Below, in pieces: positions 1-64,000 of a stretch of DNA of 64,000 nt. The notes under the pieces are model-generated. The model searched no databases. It was not told the origin of the DNA and was given only the letters and a program-made list of their open reading frames with translations. Location of the stretch: positions 21,832 through 85,831 of the forward strand of contig BRYA01000162.1 of assembly GCA_030267965.1 (NCBI GenBank), read 5' to 3'. A program made the translations under genes and the position numbers. This DNA is from Triparma columacea. Taxonomy: Eukaryota > Sar > Bolidophyceae > Parmales > Triparmaceae. Positions within the stretch are counted from its first letter, which is position 1, and the number at the start of each line of letters is the position of its first letter.

Positions 1-658
1 GATCCTCGTAGTGTTTAAGGTACTCGCTCTTCTCCGGTGGTACGACATCTCCCCCCCTCTCATGTCCAATCCCGTTGATGATGTTGTACCCCACCCGAGT
101 GTCCCCGTGCCGAGCCATGTTAACAGCCCTAACCGCCGCCCTGTACCTAACCATATCGTCCGCGTACCTAAGCCTCTCCCCGTCGTGCGTGTCGTCGTAC
201 TGTAGCGTCAGGGGATCGTAAGGTACGCACGACTTGTTCTTGGCAGACTTCACGCCAAGCTCCCGCTGACGGGCCCAGTAGACCTCCTCCTGGTGCTTGG
301 ATGACTCGATCTTCTTCCACCGGGCCTCCTCGTTGACGGCCCTGGTATTCCTGGTGTTGTTGTAAATGTCCTGCTTCCTGTTGTACGCAGCCTTTCGCTT
401 AAGGAACTCTTCCCCGGCAGTGTCAGAGTGGAACCTGTCCGCGTCAGCCATGAACCCTGCCGCGTCGGGTTTGAGGGTGAGGAGCTCCGAGGGGTTCTCA
501 GGGGCGTTCTCCCTGTACATCTTGGCGGCGAGGCCGGTCCTGTTCATTAGCCTCTGCTTCTCAAGGGCTACCTTGTCCTTGAGGGCGCGACGCTCCTTAC
601 GGGTCATGGGCTTGATGTTCTTAAACCCGGATGAGGGACCCTGGGGAACCCTGTCCAT
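1..658 (-). CDS. Conserved basic hypothetical protein, 5' part only
   Basis: An open frame of 219 codons runs from an ATG at 658 leftward off the window edge with no stop, so the gene is cut at its 3' end. It starts MDRVPQGPSSGFKNIKP and is rich in Lys, Arg, Glu and Asn. It looks helical and contains the segment RTGLAAKMYRENAPENP and later GYNIINGIGHERGG. No signal peptide or membrane span is visible. I do not recognise the family. The NIINGI segment is faintly reminiscent of axonemal proteins, but that is only an impression. The next gene on the other strand encodes the ciliary protein IFT56, and the two start codons are 376 bp apart, so a shared promoter is plausible. Long overlapping plus-strand frames here are shadows. 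Confidence 0.75.
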   Translation of the reverse strand, partial: MDRVPQGPSSGFKNIKPMTRKERRALKDKVALEKQRLMNRTGLAAKMYRENAPENPSELLTLKPDAAGFMADADRFHSDTAGEEFLKRKAAYNRKQDIYNNTRNTRAVNEEARWKKIESSKHQEEVYWARQRELGVKSAKNKSCVPYDPLTLQYDDTHDGERLRYADDMVRYRAAVRAVNMARHGDTRVGYNIINGIGHERGGDVVPPEKSEYLKHYED

Positions 659-1034
659 GTTGGTTGTGAGTAGGAGGGGGAGGGAGATGAAAGAAGGAGA
701 GACCGAAGAGGAGTTGGGGGGTGGAATTTGGTCCTGGGGGGGATTCTATGGTGATGACGGGCCTATATTAATGTTGACGCTGAATTAATTCGGGTCGAAG
801 GACTGTCGATGTTCACTGAATTGATTGGTAGAGGGGAGATATTGGCCCTTCAAAAAGTGGGGACAACGAGCAGAAAAACCCACTTCCCACTTCTCAAAAA
901 CTGGATCGACTCAAATCGGCCAAACCCCCACTTTCAAATTCTCTCCATCCCCGCTTTCCCAATAAACCCGAAAATCTACAGTACACCGTGTCGTACTTCA
1001 TACCTTTCCACCTTCACCCAATTTCCTCGCGATC
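659..1034. promoter_or_regulatory. Divergent intergenic region (likely bidirectional promoter)
   Basis: This 376-bp stretch separates two divergent start codons, those of the partial gene on the left and IFT56 on the right. It is purine-rich on the left and pyrimidine-rich on the right. I see no convincing ORF, repeat or RNA gene in it. The promoter role is inferred only from gene orientation. Confidence 0.4.
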
Positions 1035-2998
1035 ATGTTGATGAGCAGAGGAAACCAGCGCAGGTCCTCTGTCGGGGGTCCATCTCGCTCCAAGAAGGAG
1101 AAGAAGGTGCCGACCAAGGAGGACTTCATCAAGAAGCGCGATTTTACCGGCGCCTTGGCTCTCCTCGAGTTCCAGCGCCGCAACGGTGACAACATCGAGA
1201 GTGAGGAGGATGAGATTGAGCTCCTCATGTGGATAGGCTACTGCGCCTTCCACCTTGGCAAGTACGAGAGGGCGCAGGAGGTCTACACCGAATTGATGAG
1301 CGGAAACCTAGGGAAGTGCCCCCCTGAGGTGCCGCTGCACCTGGCCTGCGTTTACTACTACATGCAAATGTACAAGGAGGTGAGATTCGAGGGTTTCAAG
1401 AAGTTAAAAAGGGAATCGCGAAGGTCGTTAATGGTCGGCGCGCTCGTCGGCGTCCCCGTTGTCTCATGCTGTAGCCCCTCTTTTAAGTTAACAAAACCCT
1501 CTCCGCAACCTTCTTCACTCACCGCAGGCCTCCGAGACTGCCAATGATATCAAGAACGACACCCCCCTCAAGAACCGGGTCCTCTTCCACGTCTGTCACA
1601 AGCTAGCTGACGAGCACAAGCTGATGCAGCACCACCAGAAGCTGTCTGACACCAACGAGGACCAGCTCTCCCTCGCCGCCATTCACTACCTTCGCGGACA
1701 CTTCCAGGAGGCCACGGACATTTACAAGCGCCTCCTGCTCGAGAACCGCGAGGACCTTGCCCTCAACGTCTACGTCGCAATGTGCTACTACAAGCTCGAC
1801 TACTACGACGTGTCCCTGGAGATCCTCGCCGTCTACCTCCAGACGTACCCCGACTCCGCCGTCGCAATCAACCTCAAGGCGTGCAACCACTTCCGCCTCT
1901 ACAACGGCAAGGCCGCCGAGGCCGAGCTCAAGGTCTTGGCGGAGCACGGGCACGTCCTGCAGGCCAACGACCTCATCAGGCACAACATGGTAGTCTTCAG
2001 CCAGGGCGACCAGGCCCTCCAGGTCTTGCCCCCCCTGGTAGACTTCATCCCAGAGGCCAGGCTCAACCTCGTCATCTACTACCTAAGAAACGACGGAGTC
2101 GCAGAGGCTGAGGCACTCCTGAAGGACCTCGAACCCTCGACCCCACAGGAGTACATCCTCAAGGGAGTCGTTAACGCCTGCATGGGCCAGTCCATGGGAA
2201 TGAGGGAGGTGAGAGTTGATGAGGATGAGGACGAGGATGGGGGTGACCAAAATGCGGAAGCGGTAAATCATCTGAGAGGGTAAAAATAGAACCAACAATT
2301 AACACCCCCCCCCCTCCCCTCCCCCCTCTCCCCCACTGCAGCACCTCAAGGAGGCCCAAAAGAACTTCCAGCTCGTGGGAGCGTCCGCCTCCGAGTGCGA
2401 CACCATCCCCGGCAGGCAGTGCATGGCCTCGTGCTTCTTCCTCATGAAGCAGTTCGAGGACGTCAACATCTACCTCAACAGCATCAAGCAGTACATGTAC
2501 AACGACGACGACTTCAACTGGAACTACGGCATCTCCCTTGCGGCGACCGGAAAGTTCAAGCAGGCGGAAGAGGCCCTCCTCCTCGTCCAGAATGAGAACT
2601 ACAAGGCCGAGTACTGTTACATTAGCTGGCTGGCGAGGTGCTACATCATGAACAACAACCCTAGGAACGCTTGGGAGCTCTACCTCAAGATGGAGACGAC
2701 CAACGAGTCCTTCAACCTCCTTCAGCTCATCGCGAACGACTGCTACCGCATGGGAAGCTTCCTCTACGCGGCCAAGGCCTTTGACGTCCTGGAGCGCCTG
2801 GACCCGGATCCGGAGTACTGGGAGGGAAAGAGGGGGGCGTTCGCTGGAGTCTTCCAGGCCGTCGTCGCGGGGAAGGCACCGAAGGAAGACCTGAGGGACG
2901 TCATCCAAATGGTCAAACACACGGGCAACCCGCAGGTGGAGTACATCACTAGAGTCATTAGGAAGTGGGCTAAGGAGGCAAATGTTAAGCTATCCTAA
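1035..2998 (+). CDS. TTC26: Intraflagellar transport protein 56 (TTC26/DYF-13)
   Basis: This is a TPR-repeat subunit of the IFT-B complex, which carries cargo along ciliary microtubules. Three exons (1035-1379, 1528-2208, 2342-2998) join in phase to 560 residues, close to the usual length of about 555. Family signatures are plain throughout: a basic N-terminus followed by [16 protein letters not shown], then [104 protein letters not shown] and [17 protein letters not shown]. Both introns start with GTGAG; the second ends in a long C/T tract before CAG. The start is the only ATG giving the conserved basic N-terminus. The assignment is secure and implies that the organism builds, or can build, a flagellum. 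Confidence 0.96.
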
Positions 2999-3413
2999 AG
3001 GAGTACCAACGACATCGGCACCCGCTACCTGCGAAGAGTTGCCGAGAAATGTAATTTAACCCACCTTAATTCTTGAGACAAAAAGTGTTATTGAATGCAT
3101 TGTTAATTTCATGAATGATCAGGCCGATTTGTGTGTGGAAGAAGATGATGAAGGTGGAGTGGTTAACTAACTGGAATCGAGTTCGCTATTTATCCACTGC
3201 GTGCCGTAGTCAATTAGTCTCGCCGCGTCTAGGTGTAATCTTGACCTCAGACCCCCGTGTTTTGCCATACTTTGCGGCCGTACACACCTCACCCTCTTCC
3301 TCTTCTCAACAACCTAACCCCATTCGAGGCGGGGTTGTATCTGATCTGGATCAATTTACTGAGCCCTTGGTGGAAGTAAAGACTGATAAGGTTCAGCTGC
3401 TTACATTCCTAAT
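2999..3413. other. Intergenic region
   Basis: About 415 bp lie between the stop of IFT56 and the start of the channel gene, both on the plus strand. An open frame of about 100 codons (3115-3417) has no recognisable features and AT-rich codon use. I consider this stretch the 3' region of IFT56 and the promoter of the channel gene, with nothing else visible. Confidence 0.5.
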
Positions 3414-6400
3414 ATGAGCTCCTCCGATGCCCTCGACTCTCTCGACAGCCTGGCCATGGTAGAGGTGATGATCTCCAATCTGTCGAAGAGGTTATCGAAG
3501 AATGAGTACACTGAGAGTGAATCGATGGCGATGGGGAAGAGGCTGGCGCACCTTTCCGGCCTCTTGGACTCGTGTAAGAGCGCGAACGCGCGCTCTGGAT
3601 CTCGAGAGGCTTCTCCTCCACCCCGTAGAGTCAACCCGTTTGGCAAAATTGGCACTCAAAGCATCCCTGATGAGGAGAAGCGCCGATTGATGGAGAGAAA
3701 CAGCCCGAAGAAGAAGTTTTCCCCGATGTCGCCGTCATCGCCAGGGCATTTCCCGGCCTCCCCGGGCGGGGAGCTGAGCAAGCTGGAGAATGATCCGATG
3801 AGCTCACCTGTTGTACATCCGGTTACACAGCCGATCGCGGTAGCCAAGATACACCCAGAGGAGCCTCCGTCGTCAACGAGGTTGTTCGGCGCGCCCAGAA
3901 TAGCTCCCACAGATAGTTCTCTTGGTCACATGTCTATAGCTGAGGATGAGGAGATGGTTTTTGATCCAAAAGAGTGAGTATTGGGAAGACGATACTATTT
4001 CTCTGCGCGCTCGTCGCTTATCCGCTCCTCCCCGACGCTCGTTCGCTCGTCGCAGCTCTCTCAAGCCGCCCTTGATGCAAAGTCTTTCGCTCGGCAGTAT
4101 GGTAGTCATTGAGGAGGGGCAAAAGGAGCAGTTCGACAACCTGTCGAAGACAACCCCTAGCCTAATGCAATCAGAAAAGCCCGTCCCAAAATCAAAAATC
4201 ATGCCAAGGCTGACGGTGCAGGAGAAGAAAATATTCACGGAAAAAATGACGTCGGGCGGCTTCGGGTTGAATGCTTCTGGTAAAATAGCTATAAAAGAGG
4301 TCGCAGCCGATTCAAATGCTAGAGAAGGTCGCCCCTCTGTAGGTAAAATTGCGAGCCGGCGCTTCTCGGTAGGGTCGCTGCTCATGGCAAAGGCCAGGGC
4401 GAGAGAGGCTTTCCAGATGCTCGACAGAAATGGAGACGGTTTCCTACGTAAGGAGGACGTCTTCGAGGCGCTCACGATGCTTCACTTTGACGAGCGTTTC
4501 AACGAAGCGCACGAAAGTGGCGACGACGTAAAAGCTATGGAGGTAGTTGAGTTGATGATTTCAGAAATAGACAAGGACGGAGACGGAAAGATTGACCTTG
4601 AGGGTGAGAAAGGAACATGGAATTGAGGGCTGCGCCAAACGCCTTGCACCATACCCGCGTTCTCAGATTTCACCTAACGCAACTCATCCACTAACGCAAC
4701 TCCCCTCCCTCACTTCGCTCACCACAGAGTTCGTCGATGTTCTCACGCATGAAAACAACCAGAGTGGAGGGATGCAACAACGGATGTCGATGCTTGCGAG
4801 AAACATCGTGCAGGCTCACCAGCAAAAAGAAAGTGGGATGGTGTTGATCGGAGATGCGAAGGTGAGATAAGACAACAAGTAGAGAATGAACAATAAATAA
4901 CAAACTAACCACAATCTGTCGTCGCTTCGCTCACGCTCATCGCAGTATATGATCCACCCCAACAATGAGAAGAATATTTACTTCGATTTAATGGTTGCCT
5001 TCCTAATCATTCTCACTGTGGTCACGCTGCCCCTTTGCATTGCTTGGGAGGAAATAAACTCGGCAATGAGTTCCTTCAATCTTTGTGTCGATTTCCTCTT
5101 CCTCTTTGACGTCGCAAAGAACTTCAACACCGGCTTCGTTGACATGAACGACAACGTCATAATGGACCGCCCTTCTGTCGTCGAAAACTACATGAAAGGC
5201 TGGTTCCTCATTGACCTTATCAGCAGTATTCCTATCGAACTGTTGATAGGAGAAGACTCTTCCAATATTGCTACGGCAAATTCTGGAGTCAAAACCTTCA
5301 AGCTCCTTCGCGTGGCTAAAGTTCTCCGCCTATTCAAACTCTCGAAGACCTTCAAGTGGTTGAAGGAGGGTATGAAGGCGATCGAGGAGACTCTGCAGTG
5401 GAGGATGTCTGACGCTGCGATCAAATTTACGAAGCTCTTTCTCTTCGTGGTTTTGGCTGCCCACTGGATCGCGTGTTTTCACTGGTTCCTTTGCCGAAGC
5501 TACGACTTCCCCGAAGACTCGTGGGTCTACTTCTCAGAACTTCAGGGACCTGATCATGGGGGACCTGAAGTTACCGTCTTGTTGCAATACTCGTGGGCTC
5601 TCTTTAAGGCCCTCGCACAAATGATTACGATAGGATTTGAGACTCCCCCGTTTACAAACGTCAGCTGTACCACCACTTCAGCTTGGTGCAGCCTAGAAAC
5701 GTGGACGACGCTGCTGTGCCTTTACATTGGTACCATCTTCTACGCCCTTCTCATTTCCAACACGTCCACAATTATCATGCAGCTGAACCAGGCCAAGCGC
5801 CAGTTCGAGGAGAAGATACAGCAGGTGAACGAATACATGCGAGACAAGAAGCTCCCCTCGTCCTTGAGGGACAAGGTCCGAGACTACTACCACTTGGCCT
5901 ACAGCGAGGGAAAGATCTTCGACGAGACTGGTATCCTTTCTGAGCTCGCTCCGAGCCTTAGAAGCGAGATCCTGCACTACAACTCCCGCGACCTCTACTC
6001 GCTGGTGCCCATATTCTCTTCCTCCCCCTATACGTTCACGGCCGAGGTCGCCAACGTCATCCGGCCCGAGATCGCCTTCGCTGAGGAGCAGGTGGTCGTG
6101 GAGGGAACCTCCGGCGATACAATCTACTACATTTACAAGGGCATCGCTGAGGTCAGGCCTATGAACCACACGGAGTCCGTATTCACCGCCATTGGGGACG
6201 GCTGCTATTTCGGCGACGTGGCCCTATTCCTCGACTGCAAGAGGAGCGCGACGATAAGGACCAAGACGCTTTGCATCATGTACACTGTCCAGAAAGAAGA
6301 GCTGATGTCCTGTCTGCTGGACTTCCCTGAGATCAAGGAGTACATGGTGATGATCGCCAAGAGCAGGAAGGGTAGGATCGACCTGATCAACTCGGGCGAG

Positions 6401-6718
6401 GTGATCTCTGAGTTTGTTGACGACGAGGACTGTAAGACTGAACTGTTCATGGACACGGTTAATGGGGATGGTGTGGGGAGCCCGGGGGCACCGGGGAACG
6501 AGCACCTCAACAACGCGGGGAGAAGGTCCAGCACCGCGAGCAACCAGCAGAGGGGGAGCAGGAGGGGCAGCGGTCTGGGGCTGGACAGCGAGGCGGTCCA
6601 GAAAATAGTACAAAGGCAGCAAAAGAAGGAACAAAGCGTGAGGGGTAAGGCGCGGAATGGGAGGAGGAGGGCGTCGGACCTGAGCTTCAAAGAAAATTCA
6701 AAATATCTAGTGAGATAG
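3414..6718 (+). CDS. EF-hand cyclic-nucleotide-gated-type cation channel
   Basis: Four exons (3414-3973, 4056-4603, 4728-4861, 4946-6718) join in phase to 1004 residues. The order is a disordered Ser/Pro-rich N-terminus, two canonical EF-hands (DRNGDGFLRKED at about 310-321; DKDGDGKIDLEE at about 359-370, created by splicing), then a six-span channel from about residue 425. The basic S4 reads LLRVAKVLRLFKLSKTFKW. The pore reads T-I-G-F-E-T-P-P (642-649). A C-linker follows, then a cyclic-nucleotide-binding domain with FGDVALFLDCKRSAT near 835-850, including the arginine that contacts the cyclic nucleotide phosphate in this family, and a basic disordered tail. The S4-pore-CNBD layout is that of the CNG/HCN/EAG superfamily at the plasma or ciliary membrane. 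The EF-hands suggest direct calcium control. Ion selectivity cannot be read with certainty because the filter mixes K-channel and CNG features. Confidence 0.93.
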
Positions 6719-6850
6719 GAAGCTTCCTAGTGTAAGAACAACCCTAGTGTAAGAACAACAAAAGAACAAAACAACAAGAACAAAACGACGACTCGCTGTG
6801 GTAAAGAAAAGACAATTAGATTAGAATAAAAATCCAACAAAGTCGGGACG

Positions 6851-9283
6851 CTATCGCTTGAGGATCTTCAGCGCCCTTTTGTACTTTTCCCTCCACATGG
6901 ACTCCTTGACGTTTCCCTTCCAATCCCCCATTGAATCCTTAATAAATTTCCTCAAGTCAGCCGCCATTCCCCCGTCCTTCTTCGCAATCGTTCCCGCCAA
7001 TGCCTCGACCTCCGTGGTGCTGAGCTCTTCTAGCGCCGTCCCGAAGAAGTACACGAAGAAGACAATCTCTTCTTGCGAGAGGTTGGCAAAGTCCACGTCC
7101 GCAAACGCGTAAACAAAGTCCAGCCCCTGCAGGCCGACCAGGTTCGCCGCGAGGACTCCCAGGTTCCTCGCCCTCTTCACGGTGTCGAGCCCCTTCATGT
7201 TGTCCTTGTACGCCAGGTTCACGGTGAGCTTGTGCTCCTTCTTGTCCTCTTGGAGGAGAGACTGGAGGATGGAGAGGTAGAAGGGGTTGAACTTATTCTC
7301 ACGACCGCAAACCTCGATTACTACGCGGACGACCTCGCGGGCGTCCTTGTGGCTGAGGTTCATGGAGTTGATGCTCGCACCAAACTCGAGGTGGTCAAAG
7401 GAGGTGAGGAGGGTCCTGAAAATCTTCTTCTTGAAGGCAGTGTTCATTTTCATTTTCTTAGCAAGGGAAGCAATCCTGTCGTCGGACTCCCCGTCAACTT
7501 TGGCGCTGGGTGCGTCCGCTGCTGCCATTGTCGAACTTGTCGTCGTCGCTACGCTTCCATCCAATCCGTCCTTATTGTATGTTCCACCTGCGCCGCAAAG
7601 AGAGAGAGAGTTGCGATTGCCCTCCTGTTAGTTATCCGTTCCCCCCCTTGCATGTAAAACCACCATCCCCTCTTCTTCGCGCTGTCGTTTCTTACCTAGT
7701 TTCCACCACCTTCCCTTAGCCTCCACATCCCTGAAGTCCTCCGCCTTTATAGCTTTTCCCTCCCTCCTGTCCCCCACGACCTCCCTGACCTCCTTCACCA
7801 TTCTACCTGTTTTCTCAGCGTCCGTAACCACCCCGTGTGCCTCCAAGTGTCTCTTAAGTTTCTTCTTGCTCTTAACAAGGTGTATCAGTTTCTCCAGTGC
7901 CTTCTCCTTCATCCAGCTCCCCTTCCCCTCCCCAACCTTCATCGATCTAACCCTGTCCTCCACCGCGTCCCTAACCCTCCTCTCGTCCTCCCCCATGTCC
8001 CTCGCTAGCTTCTCCCCGGTCGCGTCTAACGTGAAGTTGAGTACACCAAGAGCACGGTTCTCCCCCCCCTCACCCCCCCCCCCCGCTACGTGCTCGCAAA
8101 GCCCTACCACGAACATGGCGCTGAGGTTCCCGGCCGCGAAGTAAGCCGCCAAAGTTGCGGCGGCATTCACGCCCTCCGGGCCCTCCTCTCCCCCGTCCTG
8201 TGGTCCGGAGGTCACGTAAGTTAGGATGGACTTGTAAGCGGACTCGGCTAGGACGACGCCGACGGTAGACCAGGGGGAACCGAGGGATACGAAGGATATT
8301 ATGTAGGCGAAGCCCGCGTTCTGACGGACGTTCGAGTCCCTCGCTATCTTGTTCAGGCTCTCCAAGGCAGACTTGAAAGTCGCGAGTACAGTGGAGCTCG
8401 GGAGCTGTGACGAGCGCACCGTCCTGAGTACCGGGGTCACGTTTCGCTCGCTCAGGCGGTTCAGGGTCCCCTTTAGGCCGCTATCGACGGAGCCGGAAAG
8501 GGGGATGGAGGCTTGCATCTTCTTGCGGAGGTGGGGGGGGATGTAGGCGGAGGGCTTTGAGGAGGACGTGGAGGAGGGGGTAGGACGACCGTAGATGTCC
8601 TCACCAGGGGTGGGGGCGTACGTATCCGTGGCATCAACTGGGGGAGGTAGGGTGGTAGGGCCCTCGGAATCTGAGTTTGAGCCGCCTGAGGTATCAGAGT
8701 CTGAGTCTTGGTCTGAGTTGTCTTGGTCTGGGTCAGAGGAGTTAGGCTCTTGGTCCTCTACTCCGAGCCTGACTCCGAGGTCGTCTAACTCGGACATGAA
8801 GTCCGCGAACCCTTCCCCCATTTCCTCCCCCCACTCCTTGCGTAGCTTGCTCTTCCCTGAGCCCTTGGAGAGCTTCTTGGCGAGCTTCTTTATCAGAAGG
8901 TCGTCCTCTGCCGCCCCTGCGTCAAAGGTAGCGGATGACGAGGCGGAAGGCTTGTGGTGCGCTGGGGATTTCATTTCAGGCTCGTCCTCGTCATCATCCG
9001 ATGAGGAGGAGTGAGGTTGGTCATCATCCTCATCTTCATAATCATCCCCTTCATCCCCTTCATCCCCCTCATAATTGTCAAAATCTCCTTCTCCTAGTCT
9101 GTCCTCCAAGTCGTCAAGCTCGTCTAGGAAGTCGTTGAATCCCTCCCCCATATCGTTGTCGAATTCTCTCTTTGTTTTCTTCTTACTCTTCTCATCCTTT
9201 GCCAGCTTCTTTGAAAGGCTTGAGATTAACTCCTCGTCAGCCAGGGCGGATGGATCTAGAGATGATATGGAACGCTTGGGCAT
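6851..9283 (-). CDS. NOM1: Nucleolar MIF4G/MA3 protein NOM1 (SGD1)
   Basis: Two exons (7696-9283 and 6851-7587) join in phase 1 to 774 residues. The splice rebuilds GRWWKLGGTYNKDG, the counterpart of the conserved GRWW motif just before the MA3 domain in NOM1/SGD1. The N-terminal third is acidic and disordered. The middle (from about LNRLSERNVTPVLRTV) is a MIF4G-type helical domain. The C-terminal 200 residues, with MNTAFKKKIFRTLLTSFDHL and ENKFNPFYLSILQSLLQE, are the MA3 domain. The family works in the nucleolus in pre-ribosomal RNA processing and recruits the helicase eIF4A-III. The N-terminus carries the same roughly 45-residue motif twice, with a core of MGEGF-x-DF-x(3)-LDDL. The gene diverges from NOC3, another ribosome-assembly factor, 363 bp away. 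Confidence 0.92.
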
Positions 9284-9646
9284 TGGTGTTGATGGGGAAG
9301 GGGGGTGATAGTGGTAGATGTGTAGTAGATGAGTAGAAAGAGGAGGAGGAGGATTGAGCGAGGAAGGTTGGGTGGGTGATGTTGCTTTTCAACTCTTTGA
9401 TGAGTTTAATTGCGTAAATTTGCAATCAGTGGAAGTAAAATGTGTCTATGGTTTCGATTTTGTTGGTTTTGATCTCACAAATGTCCGTAAATGGGCAGTT
9501 TGTTGAATGTCAAAAAAAAGTTTCCCCTCCTCCATCCACCCCTGCCAGATTTCTATTTTTTCCAAAAGGAATTACGCTACATCTTATTGGTATCGTTGGT
9601 GGTATCATCCAACTGTTATACCATAAATAACTCTAAAAACTCCAAA
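9284..9646. promoter_or_regulatory. Divergent region between NOM1 and NOC3
   Basis: This 363-bp gap separates the NOM1 and NOC3 start codons. Both products are nucleolar ribosome-assembly factors, so one bidirectional promoter could co-regulate them. An in-frame upstream extension of NOC3 to an ATG at 9491 exists, but its residues are hydrophobic and AT-rich in codon use, unlike the rest, so I treat it as 5' UTR. Confidence 0.4.
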
Positions 9647-11457
9647 ATGTCATCAGAAACTTCAAAAATGGCTAATCCATCGACTACTACTTCGACCAAT
9701 ATCATCCATCCAACAAAGACAACCATAGCGACTCTCTCACAAGCCATCATTACAAACCCTCAGTCAGGTCTCGCGCCCACTGATTCCGGTCCCTCCCAGC
9801 TCTCTCAGTTGACCTCTTTAATCGACCATCCTCTCCTTGGTGAATTAGCAATGAAGTCCCTAACCCTCCTCTACTGTGACATCCTACCCTCCTACCGTCT
9901 CCGTCAGCACTCCTCAACCGAGCAGGTCAAAAAGGACGAGCACAAGACCAGAGTCTTCGAGAACAGGCTGCTCGCAGCCTTCACGGCCTTCGTAGGAAAG
10001 CTGAGGAGGGAGGGGGGTAAGTGCAGCACAAGGTGCCTACTGGAGATTGTCAAGGCTAAGGAGGGGTGCAACTTCTACCAGCAGATCGTGCAGACGTTGG
10101 TGAGGAGGTCGGTGACTCAGGCTGCGATCGTGGCTGGGGGGTTGGGGGGTATCGTTGAGAAGGACAGGAGGTGGCAGGCTAGCTCGATTATAATCGGGGA
10201 GGTCGCTAAGCACTGCAACAGGGGTTGGAAGGACGGCGTGAAGAGGAGCTCAAAGACCGACGCTTCGATGAGGGAGCTGATCGACGCTGTGACGGGGGTT
10301 AATTTGAGGGTAACGAAGGAGGAGGTTGAGGCGGCGAAACTCCTGGGGAGGTCAAACAAGAAAAACGGGAAGAAGGACAAAATCAAAAAGGAGGTAGAGG
10401 ACGAGATGGCCGAGGGAGACGCGAGGGAGAGCAAGAGCAACATAATCAGGTGGCAGGGCGACACCCTCGATTCCTTGGTCAGGTGCTACCTCCAGGGTAT
10501 GAGGGTCGGGGTCGAGGAGAACGACGAGGCCCTCGTCGCAGTTGTTATGAGGGGCATCGGGAAGTTCGGGGAGCTCGTCAACTCAGACGTCGTCGCGGAG
10601 GTCGTCAGGGTCTGCAAGCGGCTCCTTATGTCGACGGCGGTGGAGATGTCAAGCCAGAGCAGCCTCAGCTGCGTGCTGTGCGTCTACAGCCTGCTCAGCC
10701 ACAACCTGGAGGAAACTGGGAAGGACGACATGTGGGTGCTCACGGCGCTGTACAAGCAGCTGAGGAGGGTCGACGAGGCTAGTGAGACTTTGCTCCAGTG
10801 TGTGGATAGGGCAGTCTTCAAGAGGAGGGAGATCAGGGTCACCACAATCAGCGCAGTCGTCAAGAGGGCCCTGGCCTTGGGGGCCTCGACGGCAGACGGT
10901 AAGACCCAGGCCTCGATGCTGGGGCTTGCGAGGATGATCGTGGGGAGGTACAAGAGCGCGGAGAGGGGAACGGAGGAGGAGGAGGGGGGGGGGGAAGGGT
11001 ACAATGGGGAGGTCGACGACCCGGAGTTTGCTAATGTTTACGGGGAGGGAGGAGCGTACTGGGAGATGGCTAACTTGAGGTGAGGAAGGGGGGGGGGGAG
11101 AGCACAAACCATCAATCTAAAACGCGAACCATGACTAACCCCCCCACCCAACCCCCTGCTTCCCGTCCTCTCTTCCATCTTAGGTTCAGCCACATTGAGG
11201 AGGTCAGGAAGAGCGCTCTCGACGGCGCCAACCTAAGGAGGATGGACGCCACGTCCGACCCCAAGAAGGCCCTCGTGAAGTGGTCAAGTCGGGAGAGGGA
11301 CTTCAGGCATAAGATGAGGGAGCCAAGGAAACATCCACTGGAGAGAAAAGGGGTGGGAGTGGGGTCAGGGAAGAGGAGGAAAATTATGAAGGACGTTTTC
11401 GTTAAGGTTAAGGACGGGAAGGGGGTGGTTAAGGAGGGCGGGAAGGTGGTGGTGTAG
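9647..11457 (+). CDS. NOC3L: Nucleolar complex protein 3 homolog (NOC3/CBF family)
   Basis: Two exons (9647-11079 and 11184-11457) join in phase 2 to 568 residues. Recognisable NOC3 features include HPLLGELAMKSLTLLYCDIL and YRLRQHS near the start, VFENRLLAAFTAFVGKL, FYQQIVQTLVRRS, and the C-terminal CBF-type segment with GEGGAYWEMANLR at the splice site, where family members have a similar tryptophan-containing motif before the final helix. NOC3 partners NOC2 in exporting pre-60S ribosomal particles from nucleolus to nucleoplasm. The protein is shorter than typical NOC3 (about 700-800 residues) and seems to lack most of the N-terminal NOC domain; either it is reduced or an upstream exon was missed. 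A basic tail follows. The later of two in-frame ATGs was chosen. Confidence 0.85.
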
Positions 11458-11629
11458 TAGTGAAGGGCTGCGTTGTCACAATAAAGACAGGTTTGTTTTC
11501 ATCTAGACTGCATTTCTGAGAAGAGGAAAAAGAGGTTGGGTGAAGGATCCAGAATTACCCATTGACCCCTCTCTTCACAGAGCCGTCATCACTCCATTCA
11601 TCCCGTCCATATCTCACCCTCTGTATCAT

Positions 11630-11652
11630 CGTGTGTGTGTGTGTGTGTGTGT
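11630..11652. repeat. GT dinucleotide microsatellite
   Basis: A run of alternating G and T lies between NOC3 and the first exon of AP-2 mu. A second GT-rich stretch lies at 11812-11836, inside the first AP-2 mu intron. Both are simple repeats with no other visible role. Confidence 0.8.
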
Positions 11653-11727
11653 AATAGTGCCCCATATAGTCTCAAAGGGTGGCAAATCAGTCAGCAAAAA
11701 CCCGCCTGAGCCCGCCCGTGAGCAAAG

Positions 11728-13523
11728 ATGATCTCAATGCTCTATTTAATGAATGCTAGGGGTGATATTGTTATTAGTCGACAATATCGGTAAGTAAAGT
11801 AGCATATGAGTGGTGTGTGTATGTGTATGTGTTTGTATCAACAAATAAATACACAAAACATCAAAAAGATCACGAGGAGCCCAAGAGGGAGAATGATCTC
11901 CCACTACCTATGACCACAATCTATTGCTTGCATCCTCACACCTTGATCATCTTTTCCCTCCTCCCCCCCTCCCCCCCTCCCACGCGCTCTCACCCCCACA
12001 GTGACGATGTTTCCCAAGCAACAACAGACAGTTTCCGTCTGAAGGTCCTCGGAGCCAAGGAGGGCGGTACCTCCGCCCCCATCCGCTCCATCGACTCCTC
12101 CACCTTCGTATACTGCAGACACCTTAACATGTACTTCGTCGCTGTCACCCGCTCAAACGTCAACCCTTCCCTCGTCCTCGAGTTCCTTTACCAGAAAATT
12201 AGGGTACTTCAGGCGTACCTTGGGGAGACCTTCACGGAGGACAAGGTGAGATCAAGATGAAACAAGGACCGATGAGCTTAGATCTGTCAGCGCTATATAT
12301 AGCACTTCCTCCTATGCAAAACGTTCTCCCTCATTTTCCATGAGCCACGATTCTCATTTTCACCCATCAATCCTCTAAACCCCCATTCGCTATCGCTTTG
12401 CTCGTCACGATAGATCAGGAACAACTTCACTCTCCTCTATGAGCTCTTTGATGAGACGATGGACTTTGGCTACCCCCAGAATACCTCCATCGACGTTCTC
12501 AAGCTGTACATTAACCTCGGGAAGCAAAAGGCCAGGGTAGTTGAGGACCAAGCTAGCCTCACCTCCCAGATCACCGGAGCCATCGACTGGCGAAGGGAGG
12601 GTATCAGGCACAAGAGGAACGAGGTCTACATCGACGTCCTGGAGAGCGTGAACCTGCTGCTGAGCCAAACGGGGGGGATACTTAGGCAGGAGGTCACGGG
12701 GAGCGTCATGATGAATACGAAACTCACGGGGATGCCGGAGTGCAAGGTGAGAGGATATGGGTGGAGCGAAGCAAAAGCATCGGTGGTGTTGTTACTTTGT
12801 TGGCGATGAAGATATATCCGATATGACCTCTCTTTCATCCACCACTCACTAACGCCCCCACCCCACCTCACCCAGTTCGGCCTTAACGACAAATTGTCGG
12901 TCGAGAAGGACAAGAACTCTTCCAACGCCGGGAAATCCGGCGTCTCAATCGACGACTGCACCTTCCATCGCTGCGTCTCCCTTGGCCGCTTCGATGCTGA
13001 CCGCACCATTACCTTCATCCCCCCAGATGGTGAATTCGAGCTCATGAAGTACCGCGTGACCGAGAACATAAACCTACCGTTCCGCGTGATTGCGGCTATC
13101 CAGGAGGACGGTCAAACCCGTGTCAGCATAAACGTGAAGCTCAGCGCGACCTTCAGCGAGAAGCTGTTCGCGAGCTCCGTCGTCCTGAAGATCCCTGTGC
13201 CTGAGAACACGGCTCGATGCAAGATCAAGACGACGATGGGGCGCGCGAAGTACAGCCCGGAGGACTCGGCTATCCTGTTCAAGTTGAAGAGGTTCCAGGG
13301 ACAGAGCGAGTCCATGCTCTCGGCCGATGTCACGCTTATGCCCACGGTCAATAAGACTGCTTGGTCACGACCACCGATTGGACTGGACTTCTCAGTACCC
13401 ATGTTCACGGCCAGTGGAGTGCACGTGAGGTTCCTGAAGGTGTTTGACAAGAGCGGTTACACTACCAATAGGTGGGTGAGATACATCACCAAGTCGGGGG
13501 ATTCTTACAACATAAGGATTTAA
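11728..13523 (+). CDS. AP2M1: Clathrin adaptor AP-2 complex subunit mu
   Basis: Four exons (11728-11789, 12002-12245, 12414-12746, 12876-13523) give 428 residues, against about 435 in animals. The first exon is only 62 nt and encodes MISMLYLMNARGDIVISRQY. The splice to DDVSQATTDSFRLKV rebuilds the conserved start of the longin domain. Then come NNFTLLYELFDETMDFGYPQ, IDWRREGIRHKRNE, DVLESVNLLL and the C-terminal mu-homology domain with IDDCTFHRCVSL, FIPPDGEFELMKYR, ARPPIGLDF and WVRYI near the end. The combination FGYPQN plus WRREGI plus FIPPDGEFELM marks AP-2 rather than AP-1 mu. It recognises tyrosine-based sorting signals and PIP2 during clathrin-mediated endocytosis. All introns carry GTGAG or GTAAG donors. 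The assignment is secure. Confidence 0.95.
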
Positions 13524-13660
13524 GGGAGGTGGGGCGGGAATGGGCGGGGGGGGAGGGGGCGTAATAAAACGTTTCGTTTAGCACAAGGAAAGACGCGCTT
13601 TAAAACCATGAATCGTCAAAAAGTGGCTGGTAATTCTTGCTGAAAATATCGCTCCCAACG

Positions 13661-14132
13661 ATGTTTATCCTGAATTTCATTCTCTTCATTCTTATTCTAC
13701 TATCAATAGTATCTCCCTCGGCTATCTGTTTTCTCCTCAACCGTCTTCCATTCCATCATTCACAAATGCCCTTCAATTCTCAACTCCTTTCAAAGCCCAA
13801 ATCAAAGTTCCTTCAGAACCTCGAACGTGAAAAGTTGCGGCGAGGGCTAAATAAAAACAACGATGATGCAATAGATACGAATATTACTAAACCTGGTCCC
13901 TACCAGCGAGCAGGTTCGTCACTCTCAAGGTTCCACTCCCCACCCTTCTTCCTCATTCCACCCTCTCTAACCCTCCTTCCTCGTCCTCCCTTTCTAAACA
14001 GAGGAATGGGACAAGTCACCATCCGCCCGAGTGTCAGTTTCTGAATCTGAGCGAATAAAGTATGATTCCATCAGGGAGGGTGACTCCTTCAAGCAGGACA
14101 CCTACTTACGACGCGAGGCTGGTAAAGATTGA
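13661..14132 (+). CDS. Small hypothetical protein with N-terminal signal anchor
   Basis: Two exons (13661-13913 and 14002-14132) join in phase 1 to 127 residues. The first 30 residues form one strong hydrophobic segment starting MFILNFILFILILLSIVS, a signal peptide or membrane anchor. The rest is hydrophilic and charged, ending VSESERIKYDSIREGD then a short basic tail. The intron has a GTTCG donor, weaker than the GTGAG usual here, and ends in AACAG. I do not recognise a family. An N-terminal signal followed by a basic stretch would also fit an imported plastid protein, but no clear Phe at a cleavage site is seen. Without the splice the frame runs on as low-complexity Pro/Leu sequence, which supports the intron. 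Confidence 0.6.
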
Positions 14133-14299
14133 AGCGTGGCACGGCGTGTGGTGGAGGAGGAAGAAGACTGGGGGGGGTATTTGAGGTGTGATCGTTCGTT
14201 CTTCTATCTATTTGTTGTTGTTGTAACCTTCCGTTTTCCTTTCCTTTCATTCCTCCTATTCCTCCCCCTCTCCACCCGCCCCATGCCCTCCCGCTCTGC

Positions 14300-15555
14300 T
14301 CACATCTCCTTCTTCTTTCCCCCTCCCCCCTCTCCTCCCTCCCCCTCCTCCAACTCCCCCTTCTTCCCCCTCAACCTCCCATCGAATCCCATCATAATAA
14401 CGCTAATCTGGCACGTCATTTCTTTCTCCTCCGTGACATCTTCCTTCTCCCCCTCCCCCGCGTCCCTAATCCACTCCCCTAGCTTGTATATGCACTTCTG
14501 AAGCTCCTCCCTGGCCCTCTGGTAATACCCGTCGATGTAGTCCATCATCTCCCCCTCCTTAACAACCACATTCCCGTCAATGCTTAGCGCTCTGTCCCAG
14601 CAATCACACTCGAACAAGGCCTCGCATAGTGCAACCAGTGTGTCCACCAGTAGCCTCTCAGCCCTCGCCGCCCCCTTGGCATCGGAGGCCTCCGCCACGT
14701 TCTTATCCCTCCATTCTACGCACTCGAGGAGGGCGGCAACAGCCTCGCCGTTGCGGCCGAGAGAAGAGAGTAGGTCAGCGTAGCCGGAGATAACGCGCGG
14801 GATGAGGTCCAGCGTGTAAGATGTGTAAGCTGGGTTGGGGCGCGATTTCTTTGCCGGGCTTTCCTTCCCGTCGCCGTTCTCGGTAGTGCTGCTCGTCGTC
14901 GAGACTGCATCTGTATCTGTCTTCCCCCCCCCTTCAATCCCGTCGTCGTCCTCGGGTAGAGCGTCTGCGAGAATCTCCCAAGCCACCTCCATGTTCTCCT
15001 CCGCGATCCCCAAATCCTCCTCGTCGTCCCTCTCGCCCTTCACCGCACCCGCCTCCTCCCCCCCTTCTTCCTTCACCCCTGACACCCCGACTTCCCCCTC
15101 TGATGATCCCTGAGATGCCTCAACCAATCCATTGAAGTCTGAGCTATCCTGACGAAGGTTGTAGCTCCTGAACAAAGCCCTACCATACTCGTAGTACCTG
15201 AATCACCAAGTAGATACGATCGAGAGACGGGCGTGTTAGAACGCTTGAGTGACATCTATGGTTACAAATGTCATGATTGACAAGCAAGAAAGGCAGACAA
15301 GAATAAAACGCCTCCCTCCAACGTTTCCCCAACCCTCCCTTCCACTCCCCTTGCTCCTGAACACCCCGTACCCTGATTTACTTACAATGGTGCGACCTCT
15401 ACTCCCCTTTCTCCGTATTGTGATCTCGCCCTGTCTATCAAACCAGCAAGAATGGAGAGAGAACGCTCGATTGAGGAGGCAGAGGAGGAGCGAAGGAGCT
15501 TCCGGACCAATTTGTAACGAGGATCTAGGACTGTTGGTGGAAGGGGGAGGGACAT
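14300..15555 (-). CDS. NASP/Sim3/Hif1-family histone chaperone (SHNi-TPR protein)
   Basis: Two exons (15386-15555 and 14300-15197) join in phase 2 to 355 residues. The splice creates GVEVAPLYYEYGRALFR, matching the first TPR of NASP-type chaperones, where an interrupted TPR begins with a tyrosine-rich YG-x-AL motif. An acidic low-complexity insert follows (about residues 85-140), as is typical of the family, then LDLIPRVISGYADLLSSLG and the remaining TPR helices with EALFECDCWDRALS. The C-terminus is Lys/Glu/Gly rich. Family members bind histone H3-H4 (and H1 in animals) in the nucleus and hand them to chromatin-assembly factors. The assignment rests on domain layout and the first TPR and is not beyond doubt. 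It converges on the small gene at its left and diverges from the D27-like gene, 227 bp away. Confidence 0.75.
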
Positions 15556-15782
15556 GACCGAAGAACGGGGGAAACGTGAAATATGGAGGGTTTTCTCTGG
15601 GTTTTTTGTTGGAAAGACAAAAATCCTTGGGCACTCTTTACTTTTTGCGTGACTTAAGCAGCCTCTCTTCTCCTCCCACAGCCCAATATTAACATTCTTT
15701 TTCTTTTCATAGCCTCATAAATTGGCGTAATTTCTAAATTGGAGGAATTGGCTGCTCCCAAAATATCGACACAGCAAACAAC

Positions 15783-17163
15783 ATGCTTCTATCTCGTCTC
15801 TACTGCGCTCCTGCGCTCCTTCTCGCCGTTGTCCTACTCCTCTTGTGTCTTTTACCCACTACTCAATTCAACACCTCTCCCACCCTCCTCAAAGGCACAA
15901 GAATGAGGGTGTCTAGTTCAAGACACATCCTCCGTTCCTCTTTGTCAACCACTGCGTCAGTTGGTGCCAACGTGCCCAGGATCCTTGGCTTGTTGCTACC
16001 TTTGCTGGACGACGGGCAGGAGACCGGTGGGATTGCTGCTGACGTTATCAGGCTTCAGGAGAACATCGACTTGCACCGCTCGTCCGGTGGCAGTTTAGAG
16101 GAGGGCAGTGCGGTTGAGAGGGGGTTCAGGATTAAGTTAATGGAAGTAGAGAGGTATTTGTTGCTGGCGAGGATGCTGGAGAGGGACGGGGACGCTTACT
16201 ATAAGACGGTGGCCTTCATGGTCCAGAGTCAGACACTTGGGTGAGTAAGAAGGGCAAAACGGCGCCTGCCACCCTCCCCCCCCCCGACCCTTTTAACCCC
16301 CCCCCCCCTTTGCTTCCCGCTTCCCCAGTTTCGACCGCCACTCCGCTCCCAACCTCCAGCGTTTCCCTCCCCTCCCCCCCTCCCCCTCCGCCTCCTCCTC
16401 CCCCTACTCCACCTACAACCCCCCACAAGACCGTTCCCCGGTGGTAGAAAAAATCGCTTCCGACGGTTCCACCGTTACCAATGACGTCGAGGTCTCTGAA
16501 AGGTGCGACCCCTTGAGCCTCTACGACTCGTTGCTCCTCTGGGTGTTCCGCAAGTCCGTCGCCTCTGAAACCTCCCTGCCGCCCATGTGGGACACGGGGG
16601 GGATCGAGGGACTCGTGGCTCAGGGCAGGGCTTACATGTCCGTGGCCTCGGAGGTTGATCAGAGGAACATGGTGAAGAACGTTCTCAGGGGACTGATGGG
16701 ACCGATTGTACCTGTGTACAGGCTGTTCATGGGGGGGTTCGTACCGAGGAAGGTAGCGAGGTGGGCGGGGAAGGAGGAGTGGGGGGATAAGCAGGTGTTC
16801 GCGGGGGGGCTGTTTTACGCGCCGTACCTTACGAGCGTGGTGACGCCACTGTTCTTCCAGTTCCTGGTAGGACCGGCAAAGACAAGCAGGAGGAGCGACG
16901 GGATGAGGGGGGGGGTGCTGGTGGAGAAGTGCCGGTTCTTGGAGAAGAGCAACTGTAAGGGGCTGTGCCTCAATCAGTGCAAGGTCCCAATGGAGGAGTT
17001 CTTCAAGGATGAGCTTGGGGTGGACTTGTATGTGCAGCCTAACTTTAGGACTCAGGAATGTCAGTGGAGTTGGGGAGAGGAGACGAAGGAGGTAAAGGAC
17101 GATGGGGATTGGCCGAAGGGTTGCTTGGAGGGATGTGTGGATCGGAAGCGTATGGGAGAATAG
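15783..17163 (+). CDS. DWARF27 (D27)-like carotenoid isomerase family protein
   Basis: Two exons (15783-16240 and 16329-17163) join in phase 2 to 430 residues. The first 30 residues form a signal peptide (LLSRLYCAPALLLAVVLLLL) followed by a Ser/Thr/Arg-rich stretch, a bipartite layout expected for import into a four-membrane plastid. The C-terminal half carries the D27 (DUF4033) core: an alpha-helical region, then GGVLVEKCRFLEKSNCKGLC, NQCKVPMEEFF, and PNFRTQECQWSWG, with the conserved cysteines. Plant D27 is an iron-dependent plastid beta-carotene 9-cis/all-trans isomerase at the head of strigolactone synthesis; algal relatives have no established product, so only carotenoid isomerase-like is justified. 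The region after the splice is Ser/Pro rich and is probably a linker. The gene is convergent with the dehydrogenase-GST fusion, with 98 bp between the stops. Confidence 0.85.
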
Positions 17164-17261
17164 TTTAATGTTGCTATCATTTTTCGAACAGTCAGTCTTA
17201 ACATTACATTCCGCAAGGGCGAATAAACAGGTGCGGTGAGCTGTCCAAGGTAAGTCGAGCT

Positions 17262-19051
17262 TCATATGCTATTTACGACTAGTTCCATGGCGGCCGCCCT
17301 CTCCTCTACTTCTCCTTCCACGCCCTGCCCCTTCCCACCGACGTAACCATTTTCATACGTCCTAAAGAGATACTCCACAATATCTTTGCTTTCCCCCATG
17401 TTAACCCCAGTGTTGGGGTCCAAGAGGAAAGGCACTTGTGTCATCCCGCTGACTTCCTCCAGCTCCTCCCTCCTCCTGCTCCCTTTCCCCGCACTCCTGA
17501 TTTCGTGCACGAGGTCTAGCTCAACGAGCGCCTCCCTGACTAGCCTGCTGAACTGGTTGCCATCGTAGTCATAAAGTACAAGTGCCTTGGGGGGGGGAGG
17601 GGAGGACCTGGCGGACGCAACGACGGAGGACCCCCTCCCTCCCCTGGCTATGGAGGGGACCAATCCCGCAAGCCCGGGGGACGGTGGTAAGTCCCCCTCC
17701 CCTGCCTCCCCCCCGTACTCTTTCAGAAGGTACTTGACGATGTCCCCGCTCTCAAACATTTGAACCCCACGATCAAGGTCCTCCATGAAGGGGTAAGTCG
17801 CCCTCCTCCCCATGAGCGCCGCCGCGTTCTCCACCTGCCTCCTGTGCGAGCTCCCCCTCCCTGTAGGTACGACAGTGTAAGCGAGGTCCAGGGCCGTGCA
17901 GGCCTCCCGCACTCGCCTGCAGTAGGGGCAGCCCTCGAACTGGTAGATCTGGAGGCTCCCAGGGGAAGGTCGGGGGGGGGTAGGCAGGCTGGATTCCGAG
18001 GATAGGGGAGGGGCTACGGTCGTACCGTAGGGAAGGCGTGACAGGCTGACGATCCCGCTTGTGAAGGTGGAGAGCTCGTCGGGGGACTTCTTGGAGGACA
18101 GGGGGGCCAGGGAGGAGAGCTGGGACGACGTCACGACGCCGGTTATGGACGAGTCGGATATCGCCTGGACGATGGCGCTGCCGGCGATTGAGACGCGGAG
18201 GGGTGGGTTGAAGGTTCCTTTACCTATGTTGAGCTTGTTCCCCAACGTCCAGACGGGGAGGAGAGGCAGGATGTCGAACTTAGTAGGGTCCCACATGAAG
18301 CTCGGCCTAGCAACGATCGGCCTTATCCCCGCCTTCTCCGCGTCCTCTGACATTTTCCTCTCTACCTTCCTCTTTGCCTCAAGGTATCTCGGGAGGAAAA
18401 ACCCTTTGTCCTTCATCCCTGCCTCAATCTTTGTGCCGAGGGCGTTGTCCTCCCAGCCAGCCTCTGCAGCCGACACGTACACGAACGGTCTGGGTTTGGA
18501 GGTCTTAGTCGATTCCGCCGCTTCGAGGAGGTTGAAGGCTGTGGCCCTCATTTCGCTGTCGTAAGTCGCAGAGGCTGAGGGGACGCTCTGGGAACCGCTG
18601 GTGATTAGGTTGGCAAAGCGGAGCCCGCTTTCGCTGTCGAGCAGGAGACCGATAGCGTGAACGAAGGCGTCCTTGTCCTTGGCTAGATCCTTCATTAACC
18701 CCTGGTCGTCTGCGTTACCCTTGACCCAGTTGACCTTGGAAAGGACCTTGTCATTTGGAGCCGGATTCCTGCCACGACGGCTCAAGGATGTCACTTCCCA
18801 ACCTCGTGATACTGCCTCGTTGCAGACTTGGCGGCCGAGGTAGCCTGAGCCTGTTTGGTGTGTGTGGTTGTTGAGTGTGGAGTGTGTTAGAAGGATATTT
18901 GTGTGTGGTGTGTGGTGAGTCGGAGCAGTCTCGACTCAAGCTGTATTTTTTTTGGCTTACCTCCAAGTACTAATAATTTGAGCGATATGGTTGGATGTAT
19001 TATAATACAAAGTATGGAAATCGTGTATAATACATGTAACATTGATCTCAT
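17262..19051 (-). CDS. Fusion of atypical short-chain dehydrogenase and two GST-N/thioredoxin-fold domains
   Basis: Two exons (18961-19051 and 17262-18850) join in phase 1 to 559 residues. The splice rebuilds a Rossmann glycine motif, LLVLGGSGYLGRQVC, preceded by a short N-terminus that may be a targeting signal. Residues 35 to about 280 form an atypical SDR of the NDUFA9/COQ11 type (YVSAAEAGW, AKRKVERKMSED, RPSFMWDP). A Ser/Pro linker leads to two tandem GST-N-like domains. The first has YQFEGCPYCRRVREACTAL with a CPYC redox motif, and the second LYDYDGNQFSRLVREALVE, where both cysteines are lost. Each ends with an ES-x-DIV(K/E)YL segment. Plants have similar tandem GST-N proteins and separate SDRs; the fusion is unusual. 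Two in-frame ATGs (19051, 19042) could start it. The substrate is unknown. Confidence 0.8.
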
Positions 19052-19175
19052 TGGAACAGAAACAAATTAAACAACTGGCATGGAGAGACTGAGAAAATGG
19101 GCCTGAAAATAAATGCTGAGCTCTCAGATAAAAAATGGAACAATTCACATTACGTTCACAACAACGACCAAGACT

Positions 19176-21188
19176 TCACAGAAACTCCAGAATTACTCTC
19201 CACAAAACTTTCGGGATCTTCTCACGTGCCTCACTTTCCCTTAGCGGTGGGGCTTCAACTCCGTCAGTTCGCTTCCGCTTCCTAGCCGATCTCCTGGGTG
19301 GATCCTCCACGTGATCCCAGGTTCCCTTGAGGCACAGCAGAGCGTTGACGCGTTCCGTCACAGCGATTTTGCGGTGCCACCTATAATGGAGGAGGTCCTC
19401 GACAGTGGAAATATTTTGATCCGCCGCGGCAGCGATTAGGGCGGTGCAGTCCAAGAAGCAGTTATCACCGATGGAGACAGCGGGAGATAGACTGAGTTTC
19501 GTCAGGGCGGAGCAATCCCTGAAGGCGGCAAAGCCAATCGACGTCACTGAGTCCGGGATGGTGACGGCCGTGAGGGAGGAGCAGTAGGAGAAGGCATAAC
19601 TGCCAATCTCTGTCACTCCGTCCGGGATGGTGATGGCAGTGAGGGAGGAGCAACTGTGGAAGGCGCCATCGCCAATCGTCGTCACTGTGTCCGGGATTGT
19701 GATGGCCGTGAGGGAGGAGCAATCTCTGAAGGCGTCTTCGCCAATTATCGTCACTCCGTCTGGGATGATGACGGCCGTGAGGGAGGAGCATCCAGAGAAG
19801 GCGAAATCACCAATCTCTGTCATTCCGTCCGGGATGGTGATGGCCGTGAGGGAGGAGCAGTCTTCGAAAGCATTACTGTCAATCGTTGTCACTGAGTCCG
19901 GGATTGTGATGGCCGTGAGGGAGGAGCATCCTTCGAAGGCGGCACGGCCAATCGACGTCACTCCATCTGGGATTGTGATGGTCGTGAGTGAAGACCAATA
20001 GCAGAAGGCGCGTTCGCCAATCATTGTCACTCCGTCCGAGATGGTGATGGCCGTGAGGGAGGAGCATTCGTAGAAGGCGTGCAAGTGAATCGGATGGATG
20101 GTAATGGCCGTGAGAGAGGAGCATCCCTCGAAGGCCCAGTCGCAAATCTCCGTCACTCCGTCCGGGATGGTGATGGCTGTGAGAGAGGAGCATTCGTAGA
20201 AGGCATCTTTGCCAATCATCGTCGCTGTGTCCGGGATTGTGATGGCCGTGAGGGAGGAGCATCCGTCGAAGGCGTTTTCGCTTATCATTGTCACTCCGTC
20301 CGGGATGGTGATGGCCGTGAGGGAGGAGCATCCAGAGAAGGCGAAATCACCAATCTCTGTCATTCCGTCCGGGATGGTGATGGCCGTGAGAGAGGAGCAT
20401 CCTCTGAAGGCATCTTTGCCAATCGTCGTCACTCCGTCTGGGATTATGATGGCTGTGAGGGAGGAGCATCCGTAGAAGGCGCCCTTGCCAATTGTCGTCA
20501 CTCCGTCCGGGATTGTGATGGCTGTGAGGGAGGAGCATCCCTCGAATGCGTCCTCGCCAATTGTCGTCACTCCGTCAGGGATGGTGATGGCCGTGAGGGA
20601 GGAGCATCCACTGAAGGCGCTATTGCCAATCATTGTCACTCCAACTGGGATGGTGATGGCCGTGAGGGAGGAGCATCCCCAGAAGGCGTCATTGCCAATC
20701 TTCATCACTCCGTCCGGAATTGTGATGGCCGTGAGGGAGGAGCATTCCTGGAAGGCTTCATCGTGAATCATTCTCACTGAGTCCGGGATGGTGATGGCCG
20801 TGAGGGAGGAGCATCCAGCGAAGGCGCCATTGCCAATTGTTGTCACTCCGTCCGGGATTGTGATGGACGTGAGGGAGGAGCATTTGTAGAAGGCATCATT
20901 GCCAATCATCGTCACTCCGTCCGGGATGGTGATGGCCGTGAGGGAGGAGCATCTGGAGAAGGCGCCCTTGCCAATCGACGTCACTCCTTGTGCAAAAGTC
21001 ACTTCTGTGAGATCACGATTACCTCTGAAGCTCTCTGTTCCGGAGTATACTGCTGTTTTGGGAAGGGAAGAGTCCCCATCATCTAGATTGTCATAGTCAC
21101 CACCATAGTCATCACTATAGTCATCACTATACTCATCACCATCGTCATCACTAGAGTCATCACCATAAGTAAAGTCTAATTCACTCAT
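19176..21188 (-). CDS. BspA-type leucine-rich-repeat protein (LRR_5)
   Basis: A single-exon gene of 670 residues. After an acidic Asp/Ser/Tyr-rich N-terminus of about 45 residues, roughly 25 copies of a 23-residue repeat follow, consensus C-S-S-L-T-A-I-T-I-P-D-G-V-T-x-I-G-x-x-A-F-x-x. This is the BspA/TpLRR type, common in protist surface or protein-binding proteins and often lineage-expanded. One unit near the middle is shortened (AITIHPIHLHAFYEC). The last two repeats are diverged. A basic linker with RRSARKRKRT precedes a tail IPKVLWRVILEFL, reminiscent of a degenerate F-box-like helix. There is no signal peptide, so it is probably intracellular. DNA identity between repeats is very high, a sign of recent expansion or gene conversion, and this keeps two antisense frames open; those are not genes. 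Confidence 0.9.
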   Translation of the reverse strand: MSELDFTYGDDSSDDDGDEYSDDYSDDYGGDYDNLDDGDSSLPKTAVYSGTESFRGNRDLTEVTFAQGVTSIGKGAFSRCSSLTAITIPDGVTMIGNDAFYKCSSLTSITIPDGVTTIGNGAFAGCSSLTAITIPDSVRMIHDEAFQECSSLTAITIPDGVMKIGNDAFWGCSSLTAITIPVGVTMIGNSAFSGCSSLTAITIPDGVTTIGEDAFEGCSSLTAITIPDGVTTIGKGAFYGCSSLTAIIIPDGVTTIGKDAFRGCSSLTAITIPDGMTEIGDFAFSGCSSLTAITIPDGVTMISENAFDGCSSLTAITIPDTATMIGKDAFYECSSLTAITIPDGVTEICDWAFEGCSSLTAITIHPIHLHAFYECSSLTAITISDGVTMIGERAFCYWSSLTTITIPDGVTSIGRAAFEGCSSLTAITIPDSVTTIDSNAFEDCSSLTAITIPDGMTEIGDFAFSGCSSLTAVIIPDGVTIIGEDAFRDCSSLTAITIPDTVTTIGDGAFHSCSSLTAITIPDGVTEIGSYAFSYCSSLTAVTIPDSVTSIGFAAFRDCSALTKLSLSPAVSIGDNCFLDCTALIAAAADQNISTVEDLLHYRWHRKIAVTERVNALLCLKGTWDHVEDPPRRSARKRKRTDGVEAPPLRESEAREKIPKVLWRVILEFL

Positions 21189-21863
21189 AGTAGGGATGGA
21201 GAGGATCTTTTATACTGTCCTTTCGGTAAACTAACCCTAACCCTGGATTTATTATACAGTCTTGTCGTTGTCAGCTTCAGTCCTCAACGAATTCCTACAT
21301 CATTGACGGGAATCAAGAGGGTTAGTGTGGTGTGATTGACAAAGAACAAGGGAGAGGGATTGTGAGACCCCTCAAGGAACGCGTCATTGCGCCAATAGCG
21401 GTTCCCTGCCATTTAGCAACAACAATACGACACTAACAGTATCGGAAATAGAGCCCAAAGTAGTATTATCTCGTCTATAAGACGGTAATAAGAAGGGGAA
21501 AAACCCACGAATACTGGACCTCGATTGAAGGGGAAATAACTTGGTTCCTTGACGTGAATAGGAAATTAAAATCAACGATAGGACAAACTACAACTGGTCA
21601 AAGCCTTAACAAGGGTTATTATTGTCATTGTTGTCCTTCTTACCTATATTTCAAAGCTATTTATTGGCTGCATTCCTGGGCTGGAAATCCCTCTAAAATA
21701 ATCCCTCCCTCTCTCCCATCCCACTCACTTATATTCTCCTAATCGTACTGGTACTCATACATATATCATACATATACTTATAGCTTACTTCAAACGTTGT
21801 GAAAGTGTAAATAAAGAGAATTTAGAACCTTTCCTCCAACCCCCCTCCAACCCGCCTCTAAAT
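21189..21863. other. Divergent intergenic region with a short telomere-like tract
   Basis: This 675-bp gap lies between the start of the LRR gene and the start of ECO1. It contains two CCCTAA units at about 21233-21245 and is otherwise AT-richer than the flanking genes. I see no credible ORF or RNA gene. It must hold the promoters of both divergent genes. Confidence 0.45.
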
Positions 21864-23252
21864 ATGTTTGGAAAATCAAGCATAAAACGAAAGAGAAAGA
21901 GCTTTGGCAAATCTTCCGTCACTTCAGAAGCGGCAAGTCACACATTTAGCCCCGTTAACAACACCCGTAACAACATTTCAAGCTCTGAACATGCATTCGA
22001 TAGCATATTTGGAGAAGGAGGCCTAACAGGAGGCCTAACAGGAGGCCTAACAGCGCCAACACCTCAAGATTGTATCAATACGCAACACAATACACAACAC
22101 AAGACACAACACAATACACATTCAACCATCCACTCTACCAACATCAACTCTCCCCATAAAGCACTTCACAAATCACTACAAGAAACCGACCCTATCCCCC
22201 CCTCTGTACCATCTACCCCCTCCACTACCGCCTCCACTACCCCCTCCACTACCTCCGCCGATCCCATGACCTCCACTCGTACCCTCAAAGACACCAAATC
22301 CACACCCGATACAACTCCTCACAATGCAATCACACCAATAACAAGACCATCTGCCGCCTCCACCAACACCGCAACCTCCAAAAACACCTCAAAAAAGAAC
22401 AAAACCATATCGTCCTTCTTCACATCGGTCCAAAAACCAGTCAACATCAAAAAGCTACCACCCAAACCACCCCACAACCCCTCCCTAGCCTCAAACCTCA
22501 CGGCCCCTTCGGCCCCCCCCGCCACAACCAACAAGACCCAGTACTATCTAGATTTCGGGCAGAAGGGTTTCAACGAATCCATAAAGTGCCCGATCTGCGA
22601 GACCCTCTACCAGCCAAGCATAAAGTCAGAGTCCGACAACCACAAGAAGGCCTGCTCCTCCTTCACCCTTGGCGTCCCCTTCCACACCCCCAAGAAGCAC
22701 CGCGAGATCCTCAAGGATTTGAAGAGCCCTCCCTCCTCCTCCCGCTCCCCCCCCCCCAACGCCTACCTAGGCCCTAGCGACCACATCCTCTTCCGTTTCG
22801 CAACCCTGAACTCCCGCCTCCGCTCCATCAAAACGATCGTAGACAAGGAGATGGGATTCGCCGAGGACGAGCCGCCCAAAAATATCGTCTACCACGTAGC
22901 CGTGTCTCCCCTAAACGGAAGAGCGGTGGGACTAGTAACCACCCACCCCCTGGACCGCGCTTACGCCCTACTCCCCTCCTCGTCCCCATCCTCCCCCTCC
23001 TCCTCCTCCCTCCTCCTCCGATCCAGGGACCCCTCGCCCGTCAAGGTGGGGGTCCACCAGATGTGGGTCCACTCCAAATCCAGGGGCCTCGGAATCTGCA
23101 CCTCCCTAATCGACAGGGCCAGGGAGACGACGATATACGGGGAGGTCGTAGGGAGGGGGGAGGTTGCGTTCAGCAGCCCGACGGGGGACGGGGTTAAGAT
23201 GGCGAACAAATATAAGAAGGAGGGGGGGGAGGTTTACGTGTACGACTGCTGA
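21864..23252 (+). CDS. ECO1: Cohesin acetyltransferase ECO1/ESCO/CTF7
   Basis: A single exon encoding 462 residues. The N-terminal 200 residues are low-complexity (Thr, Ser, Asn, His) with a short GLT tandem repeat. Next comes a PIP-box-like segment, KTISSFF (about residue 180), typical of PCNA binding in this family. A zinc finger follows: CPICETLYQPSIKSE then DNHKKAC. The C-terminus is the GNAT acetyltransferase domain with VGVHQMWVHSKSRGLGICTS (acetyl-CoA loop SRGLGIC) and EVAFSSPTGDGVKMANKY. ECO1 acetylates SMC3 in S phase to establish sister-chromatid cohesion. The last zinc ligand appears to be Cys rather than the usual His. Pro/Ser homopolymers separate the finger from the acetyltransferase. 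The function is firm from the C-terminal motif. Confidence 0.93.
   Translation: MFGKSSIKRKRKSFGKSSVTSEAASHTFSPVNNTRNNISSSEHAFDSIFGEGGLTGGLTGGLTAPTPQDCINTQHNTQHKTQHNTHSTIHSTNINSPHKALHKSLQETDPIPPSVPSTPSTTASTTPSTTSADPMTSTRTLKDTKSTPDTTPHNAITPITRPSAASTNTATSKNTSKKNKTISSFFTSVQKPVNIKKLPPKPPHNPSLASNLTAPSAPPATTNKTQYYLDFGQKGFNESIKCPICETLYQPSIKSESDNHKKACSSFTLGVPFHTPKKHREILKDLKSPPSSSRSPPPNAYLGPSDHILFRFATLNSRLRSIKTIVDKEMGFAEDEPPKNIVYHVAVSPLNGRAVGLVTTHPLDRAYALLPSSSPSSPSSSSLLLRSRDPSPVKVGVHQMWVHSKSRGLGICTSLIDRARETTIYGEVVGRGEVAFSSPTGDGVKMANKYKKEGGEVYVYDC
22021..22056 (+). repeat. Three copies of a 12-nt in-frame repeat
   Basis: GGAGGCCTAACA occurs three times in a row inside the disordered N-terminus of the ECO1 gene and encodes GLTGGLTGGLT. 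A CACAA-rich simple repeat follows at about 22080-22125. Confidence 0.85.
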
Positions 23253-23408
23253 ACGGGGGGGTGGGAGGATTTTAGACATGCTAAATTTCTCTCCCTTGTA
23301 TTTATTTATGTATTTATTTGCGACATCTCTAATTTATTTCAACAAAAACAGGGGGGTTAACTTGTTGTTAAGCACAGCCCCTCCCGCACGCAGCTGCCCG
23401 CCACCTTT

Positions 23409-25616
23409 CTACAGCCCCGCGACAGCCCTCTGAATCGCACTGAGGAAGTCTCCATGTTCAAGGGGCTTCCTCACCTCCTTGACCTTTTCGACCCTCTCCC
23501 TCTCCCCGAAGAGGTCGCCCTTGTTGTCGATAGGCACCACCACCGCACCGCCCTCGGTTCCGGGCGCGACGAACTTGCAGTGCACGTTCTTAACCTTGAA
23601 GAAAACCTCTATCCTCATCGGGCTGGCTGTGAAGTCCACCCCCAAAGACTTGTTCAGCTGGATCCTGACCTGCCCGCTGGCCGCGGACAGCGGCACAATG
23701 TCGAACTTGGTCTTGCTCGTCTTCCCCGTCCCCCCCACCTTCCTAAAGTGCAGGCACTCCTGCGGGCTCAAGCTGAGCGCGGTCTTCCCGTCCTGGTAGT
23801 AGACGCTCCCGCAGCCGGAGTCGGAGAAGGCGACGGCTACGCGGCCCCCGGTGTAGGTGCAGGTCAGGCGCCCGGGATCGCGGGAGACGGCGAGGCCCCC
23901 GCTGGGCCACTTGGCGTAAGCGGAGCCGTCGGACCTGCTCTCGGCCCCGACGCCTCCTCCCAAGTAAAGCTTCTTGAAGGGAGGGGCCAAGGTATGGGTG
24001 GGGCGGGGGGGGCTAGGGACGACGGGGTCGGAAGAGGCGACGGCGGAACCCTGAATTAGGTGAGAGGGTGATTCGGAACCTTCCACGACGCCCTCAATGG
24101 ACTCCATGACCCGAGGGGATGCGACAGAGCTGCCGACGGGGGGGTGGGAGGAACGAGGGGACTGAACTGAAGAGCTAACACTACCCTGCCAGCTAACGGG
24201 CTTGAACTTAACCTGCCCGGTCTTTGGGGGCAGGGACGAGCTGGGCTTCTTCTTAACCGCTCGCCTTGCGACGGCCTTCTCCTTCTTGATTTTTGCAACC
24301 TCATCACCGAATGATGGGAGGAGAGAAAGGCAGTCAGATATCGAGGCCGTCGCGAGCGTGGCTCCAGGGGGAGACTTCGGGATCGGGTTCATCGCCGAGG
24401 CCGTGGCCTTCTGAGGCCCCTTCATTGACTTGCTTGACCGAGTTGAAATCGGGGAAGTGTGGATTGGGGAACCGCGCCTGGTGGGAGAGGAGGTCGCTGA
24501 CATCTTCTTCCTGCTGTTTACGTGGAGTCGTAGCTCCTTAGGATTCGTTAGGACGGCGTCGGATGGGATTAAGTTACTGTCATTGCCATCGTTGCTGTTG
24601 TTACTATTGTTGTTGTTGTATCTTCTATTGTTGGTTTTCTTTCTCCCTGCTTGTGCAGCCCTCGACAAGGCCGACTTTGTCTCCTTGTTGAAGACCTTCT
24701 GTTTAAAGTATGAGTGGTTCTCCGACTGGAGAATCTTGAACTTGAGCTTGTGAAAGACACCCTTGCCGTCAGTGGAGGCTGCAAAATCGGCGGCTTCATC
24801 CAAATCGTCCTCCCCAACAGGATTGCAGTCGAAGGTCTGGCAGTTCTCTGCCATTGAAAGCACGACCATTTTGTAGTGTTCGTGACTGCACCAAGGATTA
24901 CTTGAACCGATGAAATGCAACAGACTTTGAAGTTGGGAGAGGTTCAGAAGCTGAGGAGTGTCGATACAATTCTTCGACAGCCAAAGCTCCTCGAGCAATG
25001 TGAGATCACAGAGCGAAGAAATATCTTCTATCTTATTGTTAGACGCGCGCAACACCTTAAGAGAAGGAAGGGACTCGACGCCAGATAAGGAGGCGAGCTT
25101 ATTATGAGAGACGTCCAGTTTTGTGAGGAAGGGAGAGTAAGAAGAAGGGGCGATGAAAGATAGAGGGGCGAGGGTCGGAATGTTGTTGAACGAAAGGTTG
25201 AGCATCGAAAGTGAAGAAAATCGGTTCAGTTCTATGCCCTTGACGTCTAGGATGTTCTGATCAGACAGGATGATGGCCCGAACGTAGTCCAGGTTTGTAG
25301 TATCCGTTGAAAGGTCGGATAGGATCGTCGTTGAGCCGAACGGTGTCGGGGGAAGGTTTGCTGAAAAGTTTAAGAGAGGAGGCCTTGAGGGGGTGAGAGG
25401 TTGTCTCTGGGGAGAGGCCTGGGGAGAGGTCTGTTGGTCCCCTCCGTCTGTGTCCGGCGCTTCGAGATCCGGAGTCGAGGAGGCACCGGGATCGGGAGTG
25501 GATGGGGACTGCATGGGACTGCTTTCACCTATCTCCTCATCACTTTCTTCAAAACCGAACATGGGTTGACTTGATGAGACGGCATCTGGTTCCGGAGGGG
25601 TCTCAGGATCCTTCAT
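23409..25616 (-). CDS. Leucine-rich-repeat protein with FAM194/ERICH6-like C-terminal domain
   Basis: A single exon of 735 residues starting at the ATG at 25616; upstream codons stay open but lack an ATG. An acidic Ser/Pro-rich N-terminus leads to a classic SDS22-like LRR block (LDVSHNKLASLSGVESL, LRASNNKIEDISSLCDLTLL, ELWLSKNCIDTPQLLNLSQL), then an LRR-cap-like region (NPWCSHEHYKMVVLS). A long disordered Asn/Ser/Pro middle follows. Residues of about 550-690 hold GSAYAKWPSGGLAVS, FSDSGCGSVYYQDGKTALSL and similar beta-turn units, resembling the FAM194 domain of ERICH6-type proteins, which are enriched in ciliated organisms. An LRR plus FAM194-like architecture fits a scaffold, perhaps ciliary or centrosomal; this is inference. 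It converges on ECO1 with 156 bp between stops. Confidence 0.8.
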   Translation of the reverse strand: MKDPETPPEPDAVSSSQPMFGFEESDEEIGESSPMQSPSTPDPGASSTPDLEAPDTDGGDQQTSPQASPQRQPLTPSRPPLLNFSANLPPTPFGSTTILSDLSTDTTNLDYVRAIILSDQNILDVKGIELNRFSSLSMLNLSFNNIPTLAPLSFIAPSSYSPFLTKLDVSHNKLASLSGVESLPSLKVLRASNNKIEDISSLCDLTLLEELWLSKNCIDTPQLLNLSQLQSLLHFIGSSNPWCSHEHYKMVVLSMAENCQTFDCNPVGEDDLDEAADFAASTDGKGVFHKLKFKILQSENHSYFKQKVFNKETKSALSRAAQAGRKKTNNRRYNNNNSNNSNDGNDSNLIPSDAVLTNPKELRLHVNSRKKMSATSSPTRRGSPIHTSPISTRSSKSMKGPQKATASAMNPIPKSPPGATLATASISDCLSLLPSFGDEVAKIKKEKAVARRAVKKKPSSSLPPKTGQVKFKPVSWQGSVSSSVQSPRSSHPPVGSSVASPRVMESIEGVVEGSESPSHLIQGSAVASSDPVVPSPPRPTHTLAPPFKKLYLGGGVGAESRSDGSAYAKWPSGGLAVSRDPGRLTCTYTGGRVAVAFSDSGCGSVYYQDGKTALSLSPQECLHFRKVGGTGKTSKTKFDIVPLSAASGQVRIQLNKSLGVDFTASPMRIEVFFKVKNVHCKFVAPGTEGGAVVVPIDNKGDLFGERERVEKVKEVRKPLEHGDFLSAIQRAVAGL

Positions 25617-25791
25617 TGAGAGGTTAGGGGGGGGGCTGGAAAGGTCAGAACGGGAACAAATGGGCAATAACCAAATTCTCAACCTTGAGTCTCAGAGAAG
25701 AAATTGGTCCTTTCCAATTTCCAAACCCCAGTTCGGGGTGCTTAAACATTAATAATATGTAGAGATTTAGTCATGAGAGACAATAGTTTTG

Positions 25792-26817
25792 CTATAGAGA
25801 AAAGTCAACCTCGAAGACGCCGCTGCTACTCCACTTGCCGTTTTCAATCGTGGTCCTTCTGTCTGCTTTTTGGAATATGGCCTCGGCAACCCTCTCGCCA
25901 TCAACGTCAGGCTCCAGCGAGAGGTCGACCTCCACAACTGGGGCTGATCCCCTTCTGTTCGTTGCATACTTGGCAGTATGATTTTTTCCAGTCTTGTACG
26001 AGCGTGCGTTGCCATTGGGCCTTACATTCCCGTTCGCTTGCCGTTCTCCCCATCTAGTCCCCACCCCCCCTCCCCTGGCTCCCCTTCCAAACTTCAAGCT
26101 CATCCTCTCCTTCTCCTTCTTTTCCTTCTCCATCTTCTCCGCTAGTTTACTTTCTGCCTCCTCCCACTTTGTTCTCAGCTCGGCGCAGCGAGAACGGAGC
26201 TGAGAGAGAGAAGCATCTTTCTTTTTCATTGAAGACTGGTTTGACGCCTTCACTTCTGTAAGTTCTTTGCGGCAAGATTCTAGGTCCTCCCTAGTGCCTT
26301 CGAGCTTGAGGGTCAGGGCTGACACCTTTGATTCGAGACCTTCGATGTACGCCTGCAGCTGTGGAGGCGTCGCGAGAGGCAGCGTTGATTTCTTTCTCAG
26401 AAGTGAAGCCATGGAAGTTGGGGACGATGAAGATGGAACGACAGGAGGTACAGGTAGTGCGGGGGGGGGCGGGGGTGGAGGTGCTTTGCTGCGGACAGAG
26501 TGAGGTGTAGCGACTGACTTGTTTGGGTGGGAAGGCTGAACGAAAGACATGTCGGTGTACCTGGGAAAATTCGTAGGTGCATTTGATGACATTGATACTG
26601 CTGATGGTGCATTAGATGATATTGATATTTCCGAGATATCTGTTCCACGGAGGCGGCAAAGAATCGAGAGAGGGTCAAAGGTCCCATGATCGCCACGGGG
26701 GGAGGAGGAGGGAGAGTGAATTGAAGACATTTGGCTTCGGTCGACATTGTTGGAGAGCATGCTGTGGTGCTGCGGAGTTCGGGAGAAGCTGGGCTTGGGA
26801 TGGTGCCGCGAACTCAT
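25792..26817 (-). CDS. Coiled-coil protein with proline-rich region, unknown function
   Basis: An intronless frame of 341 residues with a good ATG. The N-terminal 120 residues are Ser/Pro-rich and disordered. A pure proline run (APPPPPPPALPVPPV) follows, then a predicted coiled coil of about 90 residues (IEGLESKVSALTLKLEGT onward, heptad-like Leu/Lys/Glu spacing) with a basic Lys/Glu tail. The C-terminal 90 residues are Gly/Asn/Arg-rich. Two short related acidic-hydrophobic motifs, VVEVDLSLEPD and VFEVDFSL, occur near the end, the second at the very C-terminus. Repeated V-E-V-D-x-S-L looks like a linear binding motif. I do not recognise the family. The gene is tandem with the LRR-FAM194 gene. 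Confidence 0.7.
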   Translation of the reverse strand: MSSRHHPKPSFSRTPQHHSMLSNNVDRSQMSSIHSPSSSPRGDHGTFDPLSILCRLRGTDISEISISSNAPSAVSMSSNAPTNFPRYTDMSFVQPSHPNKSVATPHSVRSKAPPPPPPPALPVPPVVPSSSSPTSMASLLRKKSTLPLATPPQLQAYIEGLESKVSALTLKLEGTREDLESCRKELTEVKASNQSSMKKKDASLSQLRSRCAELRTKWEEAESKLAEKMEKEKKEKERMSLKFGRGARGGGVGTRWGERQANGNVRPNGNARSYKTGKNHTAKYATNRRGSAPVVEVDLSLEPDVDGERVAEAIFQKADRRTTIENGKWSSSGVFEVDFSL

Positions 26818-26964
26818 GATGGCTCGCCTAACACAAAAAAAATGATGTCGAGAAAAAATTTACCAGGGCAGCAGCAGCAGAAGTGAAGAAGCAAACAAAC
26901 AAAAGTGAGGGGGAGATAAAGGTGAATGTGTCGACACCGGTTTAGTACAAGCACAAAACTTAAG

Positions 26965-27936
26965 TTATAGCTCCTTCTCATCGTTTCCGCCGGCTAATTC
27001 GAGAAGTTTCTCGTTATACAACCTTCCGGCAACGGTGCGTCTTATGGGGTCGACTTTTGGGTCACTCCTCATGTTGAGTAGGTCCTCAAGTGAGGCCTCC
27101 CTAAAGGTTTTCGATGACAGGAGATAGTTTTCGTTGAGGACGGCCTTCGCTACAGCGGCGCGCTCTCCTTTGCCTCGCGACGAGTCTATGATGTTGAGCA
27201 GCTCGGCATTGGAGAGGGAATTGAGGGGTCTCCCGTCGTTGGTCTGGAAGTCGGAGGCTGATTGAACGTAGGCTGAGTGGGTTTCTAGGACAAAACTGGT
27301 GAGGGGTGGGGGGGGAGCGTTAGGAAATCGGCGATGAGGGAAGCGGCAATGAGCGAAGCAAAAAAATCGCAGCTAACAGGGTCAGGGTAGGGCTGAGAGT
27401 TCCTCATTCGCTTGCGCGATACAGACTATGGGTAGTGCGAAGGAGCACATGGCCTTCCTCTCTCTTCCCTCCTCGCGTCGCTCATCGCTTCGAACTCACC
27501 TAGCCTTGCTCCTCAACTCCCCGTGTAACACCTCCCTCTCATCCCTCAGTCTCCTAGCCTTGTCGATCCAAAACTTCTCAACTGCGTCGGGGTCCATCTC
27601 GGGGAACTTATCTATCGCGAAGGACTTTTGGTCTGGGTTGGAGAGGGAGGTCAGCACGAGCACAGTGAAGGACTCTGTTGAAGACTTGGACTTAAAATGA
27701 GGAGAAGATAGCTCCAACTGCATTTTCGTGATTGTGTTGAAAGATCCCTGAGTCGTTGAAGATGAAAGCATAGTAGCCAGTTCCAACGTCGTGTACACAT
27801 CAGAATCACTGAGCTGCTTAAGTTCGTTCACCGCATAATTTGCATCTGAAGGGTTGGAGGAGGCAAGATTGAGGATTAGAAGGAAGAACACAGTTAGGAG
27901 AGCTATTGGCCGCCGGGGGGGCGGAAGAAGTGACAT
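26965..27936 (-). CDS. Secreted or ER-luminal hypothetical protein
   Basis: Two exons (27500-27936 and 26965-27295) join in phase 2 to 255 residues. Residues 1-27 are a clear signal peptide (RRPIALLTVFFLLILNLASS). The mature part is helical and charged, with no cysteine clusters or membrane spans: ELKQLSDSDVYTTLELATML, DAVEKFWIDKARRLRDERE, and after the splice ELLNIIDSSRGKGERAAVAK and MRSDPKVDPIRRTVAGRLYN. There is no recognisable retention signal (it ends DEKEL; KDEL-like only by resemblance, since the last four are EKEL). I do not recognise a family. It diverges from another secreted-protein gene, with 126 bp between start codons, suggesting co-regulated ER/secretory products. Confidence 0.75.
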
Positions 27937-28062
27937 TGAAGTGGATTGGGCGGTCGGGGGGATGAATCAAGATTATGGAGGGGGGGACCTAATTAACTGC
28001 CAGCCTTGTGCATAATTCGTTATTATTGAAAAAGGAGTCAATAGAAATCTTACAACTCGAGA

Positions 28063-28845
28063 ATGCTTCCCCCAACACTCCGATCGAGGGAAGGATGTAG
28101 GTTCCTTCTTATTCTGCTCATCCTCACTTTCACTCGGGCTAGTGATGTCCAGCCATCCTTCCCAATGTCGTTCTCCGCAACCGTGGTTACGACAGCGCAC
28201 CTACTACCCGAGAATATTAGCTACCCGCCGAGGGAGAAGGTTGTTAAGGTCATGTATGATAGGGCGAGGGGGAAGGCCATGTTCGTGATCGAGAAGTGAG
28301 TGGGGGGGGGATGGTGGGCGCATTGAGTAGAGCATCGCGCATTGAGTAGAGCATCACGCATTGTACGCATTTATCTCACCCGCGCCACCTCCCCCTTGCA
28401 CAGAGGACTTGACGCAGGGAAGACCTTCTACAGGGACTTCAAGGGGGAGAACGAATACCTCATCAAATACTCCTCCAAAAAGACCTGCCAAAGGTCATGG
28501 CTAGGCACGCCCATGCCACCCATCGAACTTCCGAAAATGATTGACATAGGAGAGACAGAAATATCCGGGAAGGAGTGCACCCACTGGGTGAGAGACGAGG
28601 GGACAGAGAGGATACACATGTGGTTCACGAAGGAGGAGGGGACACCCATGAGGCTCACTCACGAACACGTCGGGGAGGACGGGGTCAGCGAACCCACCAT
28701 GACTTATGATATCAAAGATTTTACAGAGGGAGTAGGAGACTTCGGACTGGAGGGGGTGGAAGGGGACTGGAAACACGAGAACTGCGAAAGGTTTGTAGGA
28801 GGATGGCCATGGGTGCACTTGTGGCATTATTACTGGAGGGTTTAA
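28063..28845 (+). CDS. Secreted protein, ependymin-like fold suspected
   Basis: Two exons (28063-28295 and 28404-28845) join in phase 2 to 224 residues. A signal peptide (CRFLLILLILTFTRA) is followed by a beta-rich domain: MSFSATVVTTAHLLPE, VMYDRARGKAMFVIEKG, KTFYRDFKGENEYLIKYSS, CQRSWLGTPMPPIELPK, CTHWVRDEGTERIHMWF and a C-terminal GGWPWVHLWHYYWRV. Conserved-looking Cys, Trp and His positions and alternating strands suggest a lipid-binding beta-sandwich of the ependymin/LolA type, but this is inference from the strand pattern and the YD, C-x-R-S and CTHW motifs. The protein is extracellular or vacuolar. It ends 103 bp before the stop of the convergent SemiSWEET-like gene. Confidence 0.75.
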
Positions 28846-28948
28846 TGGGGGCGGTTGTCACCAACACATCTACGTCACCATGTCTGTAGTTTCCATTAAC
28901 GACATGAATCCTTCCTGCAACTTCGTAAATCAAAAACGCTTTTATATT

Positions 28949-29320
28949 TCACAGGTTCAGGTCACTATCATTATCACCGTTATAAATGAACTTTTCGTGG
29001 ACGTCGTTATTGCACTGACTTCCGACATCTCTGGTGTAAACTCGCTTGTGAAAGAAATCGTAGTTAATCTTGAGAATCAGGGTAGCAAACGTCCCCAACA
29101 TCTCGACTATTAAGGGAGCCCATATCGGAACAAGCCCCAGCAGGATGCTATAGGTGAATAAAAGGACTAAACCGCAGATAAAGATTGTCAGCCAGAGGTA
29201 GGAGATATCTTTCGTAGAACTACGAAGCAGGCAGGTCACGAATTGTGTCGGTGCAGCACTAGCGAGGACAGCTGCTCCTATGTAACCAAAGACATTGATG
29301 GACGATTCATCCAAAGTCAT
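28949..29320 (-). CDS. Single PQ-loop (SemiSWEET-like) membrane protein
   Basis: An intronless 123-residue protein with three membrane spans: VFGYIGAAVLASAAPTQFVT, ISYLWLTIFICGLVLLF and VPIWAPLIVEMLGTFATLIL. The size, three-span bundle, a P-T-Q in span 1 where SemiSWEETs have P-Q, the SSTKDIS loop (SemiSWEET members often have KS-T-x-x-IS here) and the LG-x-x-PI-x-x-x-x-V step into span 3 all fit half-size SWEET/PQ-loop transporters, which dimerise to move sugars. Half-size forms are typical of prokaryotes; eukaryotic SWEETs normally have seven spans. The C-terminal tail is hydrophilic. The gene borders the AT-rich island on its 5' side. Confidence 0.7.
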   Translation of the reverse strand: MTLDESSINVFGYIGAAVLASAAPTQFVTCLLRSSTKDISYLWLTIFICGLVLLFTYSILLGLVPIWAPLIVEMLGTFATLILKINYDFFHKRVYTRDVGSQCNNDVHEKFIYNGDNDSDLNL

Positions 29321-30172
29321 ATGTTGTTGTGTAGGTCAGATTGATCAGGATACAGTATACAGTATATATATTATGTTGTAATTCTGAAAGGTTGAAACGG
29401 TTGTGTCGGGGATGTTGTTTTTGTGGTATTTTTCTCTACTTGGTACTTTATGAGAACAACTAGTATCGATGTATCTACTCTTTTCCTTGATAAGAACTTG
29501 GGTGTCTTTACACTATATCGGATGTACGTGGTGAACGTCAATTATCCCCAGGAGAAAAAATGTCAAATTTTTTTTTTAATGGGTTCAAAGATACTTGCAC
29601 TCATATTCTAGATTTGTCAATTAGTCAATTAGTGACACAATAGTTGCATTAAATATTTTCAATGTCAGAAATTGTTATTTAATTATTATACGGAAAGTCA
29701 AACTTTTAAAATTATATATTGAGCACTATCATTTACTTTATAGATTATTTAATGATTGAATTGCACAAATAACCATTATCTAATTCAACGTAGCTCATTG
29801 GAAAAATATTTTCACAAAATTTCAGAAACGTTTTTTAGATATTATAGAGTATAATATGTGTATTAATATGATTGTGAAATCACATTTTGAAGAATCAATG
29901 AAGATAAACGTTAACTTCACCTTCATTCGGAAAATCTGTATGTCGTTGCGTGGTGTAACATGGAGTGAAGCGTGACGTGCTACAAACGAAGAGAAATTGC
30001 ATCAAAGAAAGTTTTGATGCAAAACAATGGAAAGTTTCCCAAGATATTATTATTGATCAAAATTTACCTTATTGCACGGATAAACCCAAACAATAAAACA
30101 AAATTTGTCAAGTGGAAGCCGTTGCCGTATTATCTACGCTGTGAAATTAATGCTCTCTCAACTTCTTCATCT
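29321..30172. other. AT-rich gene-free island
   Basis: This 852-bp stretch has no credible gene. Counting by hand, 29641-29940 contains 70 G or C in 300 bases (23 percent), against clearly more than half in the neighbouring coding regions. It includes T and A runs and no tandem repeat that I can see. It separates the SemiSWEET-like gene from the 3' end of the next minus-strand gene. A plus-strand open frame at 29972-30736 is a shadow of that gene. Confidence 0.7.
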
Positions 30173-31255
30173 TTACGAGTACTGCTCCTGTACTTCCCTC
30201 GCCGTCTTCATTGCCTCCTCCCACTTGGCCTTCTTCTCCTTCCACATGCCCCTTGCCCCCTTCATCCCTCCCCACTCCCACCACATCTCCATGATCGTTT
30301 CAACCTCATTGACAGCCTTAACAAGTCCTCCGTCCTCGTCAACCTCCAGCATCTGAGGGTAGCACTGCACAACTGCGTCCCCAGCCTTGTCCCTCACCCC
30401 CCCCGCCAGCTTCTCCCCCTCCTTGAGCCTCTCCCCCCATGCCCTAATCGTCTCTTCATCCCCCTCGCCTTTGTCTATTTTCCCCCCGATCTCCTTAATC
30501 TTAACAACCCCCGCCTTGAGGCTTTCCCTCATGACCATAACCATCCCCAGTACTGTAACCACGACCTTCCCATCCGTCTCCGCATAGCTGTCGGCAATTC
30601 TCTCCGCCTCCCTTCTCTTCCCTTCATCCTCGCTTTCCAAATCTTCATAGAAGCTATCCTCCCCCGTCCTTTCGTAGTACTCTTGGTCCCCCATAACGTC
30701 CCTTTTAAGTCCTTGTATTCCTGCTGTAAGTGGTGAGCTGGGGATCCACATTTCATCTACGGAGCTCTTGATATCCTTAACGCATTCATATACCCCTCTA
30801 ACAGTCCAGACCCCGTTACTACACGCAACCCTTACATTCAAATCCTTCCACTCCTTATCCTCGAACTTGGTGGACTCGTGGTAACAGAGAATCTTGATGT
30901 AATGGAAGGATATTGGGCTGGTTTTATCAATTGTCTCGAGGTCTGAGATGTTGATGTTATTCAGCATGGACTTTATCTTCCCCACAGTTGCTGTTACTTT
31001 ATCAAGTAGGTGTAGGCTTACATAGTTGTTGGATTTCCTGAGTGCTTCAGCGTGTGCTGATATTGCCGGGAGTTCGTTGGTTTTTAAGTGTTGTAGGACT
31101 GAGGTTAGGGGCGCTGATGACTTGATTGATAGTTCTAGTTTAATCATGTTGTGGACGAGGGAACGGAGGTGGTTTTGGAGGTTTGTGAAGGGGGTTGTTA
31201 CGGAGGTGGGGGGGTTTGAGTAGTAGGGTAGATGGGTGGAGGTGAAGGATGACAT
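30173..31255 (-). CDS. Helical cytosolic protein, possible CCNDBP1/GCIP-like
   Basis: An intronless frame of 360 residues from the ATG at 31255. The frame stays open upstream to 31621, but those codons overlap the signal-peptide exon of the divergent TM9SF gene and include a poly-Glu shadow of its poly-Leu, so the shorter start is preferred. The protein is almost entirely helical: LQNHLRSLVHNMIKLELSI, LDKVTATVGKIKSMLNNI, then VWTVRGVYECVKDIKSSVDE, VVVTVLGMVMVMRESLKAG, an acidic tract (YEDLESEDEGKRREAERI) and a basic C-terminus. The layout loosely resembles cyclin-D1-binding protein 1, a helical bundle with a central acidic stretch, but no diagnostic motif confirms it. No signal peptide or membrane span is seen. 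Confidence 0.7.
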   Translation of the reverse strand: MSSFTSTHLPYYSNPPTSVTTPFTNLQNHLRSLVHNMIKLELSIKSSAPLTSVLQHLKTNELPAISAHAEALRKSNNYVSLHLLDKVTATVGKIKSMLNNINISDLETIDKTSPISFHYIKILCYHESTKFEDKEWKDLNVRVACSNGVWTVRGVYECVKDIKSSVDEMWIPSSPLTAGIQGLKRDVMGDQEYYERTGEDSFYEDLESEDEGKRREAERIADSYAETDGKVVVTVLGMVMVMRESLKAGVVKIKEIGGKIDKGEGDEETIRAWGERLKEGEKLAGGVRDKAGDAVVQCYPQMLEVDEDGGLVKAVNEVETIMEMWWEWGGMKGARGMWKEKKAKWEEAMKTAREVQEQYS

Positions 31256-31528
31256 GATGTTAACGTTTGTATTGTGGAGAGGGGTTATGAGAATTAGTTC
31301 CTCTGGCCTGTCGTTGAGGAGGTTGATAATTGAGTGTTGTGGTTGATATGAGTGATATGTTGGTGTATGTGTTGTATATTTAGTATCGATTTGTCTAGAA
31401 TTTGTCGATATTAAGTGACTTAATGGTTGTAGAATGGTTATTTGTGGATGGTCAAGTTTGGAGAAAAGAAGAGGGCAGATTCCGGAGCAGAAAAATGAAA
31501 CAATTCGGAATAGTCCATATTCTCTGCG

Positions 31529-34494
31529 ATGAGGACCCTCCTCCTCCTCCTCCTCCTCCTCCTCTCTTGCGTTACCGCATTTTATCTTCCTGGTGTTTAT
31601 CCAAAGAACTTTGAAGAGCAAGAATCAGTATCATTAAAGGTATGTTATAAGAATCAAATGAGAATTGAGAGAAGAGGACGGTCAAAAACTCGATTCAAAG
31701 GTTCTGCAAATTCTCCTCAAATTCACACGTCAAATTAGAATATAATTATACCATGCCCCGATTCCATCATCCGTAGCACCATATATAGCGTCATATATCA
31801 TATACCTGCCTCTCAACCCACATTTCAATCCACATTTCAACCTACGTTTACAATCCCTCCAACAAGACTCAACTTAGGCCCGTATTACAGCCCATAACCG
31901 ACACGCAAACGACCCGCAAACGACCCGCAAACGACCAGCCACCCACCACCTTCTTCAAACAGCAGGCAACTAGCTTGTTTTTGGACAACCTTGATAACAT
32001 CACACCCCATATCCAACCAACACACTCTGCATCAACCATTCCCCCCTCACCCCTGCCCCCTCTCCCCTCTCCCCCCTCCCCCCCCTCCCCCCCAGCTCAA
32101 TGCCCTAACATCAACCAAGACACTCCTCCCCCGTGACCCTTACAAGTTCCCCTTCTGCAAGCCCCGTGATTCCACCGGTGCCGTCCACATAATCCACTCC
32201 CCCGAGAACCTCGGGGAGTGGCTCTCAGGCTCGGACATCCAGAACTCCCCCTACGACCTGAAGATGAAGGTGGACACGTCATGCACGCAGCTTTGCACAA
32301 CGTACCTAGGACGCTCCAAGTCACGTGGCGTGCCTGACCTCATCAAGGTGAGGAAGGGCAAGAAGGGACCTCCTTCCTGCTCGGAAGGGCAAGAAGCGAC
32401 CTCCTCCCTGCTTTCTACTAACCAATCTCCCCCCAATCCCCCCCCACGGCTCGCTTCGCTCGCCGCCCTTAGAACAACTACCACCATAACATGATAATCG
32501 ACAACCTCCCCGCCGCCCCCAAGGTCGAGTCCGCCACCTACGAGACCACCATGTTCCTCAACGACGGCTTCCCCATCGGTTTCGTCGACAACGGCATCAA
32601 GTACGTAAACAACCACATCAACATAGAGGTCCACTACCACCAAGTTGAGGGGGAGAGCGATAAATTCAGGGTGGTTAGATTCATAGTTGAGCCTTTCTCA
32701 ATCAACCACAAGTTCGCGTACAAGGAGGGGGGAGAATCCAAGGACAAGTGGAACCCCTCCAAGAGTCAGGACGAGGTGAGAATGGGATACGAGGAAGAGC
32801 AATGAGCATTTTGCATAGTTGCAGTTATAAGCGCTAATACCCGAATGGGCAAGGCGGAGGAGTGCGCTCAACACCCCCATATCCACTAACACAAGACCCC
32901 CTCTTCGCGACTCGCTTCGCTCGCCGCACCCTCCCCCTCCTTCACCCCCCCAGGTCGAAATTCTTAACACCGACGTCCTCACCTCTTGCGCCAAGTCCTC
33001 CGGTGGTGCTCTCACTCACACGACCTTTGAGATGGCCGACTTGGCTTCCGGAGGAGTCGGACCCCAGCAAGCCTCCGGAGTCGTCCTCTTCACCTACGAC
33101 GTCAGGTGGATCGAGTCAGACGTCCACTGGGCCTCCCGCTGGGACGTCTACCTCTCCATGGGTAAATCCGACGGCAAGGGAGGCATCCCATCCTCCATCC
33201 ACTGGTACCAGATCCTGAACTCCCTCCTGATAACAGTCGTCCTAACATTCATGGTCGCAGCCATCCTAATCCGCAACCTCCGCCGGGACGTGAACCGCTA
33301 CAACGCCGTCCCCACCGACGAGGAGAAGGCGGAGAGGGAGGAGGAGTTCGGTTGGAAGCTCGTTCACGCTGACATATTCAGGCCCCCCACACAGTACCCC
33401 ATGTTCCTCGCCGTCGCGACGGGGACGGGGATGCAGGTACTCGTAATGAGCCTCGCCACAATCTTCTTCTCCGCCGCCGGGTTCATATCACCAGCGGCAA
33501 GGGGGTACCTCATCATGGCACTCCTAATGTTCTACTGCCTCTGCGGGTCCGTTGCGGGCTACACGACGGCTAGGGTCTACAAGTCTTTCAAGGGCAAGAT
33601 GTGGCAGAGGTGAGGGCGAGAGACTGAAACTGGAAGGGATACATCCTGACGCACGGCACAAAACCTCACACCAATAACCCCCCCCCTCCCCCCCCTCCCC
33701 CCCCCTCCCAGGGCCACCGTCCTCACCGCCCTCCTCTACCCCGGCCTCTTCTTCGGGACCTTCTTCGTCCTCAACCTCATCAACTGGGCCAACCAGTCCA
33801 CAGACGCCGTCCCCTTCACCAGCATGTGCGTAGTAATCCTCCTCTGGTTCGGCGTCAGCGTGCCCCTGGTCTTCATGGGCAGCTACTTCGGCTACAAGAA
33901 GGACCCCATCGAGTTCCCCACCGCCACCTCGAACATCCCCAGGCAGATCCCGGAGCAGAGCTGGTTCATGAACACGGGCGTGCTCATGGTGATAGGCGGC
34001 ATCCTACCATTCGGCGCACTCTTCGTCGAGCTATTCCTTATCCTCAGCTCCGTCTGGTCGGAGGAGGTGAGACGCGAACAAACCAAGCTTCCGAGCTAAC
34101 GGCTCATGTGTAATTCTCACCCCTTCGCCCCCCCCCCCCCAAAACCTCGCAGTACTACTACGTGTTTGGGTTCCTCTTCATCGTCTGGATTATCCTCCTG
34201 GTCACGGCCGCCGAGATCAGCGTGCTCTTCTGCTACTTCCAGCTCTGCTCCGAGAACTACAACTGGTGGTGGAGGAGCTTCCTAACCTCCGGCGCCGTCG
34301 CCCAGTACGTCTTCCTCTACTCCATCTACTACTTTGAGAAGAACCTGCAGACCACGGGATTCGCGGCGTACTGCCTGTACTTTGGGTACATGGCCAGCAT
34401 ATCGACGGGGATCTGGCTCATGACGGGAGGCATAGGAATGCTCGCATGCCTTAGGTTCAATATTGCCATTTTTGGGAGCATCAAGGTTGACTGA
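31529..34494 (+). CDS. Transmembrane 9 superfamily protein (TM9SF4-like nonaspanin)
   Basis: Six exons (31529-31639, 32096-32347, 32473-32775, 32954-33609, 33712-34066, 34153-34494) join in phase to 672 residues. A poly-Leu signal peptide precedes FYLPGVYPKNF, the conserved mature N-terminus. The luminal domain carries YKFPFCKP, ENLGEWLSGSDIQNSPYDLK and NLPAAP, then SDVHWASRWDVYLSM just before the first span. Nine spans follow with FGWKLVHADIFRPPTQYPMF, SNIPRQIPEQSWFMN, GGILPFGALFVELFLILSSV and YYYVFGFLFIVWIILLVTAA, ending in the expected short K-V-D tail (SIKVD), a Golgi/endosome retrieval-type C-terminus. The family acts in Golgi and endosome sorting of glycine-rich transmembrane cargo. The first intron (456 bp) contains a short ACGACCCGCAA repeat at about 31911-31940. 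Assignment secure; subtype by resemblance. Confidence 0.94.
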
Positions 34495-34562
34495 GCATGT
34501 AAGCAAAGTGACACATTTACTGAACAAACAACTTCATCCATTTCCTTTCACATCATTTAGGG

Positions 34563-35281
34563 TTAGTAGTGAGCCGTTAGCTTCTGCTCCGCCCCAACCT
34601 TATCGCACAGCTGTCTGAACTTCTCCTTGCTAATTTCAGCCGCTTCATCCCCCATAGCCTTCTCGCACATTATCTCGAGCGTCCTCTCAGGCACTTCATG
34701 CCCGATGGATAGTCTGAACCACTCCATCATTGAGTGTCTGCTCAGCACGTCCTTACCCTCCCCTGCAAGCGAGTCGAACAGGTAGTCGAACTTTTTGTTC
34801 ACGCTTGTCTTGGGCGACAGCAGAGATAGAAGGACGACGAACAGGTCAAATGATAGCTGGCGGACGGACCTGTTCTTTGGTGACATTGGGTCCTCCTCCG
34901 CTGCCCCTTCCTCCGCTGCCTTCTCCTCCGCTACCCCCTCCCTCCCCCCCCCTCTCCTCCCCCCCCCCCCACCCCCTTGAACTCCTTGTCCATGCAGAGC
35001 TTCACAAACGTAGCGCAGCATGCTAGCTCTGGCATGGAACAGAAAGAGCTCATATCGAGTCTCCCTGTCTCCGCATCAGCCAGCGACTGGTACCGCGTCT
35101 TGAGCTTGGACAACTCTTGCTTTGAGAAGACACACTTCTTCTCCAATGATGCAATGTCCTGCTTGTTTGGTTGAGCATCAGGGACGAAAGAGGGCAAAGG
35201 TGCCGGCGCATTAGGATCACCTGCCGCCCCAACGTTCTGAGTCTCCTTCTTCTTCTTCTTTCCAAAGCCAAAAAAACCCAT
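34563..35281 (-). CDS. Calcineurin-B-like EF-hand protein with a frame break
   Basis: Two overlapping frames form one protein. The first (from the ATG at 35281) encodes a basic N-terminus (MGFFGFGKKKKKE) and a helix-loop-helix FSKQELSKLKTRYQSLADAE. Near 34950-34972 it enters a poly-C (poly-G on this strand) stretch. The second frame carries SVRQLSFDLFVVLLSLLS, KFDYLFDSLAGEGKDVLSRH and LEIMCEKAMGDEAA, a calcineurin-B/CHP pattern, to the stop at 34563. The loops are degenerate (DAETGRLDMSSF lacks the usual Gly at position 6 and Glu at 12), so calcium binding is doubtful. One missing base in the homopolymer would restore a single frame of about 239 residues; a short GT-AG intron there is the alternative. 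The basic N-terminus may attach it to a membrane. Confidence 0.7.
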
Positions 35282-35389
35282 CCTTGTGCGAACTTAAACT
35301 GTCAACAAGCCCCCAGAGCGACGTTGAGAGGTATTTCTATCGCTCCCTGGCTATTTTCCTAACACCCTGATGCGTGAACTACAACAAAA

Positions 35390-37989
35390 ATGTCAGCCAC
35401 CGCGCTGAAAAGATCCTTCAGCCAAGTCTTCCAAAGTGAACAGGCGAAAGTGGCGGAGGCGAATGAGTCGCTCAAACCCCCTTTCTCCACTTGCTGGACC
35501 ATGACGCAAGGCCCAGACAAAGTTGCACCCCCCCCGTCACGAGGTTCATCATCTGCACACACCCCTCTAGCCCCCCCTCCTCCACATGCCCATCTTGACC
35601 CATCCCTCTCCCACCCCATGGCCGAGCATAAAGAGGACATGAATCTATCTTCCTCTTTCGCCTCGGACTACAACCTCGCGAATTCTCAGAACTACGTTCA
35701 CACAAACCATGCTGCTTACCTTCGTTCTACGATGGAGAAGAACCTTGATGCCATAAACCATAACATCCCAAGGACCTCAACAGTGGAGAATGAGAAGGTG
35801 GGTCAGCCCCTCGCGACTAGCTATGCCCAACGGACTATCGACAACCATCAGCAACCACCAATGACCCTGTTAGGGTTAGGGTTAACCCTAACCCAAACCA
35901 ATAACCCTAACCCTCACTCCCCTCCCCCCCCCTCCCCTCGCGCGCTGCTGTAGATTTACTTTGATGGGGTCACTCATGCCCACTCACTTTCAATACAGCT
36001 TGCAAGGGAGAAGCGAAGGAACGACTCCCTCATTGACGAGCTCACGTCTGCGAAGAGGGAGCTCCGTGAGCTCAACGACCGCCGGTACGACAGTAAAAAC
36101 AAGCTCACCCGGGACATAAATACTCAGCAGCACGAGATCTCCAATCTGAGCGGAAAGATTATGGACCTCGAGCTCGAGCTCAAGAAGTCTACGCAGGAAA
36201 AGCGCGAGATGCAGGTGGAGTTCAAGAAGTACAAGCGGAACTTCGAAAGACAGATAGAGGGGTACCAAAGAAAATCTCTGCAGACGATCAACAACGCTGA
36301 AGACCACCTGGTGCAGTACAACGACGAATGGACCAAAAGGATGGAAGACGAAAGGGAGCAGTGGATTAAGAAGGTCAGGATGAGGGAAGAGTTGAGCGAG
36401 CACAACATGATGGCACTGCAGAATCAGTTTTCGGAGGCGCACCAGTTTTATAACCTCCACCTACAAAAGCTTCGGAAACAGATGATTAAGGAAGAGTCAA
36501 AGAGGGCCAAGGTGGAGGAAGAGATGGAGGAGACCAAATCCTTGCTGCTGCGAGAGCAGGTGAGAGTGGGCAATGCATACGTACAAATACTACATACAGC
36601 CGGCACATGCATGATTCCAACACCCCGCTTCTGTCATCCGCGTCACTTCGCTCTTCCCTCGCTCAGGCTGCCAGGAAGGCTCTGACAAATCAGCTGAAAA
36701 AGGAGCGGAGGTGGAGGGAAAAGTGCATAAATGTCACGAAATCTGTTATGAATCTCAAGGCGGAGAATAATCTGGACAACGGGGTTGGCCAACCCGCCTC
36801 CACCTCCCCCCCCTCCTCATCTCCACCTGCCAGTCCTTACGCCGAGGATCCTGTCCTCGCCATGGACCCGGCCTCCGTTGCCTACCTCAACGCAGTGGCA
36901 GACTTTGAGAAGACCGAACAGGCGAATGCAGCGGCTGCTGAAGCCCTTTCAGGCTCTCGCTTCTTCCCCCCACCCTCGCCACAGCCAATGCTGCCCCCCC
37001 AACCTCAACGCCGTCACACTGTACCGCAACACGCACCCCACCAATCTCCCAGTCACACTACGAATGTTATTCTTGAGGAGGAGAAAAGGAAGAACAAACT
37101 CCTGACATTGGAACTGCTTCGTCAGAGGGCTTTCCACAACAGCGGCCTTCCCTCCCCCCCGCCCCTGCACGCGGATTTCACAAACCTTTCGGTACAGATC
37201 CCCTCGCCGAAGCTCTCTTCCCCCGCCAGGTACCCACCAACCTCACCTTACTTTCCTCTAGGGAGTGCGGCAGGGGCAGTGGTGCCCGAGGAGGTGGCGG
37301 CGCTCAGGGTTGCAGTAGAGAGGGCTGATGTTGAGAGGGTCCTCGAGGCCGAGATCGGGATCGAGAAAGACGTCGAGTTGGAGCGCTTGAGGCTGGAACT
37401 GGAGCAGGAAAGGAATCGACGAACGAAAGAAGCTGGGGAGGTTGAGGATCTGAAATTGCAGATCGATAAGGCTGTCCAGGATGAGAGGGAACAGCTGGCG
37501 AAAGAGTACCACGACATGCTCAAGCAGAGAGAGGCCCTTGACAGGGAGAGGGAGAGGCAGAAGGACGAGAAGACCAAGAACATCTTGTCAAGCAGCACGA
37601 AGATGCACGAGGCACTCGAGCATGAAAAGTCGGCACATGCGAGAGAGAGGGAGGATTACCTGCGGGAGAGAGAGGAGCACCGGGAAAAGGTGAAGGAAAT
37701 GGTTGAGACAACGAAATTACTTCAGCTACAGAAGGATGAGGAAATGGCAGAAATGCAGGCTTCACTGGAAAGGAAGCACAAGGAGGAGGTGGAAAGGATC
37801 AGGTTGGAGGGGGAGGCGGTCAACAACCAGCTAAAAGCCATGAGACAGCAGATGGCTGGTAGGGGGGTAGTTGCGCAGGTCGAAAGCGAGACTGTCAGCC
37901 CCGTCAGCGACAAGGTCAATAAGAGGAGGTCCATGCCTGATGTCGATGAGGAGTTCAGACAGAAGTACGGCCAGAGGCACGAATATTGA
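35390..37989 (+). CDS. Long coiled-coil protein, unknown function
   Basis: Three exons (35390-35797, 35999-36559, 36667-37989) join in phase to 763 residues. The N-terminus is Ser/Pro/His-rich. Exon 2 is almost pure coiled coil (REKRRNDSLIDELTSAKREL, DEWTKRMEDEREQWIKKVR). Exon 3 begins with a basic helix (KALTNQLKKERRWREKC), then a Pro/Ala-rich linker, then another coiled coil of about 170 residues with heavy Glu/Arg content (RADVERVLEAEIGIEKDVEL, EREDYLREREEHREKVKEM). The tail reads SMPDVDEEFRQKYGQ. The pattern fits a centrosomal, basal-body or axonemal structural protein, but the family is not recognised. Intron 1 (35798-35998) contains a head-to-head telomere-type repeat. The start is 108 bp from the divergent calcineurin-B-like gene. 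Confidence 0.8.
35870..35916. repeat. Head-to-head interstitial telomere-type repeat
   Basis: Two TTAGGG units run into two CCCTAA units in an inverted arrangement, followed after a short gap by two more CCCTAA-like units. The tract lies in the first intron of the coiled-coil gene. TTAGGG is the known telomere repeat of many heterokonts. Confidence 0.8.
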
Positions 37990-38053
37990 TAGGATATAAG
38001 GGAGATATTTGTTTACATACAACAGGTTCTAGAGTTAGAGTTCCTCAACTTTC

Positions 38054-38442
38054 TTAACTTTGCTCTCGCCGAGCTTGTTGCTCCTCCCGATCCTTCTTGA
38101 GCTTTCTTGGGTTCGTGTAACTATCCGAGAAGAAAAAACCAGACCTGACGATCGAGTAGATTCCCAAGCCGACAAGCGCTGCAGACGAAAGATCAACGAA
38201 AGCCCTCATACCGTAAGCGAATGCACCTCTCCTCATAAATACATTCACCACCAACTGCAAATGGGGAGGGGAGGAGTTAGAGAGAATGACAAAAACAGCA
38301 CCAATAACGATAACATCCGCACGTCAACGCTCTATTCCCTCACTTTCGATGTTGTGTCTTCAGCAAAGTCAGACAATGTAGATAAGAAATTAAAATCATC
38401 GGGAAAGAGCGATCCCCCCTCCCCCTCCCCCCCCGCGTACAT
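38054..38442 (-). CDS. Small single-span membrane protein, unknown
   Basis: Two exons (38344-38442 and 38054-38254) join in phase 0 to 99 residues. Exon 1 begins at an ATG and encodes a Gly/Glu-rich start, then PDDFNFLSTLSDFAEDTTSK. Exon 2 encodes a basic helix, one hydrophobic span (DLSSAALVGLGIYSIVRSGF) and a very basic tail (NPRKLKKDREEQQARREQS). The donor is GTGAG and the acceptor TTTGCAG, both good for this genome. Its size and topology, one span then a Lys/Arg tail, are seen in small mitochondrial inner-membrane or ER proteins, but no family is recognised. The splice model is my inference; exon 2 is the firmer part. It converges on the coiled-coil gene, with stops 64 bp apart. Confidence 0.5.
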
Positions 38443-39036
38443 GCGCCATCTAACCACAATGCTGATCAGTAATAAACGTTTTGTACATGTTTCGTCGAAT
38501 CAACATGCGACCATGCTTCAGTATTGTTCCACTTTATCAGTGGACGCAAGACGTCAACGAGGTCATAATTCAGTCCGCCCGACGGCAGATCGTCATTTCA
38601 GCTGGTTAAGGCTACGCACTTCCCACACACAATCCTCCAATGTGCTCCAATGTGACAATAGTTAACAAAACAGGACGGAACCAATCGACAAAGAGGGCCC
38701 AATTCTCAAATTTGCAGCCTCAACAACCTTCGCATCCCCCCAAATACGACACAATGGCAAAGTTACACATAGATTACCACCCAAACACACACACCGGTTG
38801 GAAATCAACCCTACTCACAAGTCTGGGGCTCTCACTTTTTTGCTTTGGCCTCGCCTGGCAAACGCCGGACTTGTTACAATTTCAAGAAGAAATCCTCATC
38901 TCAGACATCCTCCGCACTTACCCTTGCTCAAGAACCCCGATTCGTCATTCATAAATAGCTTTCTACTAGGCTTAAAGCCCGTGCGTTCTCTCTCCTTCAC
39001 TTTTCCCCTTCATCCTTGGCCAAACTGCCCTGCGTT
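38443..39036. other. Intergenic region
   Basis: About 594 bp between two divergent genes, with no feature I can support. An open frame of 104 codons at 38640-38954 has no domain, irregular codon use and overlaps what should be the promoter of the EGF-like gene, so I do not call it. Confidence 0.5.
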
Positions 39037-40246
39037 ATGGCCCAAATTATTGCCACCCGTGCATACCTTTTGTGCGCTATCTTTGCGTTAGTGATAAATC
39101 CTACTCATGCCAACGACCGTACTTATTCGAGTTCCGACAAAGTGACGATTTTGGGCTGTAAAAGCTACAACTATTGCAATGGGCACGGGACCTGCAAGGT
39201 GAGGCCTTCAAAAGCATGCACCACGTAAAGGGATGCTTCTGAGATCGACCTGTTGCCCCCCCCCCCCCCCCATTAACCCTCCTTTCCTCCACGCAGTATA
39301 ATTACAACAAATGTGATTGTGACGAGGGTTGGGGGAGTCCTCGTGAGGTGAGAATGGTTAAAAATAAATGCAGTAGAGAAAGGAGGGGGAATTCAAGAAC
39401 AAAACGGAACCTTACGTCCCCGCCACTCGCTCCTCCCCGCCGCCCCTATAGATTGCGATTCTAGGTTTCAGGCCGAGCTATGACTGCACCAAGAAGGTGT
39501 GCGCACTCGGCTATGCATGGGGAGATCAGCCAGCTCCGAACTCGACCACAAACACAAACACGAACAAGGCCCACGAAATGCACGAGTGCTCCAACATGGG
39601 GATCTGCGACAGGGAGGAGGGCGTCTGCGCGTGCTTCACCGGCTACCGGGGAGCATCCTGCAGCAAGAGGTCGTGCCCTGGGAAGGGCGACTGCTCTGGC
39701 CACGGGAAGTGCGTATCCATGAGCGTGCAGACCAGGATGCCGGACGCGCTGCCCCTCACAAACGCGAATAACAAAACCTCTTCGGGATATTATGAGCCGG
39801 GGGGCCACCAGGGCTCCACATGGGACTCGAATAGGCTCTTTGGCTGCGTCTGCGATTCCTCCTGGCCCGTGGGGCTGGGGGCAGGGGAGACACAGCAACC
39901 AGAGTGGTTCGGAGCCGACTGTAGTCTGAAGAGGTGAGGATGGAGGAGAGAGTGTATATTTTAATTTTTATAAACTAACCTGGCTTTTCAATCTTCGTTC
40001 GCTCGACGCTTTTCTCGTCGCAGGTGCCCGACAGGGAACAACCCAGGAACAAACGGTGTTGACGAGACAGACGGATTTAACAAGACAGCGGACGGCGGAA
40101 ACGGGGTGGGAAAGGCAGGTAACAAGATTCACGTTGATTGCTCAGGCAAAGGCAGATGCGACTTCAAGAGTGGAACTTGTCAGTGTTTTCAAGGATACTA
40201 CGGAGAAAATTGTGGCATCGTGGACGCAAAGAGCACAGGCACGTAA
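39037..40246 (+). CDS. Secreted EGF/tenascin-like repeat protein
   Basis: Four exons (39037-39198, 39297-39347, 39452-39933, 40024-40246) join in phase to 305 residues; exon 2 is only 51 nt. A signal peptide (TRAYLLCAIFALVINPTHA) is followed by cysteine-rich EGF-like units of the tenascin/teneurin type: CKSYNYCNGHGTCKYNYNKC, CSNMGICDREEGVCACFTGY, CPGKGDCSGHGKCVSM and CSGKGRCDFKSGTCQCFQGY. The G-x-C and C-x-C spacing and the aromatic-Gly after the fifth Cys are clear. Such proteins act outside the cell or in the secretory lumen in adhesion or matrix. There is no C-terminal membrane span. The frame closes with KSTGT and a stop. Related heterokont proteins are multicopy; the ligand is unknown. 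Confidence 0.88.
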
Positions 40247-40337
40247 ACAAACATTGCAAAAGAAAGAAGGCCATAGCTTTTGTGAACCAATTTTTCCATT
40301 CACATCCTCCTGTACACTGAACTCCTCAACCAATTAC

Positions 40338-42130
40338 TTACGTCAACTTCCCGACATAATCATCAGAAGGTCTCACGTACTTATCGTCTTCAGCCAGTGT
40401 TTCCCAGAAAGGCTCTTCCGTTCTGAGCCAATCTTTGACGTGCATGAAAGCGTCGACGATGCTGGAACCTAGTGCAGAGGCCCTAGCTCCGGTGAAGCCC
40501 CTCAAAGGATCAGGGTTCGTGAGACAGTCCTTGTAGGGCATCTCTAGGGTGACGCTTAGGCAGTCGAAACGGTCATTAATTTGGTTGCTGCATATGGCCA
40601 GGTTTCCTTCGTTAGGGGCGTCAGGTTCGTAGCTGTGGGAACAGGGAGAAGTTTAGTTAGGAACGGAGGGACTCGATGCTGCTTCGCATTTTTGGGCATT
40701 CTATTCTCTCACCTAACCTCTTTCTGCATGTCGGGGTTGGCCCTGCAGTACGCTGCGAGGAAAGCTCCTTGGAGCCCCTGATGGCGAGCACCCCAGTGAC
40801 GGATTCCCTCTGAGCCAGCAATAAAATTAAAGGGAAGCTCCTCATCACCGTGAATGTCAGCGAAGCAATCCACTCCTACTTCGTCCATCTTCTTAAGCAC
40901 GTAGTAAACCTCAGGCGATCGCTCCAATGTCGGCGCATCATAATCTCCCGTTGGCGCCCACTCCCTGTTCAAGTTCTGACCCCCTGCATTGCACCTCAAG
41001 TAACCGTTCGCACTCCCGTCAGGGTTAATGTTGGGTATTATATAAAAGGTGAAGGCCTCCCTAGCCTTGGCAGACAAGCCGTCCACGGATCCGAACCCGT
41101 CGAGCCCACAGATCCTGGTAAGTAAGCCCTCGGCAAAGAACTGTAACAAGCGAAATGGGTTGCGAAAGAGGTCGCGAAAAGGGTTGGCAAGTAGATTCGG
41201 CTGTGTGAACTACGACATGAACAAAGACTCTTTCTGCTTGCTATTTTCTCTCGTCGTCCGTTCTCACCTCAGCCTGCGTCTCCCCAGGGTGCTGCCTGTG
41301 GCTAACCCAACATTTGAGAGGCCCGTGCCCAACTTTGATGAGCTCGATATCACGGTTTTCCAGCGACTTGCCAACAACGCTGACTTCAACCTCAGGGATT
41401 GCACGACAGCGGTCAACAAGAGACATATGACGATCATAACTGTAGGGCTCGAAGTAGGAGAAATAAACACCCTGCTCGTTGGGTTTGTGGACGTGTTTCC
41501 ACGACAAGGTACCCTCAGACTTGCTGTACTCAGTCTCAGTCTTCCTCTCCCAACTGGCCTTTCCGTCCGTGCTGAAGCAAAAAGTAGACCCAGGCCAGGC
41601 TGATGGGTAGGCGACGTCATTGGCATTGGTAATGACGTAGGTTATCTCAACCTCCTCGCCAATGTTCTCCAAGCCACCGACAACTGAATCACTCAAGCTC
41701 GACATGAAGTAGAACCACTGTGGAAAGGAGAGTTAGGGGGTTGAGGGGAGGCGAGGGAAAGTGACCACTTCTCACCTGACTGTGGATCGTGTCCTCAAGA
41801 GCCGTGTAAGGATCCTGGTCAATATTCAGCAACACCTAAGTCGGAGTAAGGATCATCGTCGTCATTGTCATTGGTTGAGAACATTTGTAAAGGCGGGTGA
41901 GGGTGGGGGATATTGAATGATTTGTCTTCTCGAGTAGTTCGAACGAAAACGACTCCTAGTCTCACCTTATAACTTCCACCGTCGACGCTCTCTGTCCCCA
42001 CATGGACAATATTTCCGCCACAGAAAGTGGAAGAGATTGCAACTGGCCCCGCCTCGGAAAGGGCTACTGGCTTTGGGATTGTTGGGAACGTCTTCTTAGA
42101 AATGGCGGTCGCGGAGAGATTGTTAACCAT
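40338..42130 (-). CDS. M14-family cytosolic-type zinc carboxypeptidase (AGBL/Nna1-like)
   Basis: Five exons (41966-42130, 41776-41835, 41268-41717, 40713-41140, 40338-40632) join in phase to 465 residues. The N-terminal beta-sandwich unique to the cytosolic M14 subfamily is visible as WFYFM, then DVAYPSAWPGSTFCFSTDGK and VYFSYFEPYSYDRHMSLV. The catalytic domain carries SHRQHPGETQAE (zinc ligands His and Glu of HPGE), IPNINPDGSANGYLRCNAGG, NLNREW, and DIHGDEELPFNFIAGSEG (third zinc-ligand His). The last exon has LSVTLEMPYKD, supplying the catalytic Glu. All key residues are present, so it should be active. Relatives remove glutamates from tubulin and other proteins; compact ones resemble bacterial forms. 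A tubulin substrate is plausible given nearby ciliary genes but is not shown here. Confidence 0.93.
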
Positions 42131-42429
42131 GCCGAAAGTAGCCGCGGAACGGAAGGAAGCTGCAAATAAAAGAGAGCGAAAAATACTGAGCAGAGGGAGT
42201 TTTGACGCATTTCCCCACCTTCATGCTGACGATGAAGGGATTATTACGCAGGTAAAATAAAAATAGACAGAAAAGGCTCGCTCTTCACAAACACGATCTA
42301 TTTTCTACCTGAACACTCCCATCCTAAGCATCAGAGAGCGAATGCGCGACACGAAGGGTTAAAATAATGATCGGAAAGTTCAACCTCCCTTCTGTTGAAG
42401 TACAGTCCTGTACACCGCCCCCTCCCCAC

Positions 42430-43535
42430 TCACCTCCTCTTCTTTGACCTCGAAGTCGCCTTTCTGTTCGTCCTCGGCTGGATTCCACCCCCACTGGGCT
42501 GGGAGAATGTCCAGACGTTGTTGTCATTGTCACCTTTATCATCATCCTCTAAATTGTTGTTGTCGTTGCGGGCGGTATTTTTGTTCCGCTCGCTGTTCTC
42601 CTTATCAGAGTTGTTAGGGTCCCCGCGAGACCCGGCGGCGGTGGTATCCCTTACCTTCCGCCCCTTGCTGGGTTTGGCGCTGGGTTTGTCATCTCTCACT
42701 GCGTCCGTTACCTCAGTCGATCTCAGCAACGCCTCGAACTCATCCACGTCATCCAGCTGTTGCGTCTCCGGTACGGTTACGCTTGTCGATGGATCAAACG
42801 GGCCGGGAAGGGACGGACTGAGGTGTGTGAGCGCCATCGTATTGGTTTGGGCGTTCTGGGAGACCAAAGACCTGGCGTTGTCGAGATAGTTGACGTTGTT
42901 GATTGCTCCTTGGATCTCCGTTAGAATCCTTACGATCTTTCCTTGGTCGAATTCGGAGGAGGATGGTTCTTGAGGCGATTCTACCACTGCCATAATCTTG
43001 TTTGCAGTGGTGGCGATACTCACAAGCTTGTTGAGGAGGTCGGACGTTTGTTTCGTGTAAGCCTTGAGATGTTGGGGTTTGGGGGTTAGTGTTCAGTTGG
43101 TACGTCAAGCGTTACAGCTGCGTGTATCGACGTATCGCGTCATGTCGTGTCGTGTCTGTCTTGCACATCCATGTGCCGAATCGAATCACCTCAATTTAAT
43201 TTGCGGCTATGTCTTGTTCACAGGAGGAAATCGACACCACAACAACTGTACACGATCGACGACTTGTCTCGAACCTTTCAGCTCCATGACTTACCTTTTC
43301 GACCCTACTGACAAGCTGATCCTGCTTTGCAGCAAGATCGGCGAGACCACTGGAGATCTTCCTCTGCTCGATTCGAACGAAATCGAGAGATTGAGAGAAG
43401 TTGGTTTGAGAAATAGCTGCAGTAACCGCGGCACCCACGGAAGCAGTCGCCAAAGAATTAGTGTTCGACGCGCCTGTCACTACCGTAGATGGTGACGAAA
43501 ATATGGAGTGCGAGTTGGGGTTAGACACGTGTTGT

Positions 43536-43585
<50 letters not shown>

Positions 43586-43615
43586 ATGTTGTTGTTGTTG
43601 CTGTTGCTGCAGTTG

Positions 43616-43663
<48 letters not shown>

Positions 43664-44964
43664 TGTCATTTGGCGGGGTGGCTGGGACTGATGCAATTGC
43701 TGGTGTTGGTGCTGCTGGTGATTGTGGGAAGACGGGGATGGCGTGTGGTAAAGATTGGTGGCTGCCACTGCTGTAGCCCCCAGTGGTAGAAGTATCGGGT
43801 TGGAATGTTGATTGGAAGGCAGGATCAAGTTCTGTTGGTAGTGCGGCTGTACAGCGTGAACCTGGGACTGCTGCGTCTGGGGTCCGCGAAGAGAAGCCGC
43901 GGACCGAGACGCGCGATCAAATGGATGTTGCACTGGATGGTTCTGTGTAAAGGATAGGGATTGGTTTACGTGCTTTTGTGAAGGCGAGAAGCTGCGAGGT
44001 AGGTTTGTGAAGATTGTGTAAGTAGTTGTGGGTTAGATTTTGTCGCGTTACGCGCAATACATAAACAACACGCTGCTGCTTCAATATCACCTTCTAAGCA
44101 TACCAGGTCTCGCGTTATTTGTGGAGCCATAAATCATCTGAGAGAATTGCGTTTGACGGCCGCCACCATACAAGCGGTTCGAAGGGGTCAGCTCATCCTG
44201 TCGCCCAGAGCTGTAAAGGTTTATGTTGGTTGGTTTGGAGGTTAGAGGGAGGGGGGCAAGCAGGTGCAAGGCGGCGGTGACAAGGGACTGTAGAGGCGCA
44301 ATACTCACCTTGCCATAATAGGCCTGAACAGATTCTGTCCGTTCGTCCTTTGTTGAGGAATTCGGGGTAAGGCAACTACGAAGAAGTGTGGCAAGGGTGA
44401 GTTTGGTTGTCAGGGCTGTCGACAGGCGTCTACATAGGTGTAGTGTGCACAGTAGGTTGACGATCAATTCAACTCACCAGGCTCAAAAGGTGAAGACCTC
44501 TGCTGCTGCTGCTGCTGCTGCTGCTCCTGCTGCTTGGGTAGCATCCATCTTGAGATAGGCATCGCCGCAGACGACGACGACGATGACAGCATCGACACCT
44601 CTCTACCTCCCTTGCCCCCAACCACTCTAGCAGTGTTGTACCGACCCTCCCCCCCACCGACGGTGTTGCTGTTGCTCCCACTACCTCCTTCCCCCAAAAC
44701 CTGGGACAATGTTGGATAAACGACATCTGATACCTGAGACAAGGGGACCTGTGACAAACCTATTCCAGTAAATTCATCTTCATTCTCAGAACCACTCTCC
44801 TTTCTCCTCAAAATGTCCTCTTCCCCTCTCACCGCTCTCGGCTTGCCCCCTTGTTGTCTTTTTGACCCACTAAAAGACGCTCTAGACTTTGACCTCCCCC
44901 CTCCCTTTCCACTAGAGGACGATTTAGACGTCCTTCGTGCGCTTGCACGAGCATAGGCTGACAT
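42430..44964 (-). CDS. Glutamine-rich low-complexity protein with a coiled-coil core
   Basis: Five exons (44478-44964, 44309-44375, 44091-44210, 43295-43991, 42430-43062) join in phase to 667 residues. Exon 1 is basic and Ser/Gly-rich, with two SQV repeats (LSQVPLSQVSD) and a Gln run. Exon 4 holds a long polyglutamine tract with scattered His. From DFVRIEQRKISSGLADLAAK across the splice to TKQTSDLLNKLVSIATTANK and GKIVRILTEIQGAINNVNYL is a helical region. The tail is Asp/Asn-rich and ends in a basic KKRR. The layout suggests a nuclear or condensate-forming protein, family not recognised. Exons 2 and 3 are inferred from phase only; the donor at 44090 is GTGATA, weaker than usual. It shares an extremely short promoter with the small coiled-coil gene on its right. 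Confidence 0.65.
43529..43663. repeat. Trinucleotide (CAA/CAG) microsatellite encoding polyglutamine
   Basis: On the plus strand this reads as GTT and GCT triplets, and in the minus-strand gene as a Gln run with a few His. A shorter CTG run at about 44502-44524 encodes a second Gln stretch in exon 1 of the same gene. Such tracts are length-variable. Confidence 0.9.
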
Positions 44965-45001
44965 TTTGTGACAACAAAAAAGCTCCCACCAACCCAAAAA
45001 A

Positions 45002-45814
45002 ATGGAGAATCCTCTTTCCCCTAGTTTTGCGGCAGTTGTACCAGCTGGACACCCAAAGGAGCCCCCCCCCGAAGACCTTGACCAAGATATTCTCTGTCTG
45101 ATCGAGGCCGGATTGGTAAGAACCTAAAGGTGGAGAAATTAACTCTGCACTCCGACGAGGGTCGTGCAGAGGAGAAAAAGGCTTGTTTGGAGTCAAGTTT
45201 CAACAGAAGGGTACAGGTTGTGATAACAATAGACTAAAACCAACCGTGTCTTCTTTCATTTGACGATGACTATCCCCTCGTGCGCCCTTCTTACCCTGCT
45301 AACCCTCAACCACTAAATGTCAGGACGAGGTCAAGAGGGCTGCGTTGCTTCAAAAAGAGAACCAAGAACTGGACGCCGAGAAATCCAAGCTGAAGGAGGA
45401 GAACGAAGGGCTCCAGGGGGAGTTGAAAGGAGCGTTGAGCCACCACACGAAGTTGACCATTGAGTTGGAGGTGAGGATGGGGGTTTGTGTATGTTCTTCG
45501 CTGTGTCACTCGCTGTTTACAGTCACGCGTTTAGCTTAACCCATCTGCGTTCCGTCCACAACCCCCTTTTAACCCAGAGAGTCCGCTCCGAGCACACCAC
45601 CATGGTCATTTGGGCGTCGACTGAGGTCAAGCTGAGGAAGGAGTTGGGGGACGTCAAGCAAACCTTCGCACAAGTCAAGCGCGAGAACGAGAGGATCAGG
45701 GCAAGACTCTCCCTTCTAACGGAGGAGATAACAGGCCTCCAGGAAACCAAGAGGGTTCTGCTTTTGGAGAAGATGCAGGCAAGGAGGGAGGGAGCAGTTG
45801 CGGGGACGAATTAG
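45002..45814 (+). CDS. Small coiled-coil protein, unknown function
   Basis: Three exons (45002-45115, 45324-45470, 45578-45814) join in phase 0 to 165 residues. After a Pro-rich start (MENPLSPSFAAVVPAGHPKE) and LDQDILCLIEAGL, the rest is a continuous coiled coil: AALLQKENQELDAEKSKLKE, SHHTKLTIELERVRSEHTTM, ASTEVKLRKELGDVKQTFAQ and SLLTEEITGLQETKRVLLLE. All acceptors and donors are canonical. I do not recognise a family; short coiled-coil proteins of this kind occur in basal bodies, IFT adaptors and tethering complexes. Its start codon lies 37 bp from that of the divergent Gln-rich gene, so the two must share regulatory DNA. Confidence 0.75.
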
Positions 45815-45947
45815 TTCCGTGCAACCCAACATACATTACATGTAATAGAGGGCATACGAAAGTGCTGTCCAACGACTAAGAAAACAAAACGTAGGATTAT
45901 CGTTGTGCAAATATATCATTGTTTATCCCCCTCCCCCCTTCGATTAA

Positions 45948-48561
45948 TCAATCAACCTCCTCGACTTCTGGACCAATGTCCTCGTCAACTCCTTCTCCAC
46001 TCTCCGCACCCTGCCCAGCGCCACCAGCCTTCTCATAGCTTTTTTGGAGGATGGGGTTGGCAACCTCTTCCACTTCCTTTTGTTTGGCGTCGTAGCTTTC
46101 CTTATCGCCACTCTCAAGATTGTCCTCGAGCCACTTCAATGCCTCCTCCACAATGCCCCCCAATTTTTCCTTGTCATCAGCGTCGATATTGTCACCAAGA
46201 GAGTCAAGGCTATTCCTGAGGTTGTACAAGTAGCTCTCGAGAGCGTTGCGCGCCTCAACCTTCTCCTTCTCGATTTTATCCTCTTCAGCCATCTCCTCAG
46301 CCTCCGCCACCATCCTCTCAATCTCCTCCTCGCTGAGCCTTCCTTTCTCCGAGGTGATGGTGATAGTCTGAACTTTACCAGTTCCCTTGTCACTAGCCCC
46401 GACGGAAAGGATGCCGTTTGCGTCCACGTCGAAGGAAACCTCAATCTGAGGGACACCCCTTGGAGCGGGAGGGATCCCGCTGAGCTCGAATTGTCCGAGA
46501 AGCCTATTAGATTTCGTCATGGACCTCTCACCCTCGAATACTTGAATGGAGACTCCGGGTTGGTTGTCAGCAAAGGTAGAGAACGTCTGGGACTTCTTGA
46601 CGGGAATGGTGGTTCCCCTCTCTACTATTTTGGTCATGACACCCCCAGCAGTCTCAATCCCTAAAGACAGAGGGGCGACGTCCAAGAGGAGAACATCTTT
46701 CGTTGCGTCCGCAGCATCACCGGACAGGATGCCTCCCTGGACCGCAGCACCGTAAGCGACAGCCTCGTCGGGGTTGATGCCCTTGTTGAGTTCCTTTCCT
46801 CCAAAGTAGTCTGAGAGGAGCTTTTGCACCTTGGGAATGCGCGTGGACCCGCCAACGAGGACGACCTGGTCCACCTGGCTTTTGGACATACCGGCGTCTT
46901 TAAGAACCTGGGCGACGGGGTTGAGGGTCTTCTTGAAGAGGTCGTTGCATAGCTCCTCGAACTTGGCCCTAGAAATGGTGCAGGAGAAATCCTCACCGTT
47001 GGCAAGCGCCTCACAGTCAACCGTGGCGGTCGTTTGGGTACTTAGAGTTCTCTTAGCATTCTCACACTGCTTCCTGAGCCTTTGAATGGCCCTCTTATCG
47101 CCCTTGATGTCTATCCCGCTCTTCCTCTTGAATTGTGCAATGAAGTAATCCATCATACGCTGGTCAAAGTCCTCCCCTCCAAGATGGGTGTCTCCGCTGG
47201 TGGCGCGGACCTCAAAAACACCGTTGTCGATGGTAAGGAGGGTGACGTCGAAGGTTCCCCCGCCGAGGTCGAAAACGAGGATGTTCTCCTCCCTGTCCTG
47301 CTTGTCGAGTCCGTATGCAATGGCAGCGGCAGTAGGCTCGTTAATAACGCGCTCGACCTTGAGGCCGGCGATCTTGCCAGCATCCTTCGTGGCCTGGCGC
47401 TGTGCATCATTGAAGTAGGCCGGGACCGTGACAACCGCATGGTGCACCTTAGTGCCGAGGAATGACTCCGCAGTCTCCTTCATCTTCCTCAAAATCTGGG
47501 GGGGGGGTTGGTTGTTTTGTATTTGTATTTGTGTGAGTGTCGATCCTACGGTTGTAACACCCTTCAGGTAACGGCCCCAGAGGGCATCCTCTAGGTGTGG
47601 GAATGTAGAAGCAGCCAACCAGGAGCACGTCAGGACGAACCCGACAGCGCTGCAACCGGCGACTTGGGGTCTTTCTTGAGCTTTTAGTAACCGCCTTTAC
47701 CTCATGATGGGGCGGAATCCCGATGTGGGAAACCGCCTTCAGCGCGGATTGATGTTCAATTGGCGAATGCTATAACAAACGTGAAACTGTGAGGAGACAC
47801 GCGCGCATTGCCGAGCTCGTTGTGCGACAAAAAACAAAGCGAGAAAAAACAACGAAACTAGAGAAGAACCACAAATCAAACACTCACCATGCCGCTGACC
47901 TCCTCCGGACTCATTTCCTTCTTCTCCCCCTTTATCTCTACCTGAACATTAGGCTTCCCCTCCTTATCCTTCACCAACTCAAACGGGAAAAGAGCCTTGT
48001 CCTTCTGCACGCTTGGGTCGTCAAACTTCCTCCCAATTAAGCGCTTCACGTCAAACACGGTGTTGGTGGGATTGCTGGCGGCAGCATTTTTGGCAGAGTC
48101 TCCAATCAACCTCGTCCCCTCTGGCTTCATCCAAGAGACGTACGACGGCGTTATCCGGTGCCCCTGTTCGTTGGCACATATCTCCACCCTACCATTCCTC
48201 CACACCCCAACGCATGAGTATGTTGTGCCAAGGTCAATACCGATGCACGGCCCATTTATCGATGGTGACTTTTCACCCCCACTATCACCATCACCCCCCC
48301 TCAAACCAGCCAGACACGAAAGCCTTGTCGACCTCCTCGACCTATCGGGAAACCTATTTGGGAGGAAAGGGATAAAGAAGGTCAGTAATTGAAGTGACAC
48401 TTGGCACTTTCCCCGAAGACGTCGGATCCTCTCAAAGTCACACTTCTGCAAGCTTGTTGTGTTGAAAAATGTCATCATCTAAGAGATATTGAAATAACTC
48501 ACCATCCGACAGCAGCCGCAACACAGAAAAGAAGAGATAAGATGAAGAGCTCTGTCCTCAT
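45948..48561 (-). CDS. Signal-peptide-bearing Hsp70 with cytosolic EEVD tail (probable periplastidial chaperone)
   Basis: Three exons (48503-48561, 47888-48353, 45948-47495) join in phase to 690 residues. Exon 1 encodes a signal peptide, [19 protein letters not shown]. Across the splice comes [20 protein letters not shown], a basic Ser/Arg-rich transit-like stretch, then the Hsp70 ATPase domain ([60 protein letters not shown]) and the substrate-binding domain ([20 protein letters not shown]). The C-terminus is GPEVEEVD, the EEVD motif of cytosolic Hsp70s that docks TPR co-chaperones, not an ER KDEL signal. Many residues match cytosolic rather than ER types ([19 protein letters not shown]). 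A signal peptide on a cytosolic-type Hsp70 is the known profile of chaperones in the periplastidial compartment, the remnant cytosol of the red-algal endosymbiont. Confidence 0.9.
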
Positions 48562-48665
48562 AAGGACTTCGAGTTTGTGGTGGTGGAGGGGAGGGGTGGA
48601 ACAAGACCAAAGTCGAGTCTGAACTCAGGCTTTGGAAACACACTGGGCAATTAACTCATTTCATC

Positions 48666-50480
48666 ATGCCGAAGGGAAAGAAGGGAAAGAAGGGAAAGAA
48701 GGTGAGGAGGACGATTAATGGGGCCGAATGAGGGAGATTGCTTTCCCGTTCAGACGGTTTGGCCTTGAATGCCTTGGTCAACAGCCGAGGAGGAGTGGGG
48801 TTGTGTTGGGGTTTGGGGACCTGGTTGGGGCTCGGGGGGGGCTTAATTCCGGCGCGCCGTTGTAAACTGTGACCACTATATCCGTTGAGTGGTTGATCTC
48901 TCCACGTTGAACGTTTGGGACCAACTTTGTGAGGAAGGTGCCCTTAACAGATCGAACAGGGAACAAACTTTGGGGTAATTTTAGGACGTGGGGAGGGCAT
49001 CTGGGCCCAAAACCGCAACGTCCGTCAATTTCTCCTAACAGCCCCTCCCCCCCCCCCCCCCTGCGCCCCGCCTCCCGCTCAGACCGAGGATGAGGGAGAG
49101 GAGTTTCCCGAGGAGTACAGGAGGATGGACTTAGAGATGCTCAAGGAGGTCGTGCCCATGCTCGAGCAGCAGCTTGAGGCTAGTAAGACCCAGCGTAACT
49201 GGACCCAGCTTGAACGTGACACCGTACAAACGTTCTACGATGTCACTAGGAAGGAGGTGGAAGACTTGGAGATGGCCATCGCTGCCAAGGACAGGGCCAT
49301 GGAGCTCATGGAGGACAACCACAGGGTAGAGGTCCGGGTTTACGTCCAGAAGGTGAAACATCTCGAGTACGAGCACAAGAATAATCTCGGAGCCATCGGC
49401 AAGGAGTCCCAGGACTTCAAGGAGGACGAGATTGGCCTCCACAGTGACAGGGTCGGGTTGCAGAAAGGAGACAAGGAGAGCCTCAAGGACGACCTCAAGG
49501 AGAAGAACGTGGCGAACGCCCAGGAGATCGCCAACATGAAGGTGCAGCAGGAGAAAATCGTACAGCAGCAGAAAACCTCCTTCGAGCTGAACTTGACGGA
49601 GCTCGAGGACAAGTGCATCACCAAGCTTGGGAACCTCGAAGACGACCTCGAGCTTCGGCGCAAGGTCGACATCCACGAGATCGAGGAGCGCAAGAATCTT
49701 CACATCAATGACCTCATGAGGAACCACGAGAGGGCCTTCAGGCAGATGAAGAGCTACTACAATGACATCACCAACGACAACCTTCAGCTCATCAAAGATT
49801 TAAAGAGCGAGGTGGTGGAGAAGAAAAAGAAGGCGGTCGGAGTTCAGAAGACGATGTTCGACATTGGGCAGGAGAACAAGAGGCTCAGTGAACCTTTGAA
49901 TGCTGCCGTGTCGGAGGTGGCGGACCTAAGGGCGCAGCTCAAGGACCAGGAGAAGGATAGGCTGAGTCTCCGGAACGCCAAGGCACGGCTAGTTGTGATG
50001 AAGAGCCAGTACGAGCAGCTCACACTCGACCACGCGGACCTTCAGGACAAGTACGAGGAAGTCGAGAAGAAGAGGAACGACCTTTACGATACCTTCACGT
50101 CGACCGTCAAGGAGGTCCAGGCCAAGAGCGACTTTAAGAATTTGGTCCTCGAGCAGAAGCTCCAAGACCTCAGCCAAAACATCGAAAAGGCAGACTTGCA
50201 GCTCCAGGAGGTCGTTCACGCATCCGGCATCGATCCCTCGGAGGTTGGAGGCATCACCTCCTCACTCTCGGACATGCTCCAGAGCAAGAACCAGCATATT
50301 CAAGACCTACAATATGCCGTGGTTCGCATGACAAAAGCCTACAACGACGGACTGAGGACGTACAGGGAGAAATTGAAGGAATGCGGAATACCGGGGGAAG
50401 AATTCGACATGATGGGATTCGCCATGGCGCCTACAAACACGAGTTCGGTCCCCGCAGGGCTCATTGTCAGCAATATGTAA
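48666..50480 (+). CDS. GAS8: Dynein regulatory complex subunit 4 (GAS8/DRC4/Trypanin)
   Basis: Two exons (48666-48701 and 49083-50480) join in phase 0 to 477 residues, the same size as animal and algal DRC4. Exon 1 is 36 nt and encodes MPKGKKGKKGKK, the family's lysine-rich start. The rest is coiled coil with diagnostic stretches: WTQLERDTVQTFYDVTRKEV, VYVQKVKHLEYEHKNNL, LELRRKVDIHEIEERKN, AFRQMKSYYNDITNDNLQLI, SDFKNLVLEQKLQDLSQNIE and KNQHIQDLQYAVVRMTKAYN. DRC4 is part of the nexin-dynein regulatory complex between axonemal doublets and controls dynein activity in motile cilia. With IFT56 in the same window, it implies a motile flagellated stage. It is divergent from the Hsp70 gene, with start codons 104 bp apart. 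Confidence 0.95.
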
Positions 50481-50674
50481 ACCTGAGGCCTTGATGGGTG
50501 TGTACAAGTAAGGAATTGGCATTGATATTGGAAAGGGCGGCCTTTTGTACTGTAACGTCAACCTGGGCTTTTGTTCGGGTTGAAATGAAACTCTCTTCGT
50601 GTCCCCCTTGTTGCATCTCTTGCTTGACGTTCTTAGATTTTCGCCCCCCCCCCCCCCTCCCGCGCGCGCTCCCC

Positions 50675-51985
50675 TCACTTCTTCTTCTCGAACGACTCCT
50701 TCATTGCCAGCTGGCGAGCGTGCATCCCTGGGAAATCGAACATGAGAACCCCGTCTCCGAGAGCCTCGAAGTCCTGCTCTTTCGCTAAGCCTTCCTGAGG
50801 GTAGAAGCGATCGTGATCACAGTCGCCACCGAAGAATGTGGGAATATCTTTGACGCCCTCCGCCAGGACCTGCGAGGAGCAAAGCGTTTATAGAGGCAGT
50901 TAGGTTGGTGAAGATTTTGTATCCTTCCCTCCGATCCATCCATCCTTACTTCTGCAAGCGTAGCGTACATCGCCGTCTTCTCCTGCATCAAATGGAGTTT
51001 GGAGCCCAGCGTGCCAGGCATTAAAGGCACCAAAAGGTTCACAACCGTAGTCATGATTGACCCCATTGGAGCAGAGTGCAGCATCTTCAATCTGGAGGTG
51101 GGAGGCCGGGGGGTTAGCTCGAAAGACAATCATATCCTCCACATTGACCTCTTACCGGTCGGGGTACCCCTTGACAACCCCCTTAAGTGTCGATACAAGA
51201 AAGCTCGGGGAGGGAGGCGGGGGGCTGGAGCTGTCGGAGACCACGACGAAATCCGTGATCCCCTCTGGCATAACGGAGATTGCAAAATCCGACAGCAGAA
51301 TGTATAAAGCGACCTCTGCGGCGACGTCGGGTATCATCCACGGCTTGCGGTTGCACCGGAGCCAAATTACAGGTCGGCCCTCGATATCGTAACCATGAAC
51401 GTAGACGGAGTTGGTGTTGAGAGTGTTGGCCAGCTTGACAGCCTTGTCGTAATCTACATCACTGCAACCATCCTCCCGTGCCTGCCCTATGCTCTTCTTC
51501 GACAGCTCCAAGAGCTCGAAGACTTCGATAGCGCCAGATTCTTCCCTCCACTTGAGCAAAGCCTCGAGCTTCTGAATCGTGTACTCAAGGGGCCTGCGGA
51601 TGCTCGTATCCTTCGAGTAAGGCTTCGAGGCTACACTCAGAATGTATGCATCGGTAAGGTAGTTCAGCTGCTCCGGGTAGGACGTCGCGAGCTCTGCTTT
51701 CACAATAATGAGTTCCTCAGTGCTGTAACGACGAGCAGAGCAAGTCACAGAAAGGGTTGCGAAAGTAGGTTGAGACGCAGATATTAGGGCGTATGGTAAA
51801 TTGCGATGCAAAAACAAACACTAACCCTAACCCAAAAAGCATCGTCTTTTTGAAGCTCCTTTTCTTGTTGATTCTCACCTCACCGCAAACCCCCCCATTT
51901 GAACATCTCCATCGAAGGACTCTGAGCCTTTCAAATCTGCAATATCCGTCTCAGACACATCAAACTTATCAGGATGAGCACTCAT
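50675..51985 (-). CDS. CRAL-TRIO (Sec14-like) lipid-transfer protein
   Basis: Four exons (51879-51985, 51156-51722, 50950-51091, 50675-50869) join in phase to 336 residues. After a short acidic N-terminus a helical CRAL-TRIO-N region carries SYPEQLNYLTDAYILSVASK and LEALLKWREESGAIEVF. The lipid-binding lobe follows: VYVHGYDIEGRPVIWLRCNR, EVALYILLSDFAISVMPEGI, the lobe interior ITDFVVVSDSS, then LKMLHSAPMGSIMTTVVNLL and LMPGTLGSKLHLMQEK. The last exon has IPTFFGGDCDHD, matching the usual (L/I)P-x-x-(F/Y/L)GG motif near the end of Sec14-like domains. These proteins move phosphatidylinositol or other hydrophobic ligands between membranes. No GOLD or other extra domain is visible. Intron 1 holds a CCCTAA tract. 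It is convergent with DRC4. Confidence 0.9.
51821..51833. repeat. Short telomere-type (CCCTAA) tract in intron
   Basis: About two CCCTAA units lie within the first intron of the CRAL-TRIO gene. They match the strand composition of other interstitial tracts in this window. Confidence 0.7.
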
Positions 51986-52272
51986 CTGCAGGCTGTTGGA
52001 AGGGATGAGGATGTGTGAGGTAAAAAAATGATGAATCAAGCCTTGATCGTTTTTCGGGTTCATGGGTATGGATTTAGAGCATTCGCGAACATTTAAGCCA
52101 CCCTAAACGGGTCATCCAGACTTCAGGAGCATAAGAGTGCACATGAGATGAATTTTTAGTCATGATCGATCCTTACCTTATTGCACACAAGCAAACCAAC
52201 GAATAAAAGGGTTAAAGTTGTTCTCTGAATTCCGAATCGCTGAAGACAAACAACCAGATTCTCTTTTCTGCC

Positions 52273-54957
52273 ATGAGTGAAGTTGCGAATCCCAACGACG
52301 TCGCTTCAGCGAATTCACCAATAGGTACGTCTCCGTCCCCCCCTTCAACGTTGTGTTTTAAGGGTGAGAGAATTGAAAAAAATGCTGTTCAATCAGCCTC
52401 GTTCAGGGCAGGGGTTTCTCATCCAAAACTAGCCTGGTTTGTGGGGGGTGGCCATCTCTTGGGGTTTTCTGCGAGACCTAAACGTATTATTCACGTCTTT
52501 TACCGAAAAACAGGGGGATTAGAATATCAACTGCCAGGTTTTCCCCTGTCTGGTGTGTGGCTCCATTCGGGCTCAACTGTTTCCTTAAACTGGACTTACC
52601 CTCAACCCCTCGAACTCAGCTGAGGCCAAGAGCGATGACATGCAGTCCACTACCCCGACTATCAACAAGATTGCTATTGAAACTTATTTGGCTTCGATGG
52701 GATTGAGGTGAGGGAGACGAGAGAGATGGGCATGCACAAAATATTGCTTTCCTAACCACGCCCCCCCCCCTCCCCACCCCCATACAGTGACAACGGGAAG
52801 GTGTTATCGCCAGAAAAGTGGGAACACGTATCGAGGGAGAATTCGTTCAACGCGAAAGGGGGTAATGTGGCGCAATCTCCCTCGTTGAGTGCAAAGTCGA
52901 CGTCCCCAAGGCCTCTCAGAGAGCCTGTGGGGTTGCAGAATAACGGCGTGCCCATCTCCCCCGTCAAATCCGAAGGGAAGACTAAGGCAAGAATCACGGC
53001 AATCAATCAGCTTTATGATGACATTGAGTACGAGCTGAGTGAGAGTGAAACAGAGGAGGATAGGGGGGAGGCAGAGGAGGAGGCGGGCGACACCTCGGTG
53101 AGAAGAGACAAAGTTGGAATTTTCGTGGTGACAACAAGACCTCGAGGGTTGACTCGGAAGATAACCTCATCTTGTGACTAACGCAACCCTCTCTTACTTC
53201 GCTTCACTCGCTCATCGCAGGAAAGTGGGTTGGACTTGTCCTTGCTTGAGAAGTTGAGCGGCCTCTCAAGCCCGGAGAAGGCGAAGGAGTTACCAAGGTT
53301 ATTAATACACGACAAGGAAGAGGATGGCATTCGATCCAGCCCTCATTTGATGGAGGGTTTTGAAAAGCGAGACAGCGACGAGCTGAACATCGTCGAATCA
53401 GAAGACGAAGTCATCGTGGACTTCTCGGAGTCAGATATTATCGATGCGCCGGAGAGTAGCGTTAGGAAGCTCAGTGACCTCCAACCAAAGAGGCACGCGA
53501 AAGGAAATATTGGACGACAGGAGGAGGAGGGGAGAACGGGGATGGCGCCCGTGCATATCCTCACAGCTAAGCAAGCGAGGAAGGAGGAGAGGAAGGAAAA
53601 AGCGCGCCTCAAGCTCCCGCTCGACCTACAGATGAGGTAAGCAGAGAGGAGACGAAGGGTTGCTTTAGTGCGTTGGATGTTATGATTTATCGCTGACCCA
53701 ATTTGCTCACATACATGTAACACTTCACACTTCAACCATTGCAGGATCGCAAATATCAAGGCAATGACCTCTTCCAACTCAACTAAGAAGAAGAGGGGCT
53801 CCCTGTACGCCACACCTGCTGTCACCGCCTCGCCAGCCAGACTAAGCGGCGACCCCGACGACTTGAGCGAGGTGAGATGAGTGGGAGGTCAATGCTAAGG
53901 AAGTGAAGTGTAGCGAAGTGAAGTGTGGGCCTAAACGACGATATTTGCGACAATGTTACTCCTCCTTTGTCTATATCCTACTCTCCTTCTGACCCATCAT
54001 CTATTGCAGAACGACGTAGACATCCTCAGGAACAACAAGTTGCTAGCAATGGGATGGGACGACGACGAGATGTCTAGCTTATCTCCGATGAAGAGCAAGA
54101 AGGAGGAAAAAGGTGTGGGGGGGTCTCTTGCCGCGACGGCAGTGTTGACAAACCTCCTCGAAAGTGAGGCGGATAGGGCGGACAAGGGTAAGAGGGATGA
54201 CGATGACGACGAAGCTAGTATCGTTGACTCCATCATTAGCTCCAAGTCAGGGAAAAGAAAGTCCAAGAAGGAAAGTGGGAAAATCAAGATTATGGTGAAG
54301 AAGAAGAAGGAGAGGCGACAGCCGTCGCCGCGGAGGCAGTCGTTGGAGAAGAAGGTGGAGGCGACGACGGCCCCGAAGACGAAGGTCGCTGCGAAGGAAG
54401 ACGCCAAGGCTGCCAAGGTCGCTGCGAAGGAAGACGCCAAGGCTGCCAAGGTCGCTGCGAAGGAAGACGCCAAGGCTGCCAAGGTCGCTGCGAAGGAAGA
54501 CGCGAAGGCCGCCAAGGTCGCTGCAAAGGAAAAGGCCGAGGCTGCCAAGATCGCCGCAAAAGAAGATGCCCAAGCAGCTAAGGCGAGCTCTCCGAAGCAG
54601 TCCCCTCCTCCTAAGACCGTCCGCCCACCCTCACCATCACCCTTGCCCTTGGAAGTAAAAACCGTCTCACCCGGGCCCAACGAAGGCATGGTTCTGAAGT
54701 CCCTCGGTCCCGACTACGTCATCGCCATGACAAACTTCAAGCCACGCCAGAGGAAGGAAATCGAGAAACTACTACTCGAGGCGGAAGCGACGTACACGAC
54801 GCACCTGGACAGGAAAAACACACACCTGATATGCAACAAGGAGGAAGGGGCCAAGTGGGAGAAGGCGAAGAAGTGGGGGGTGGAGTGCGTGGAGAAGGAA
54901 TGGCTGTGGGAGGAACAGAAATTGAAGGGGAAAGGGAAGGGATGTTTGATTTCGTGA
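52273..54957 (+). CDS. BRCT-domain nuclear protein with KVAAKEDAKAA repeats
   Basis: Six exons (52273-52324, 52620-52707, 52788-53097, 53221-53636, 53745-53871, 54010-54957) join in phase to 646 residues. Most of the protein is acidic, Ser-rich and disordered (SESETEEDRGEAEEEAGD, IVESEDEVIVDFSESDII). A basic stretch is followed by six 11-residue repeats, consensus KVAAKEDAKAA, likely one long Ala/Lys/Glu helix, then a Ser/Pro linker. The last 100 residues are a single BRCT domain: PDYVIAMTNFKPRQRKEIEK, THLDRKNTHLICNKEEGAKW and WGVECVEKEWLWE, the usual Trp near the end included. BRCT domains bind phosphoproteins or DNA ends in repair and checkpoint control. The arrangement, a charged scaffold with one C-terminal BRCT, is not one I can name. 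Exon 1 (52 nt) and the 295-bp first intron are inferred from phase. Confidence 0.82.
54391..54587 (+). repeat. In-frame 33-nt tandem repeat
   Basis: Six consecutive 33-nt units encode KVAAKEDAKAA variants in the BRCT gene. The first four are nearly identical at the DNA level (AAGGTCGCTGCGAAGGAAGA and so on), and the last two are diverged. This indicates recent tandem duplication. Confidence 0.9.
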
Positions 54958-55099
54958 AGGGGGGGGGGGAGGGGAGATTGGGGGGAGGGTGTGAAGGGCG
55001 CGCAGACATGGGGGAGGGGGTCGGGGCGGAAAAAGAATAAACTACCTTGTTTTACTTTCAAAATCTTCGCCTAGGTTCTCCCTTTGCGTGTAAATATAT

Positions 55100-56134
55100 T
55101 TATTGTTTCTCCAACATGAACAGCAGCTTGGTGTGCATAGCGTTCGCCAGCACTTGGTTGACCGACCTATTGATTTCCTCGTTCTGCTTCATCAGCCGTC
55201 TGAGCTTCTGCCCGTCGATTGCCCACAGCTCCGCACCCTTCACACCGGCCACAACGTCGGCGGCAGCGGCAGCGCGCCGGCTGCTTCTGACACCGCCATT
55301 GTGTAAACGACTTTGAAAGCCAAGCTCCCCGACGAGCCGATTGGTAGATCTCGTATCCATTTTACCGACAGCCCTACCTTCCTTCAAGAAAACGACCGAG
55401 CCCGAGGCGACGAAGTAGAGGGTATCAAGCTCCTGCCCGTCCACCATGAGAACTTCACCGCACCTTAGCTTGGTATAGGTCGCGGCCGTGCGATAGAGGA
55501 AGTTCAGGTCGCGGAGGGGTATCCCAGTCGACTTGAACTCTTGAACGTACAGTCTTAAGACGTTGAAGTCAGGCGGGGTGGCTAAGAAAGGTCTAAGCCC
55601 CAAGAGGAGAAGGTATGTCGATAGGGTTAACATGAAGCTCTGGAAGAGGAGCTCGTCGGTAGAGATTTGAGAGTCGGGAAGGTAGTCGTAGAGGATCACA
55701 GAGATCCGACCGAAGAACGCGAAAGCGCGAATTATGAGTGAATTTCGGTACACGAGGGTGCTTATGTCCACTGTGGAGGGAGGGAGGGTGAGAGAGGAGG
55801 GAACTCAAACATGGACCATGGTGGTGGGTTTGGAGTCGACGAGAGCAAAATGGCAAAATGGACACAAAACATTCCACTACTCACATGAATAATGAGCAAA
55901 TGAGGACAGTGTGTGTTCCTCCATATCAATTGAAGACACTCCGCTCATTTCTGCGAGGTGTATAAGTGCTGTTGTCGGATCAGGAAAGGCAAGAGGGTGG
56001 GTCATCAGCAACCTTGTTTGGGGCCATTCTTTTTTGCTTATGGAAGATTGTAAATGGTGTGTGTTAGGGAGGAGGAATGTGTTGGTGTATGAGAGGAGAA
56101 TGAGTGTTATTAGTAGTTGAAGATGTGATTTCAT
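55100..56134 (-). CDS. Cyclic-nucleotide-binding-fold membrane protein with targeting presequence
   Basis: Two exons (55885-56134 and 55100-55770) join in phase 1 to 306 residues. The N-terminus is a signal peptide (KSHLQLLITLILLSYTNTFL) with a Phe shortly after the hydrophobic core and a Ser/Lys/Arg-rich stretch behind it, a layout seen in heterokont plastid preproteins. Two or three weak membrane spans follow (FQSFMLTLSTYLLLLGLRPF is clearest). The C-terminal half is a cNMP-binding-type beta-roll: LRCGEVLMVDGQELDTLYFV, SGSVVFLKEGRAVGKM and NRLVGELGFQSRLHNGGVRS, where a GELGF segment matches the phosphate-binding cassette start and an Arg follows after an insertion. The final helices resemble Popeye or CNBD C-helices. 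The ligand and compartment are uncertain; it could be a plastid-envelope regulator. Confidence 0.75.
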
Positions 56135-56236
56135 TTTGTTGAGAAATTTAAAAGGAATTGAGAATTGGAAGGCTGGAGGACAAAGGAATGGCAAAATTCG
56201 ACGAAAAAGAAGGATAACTTGAGGCAGAATAAAAAC

Positions 56237-57075
56237 ATGATTGGAAACATTGTAGCAGGCCTTCGCCTCATCTCATTGTAAGTTAATACGTTGAAATGTC
56301 ATCCAAAAGCGTTTGTTAGCGTATACATGTCGAATTTCTTATAAATCAATTGAGTATGTATGTCGTTTTCTTATTGGCCTTTTATTAAAATGAGAAAAGA
56401 AATACAAATACGAAAGCAAAGATACACCAACAACGCACTACACGTATATATATAAAATTAGATCCACTGAGAGGGGCATAATATAGACGTCTCGCACTCC
56501 TTTCCTCTAAAAATACATACTAACTCCACACCACCCCTTGACGCCCCTCCCCTTTTCCTCATATCACTCCTCACAGCGCCTTCTCATGGATCGCCATGTT
56601 CGGACCCTACATTGCAGTGTCAAACATGACCCTCATCGGAAACAACCGTGCAGTCATTGACGGGAACATCAACATGTGGAGTGGCTTCTGGGCGGCAGCC
56701 GATAGCTGGCCTCACAATGTTGCTGTCATCCGCGCCTTCCTCATCCTCTTGGTTATCTTCACCTTCTTCTCCTGTGTCTGCTCCGGTCTCACTCTCAAGG
56801 GTAGCGACAACTCCAAGCTAGGTCATTCAGGGATCGGCTTTGACATCATGGCCTGGGTTAGCGCTTTGATTGTCTTCTCCTGCTACACCAGCCAGATCCT
56901 CATGGAATTTTACGGCTACGGTTTCGCATTCGACGTCGTCTGCTTCTGCCTCTCCTTCCTCGCCATGTGCGGTGCAATCTTTGACAATATGTCGGGAGAG
57001 GATAAGGAACCAAAGCCTCAGGCGGAGGAGGAGACCACGGAACCGGCAAAGGAAAACGGTGATAACACCGTCTGA
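56237..57075 (+). CDS. Four-span (MARVEL/CASP-like) membrane protein
   Basis: Two exons (56237-56277 and 56577-57075) join in phase 2 to 179 residues. Exon 1 encodes MIGNIVAGLRLIS, and the splice completes the first span (FAFSWIAMFGPYIAV). Three more spans follow: VIRAFLILLVIFTFFSCVCS, IMAWVSALIVFSCYTSQILM and FDVVCFCLSFLAMCGAIFDN. The tail is short and acidic (KPQAEEETTEPAKENGD). The four-span topology with cytosolic ends resembles MARVEL/CASP-like tetraspans, but no diagnostic residue confirms this. Asn residues between spans 1 and 2 (VSNMTLIGNN) could be glycosylated. It is divergent from the cNMP-fold gene by 102 bp. Confidence 0.75.
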
Positions 57076-57299
57076 GGGAGGGGAGGGGACAGCGAACAAA
57101 AGGTTCCTCCACAGATTGAGATGAGGCAAATAGGAGGGGTAGGAACTTCCACGAAAGTATCGCGGGTAGTGTTGATAGGTTTGGAAAGGGTTTGTTATGG
57201 GTTCTTGTAATTAAAATCTAAACAGCCGAAAGGCAGCATCTGTAACAAACGAAATAACACAAACCAAAGTCTATTATAATGACAACATTTCACAACATT

Positions 57300-58957
57300 C
57301 TATTCCGTCTCCTCCGTCTCCTCCGTGGTCCTTCGCTCCCCCCCTACCTCTCCCCAACCCCTCACAGCTACCCTGTACCCGACCTGTGCGTGATGAGTGG
57401 TAAGTATTGTAATGTCATAACCCTCGTCTCCCCTTCTCCCCTCCTCCCCTTTTCTTACCTCATCGAATCCGTTAAATGCCGTCCCCCCCATCCCCCCCCT
57501 CCCGCTGACCCCTAGGAACGCCACCCAGTCCTCCCCCTCCTTCAAGTCAGCCTCGAACTCCCCCTCCCAAACCTTGTCCAGCCCGTCGCACGTTGGTCCC
57601 CAGAGCACGCAGCTCCCGACCGGGGACGGCACTAAGCGAGGCTCCTTGTACACTGAACGAGGCGAGGGGGACACGGTTGAACCCAAGGCGCCGTACTTAC
57701 CCTCGGCTATGTAGTACATGGTGGTGGAGTTCGAGACCTTCTTGCCGATTACCTTGGCGGCTGAAGGGGGAAACCGGGGGGAAGGGGACGGTGAGGGGTA
57801 AAGGTGTCAGACGATTTTGTTGGCTTCGACAAGCGAGGCAATTTGAAAGCCTGTTACGTGTTGCAGTGACGCAGACATCGTCGCCGTGGTCCTCCCTCCA
57901 TCCTCACCTACGCTCAGCGCGCGCTTTAGGAGGATTCCGCTGCAGTCTACGTGAAAAGTTATGCGGGAGAGCAATTCGGGGGGGAAGGTCGACTCTATGG
58001 AAGCGTGGATGGGGAGGATAGAGGGGAGAGAATGACGGAGGTCCAGAAGGAAGGAGGGGTGGAGGCCAGGGAGCCGAGGCACTAGGAACTAGTAGTGGTT
58101 GTGATGTTGGTGGGGGGGGGGTAGGCGGATGAGCGAAAAGATGGCTGTTAGGTGGGGTATTTAGGTAGAGCCTCATCTCTCCCCCCCTCCCCCCCCCCCC
58201 TCTTCCTACTCCCCTTACCTCGACCAACTTCTTGCTAGTCTCCGCCCCCTTCCACTCGACGCTGATCCCCCCCATAACTCCTACCCCCTCTAGCTCTCCC
58301 CAAACCTCCCCCCAATCACTATCTCCATATGGTGTGTAAACTTGTAATCCCCTTCCTGATGGATCGAACTTCTTAATCCTCTCCGCCTCCCCCTTATCTT
58401 CCACCCCCACATAAACCTTACCGTGTCCCGAATTGGGACCGAAGAATCTCCGCCAGTAGCTGCGGTCGTGTTTTTTGGTAAGAAAGGAGCGAAGGGCCAG
58501 CCTTTCACGAAACTTTTCCTCCATACCATTCTCACCTGTCACTCTTCCTAACCCCGAAAGCCTCCCTCCCCTTGTCCCCCGTCACCACGATGTCCATCCT
58601 GCGCATGACCTCCACCATGCCGTCCCCAGCGTAATTCGAGGTGTCGTACCTGAGCTTCCAAGTCTGCGTGTTTGGCAGCTCAGACTTTGTGTCGATGACG
58701 TTCCGGACTACAGTCTTCAAGTCCAGGACCATGAACTTGGAGCGGTCGGGAGTCGCAGACGACACCATCTGGAGGATCATGGAGGAGACCGTGGAGGTGG
58801 CATTAGGCATGATCTCGTGGGAGGATGTTGTGGTTGAATTCAGGGCTATGGACAGCAGACGAGACTGCGCGGGGGGAGGAGAGCGCAACGGCAACACAGT
58901 CAGATCGGCTTACGAAAGCGTTGATGAGCCTCCTCATACAAGCGGACTCACCTTCAT
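57300..58957 (-). CDS. Degenerate ornithine decarboxylase-like protein (probable pseudoenzyme)
   Basis: Six exons (58952-58957, 58536-58864, 58219-58459, 57908-58088, 57459-57760, 57300-57383) join in phase to 380 residues. The C-terminal barrel is clearly ODC: MYYIAEGKYGALGSTV, WGPTCDGLDKVWEGEFEADL and FNGFDEVGYRVAV, including the cysteine of CDGLD that serves as acid/base in ODC. The N-terminal part aligns by pattern (SKFMVLDLKTVVRNVID), but the PLP-lysine motif region (YAVKCN in ODC) reads WKLRYDT, LLDIGGGFPG reads LLDLRHSLPS, and the EPGR phosphate loop reads HVDCSG. The middle, with the FHVGSG strand, is shortened. PLP binding and catalysis are therefore unlikely. An antizyme-inhibitor-like or structural role is possible. 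The 6-nt first exon is inferred; the frame stays open upstream to 59356. Confidence 0.8.
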
Positions 58958-59907
58958 TGATCTTCTAAGTGTCTCTGCAGTTGCAGATATGCATGGCTTG
59001 GGCTTGGGAGCAATCGGAGAGAACTGCCTTTCTTTCGAACCCCGTCTCAAACTTGCCTTTCCGTTAATTCTATTCCTCTTCCTTTTCTTCTTCGACGTTG
59101 TTGAAGAGCACGGGGCCGACATGCAGAACAAGGTCACAGAAGATAGGAATAAAAGAGGAGAGAAATAGGAAGAAGGGAGGGTACACACTGCCGATAGGGT
59201 CATTGCTGCACAGCAAAGTGGGCCTCTCCACGAATAGGTCCCCATACGCGAGTGTATGGGGTGGGATGATGAGCACCGAGATGCATATTTCTTCTTCTCA
59301 AGCCTCCAGAGCTGCTCGTTGCGTTTTCGATTATTTAGCTGACTTAGGCTAGGCATATCAAGCGAAAAAGAAGGAGAGACGACGAAATAGACGGAGACAG
59401 GATGAGGAAGAGAAGAATGAGCTTGGTTGGAAATAATGAATTGGCTTGGCTCCGAGCAGATAGATTCGATCCGGATTCGACCAGAATTCGGCATTTCGTT
59501 TGCAAACATCCGTTCTACAGCCTCACAGCCTCACACGGAGCTTCCCTGGGTAAGTAGCTCGATTCATGTGCGAAAGATGGGCTCGGATGATAATAACAAC
59601 GCACCAAATGGGCGAGAGTGGGCGAGAGTCCCAAACAATTTTCCTCATGCGATCCTAGCTCCCGATGTTGGATTGCAAAATTGGAATCTGACATCTCCTG
59701 TTGGGCGTCAACGTTGATTTACTTCAAGATTTCCGGGATCTAACTACAGGGGATGACGGGGCGGTCACAAAATATCACCGCAATCACCAGGGAGCCGAGA
59801 GATTTCCCATGGTCTCTACACTCCTACTGCTGTACACTCTGCAGTTGGTCAAACGTCCCAATGGTGGTCTCAACGCCGGGCCTGTCGTTTTCGTATTGCC
59901 TTTCTAA
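58958..59907. other. Unresolved region between the ODC-like gene and the START gene
   Basis: No gene can be called with confidence in these 950 bp. Two overlapping minus-strand frames are open. One continues the ODC-like first exon up to an ATG at 59356. Another (59070-59276) reads LIIPPHTLAYGDLFVERPTL and shows the G/C-ending codons typical of real exons here. On the plus strand a 96-codon frame (59427-59717) is open just before the START gene. Each may be an exon of a gene whose other parts I cannot identify. Confidence 0.4.
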
Positions 59908-62900
59908 ATGTCAAGATTATGCACTTCTAACCTTCACCAATCCGTACACCCACCACTCAGATTCCAAGATACAACACGAGTTGAGCAACCGCACATGGAC
60001 GTGGAGAATGAACCCCGAGGGGGGAGCGAAGAGGGCGTAGAGGAGACTAATATGCCACAAGTCAGTGCCTCAGTGTCTGAGAATCGACTCTGCGAACCTA
60101 ATATAGGCCGTGACAGGACAATTATCTCAACATCGGGTGTTGATAGGCCTCATGAAGACGCCGGACAAGGTGAGTTTTGCGTCGGGGGTGAAGTTGGAAG
60201 AGCGCCAATCATCTATATCTGTGAACATAGGAGAGATGGTTGAGGAGCGTGTTGGAATGTTATCGAAAATCTCAAAAAAACATCATTATCGCCAACACCC
60301 GCAGACACTGAAAATGATCATGGGGAAGCCAGACGAGGTGAGTAAGCGTCGGGCGCTCGAGGAGGAAAAGAACATTTTTATACTTTAGGAGAAGGGGGGA
60401 GATGTGTTGGAGGACAAGATTAAGTTAGCCACTTTTACTCACTTTCCCTCTTTGTCGTTTCCTCTGCAGCATCTGAGATTTCTCTCGAGGATGCCGGACG
60501 AGGTGAGTTGAGCGTTGAGAGCCGGAAGAGAGAAATCACATATTTATACTCTAGGAGAGAGCAGGAGAGTCGCGGGAGGACGTGTTGAAACTTTGTAGTT
60601 TTTTCTCACCGCCTGCGTGCGGAACGCGCGGAGCCGTTCGCGGAGGGCCTGGCCGTCGGCGTCAAGCTTGACGGGCGGTGGCCGCGGCGCACGCGCGCGC
60701 GCGCCGGTCTGCGGCGACCGCATGGGATCCGTCTCCGGCGACCGCGTGGGTTCCTTCTGCGGCGACCGCATGGGACGCTTCTGCGGCGACCGCATGGGTT
60801 GCGTCTCTGGCGACCGCATGGGGTGCTTCTACGGGGACTGCATGGGTTCCGTCTCCGGCGACCGCGTGTGGAGCGCTTGATATGCTACACAGAAATGAGG
60901 TGCACATGTTGAAATCTCTTCATGTTGACTAACATAACAAACACCATAATCGCCATTACCGCAGACTCTGAAAATGGTCATGAGGACGCCGGACAAGGTG
61001 AGTTGTGCGTTGAGAGCCGGAAGAGAGAAAGGACAATTTGATACTCTAGGAGAGAGCGGGAGAGTCGCGGGAGGACGCGTTGAAACTTTGTATCTTTTTC
61101 TCACTTTTACAACAATGTTGTACCCTTCGCAGTCTCTAAAAGCTCTCACAAGGATGCCAGACTAGGTGAGTTTACGTAGTCGTGCCAACGAAAAGTAGAG
61201 TAATTTGATTGTTCAGGGGAGGGCTGGGAAGCCGTTCTGAGGGAGGTTTAGATTCTTGCCTTTTTTTGACCCTTTTTCACCGAAAATTCCCCCCAAACCA
61301 CCCCCAGAAATTTCTGGCCACCCTCATCTTCAACCTGGATTTGAAAATTTCAACGCCGGCATTTCTGACGATCCCTTAAACGGAGGAGTAGCAGGTGAGA
61401 ATAATCTAAGCGCTATACCGCCTGCTGTCAGGTGCGCAACTCCCGGCGGCCCGACAGTCGGCCTTGTGACTGTCAGCCATGCCACTACCGCCGCTCAGTC
61501 CATGACATTAGATCCAGACGTCAGGAATAAATACCCCCCGCATCCCCTCTCTAGCCCCAATCACACACCCTCCGTAATACGCGGCCCCGTAGATATTGAT
61601 TACACAGCACTTGGACCCGAGCAAGGCAAACTTGTGAAGCTTCTGGAGGACAGAGGAGCCGTTGAAGGCCTCATAGACAACTCTACCGGCGTTGATGTCA
61701 AGATTATGGAGCTCGCTGATGTCTTCCACGACGAGCGCGACAAGATCATTGACTTTTTCCTCACCGATTGTGAGCAGGGCAAGTTCCGAAGGAAGACCCT
61801 CCAGGAGTATGACGAAATGGAAGGAGTCATTCACAGACTCGTCTACTGGCAGCACTACAGCAGCGGGAGTAAGTTTGTAGAGTTTCTCTTCGACGTCAAA
61901 GTCATCTCTCCTGATAAATCGACTAACATTATGGAGTTGGCACCCCTTGATGAGGACAATCTTTCTGATGAGGCAACTGCAAAGCTTGTCGAGATTCTAG
62001 CGTCAATAAAGACCAAGACTGTCAAGCGAGGTGTCATTAAGGGGGAGCTCAGCTTCACTGATTTCGAGTTTGGACAAACTGCAGTCACCATGGTAGGAAC
62101 TCTTAAGGCAGAGGAGAGAGCAACAGAGACAAAATCAGAAGTCGATGTTCGCACATTCAAAAGCTCAAAGAGTGCACGCCCAAGTTTCAAGAGTGGGCGC
62201 CCTAGTTTCAAAAGTGACGGGAAAAGCGACACCAAGTCTGCCTATACCTCACTGAAGGGAATTCTCAATGAGGTCATGGATGAGTTTAGACAGCCTGCTG
62301 TCATTGACGAGAGGAGGAAAAGACACTTTGTAGAGGAGGTCATGCCGAGAGCACCGCCTCTGACAATTGAGGAGGGGGCAATGCTGGAGAGGGTTGGGAG
62401 GCTAGAGAAGGAACTCCACACAAAGGGGAAGAGAGTCAAAGGGACACTGAAGGAGGGCATTGACAAGTTCCTGTGGAGAGAGGGGGACAACATGTGGGGA
62501 GCCTTTGGGGTCACTGTGGACAAGTCAGCAAAGGGTGTATTGGCAGTGGAATTTCTGCTTGACACATTTGCGCTGTCTGAGAAGCACTTCAAAAATAATG
62601 GGAACTTGCCAAGGGCAATAAGAAAAGAATTTGAGGGAACTAGAAGCATGCACTGTCATGTTGGCGTGAAGGTCCCTGCCGCCACCAATCGACTATTTGA
62701 GAATTGGTTTGTGTGGAAGGAGGCTAAATTTGACAATGGCCAGACTGCATACATGCTAGGATTTGTGCCTTTGCGTGAATATTATGGGGCGAGCTTCACC
62801 AACCTTAGCAAGGACGGCTTTGTAGTTGGAGTAACAAGGGGAATCTACATCATCGCCGAGGTTGCCCCAAATGTCTGCAGAGTGACACACATTCAAACAT

Positions 62901-64000
62901 TTGATCTGAAATTTAGTGGCATTCATAAGACAGTGACGGACAAAGCAATTGACTACCTTGCAAAGAATCAGCTTGTTGAGGCCAACAGGTTGCAGGAGAA
63001 GTTTAGGAGGAATAGGAAGGAGGTTGATGCTGAGGTCAGGGGGGCCTTGGTGGAGAGGATGAGGGAGGGGGTTGAGTTGGAGGAGGACCAGAAGGAGGTG
63101 TTTGGGGAGGTGGAGGAGCTCTTTGGTGGGGAGGATGAAGAAGGGTGGGGGCCTCTTGAGTCACCTTATGAGGGAGTGAAGATGGAGATCAAGTACAAAC
63201 AGCAGGAGGAAGGAAAAAAGACACTCACTTTTGGTAGAGCTGAGTGCATCACTGACTGTTCAGCCGAGGAAGCAGCTGCTTGCTTCTTTGAGTACTGCAG
63301 CAGGGAGAGGACGGTAATGAGCCGGGAGGAAGGGGACCCTGCAAGGCTAGAGATGAGGAAGGGTGGCAATGGAAGGGTAAATGAGAAGCTGTTTGCAACA
63401 GTCAAGAAACTTCGCTTCCCTCTTCAGAAAAGAGAGTTTGTGATGAGATATGTATGGCAAAAAGTACAGCATGACAACACGATGTCTGTAGCCTTTGTCC
63501 CAGCTGAGGAGAAGGTTGACTATGGAGGAAATCTAGGAAAGCTTGTGAAAGCTACAACAACTGGCCTTCTCACTGCCACAAACATAAAAGACTCATATGG
63601 TGTTCTCCAATGTAAACTCACATTTACCCAATTTATGGATGCAGGGGGGCACATTCCAGTAAATGTTGTCAACAAAACAATACCAAGAGGATTAAGTCCA
63701 ATAGCAGCACTCAGGGATTCCTTCAAGCGGGATGAAGAGGTTGATAAAGCTGTACTGGCCTCTCTTACCAACATCATCAAGAATGAGCGCCAAGATTATA
63801 CTGACGAGGAGAAGGCTGCAATCAGGAAGGGGAAGGAATTCTTTGAGAAGTGCAAGGAGGACAAGAACTTTGATGATTTGAAGAGTCCTGATGAGAGGGT
63901 CAAGATGAAGCTAGTTCATGTTGATGGGGCAAGTAGTGGGACTGGATTTGCGACTACTGTAGTTGATGCGAGTGTAGACGAGTGTGCAGCAAATGAGATT
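59908..64000 (+). CDS. Multi-START-domain lipid-binding protein with a 5' mini-exon array (3' end beyond window)
   Basis: Tentative exon 1 (59908-60169) is followed by four 33-nt phase-1 exons (60305-60337, 60470-60502, 60965-60997, 61133-61165) and one long exon from 61308 that is open to the window edge. The 5' part encodes a hydrophilic region with 11-residue repeats ending EDAG(Q/R). The long exon holds at least three START-like modules. The first is at about 62300-63030 with GVTVDKSAKGVLAVEFLLDT and RLFENWFVWKEAKF. The second, at about 63190-63760, has ECITDCSAEEAAACFFEY, KREFVMRYVWQK, GVLQCKLTFTQF and the typical ending GGHIPVNVVNKTIPRGLSP. The third begins near 63900. A related half module (MEGVIHRLVYWQHYSSG) precedes them. 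START domains bind sterols or phospholipids in a deep pocket. The true start codon is uncertain. Confidence 0.72.
60713..60881. repeat. GC-rich 24-nt tandem repeat (minisatellite) inside an intron
   Basis: Seven units begin GGCGACCGC (with variants) at 60713, 60737, 60761, 60785, 60809, 60833 and 60857, an exact 24-nt period. The unit is open in frames on both strands: an 8-residue repeat based on GDRMG on the plus strand and RSP-x-x-x-PM on the minus strand. It sits in the intron between the second and third mini-exons of the START gene and is much richer in GC than its surroundings. Confidence 0.92.

Follow-up and report, generated by a model that had tools for sequence, protein, structure and literature searches.

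What are four exon-like units of exactly 33 nucleotides (nt) doing in front of a very long open frame in Triparma columacea, a silica-plated alga (Parmales), and how does such a row of units grow? The units lie in a window of 64,000 nt that is part of contig C161, and the genome searched for their relatives comprised 37.85 Mb. A protein search identified the open frame 3' of the units as TrCOL_g13771 of T. columacea (100% identity, 99% query coverage).

On the plus strand, the gene begins with a lead exon at 59995 to 60169 (ATG at 59995; MDVENEPRGG...GVDRPHEDAGQ), which ends in phase 1 with its donor at 60170. Four mini-exons follow: mini-exon 1 (60305 to 60337, type W1, DTENDHGEARR), mini-exon 2 (60470 to 60502, type W2, ASEISLEDAGR), mini-exon 3 (60965 to 60997, type A, DSENGHEDAGQ), and mini-exon 4 (61133 to 61165, type B, VSKSSHKDARL), the final unit before the long exon. 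The sequence and its computed ends give each of the four a length of exactly 33 nt, a preceding CAG, a following GTGAGT, and phase 1-1. The giant exon starts at 61308, is predicted to encode START-fold modules, and is open to 64000, continuing past the end of the window and of the contig. The introns all run from GTGAGT to CAG and would each interrupt the frame if retained: intron 1 (60170 to 60304, 135 nt) with one in-frame stop; intron 2 (60338 to 60469, 132 nt), intron 3 (60503 to 60964, 462 nt), and intron 4 (60998 to 61132, 135 nt) with two each; and intron 5 (61166 to 61307, 142 nt) with four. Intron 3 is of a long form and contains a GC-rich minisatellite of 24-nt period at 60707 to 60865.

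An earlier note on this DNA had proposed four 33-nt phase 1-1 mini-exons between a lead and a long exon, and their coordinates and borders are confirmed here. Its estimate of about ten mismatches over 107 nt between the starts of introns 3 and 4 (60503 to 60609 versus 60998 to 61104) proved to be exactly 10, that is, 97 of 107 positions match. This agreement, together with similar same-gene copies at other loci (periods agreeing at 95.8% in C29 and 94.0% in C133), bears out its view that exons and introns were duplicated jointly. The sequences preceding mini-exons 1 and 3, which it also called related, differ at 21 of 40 positions without gaps; a resemblance is visible when a 1-nt gap is introduced. 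One suggestion failed: the start of the long exon, EISGHPHLQPG, is no better a relative of the mini-exons than shuffled sequence (score -8, a value that 47% of 2,000 shuffles attain; 9 of 33 ungapped matches), and we rejected it as a related unit.

A weight matrix derived from the window's four mini-exons found 149 forward-strand and 0 reverse-strand sites at the same cut-off in 33 oriented pieces, so the mini-exon signal is far from chance. The GenBank model of TrCOL_g13771 contains mini-exons 3 and 4 and splices out intron 4. The public model has its start within intron 3, lacks both the lead exon and the first two mini-exons, and toward the end of the window deviates from the open frame; for these reasons it is probably wrong in parts. 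An Rfam scan of the window returned nothing at gathering thresholds. Elsewhere in the window, an unrelated, uninterrupted tandem repeat at 54382 to 54570 also has a 33-nt period (KVAAKEDAKAA on the plus strand), and a 69-nt repeat occupies 19500 to 20987 in about 22 copies; its period of 23 residues would suit a leucine-rich-repeat protein.

The array is repeated across the genome. The 1.2-kb array region had at least 102 matches at at least 40 distinct places, and a protein probe made of the units plus the long-exon start located an array-type long-exon start at 57 places (all 95 candidates scored; counted rows cover residue 34-43 to 105-107). An array precedes all 22 of the long-exon starts that were inspected, and the other 35 would be expected to carry one too. 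The frame stays open for at least 2,200 codons at 31 of the 57 starts, in one case (C161, minus strand) across a masked stretch; some of the shorter frames end at a contig end, the window copy included, and that of C353 meets an early stop.

For the analysis of the arrays, sequences were inspected at 26 of the at least 40 places similar to the 1.2-kb region; the places on C263, C783, C158, C713, C224, C361, C314, C434, C105, C480, C435, C758, C285, and C499 were left out. Twenty of the 26 loci hold a complete array with both lead and long exon (excluded: C304, C467R, C297, C318L, C380, and C439). Complete arrays contain 3 to 9 units, a range in which long arrays are over-represented because C304, C439, C133, C298, and C557 were included for their many matches. 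Seven arrays have 3 units, two each have 4, 5, and 6, four have 7, one has 8, and two have 9. The number thus differs from gene to gene among related START genes, the comparison that the earlier note had proposed, and units have been gained or lost without loss of frame, as it had argued.

Internal mini-exons number 131 across the 26 loci: 109 measure 33 nt, 19 measure 45 nt, and 3 measure 39 nt. This count leaves out a fused exon of C439, the chimeric lead exons of C61, C358, and C318R, and one weak scan match in C467L, which was discarded. Every one of the 131 has a length divisible by three, phase 1-1, AG/GT borders, a final G, and no in-phase stop; a stop in one other frame is present in 121. 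The commonest unit, type A (DSENGHEDAGR), accounts for 79 of them. Type B (VSKSSHEDARR; 20 units) is always the final unit of its array, type C (VSKSKSSHEDAGQDQ and shorter forms; 22 units) measures 39 or 45 nt, and types W1 and W2, with 5 units each, belong to the window gene and four relatives. The 151 introns of these arrays, 112 to 549 nt long, are GT..AG without exception, with donors GTGAGT (115), GTAAGT (25), GTGAGA (9), and two others, and acceptors CAG (148) and TAG (3). Intron lengths take any value modulo 3 (62/45/44), and in only 3 of the 151 would the frame stay open on retention. The minisatellite core of 24 nt is found in 49 of the 50 introns of at least 240 nt versus 1 of the 101 shorter ones.

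Homologues of the lead exon, measured from the codon equivalent to 59995 to the donor, are in frame and free of stops in 20 of 20 loci and begin with ATG in 16. The lead exons without ATG are those of L017 (C145), L030 (C380), L041 (C557), and L012 (C467), with AAG in three and TTG in C467L; C145 and C380 likely have an additional upstream exon and intron. In C325 and C452, intron 1 is 132 nt long, open, and in frame, and would therefore add a 44-residue insert if retained. Two metagenomic ORFs, P0019 and P0030, read through the equivalent place and run straight across intron 1, as genomic DNA would.

Are the units translated? Type A units are under frame-specific purifying selection, with a pN/pS of 0.31 (0.25 to 0.42, bootstrap over loci; n = 79) compared with 0.87 and 1.37 in the wrong frames. 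Restricting the analysis to the 57 unique sequences gives a ratio of 0.32, and a minimum spanning tree gives 0.37. Selection was not detected in type B (n = 20; pN/pS 0.66, 0.38 to 1.19; one wrong frame lower at 0.45) or in the 45-nt type C units (n = 19; 0.70, 0.45 to 1.10; one wrong frame lower at 0.35). Lead exons gave 0.59 (0.54 to 0.68; 20 loci), and the long exon after its first internal Met gave 0.36 (17 loci). The 131 units share common descent and are not independent. The coding case is carried by the frame, the splice sites, the indels, and the selection on type A. On these grounds, the array units are probably coding exons, common to dozens of genes.

It is very improbable that the array is instead tandem satellite DNA with exon-like sequence that is never spliced. 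Type A exons are not clearly more conserved than their introns, as would be expected of coding exons (pi 0.152 in the exons, 0.122 in the introns upstream, and 0.158 in those downstream), and this near equality, like the minisatellite inside the long introns, would suit a satellite. A satellite would not account for the GT..AG ends of every array intron, for exons that are always multiples of three beside introns that are not, for units that chain into a long open frame, or for the selection on type A. Scarcely credible is the idea that a repetitive exon was already present and was then split by mobile introns of the introner type. Introns within an array do resemble one another, as introners would, but their ends are specific to the unit type and travel with their own unit: type A mostly has TAATCGCCATTACCGCAG upstream, type B has CCCCTTCGCAG or a close variant, and type C travels with its own donor side. 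The 26 loci were chosen by array similarity and are therefore little informative on introns elsewhere.

Translation might also begin downstream of the array, at an internal Met of the long exon some 63 residues from its start, which would make the array an untranslated leader. A Met does follow an AQS stretch in most of the loci displayed, and the stretch between the array and this Met is weakly constrained (pN/pS 0.73, 0.59 to 0.90; 21 of 22 loci, those where a motif marked the internal Met). The undetected selection on types B and C and the 4 of 20 lead exons that lack ATG point the same way. A leader would hardly be under in-phase selection in its type A units, however, or keep all 20 lead exons in frame and all 131 units free of stops. 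Distinct gaps in the stretch before the internal Met, few as these events are, are multiples of three in 3 of 3 cases (3, 6, and 24 nt), against 3 of 16 in the adjoining last intron; gaps were counted as distinct intervals and not as rows, 20 rows sharing one event. We consider an untranslated leader improbable.

Among the 13, 27, and 13 matches from protein databases (those new in the last set of 13 being judged from their listing rather than from sequences), no spliced array product was present other than the predicted model g13771. Apart from g13771, the protein-database sequences examined resemble genomic ORFs. The gene models of T. columacea were built with protein hints only, as Ban et al. 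(2023, PMC10328945) state, and g13771 is therefore not transcript evidence.

The product of the giant exon can be outlined from models and profiles. A structure model places a START fold at about residues 589 to 810 of P0001, so that the long exon is predicted to encode a START fold, consistent with the lipid-binding protein that the earlier note had expected downstream. In six other copies, the long exon stops after 2,429 to 2,483 codons. The XK-related family (PF09815) was matched in two stretches of P0042 (Pfam score 32.9 versus a cut-off of 24.8) and in P0005 (29.5), fell under the cut-off in the GenBank models P0002 (19) and P0010 (15.4), and was not found by Pfam in P0004. A PDB sequence search with P0042 gave no match up to an E value of 1.

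The wider START/XK family had at least 152 matches (150 of 393 candidates scored, in 150 rows), and its copies have a consistent position. For the 71 minus-strand copies listed, the distance to the left contig end never exceeds 11.4 kb; of the 79 plus-strand copies listed, the 35 on contigs of known length are all no farther than 14.3 kb from the right end. The 3' end thus faces outward in 106 of the 106 copies checked. Contigs C34, C29, C52, C62, and C48 each carry a family copy and a terminal CCCTAA array. From the contig-end position, the outward orientation, and the telomeric arrays together, it follows that the family is subtelomeric. Of 1,116 matches to telomeric CCCTAA, the first 100 listed place an array at both ends of C70 (75,484 bp) and at one end of 13 further contigs; an array of C22 about 0.6 kb inside the contig end was left out of the terminal count. 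Telomeric arrays and gene copies at so many contig ends suggest very many, very small chromosomes. Ban et al. (2023, PMC10328945) count START among the domains most strongly enriched in Parmales and give a maximum of 141 such genes, in Tetraparma gracilis; their main text does not mention telomere, chromosome, gene family, or intron, and has exon only within Exonerate. Our literature search found no paper joining Parmales with telomeres or bolidophytes with a subtelomeric gene family.

The explanation we favor, and hold to be likely, is that the mini-exons are coding exons of this subtelomeric family, spliced into an N-terminal tail before the START/XK giant exon. An array-type gene would consist of a lead exon, 3 to 9 symmetric exons of 33, 39, or 45 nt, and one giant exon for START-fold modules and, after them, XK-related membrane domains. 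If all units are spliced in, the protein would gain a hydrophilic N-terminal tail, probably disordered, with 11 to 15 residues per unit. As each exon ends in phase 1 with a final G, the junction codon always takes its first base, G, from one exon and its other two from the exon that follows; the unit peptide is therefore independent of its neighbor, and units may be present in any number or order in frame.

Under this explanation, constitutive inclusion of every unit is most likely, which would give each gene a tail of its own length, and regulated skipping could occur on top of it. That mini-exons are instead skipped in varying sets, so that one gene makes many tails in the manner of schistosome micro-exon genes or the 5' exons of troponin T, is possible but rather unlikely. 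Any subset would remain in frame, given that all 131 units are symmetric with a final G, exons of 33 to 45 nt have a size at which skipping is easy, and the automated g13771 model, a prediction, omits units 1 and 2. Against such combinatorial splicing, the donors are strong and uniform (GTGAGT or GTAAGT in 140 of 151) and 101 of the 151 introns are shorter than 240 nt. Strong, uniform donors and short introns favor intron definition and constant inclusion.

How do the arrays grow? Both the exon and its flanking intron are duplicated, as in a symmetric exon array that arises by tandem exon duplication, and equal phase at both ends with a length divisible by three extends beyond the 131 units to the internal exon of 195 nt in C439 (L038, about 1051 to 1245). 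This exon fuses the start of a long exon to the tail of a lead exon and is symmetric, with the frame intact. In C61, C358, and C318R, a different lead exon is joined to a C unit, and two adjacent units of C325 are identical over the exon and the compared flanks. The nearest neighbor of a type A unit is in the same gene in 11 of 79 cases (shuffles: mean 3.1, maximum 11 in 2,000) and in another gene in 68, which argues for exchange or whole-gene copying among chromosome ends. Growth in place alone was rejected, as stronger clustering within genes would be expected than the 11 of 79 found. We thus envisage that exon-plus-intron blocks spread by unequal exchange, both within a gene and between chromosome-end copies. 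The 24-nt intron minisatellite is a possible recombination substrate. It has at least 54 matches on many contigs, several of which also bear the gene family (40 of 284 candidates scored).

By analogy, the arrangement appears to work like additive tandem exon duplication. In tandem exon duplication, an exon is copied beside itself, and the abstracts of PMC9013439 and PMC9741552 treat mutually exclusive exons. In Triparma, by contrast, inclusion of all 3 to 9 units would be possible. A nearer case than mutually exclusive exons is the additive exon array of the collagen type.

Troponin T offers another likeness, with small 5' exons that encode a variable N-terminal tail. TNNT3 is, however, a single-copy human gene with known alternative splicing, and its exons do not form an array of recently arisen repeats. 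According to PMC2447309, its 5' exons are alternatively spliced, belong to one phase class, as the Triparma units do, and are ascribed to exon shuffling. The micro-exon genes of schistosomes, as described in PMC10526429 and PMC4015677, form a multigene family with rows of very short exons that are mostly multiples of three, symmetrical, and droppable in frame. On those descriptions, the Triparma genes share the short symmetric exons (here 33, 39, and 45 nt) and the multigene family, whereas micro-exons make up to 75% of the schistosome coding sequence and the 3 to 9 Triparma units, before an exon of 2,429 to 2,483 codons, are a small fraction. Also unlike schistosome micro-exons, the Triparma units are repeats of one 11-residue motif in what is predicted to be a giant START/XK protein, and their arrays lie at the chromosome ends of a free-living alga. 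Schistosome micro-exon genes are also marked by isoforms from differential splicing and by a signal peptide or membrane anchor on a small secreted protein; for the Triparma genes, secretion and alternative splicing would be conjectural.

Subtelomeric variant families of parasites likewise have many chromosome-end copies that exchange segments; the Triparma family differs in belonging to a free-living alga, and surface display, switching, or immune pressure would be conjectural for it. One might go further and imagine diversification in two layers, in which exchange at chromosome ends sets the mini-exon cassettes and alternative splicing then picks subsets of them, so that the START/XK proteins would form a repertoire at the membrane or cell surface, perhaps directed at viruses or grazers. 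We regard this as speculative and improbable; if true, its logic would be comparable to that of the parasite variant families, in a free-living alga. The arrays themselves amount to a natural experiment, repeated dozens of times within a single genome, on how protein repeats grow by exon duplication, and their varying unit number, order, and sequence would make the rates and rules of gain, loss, and exchange measurable. They also place a large, fast-changing subtelomeric gene family, of a kind best known from parasites, in a free-living relative of diatoms.
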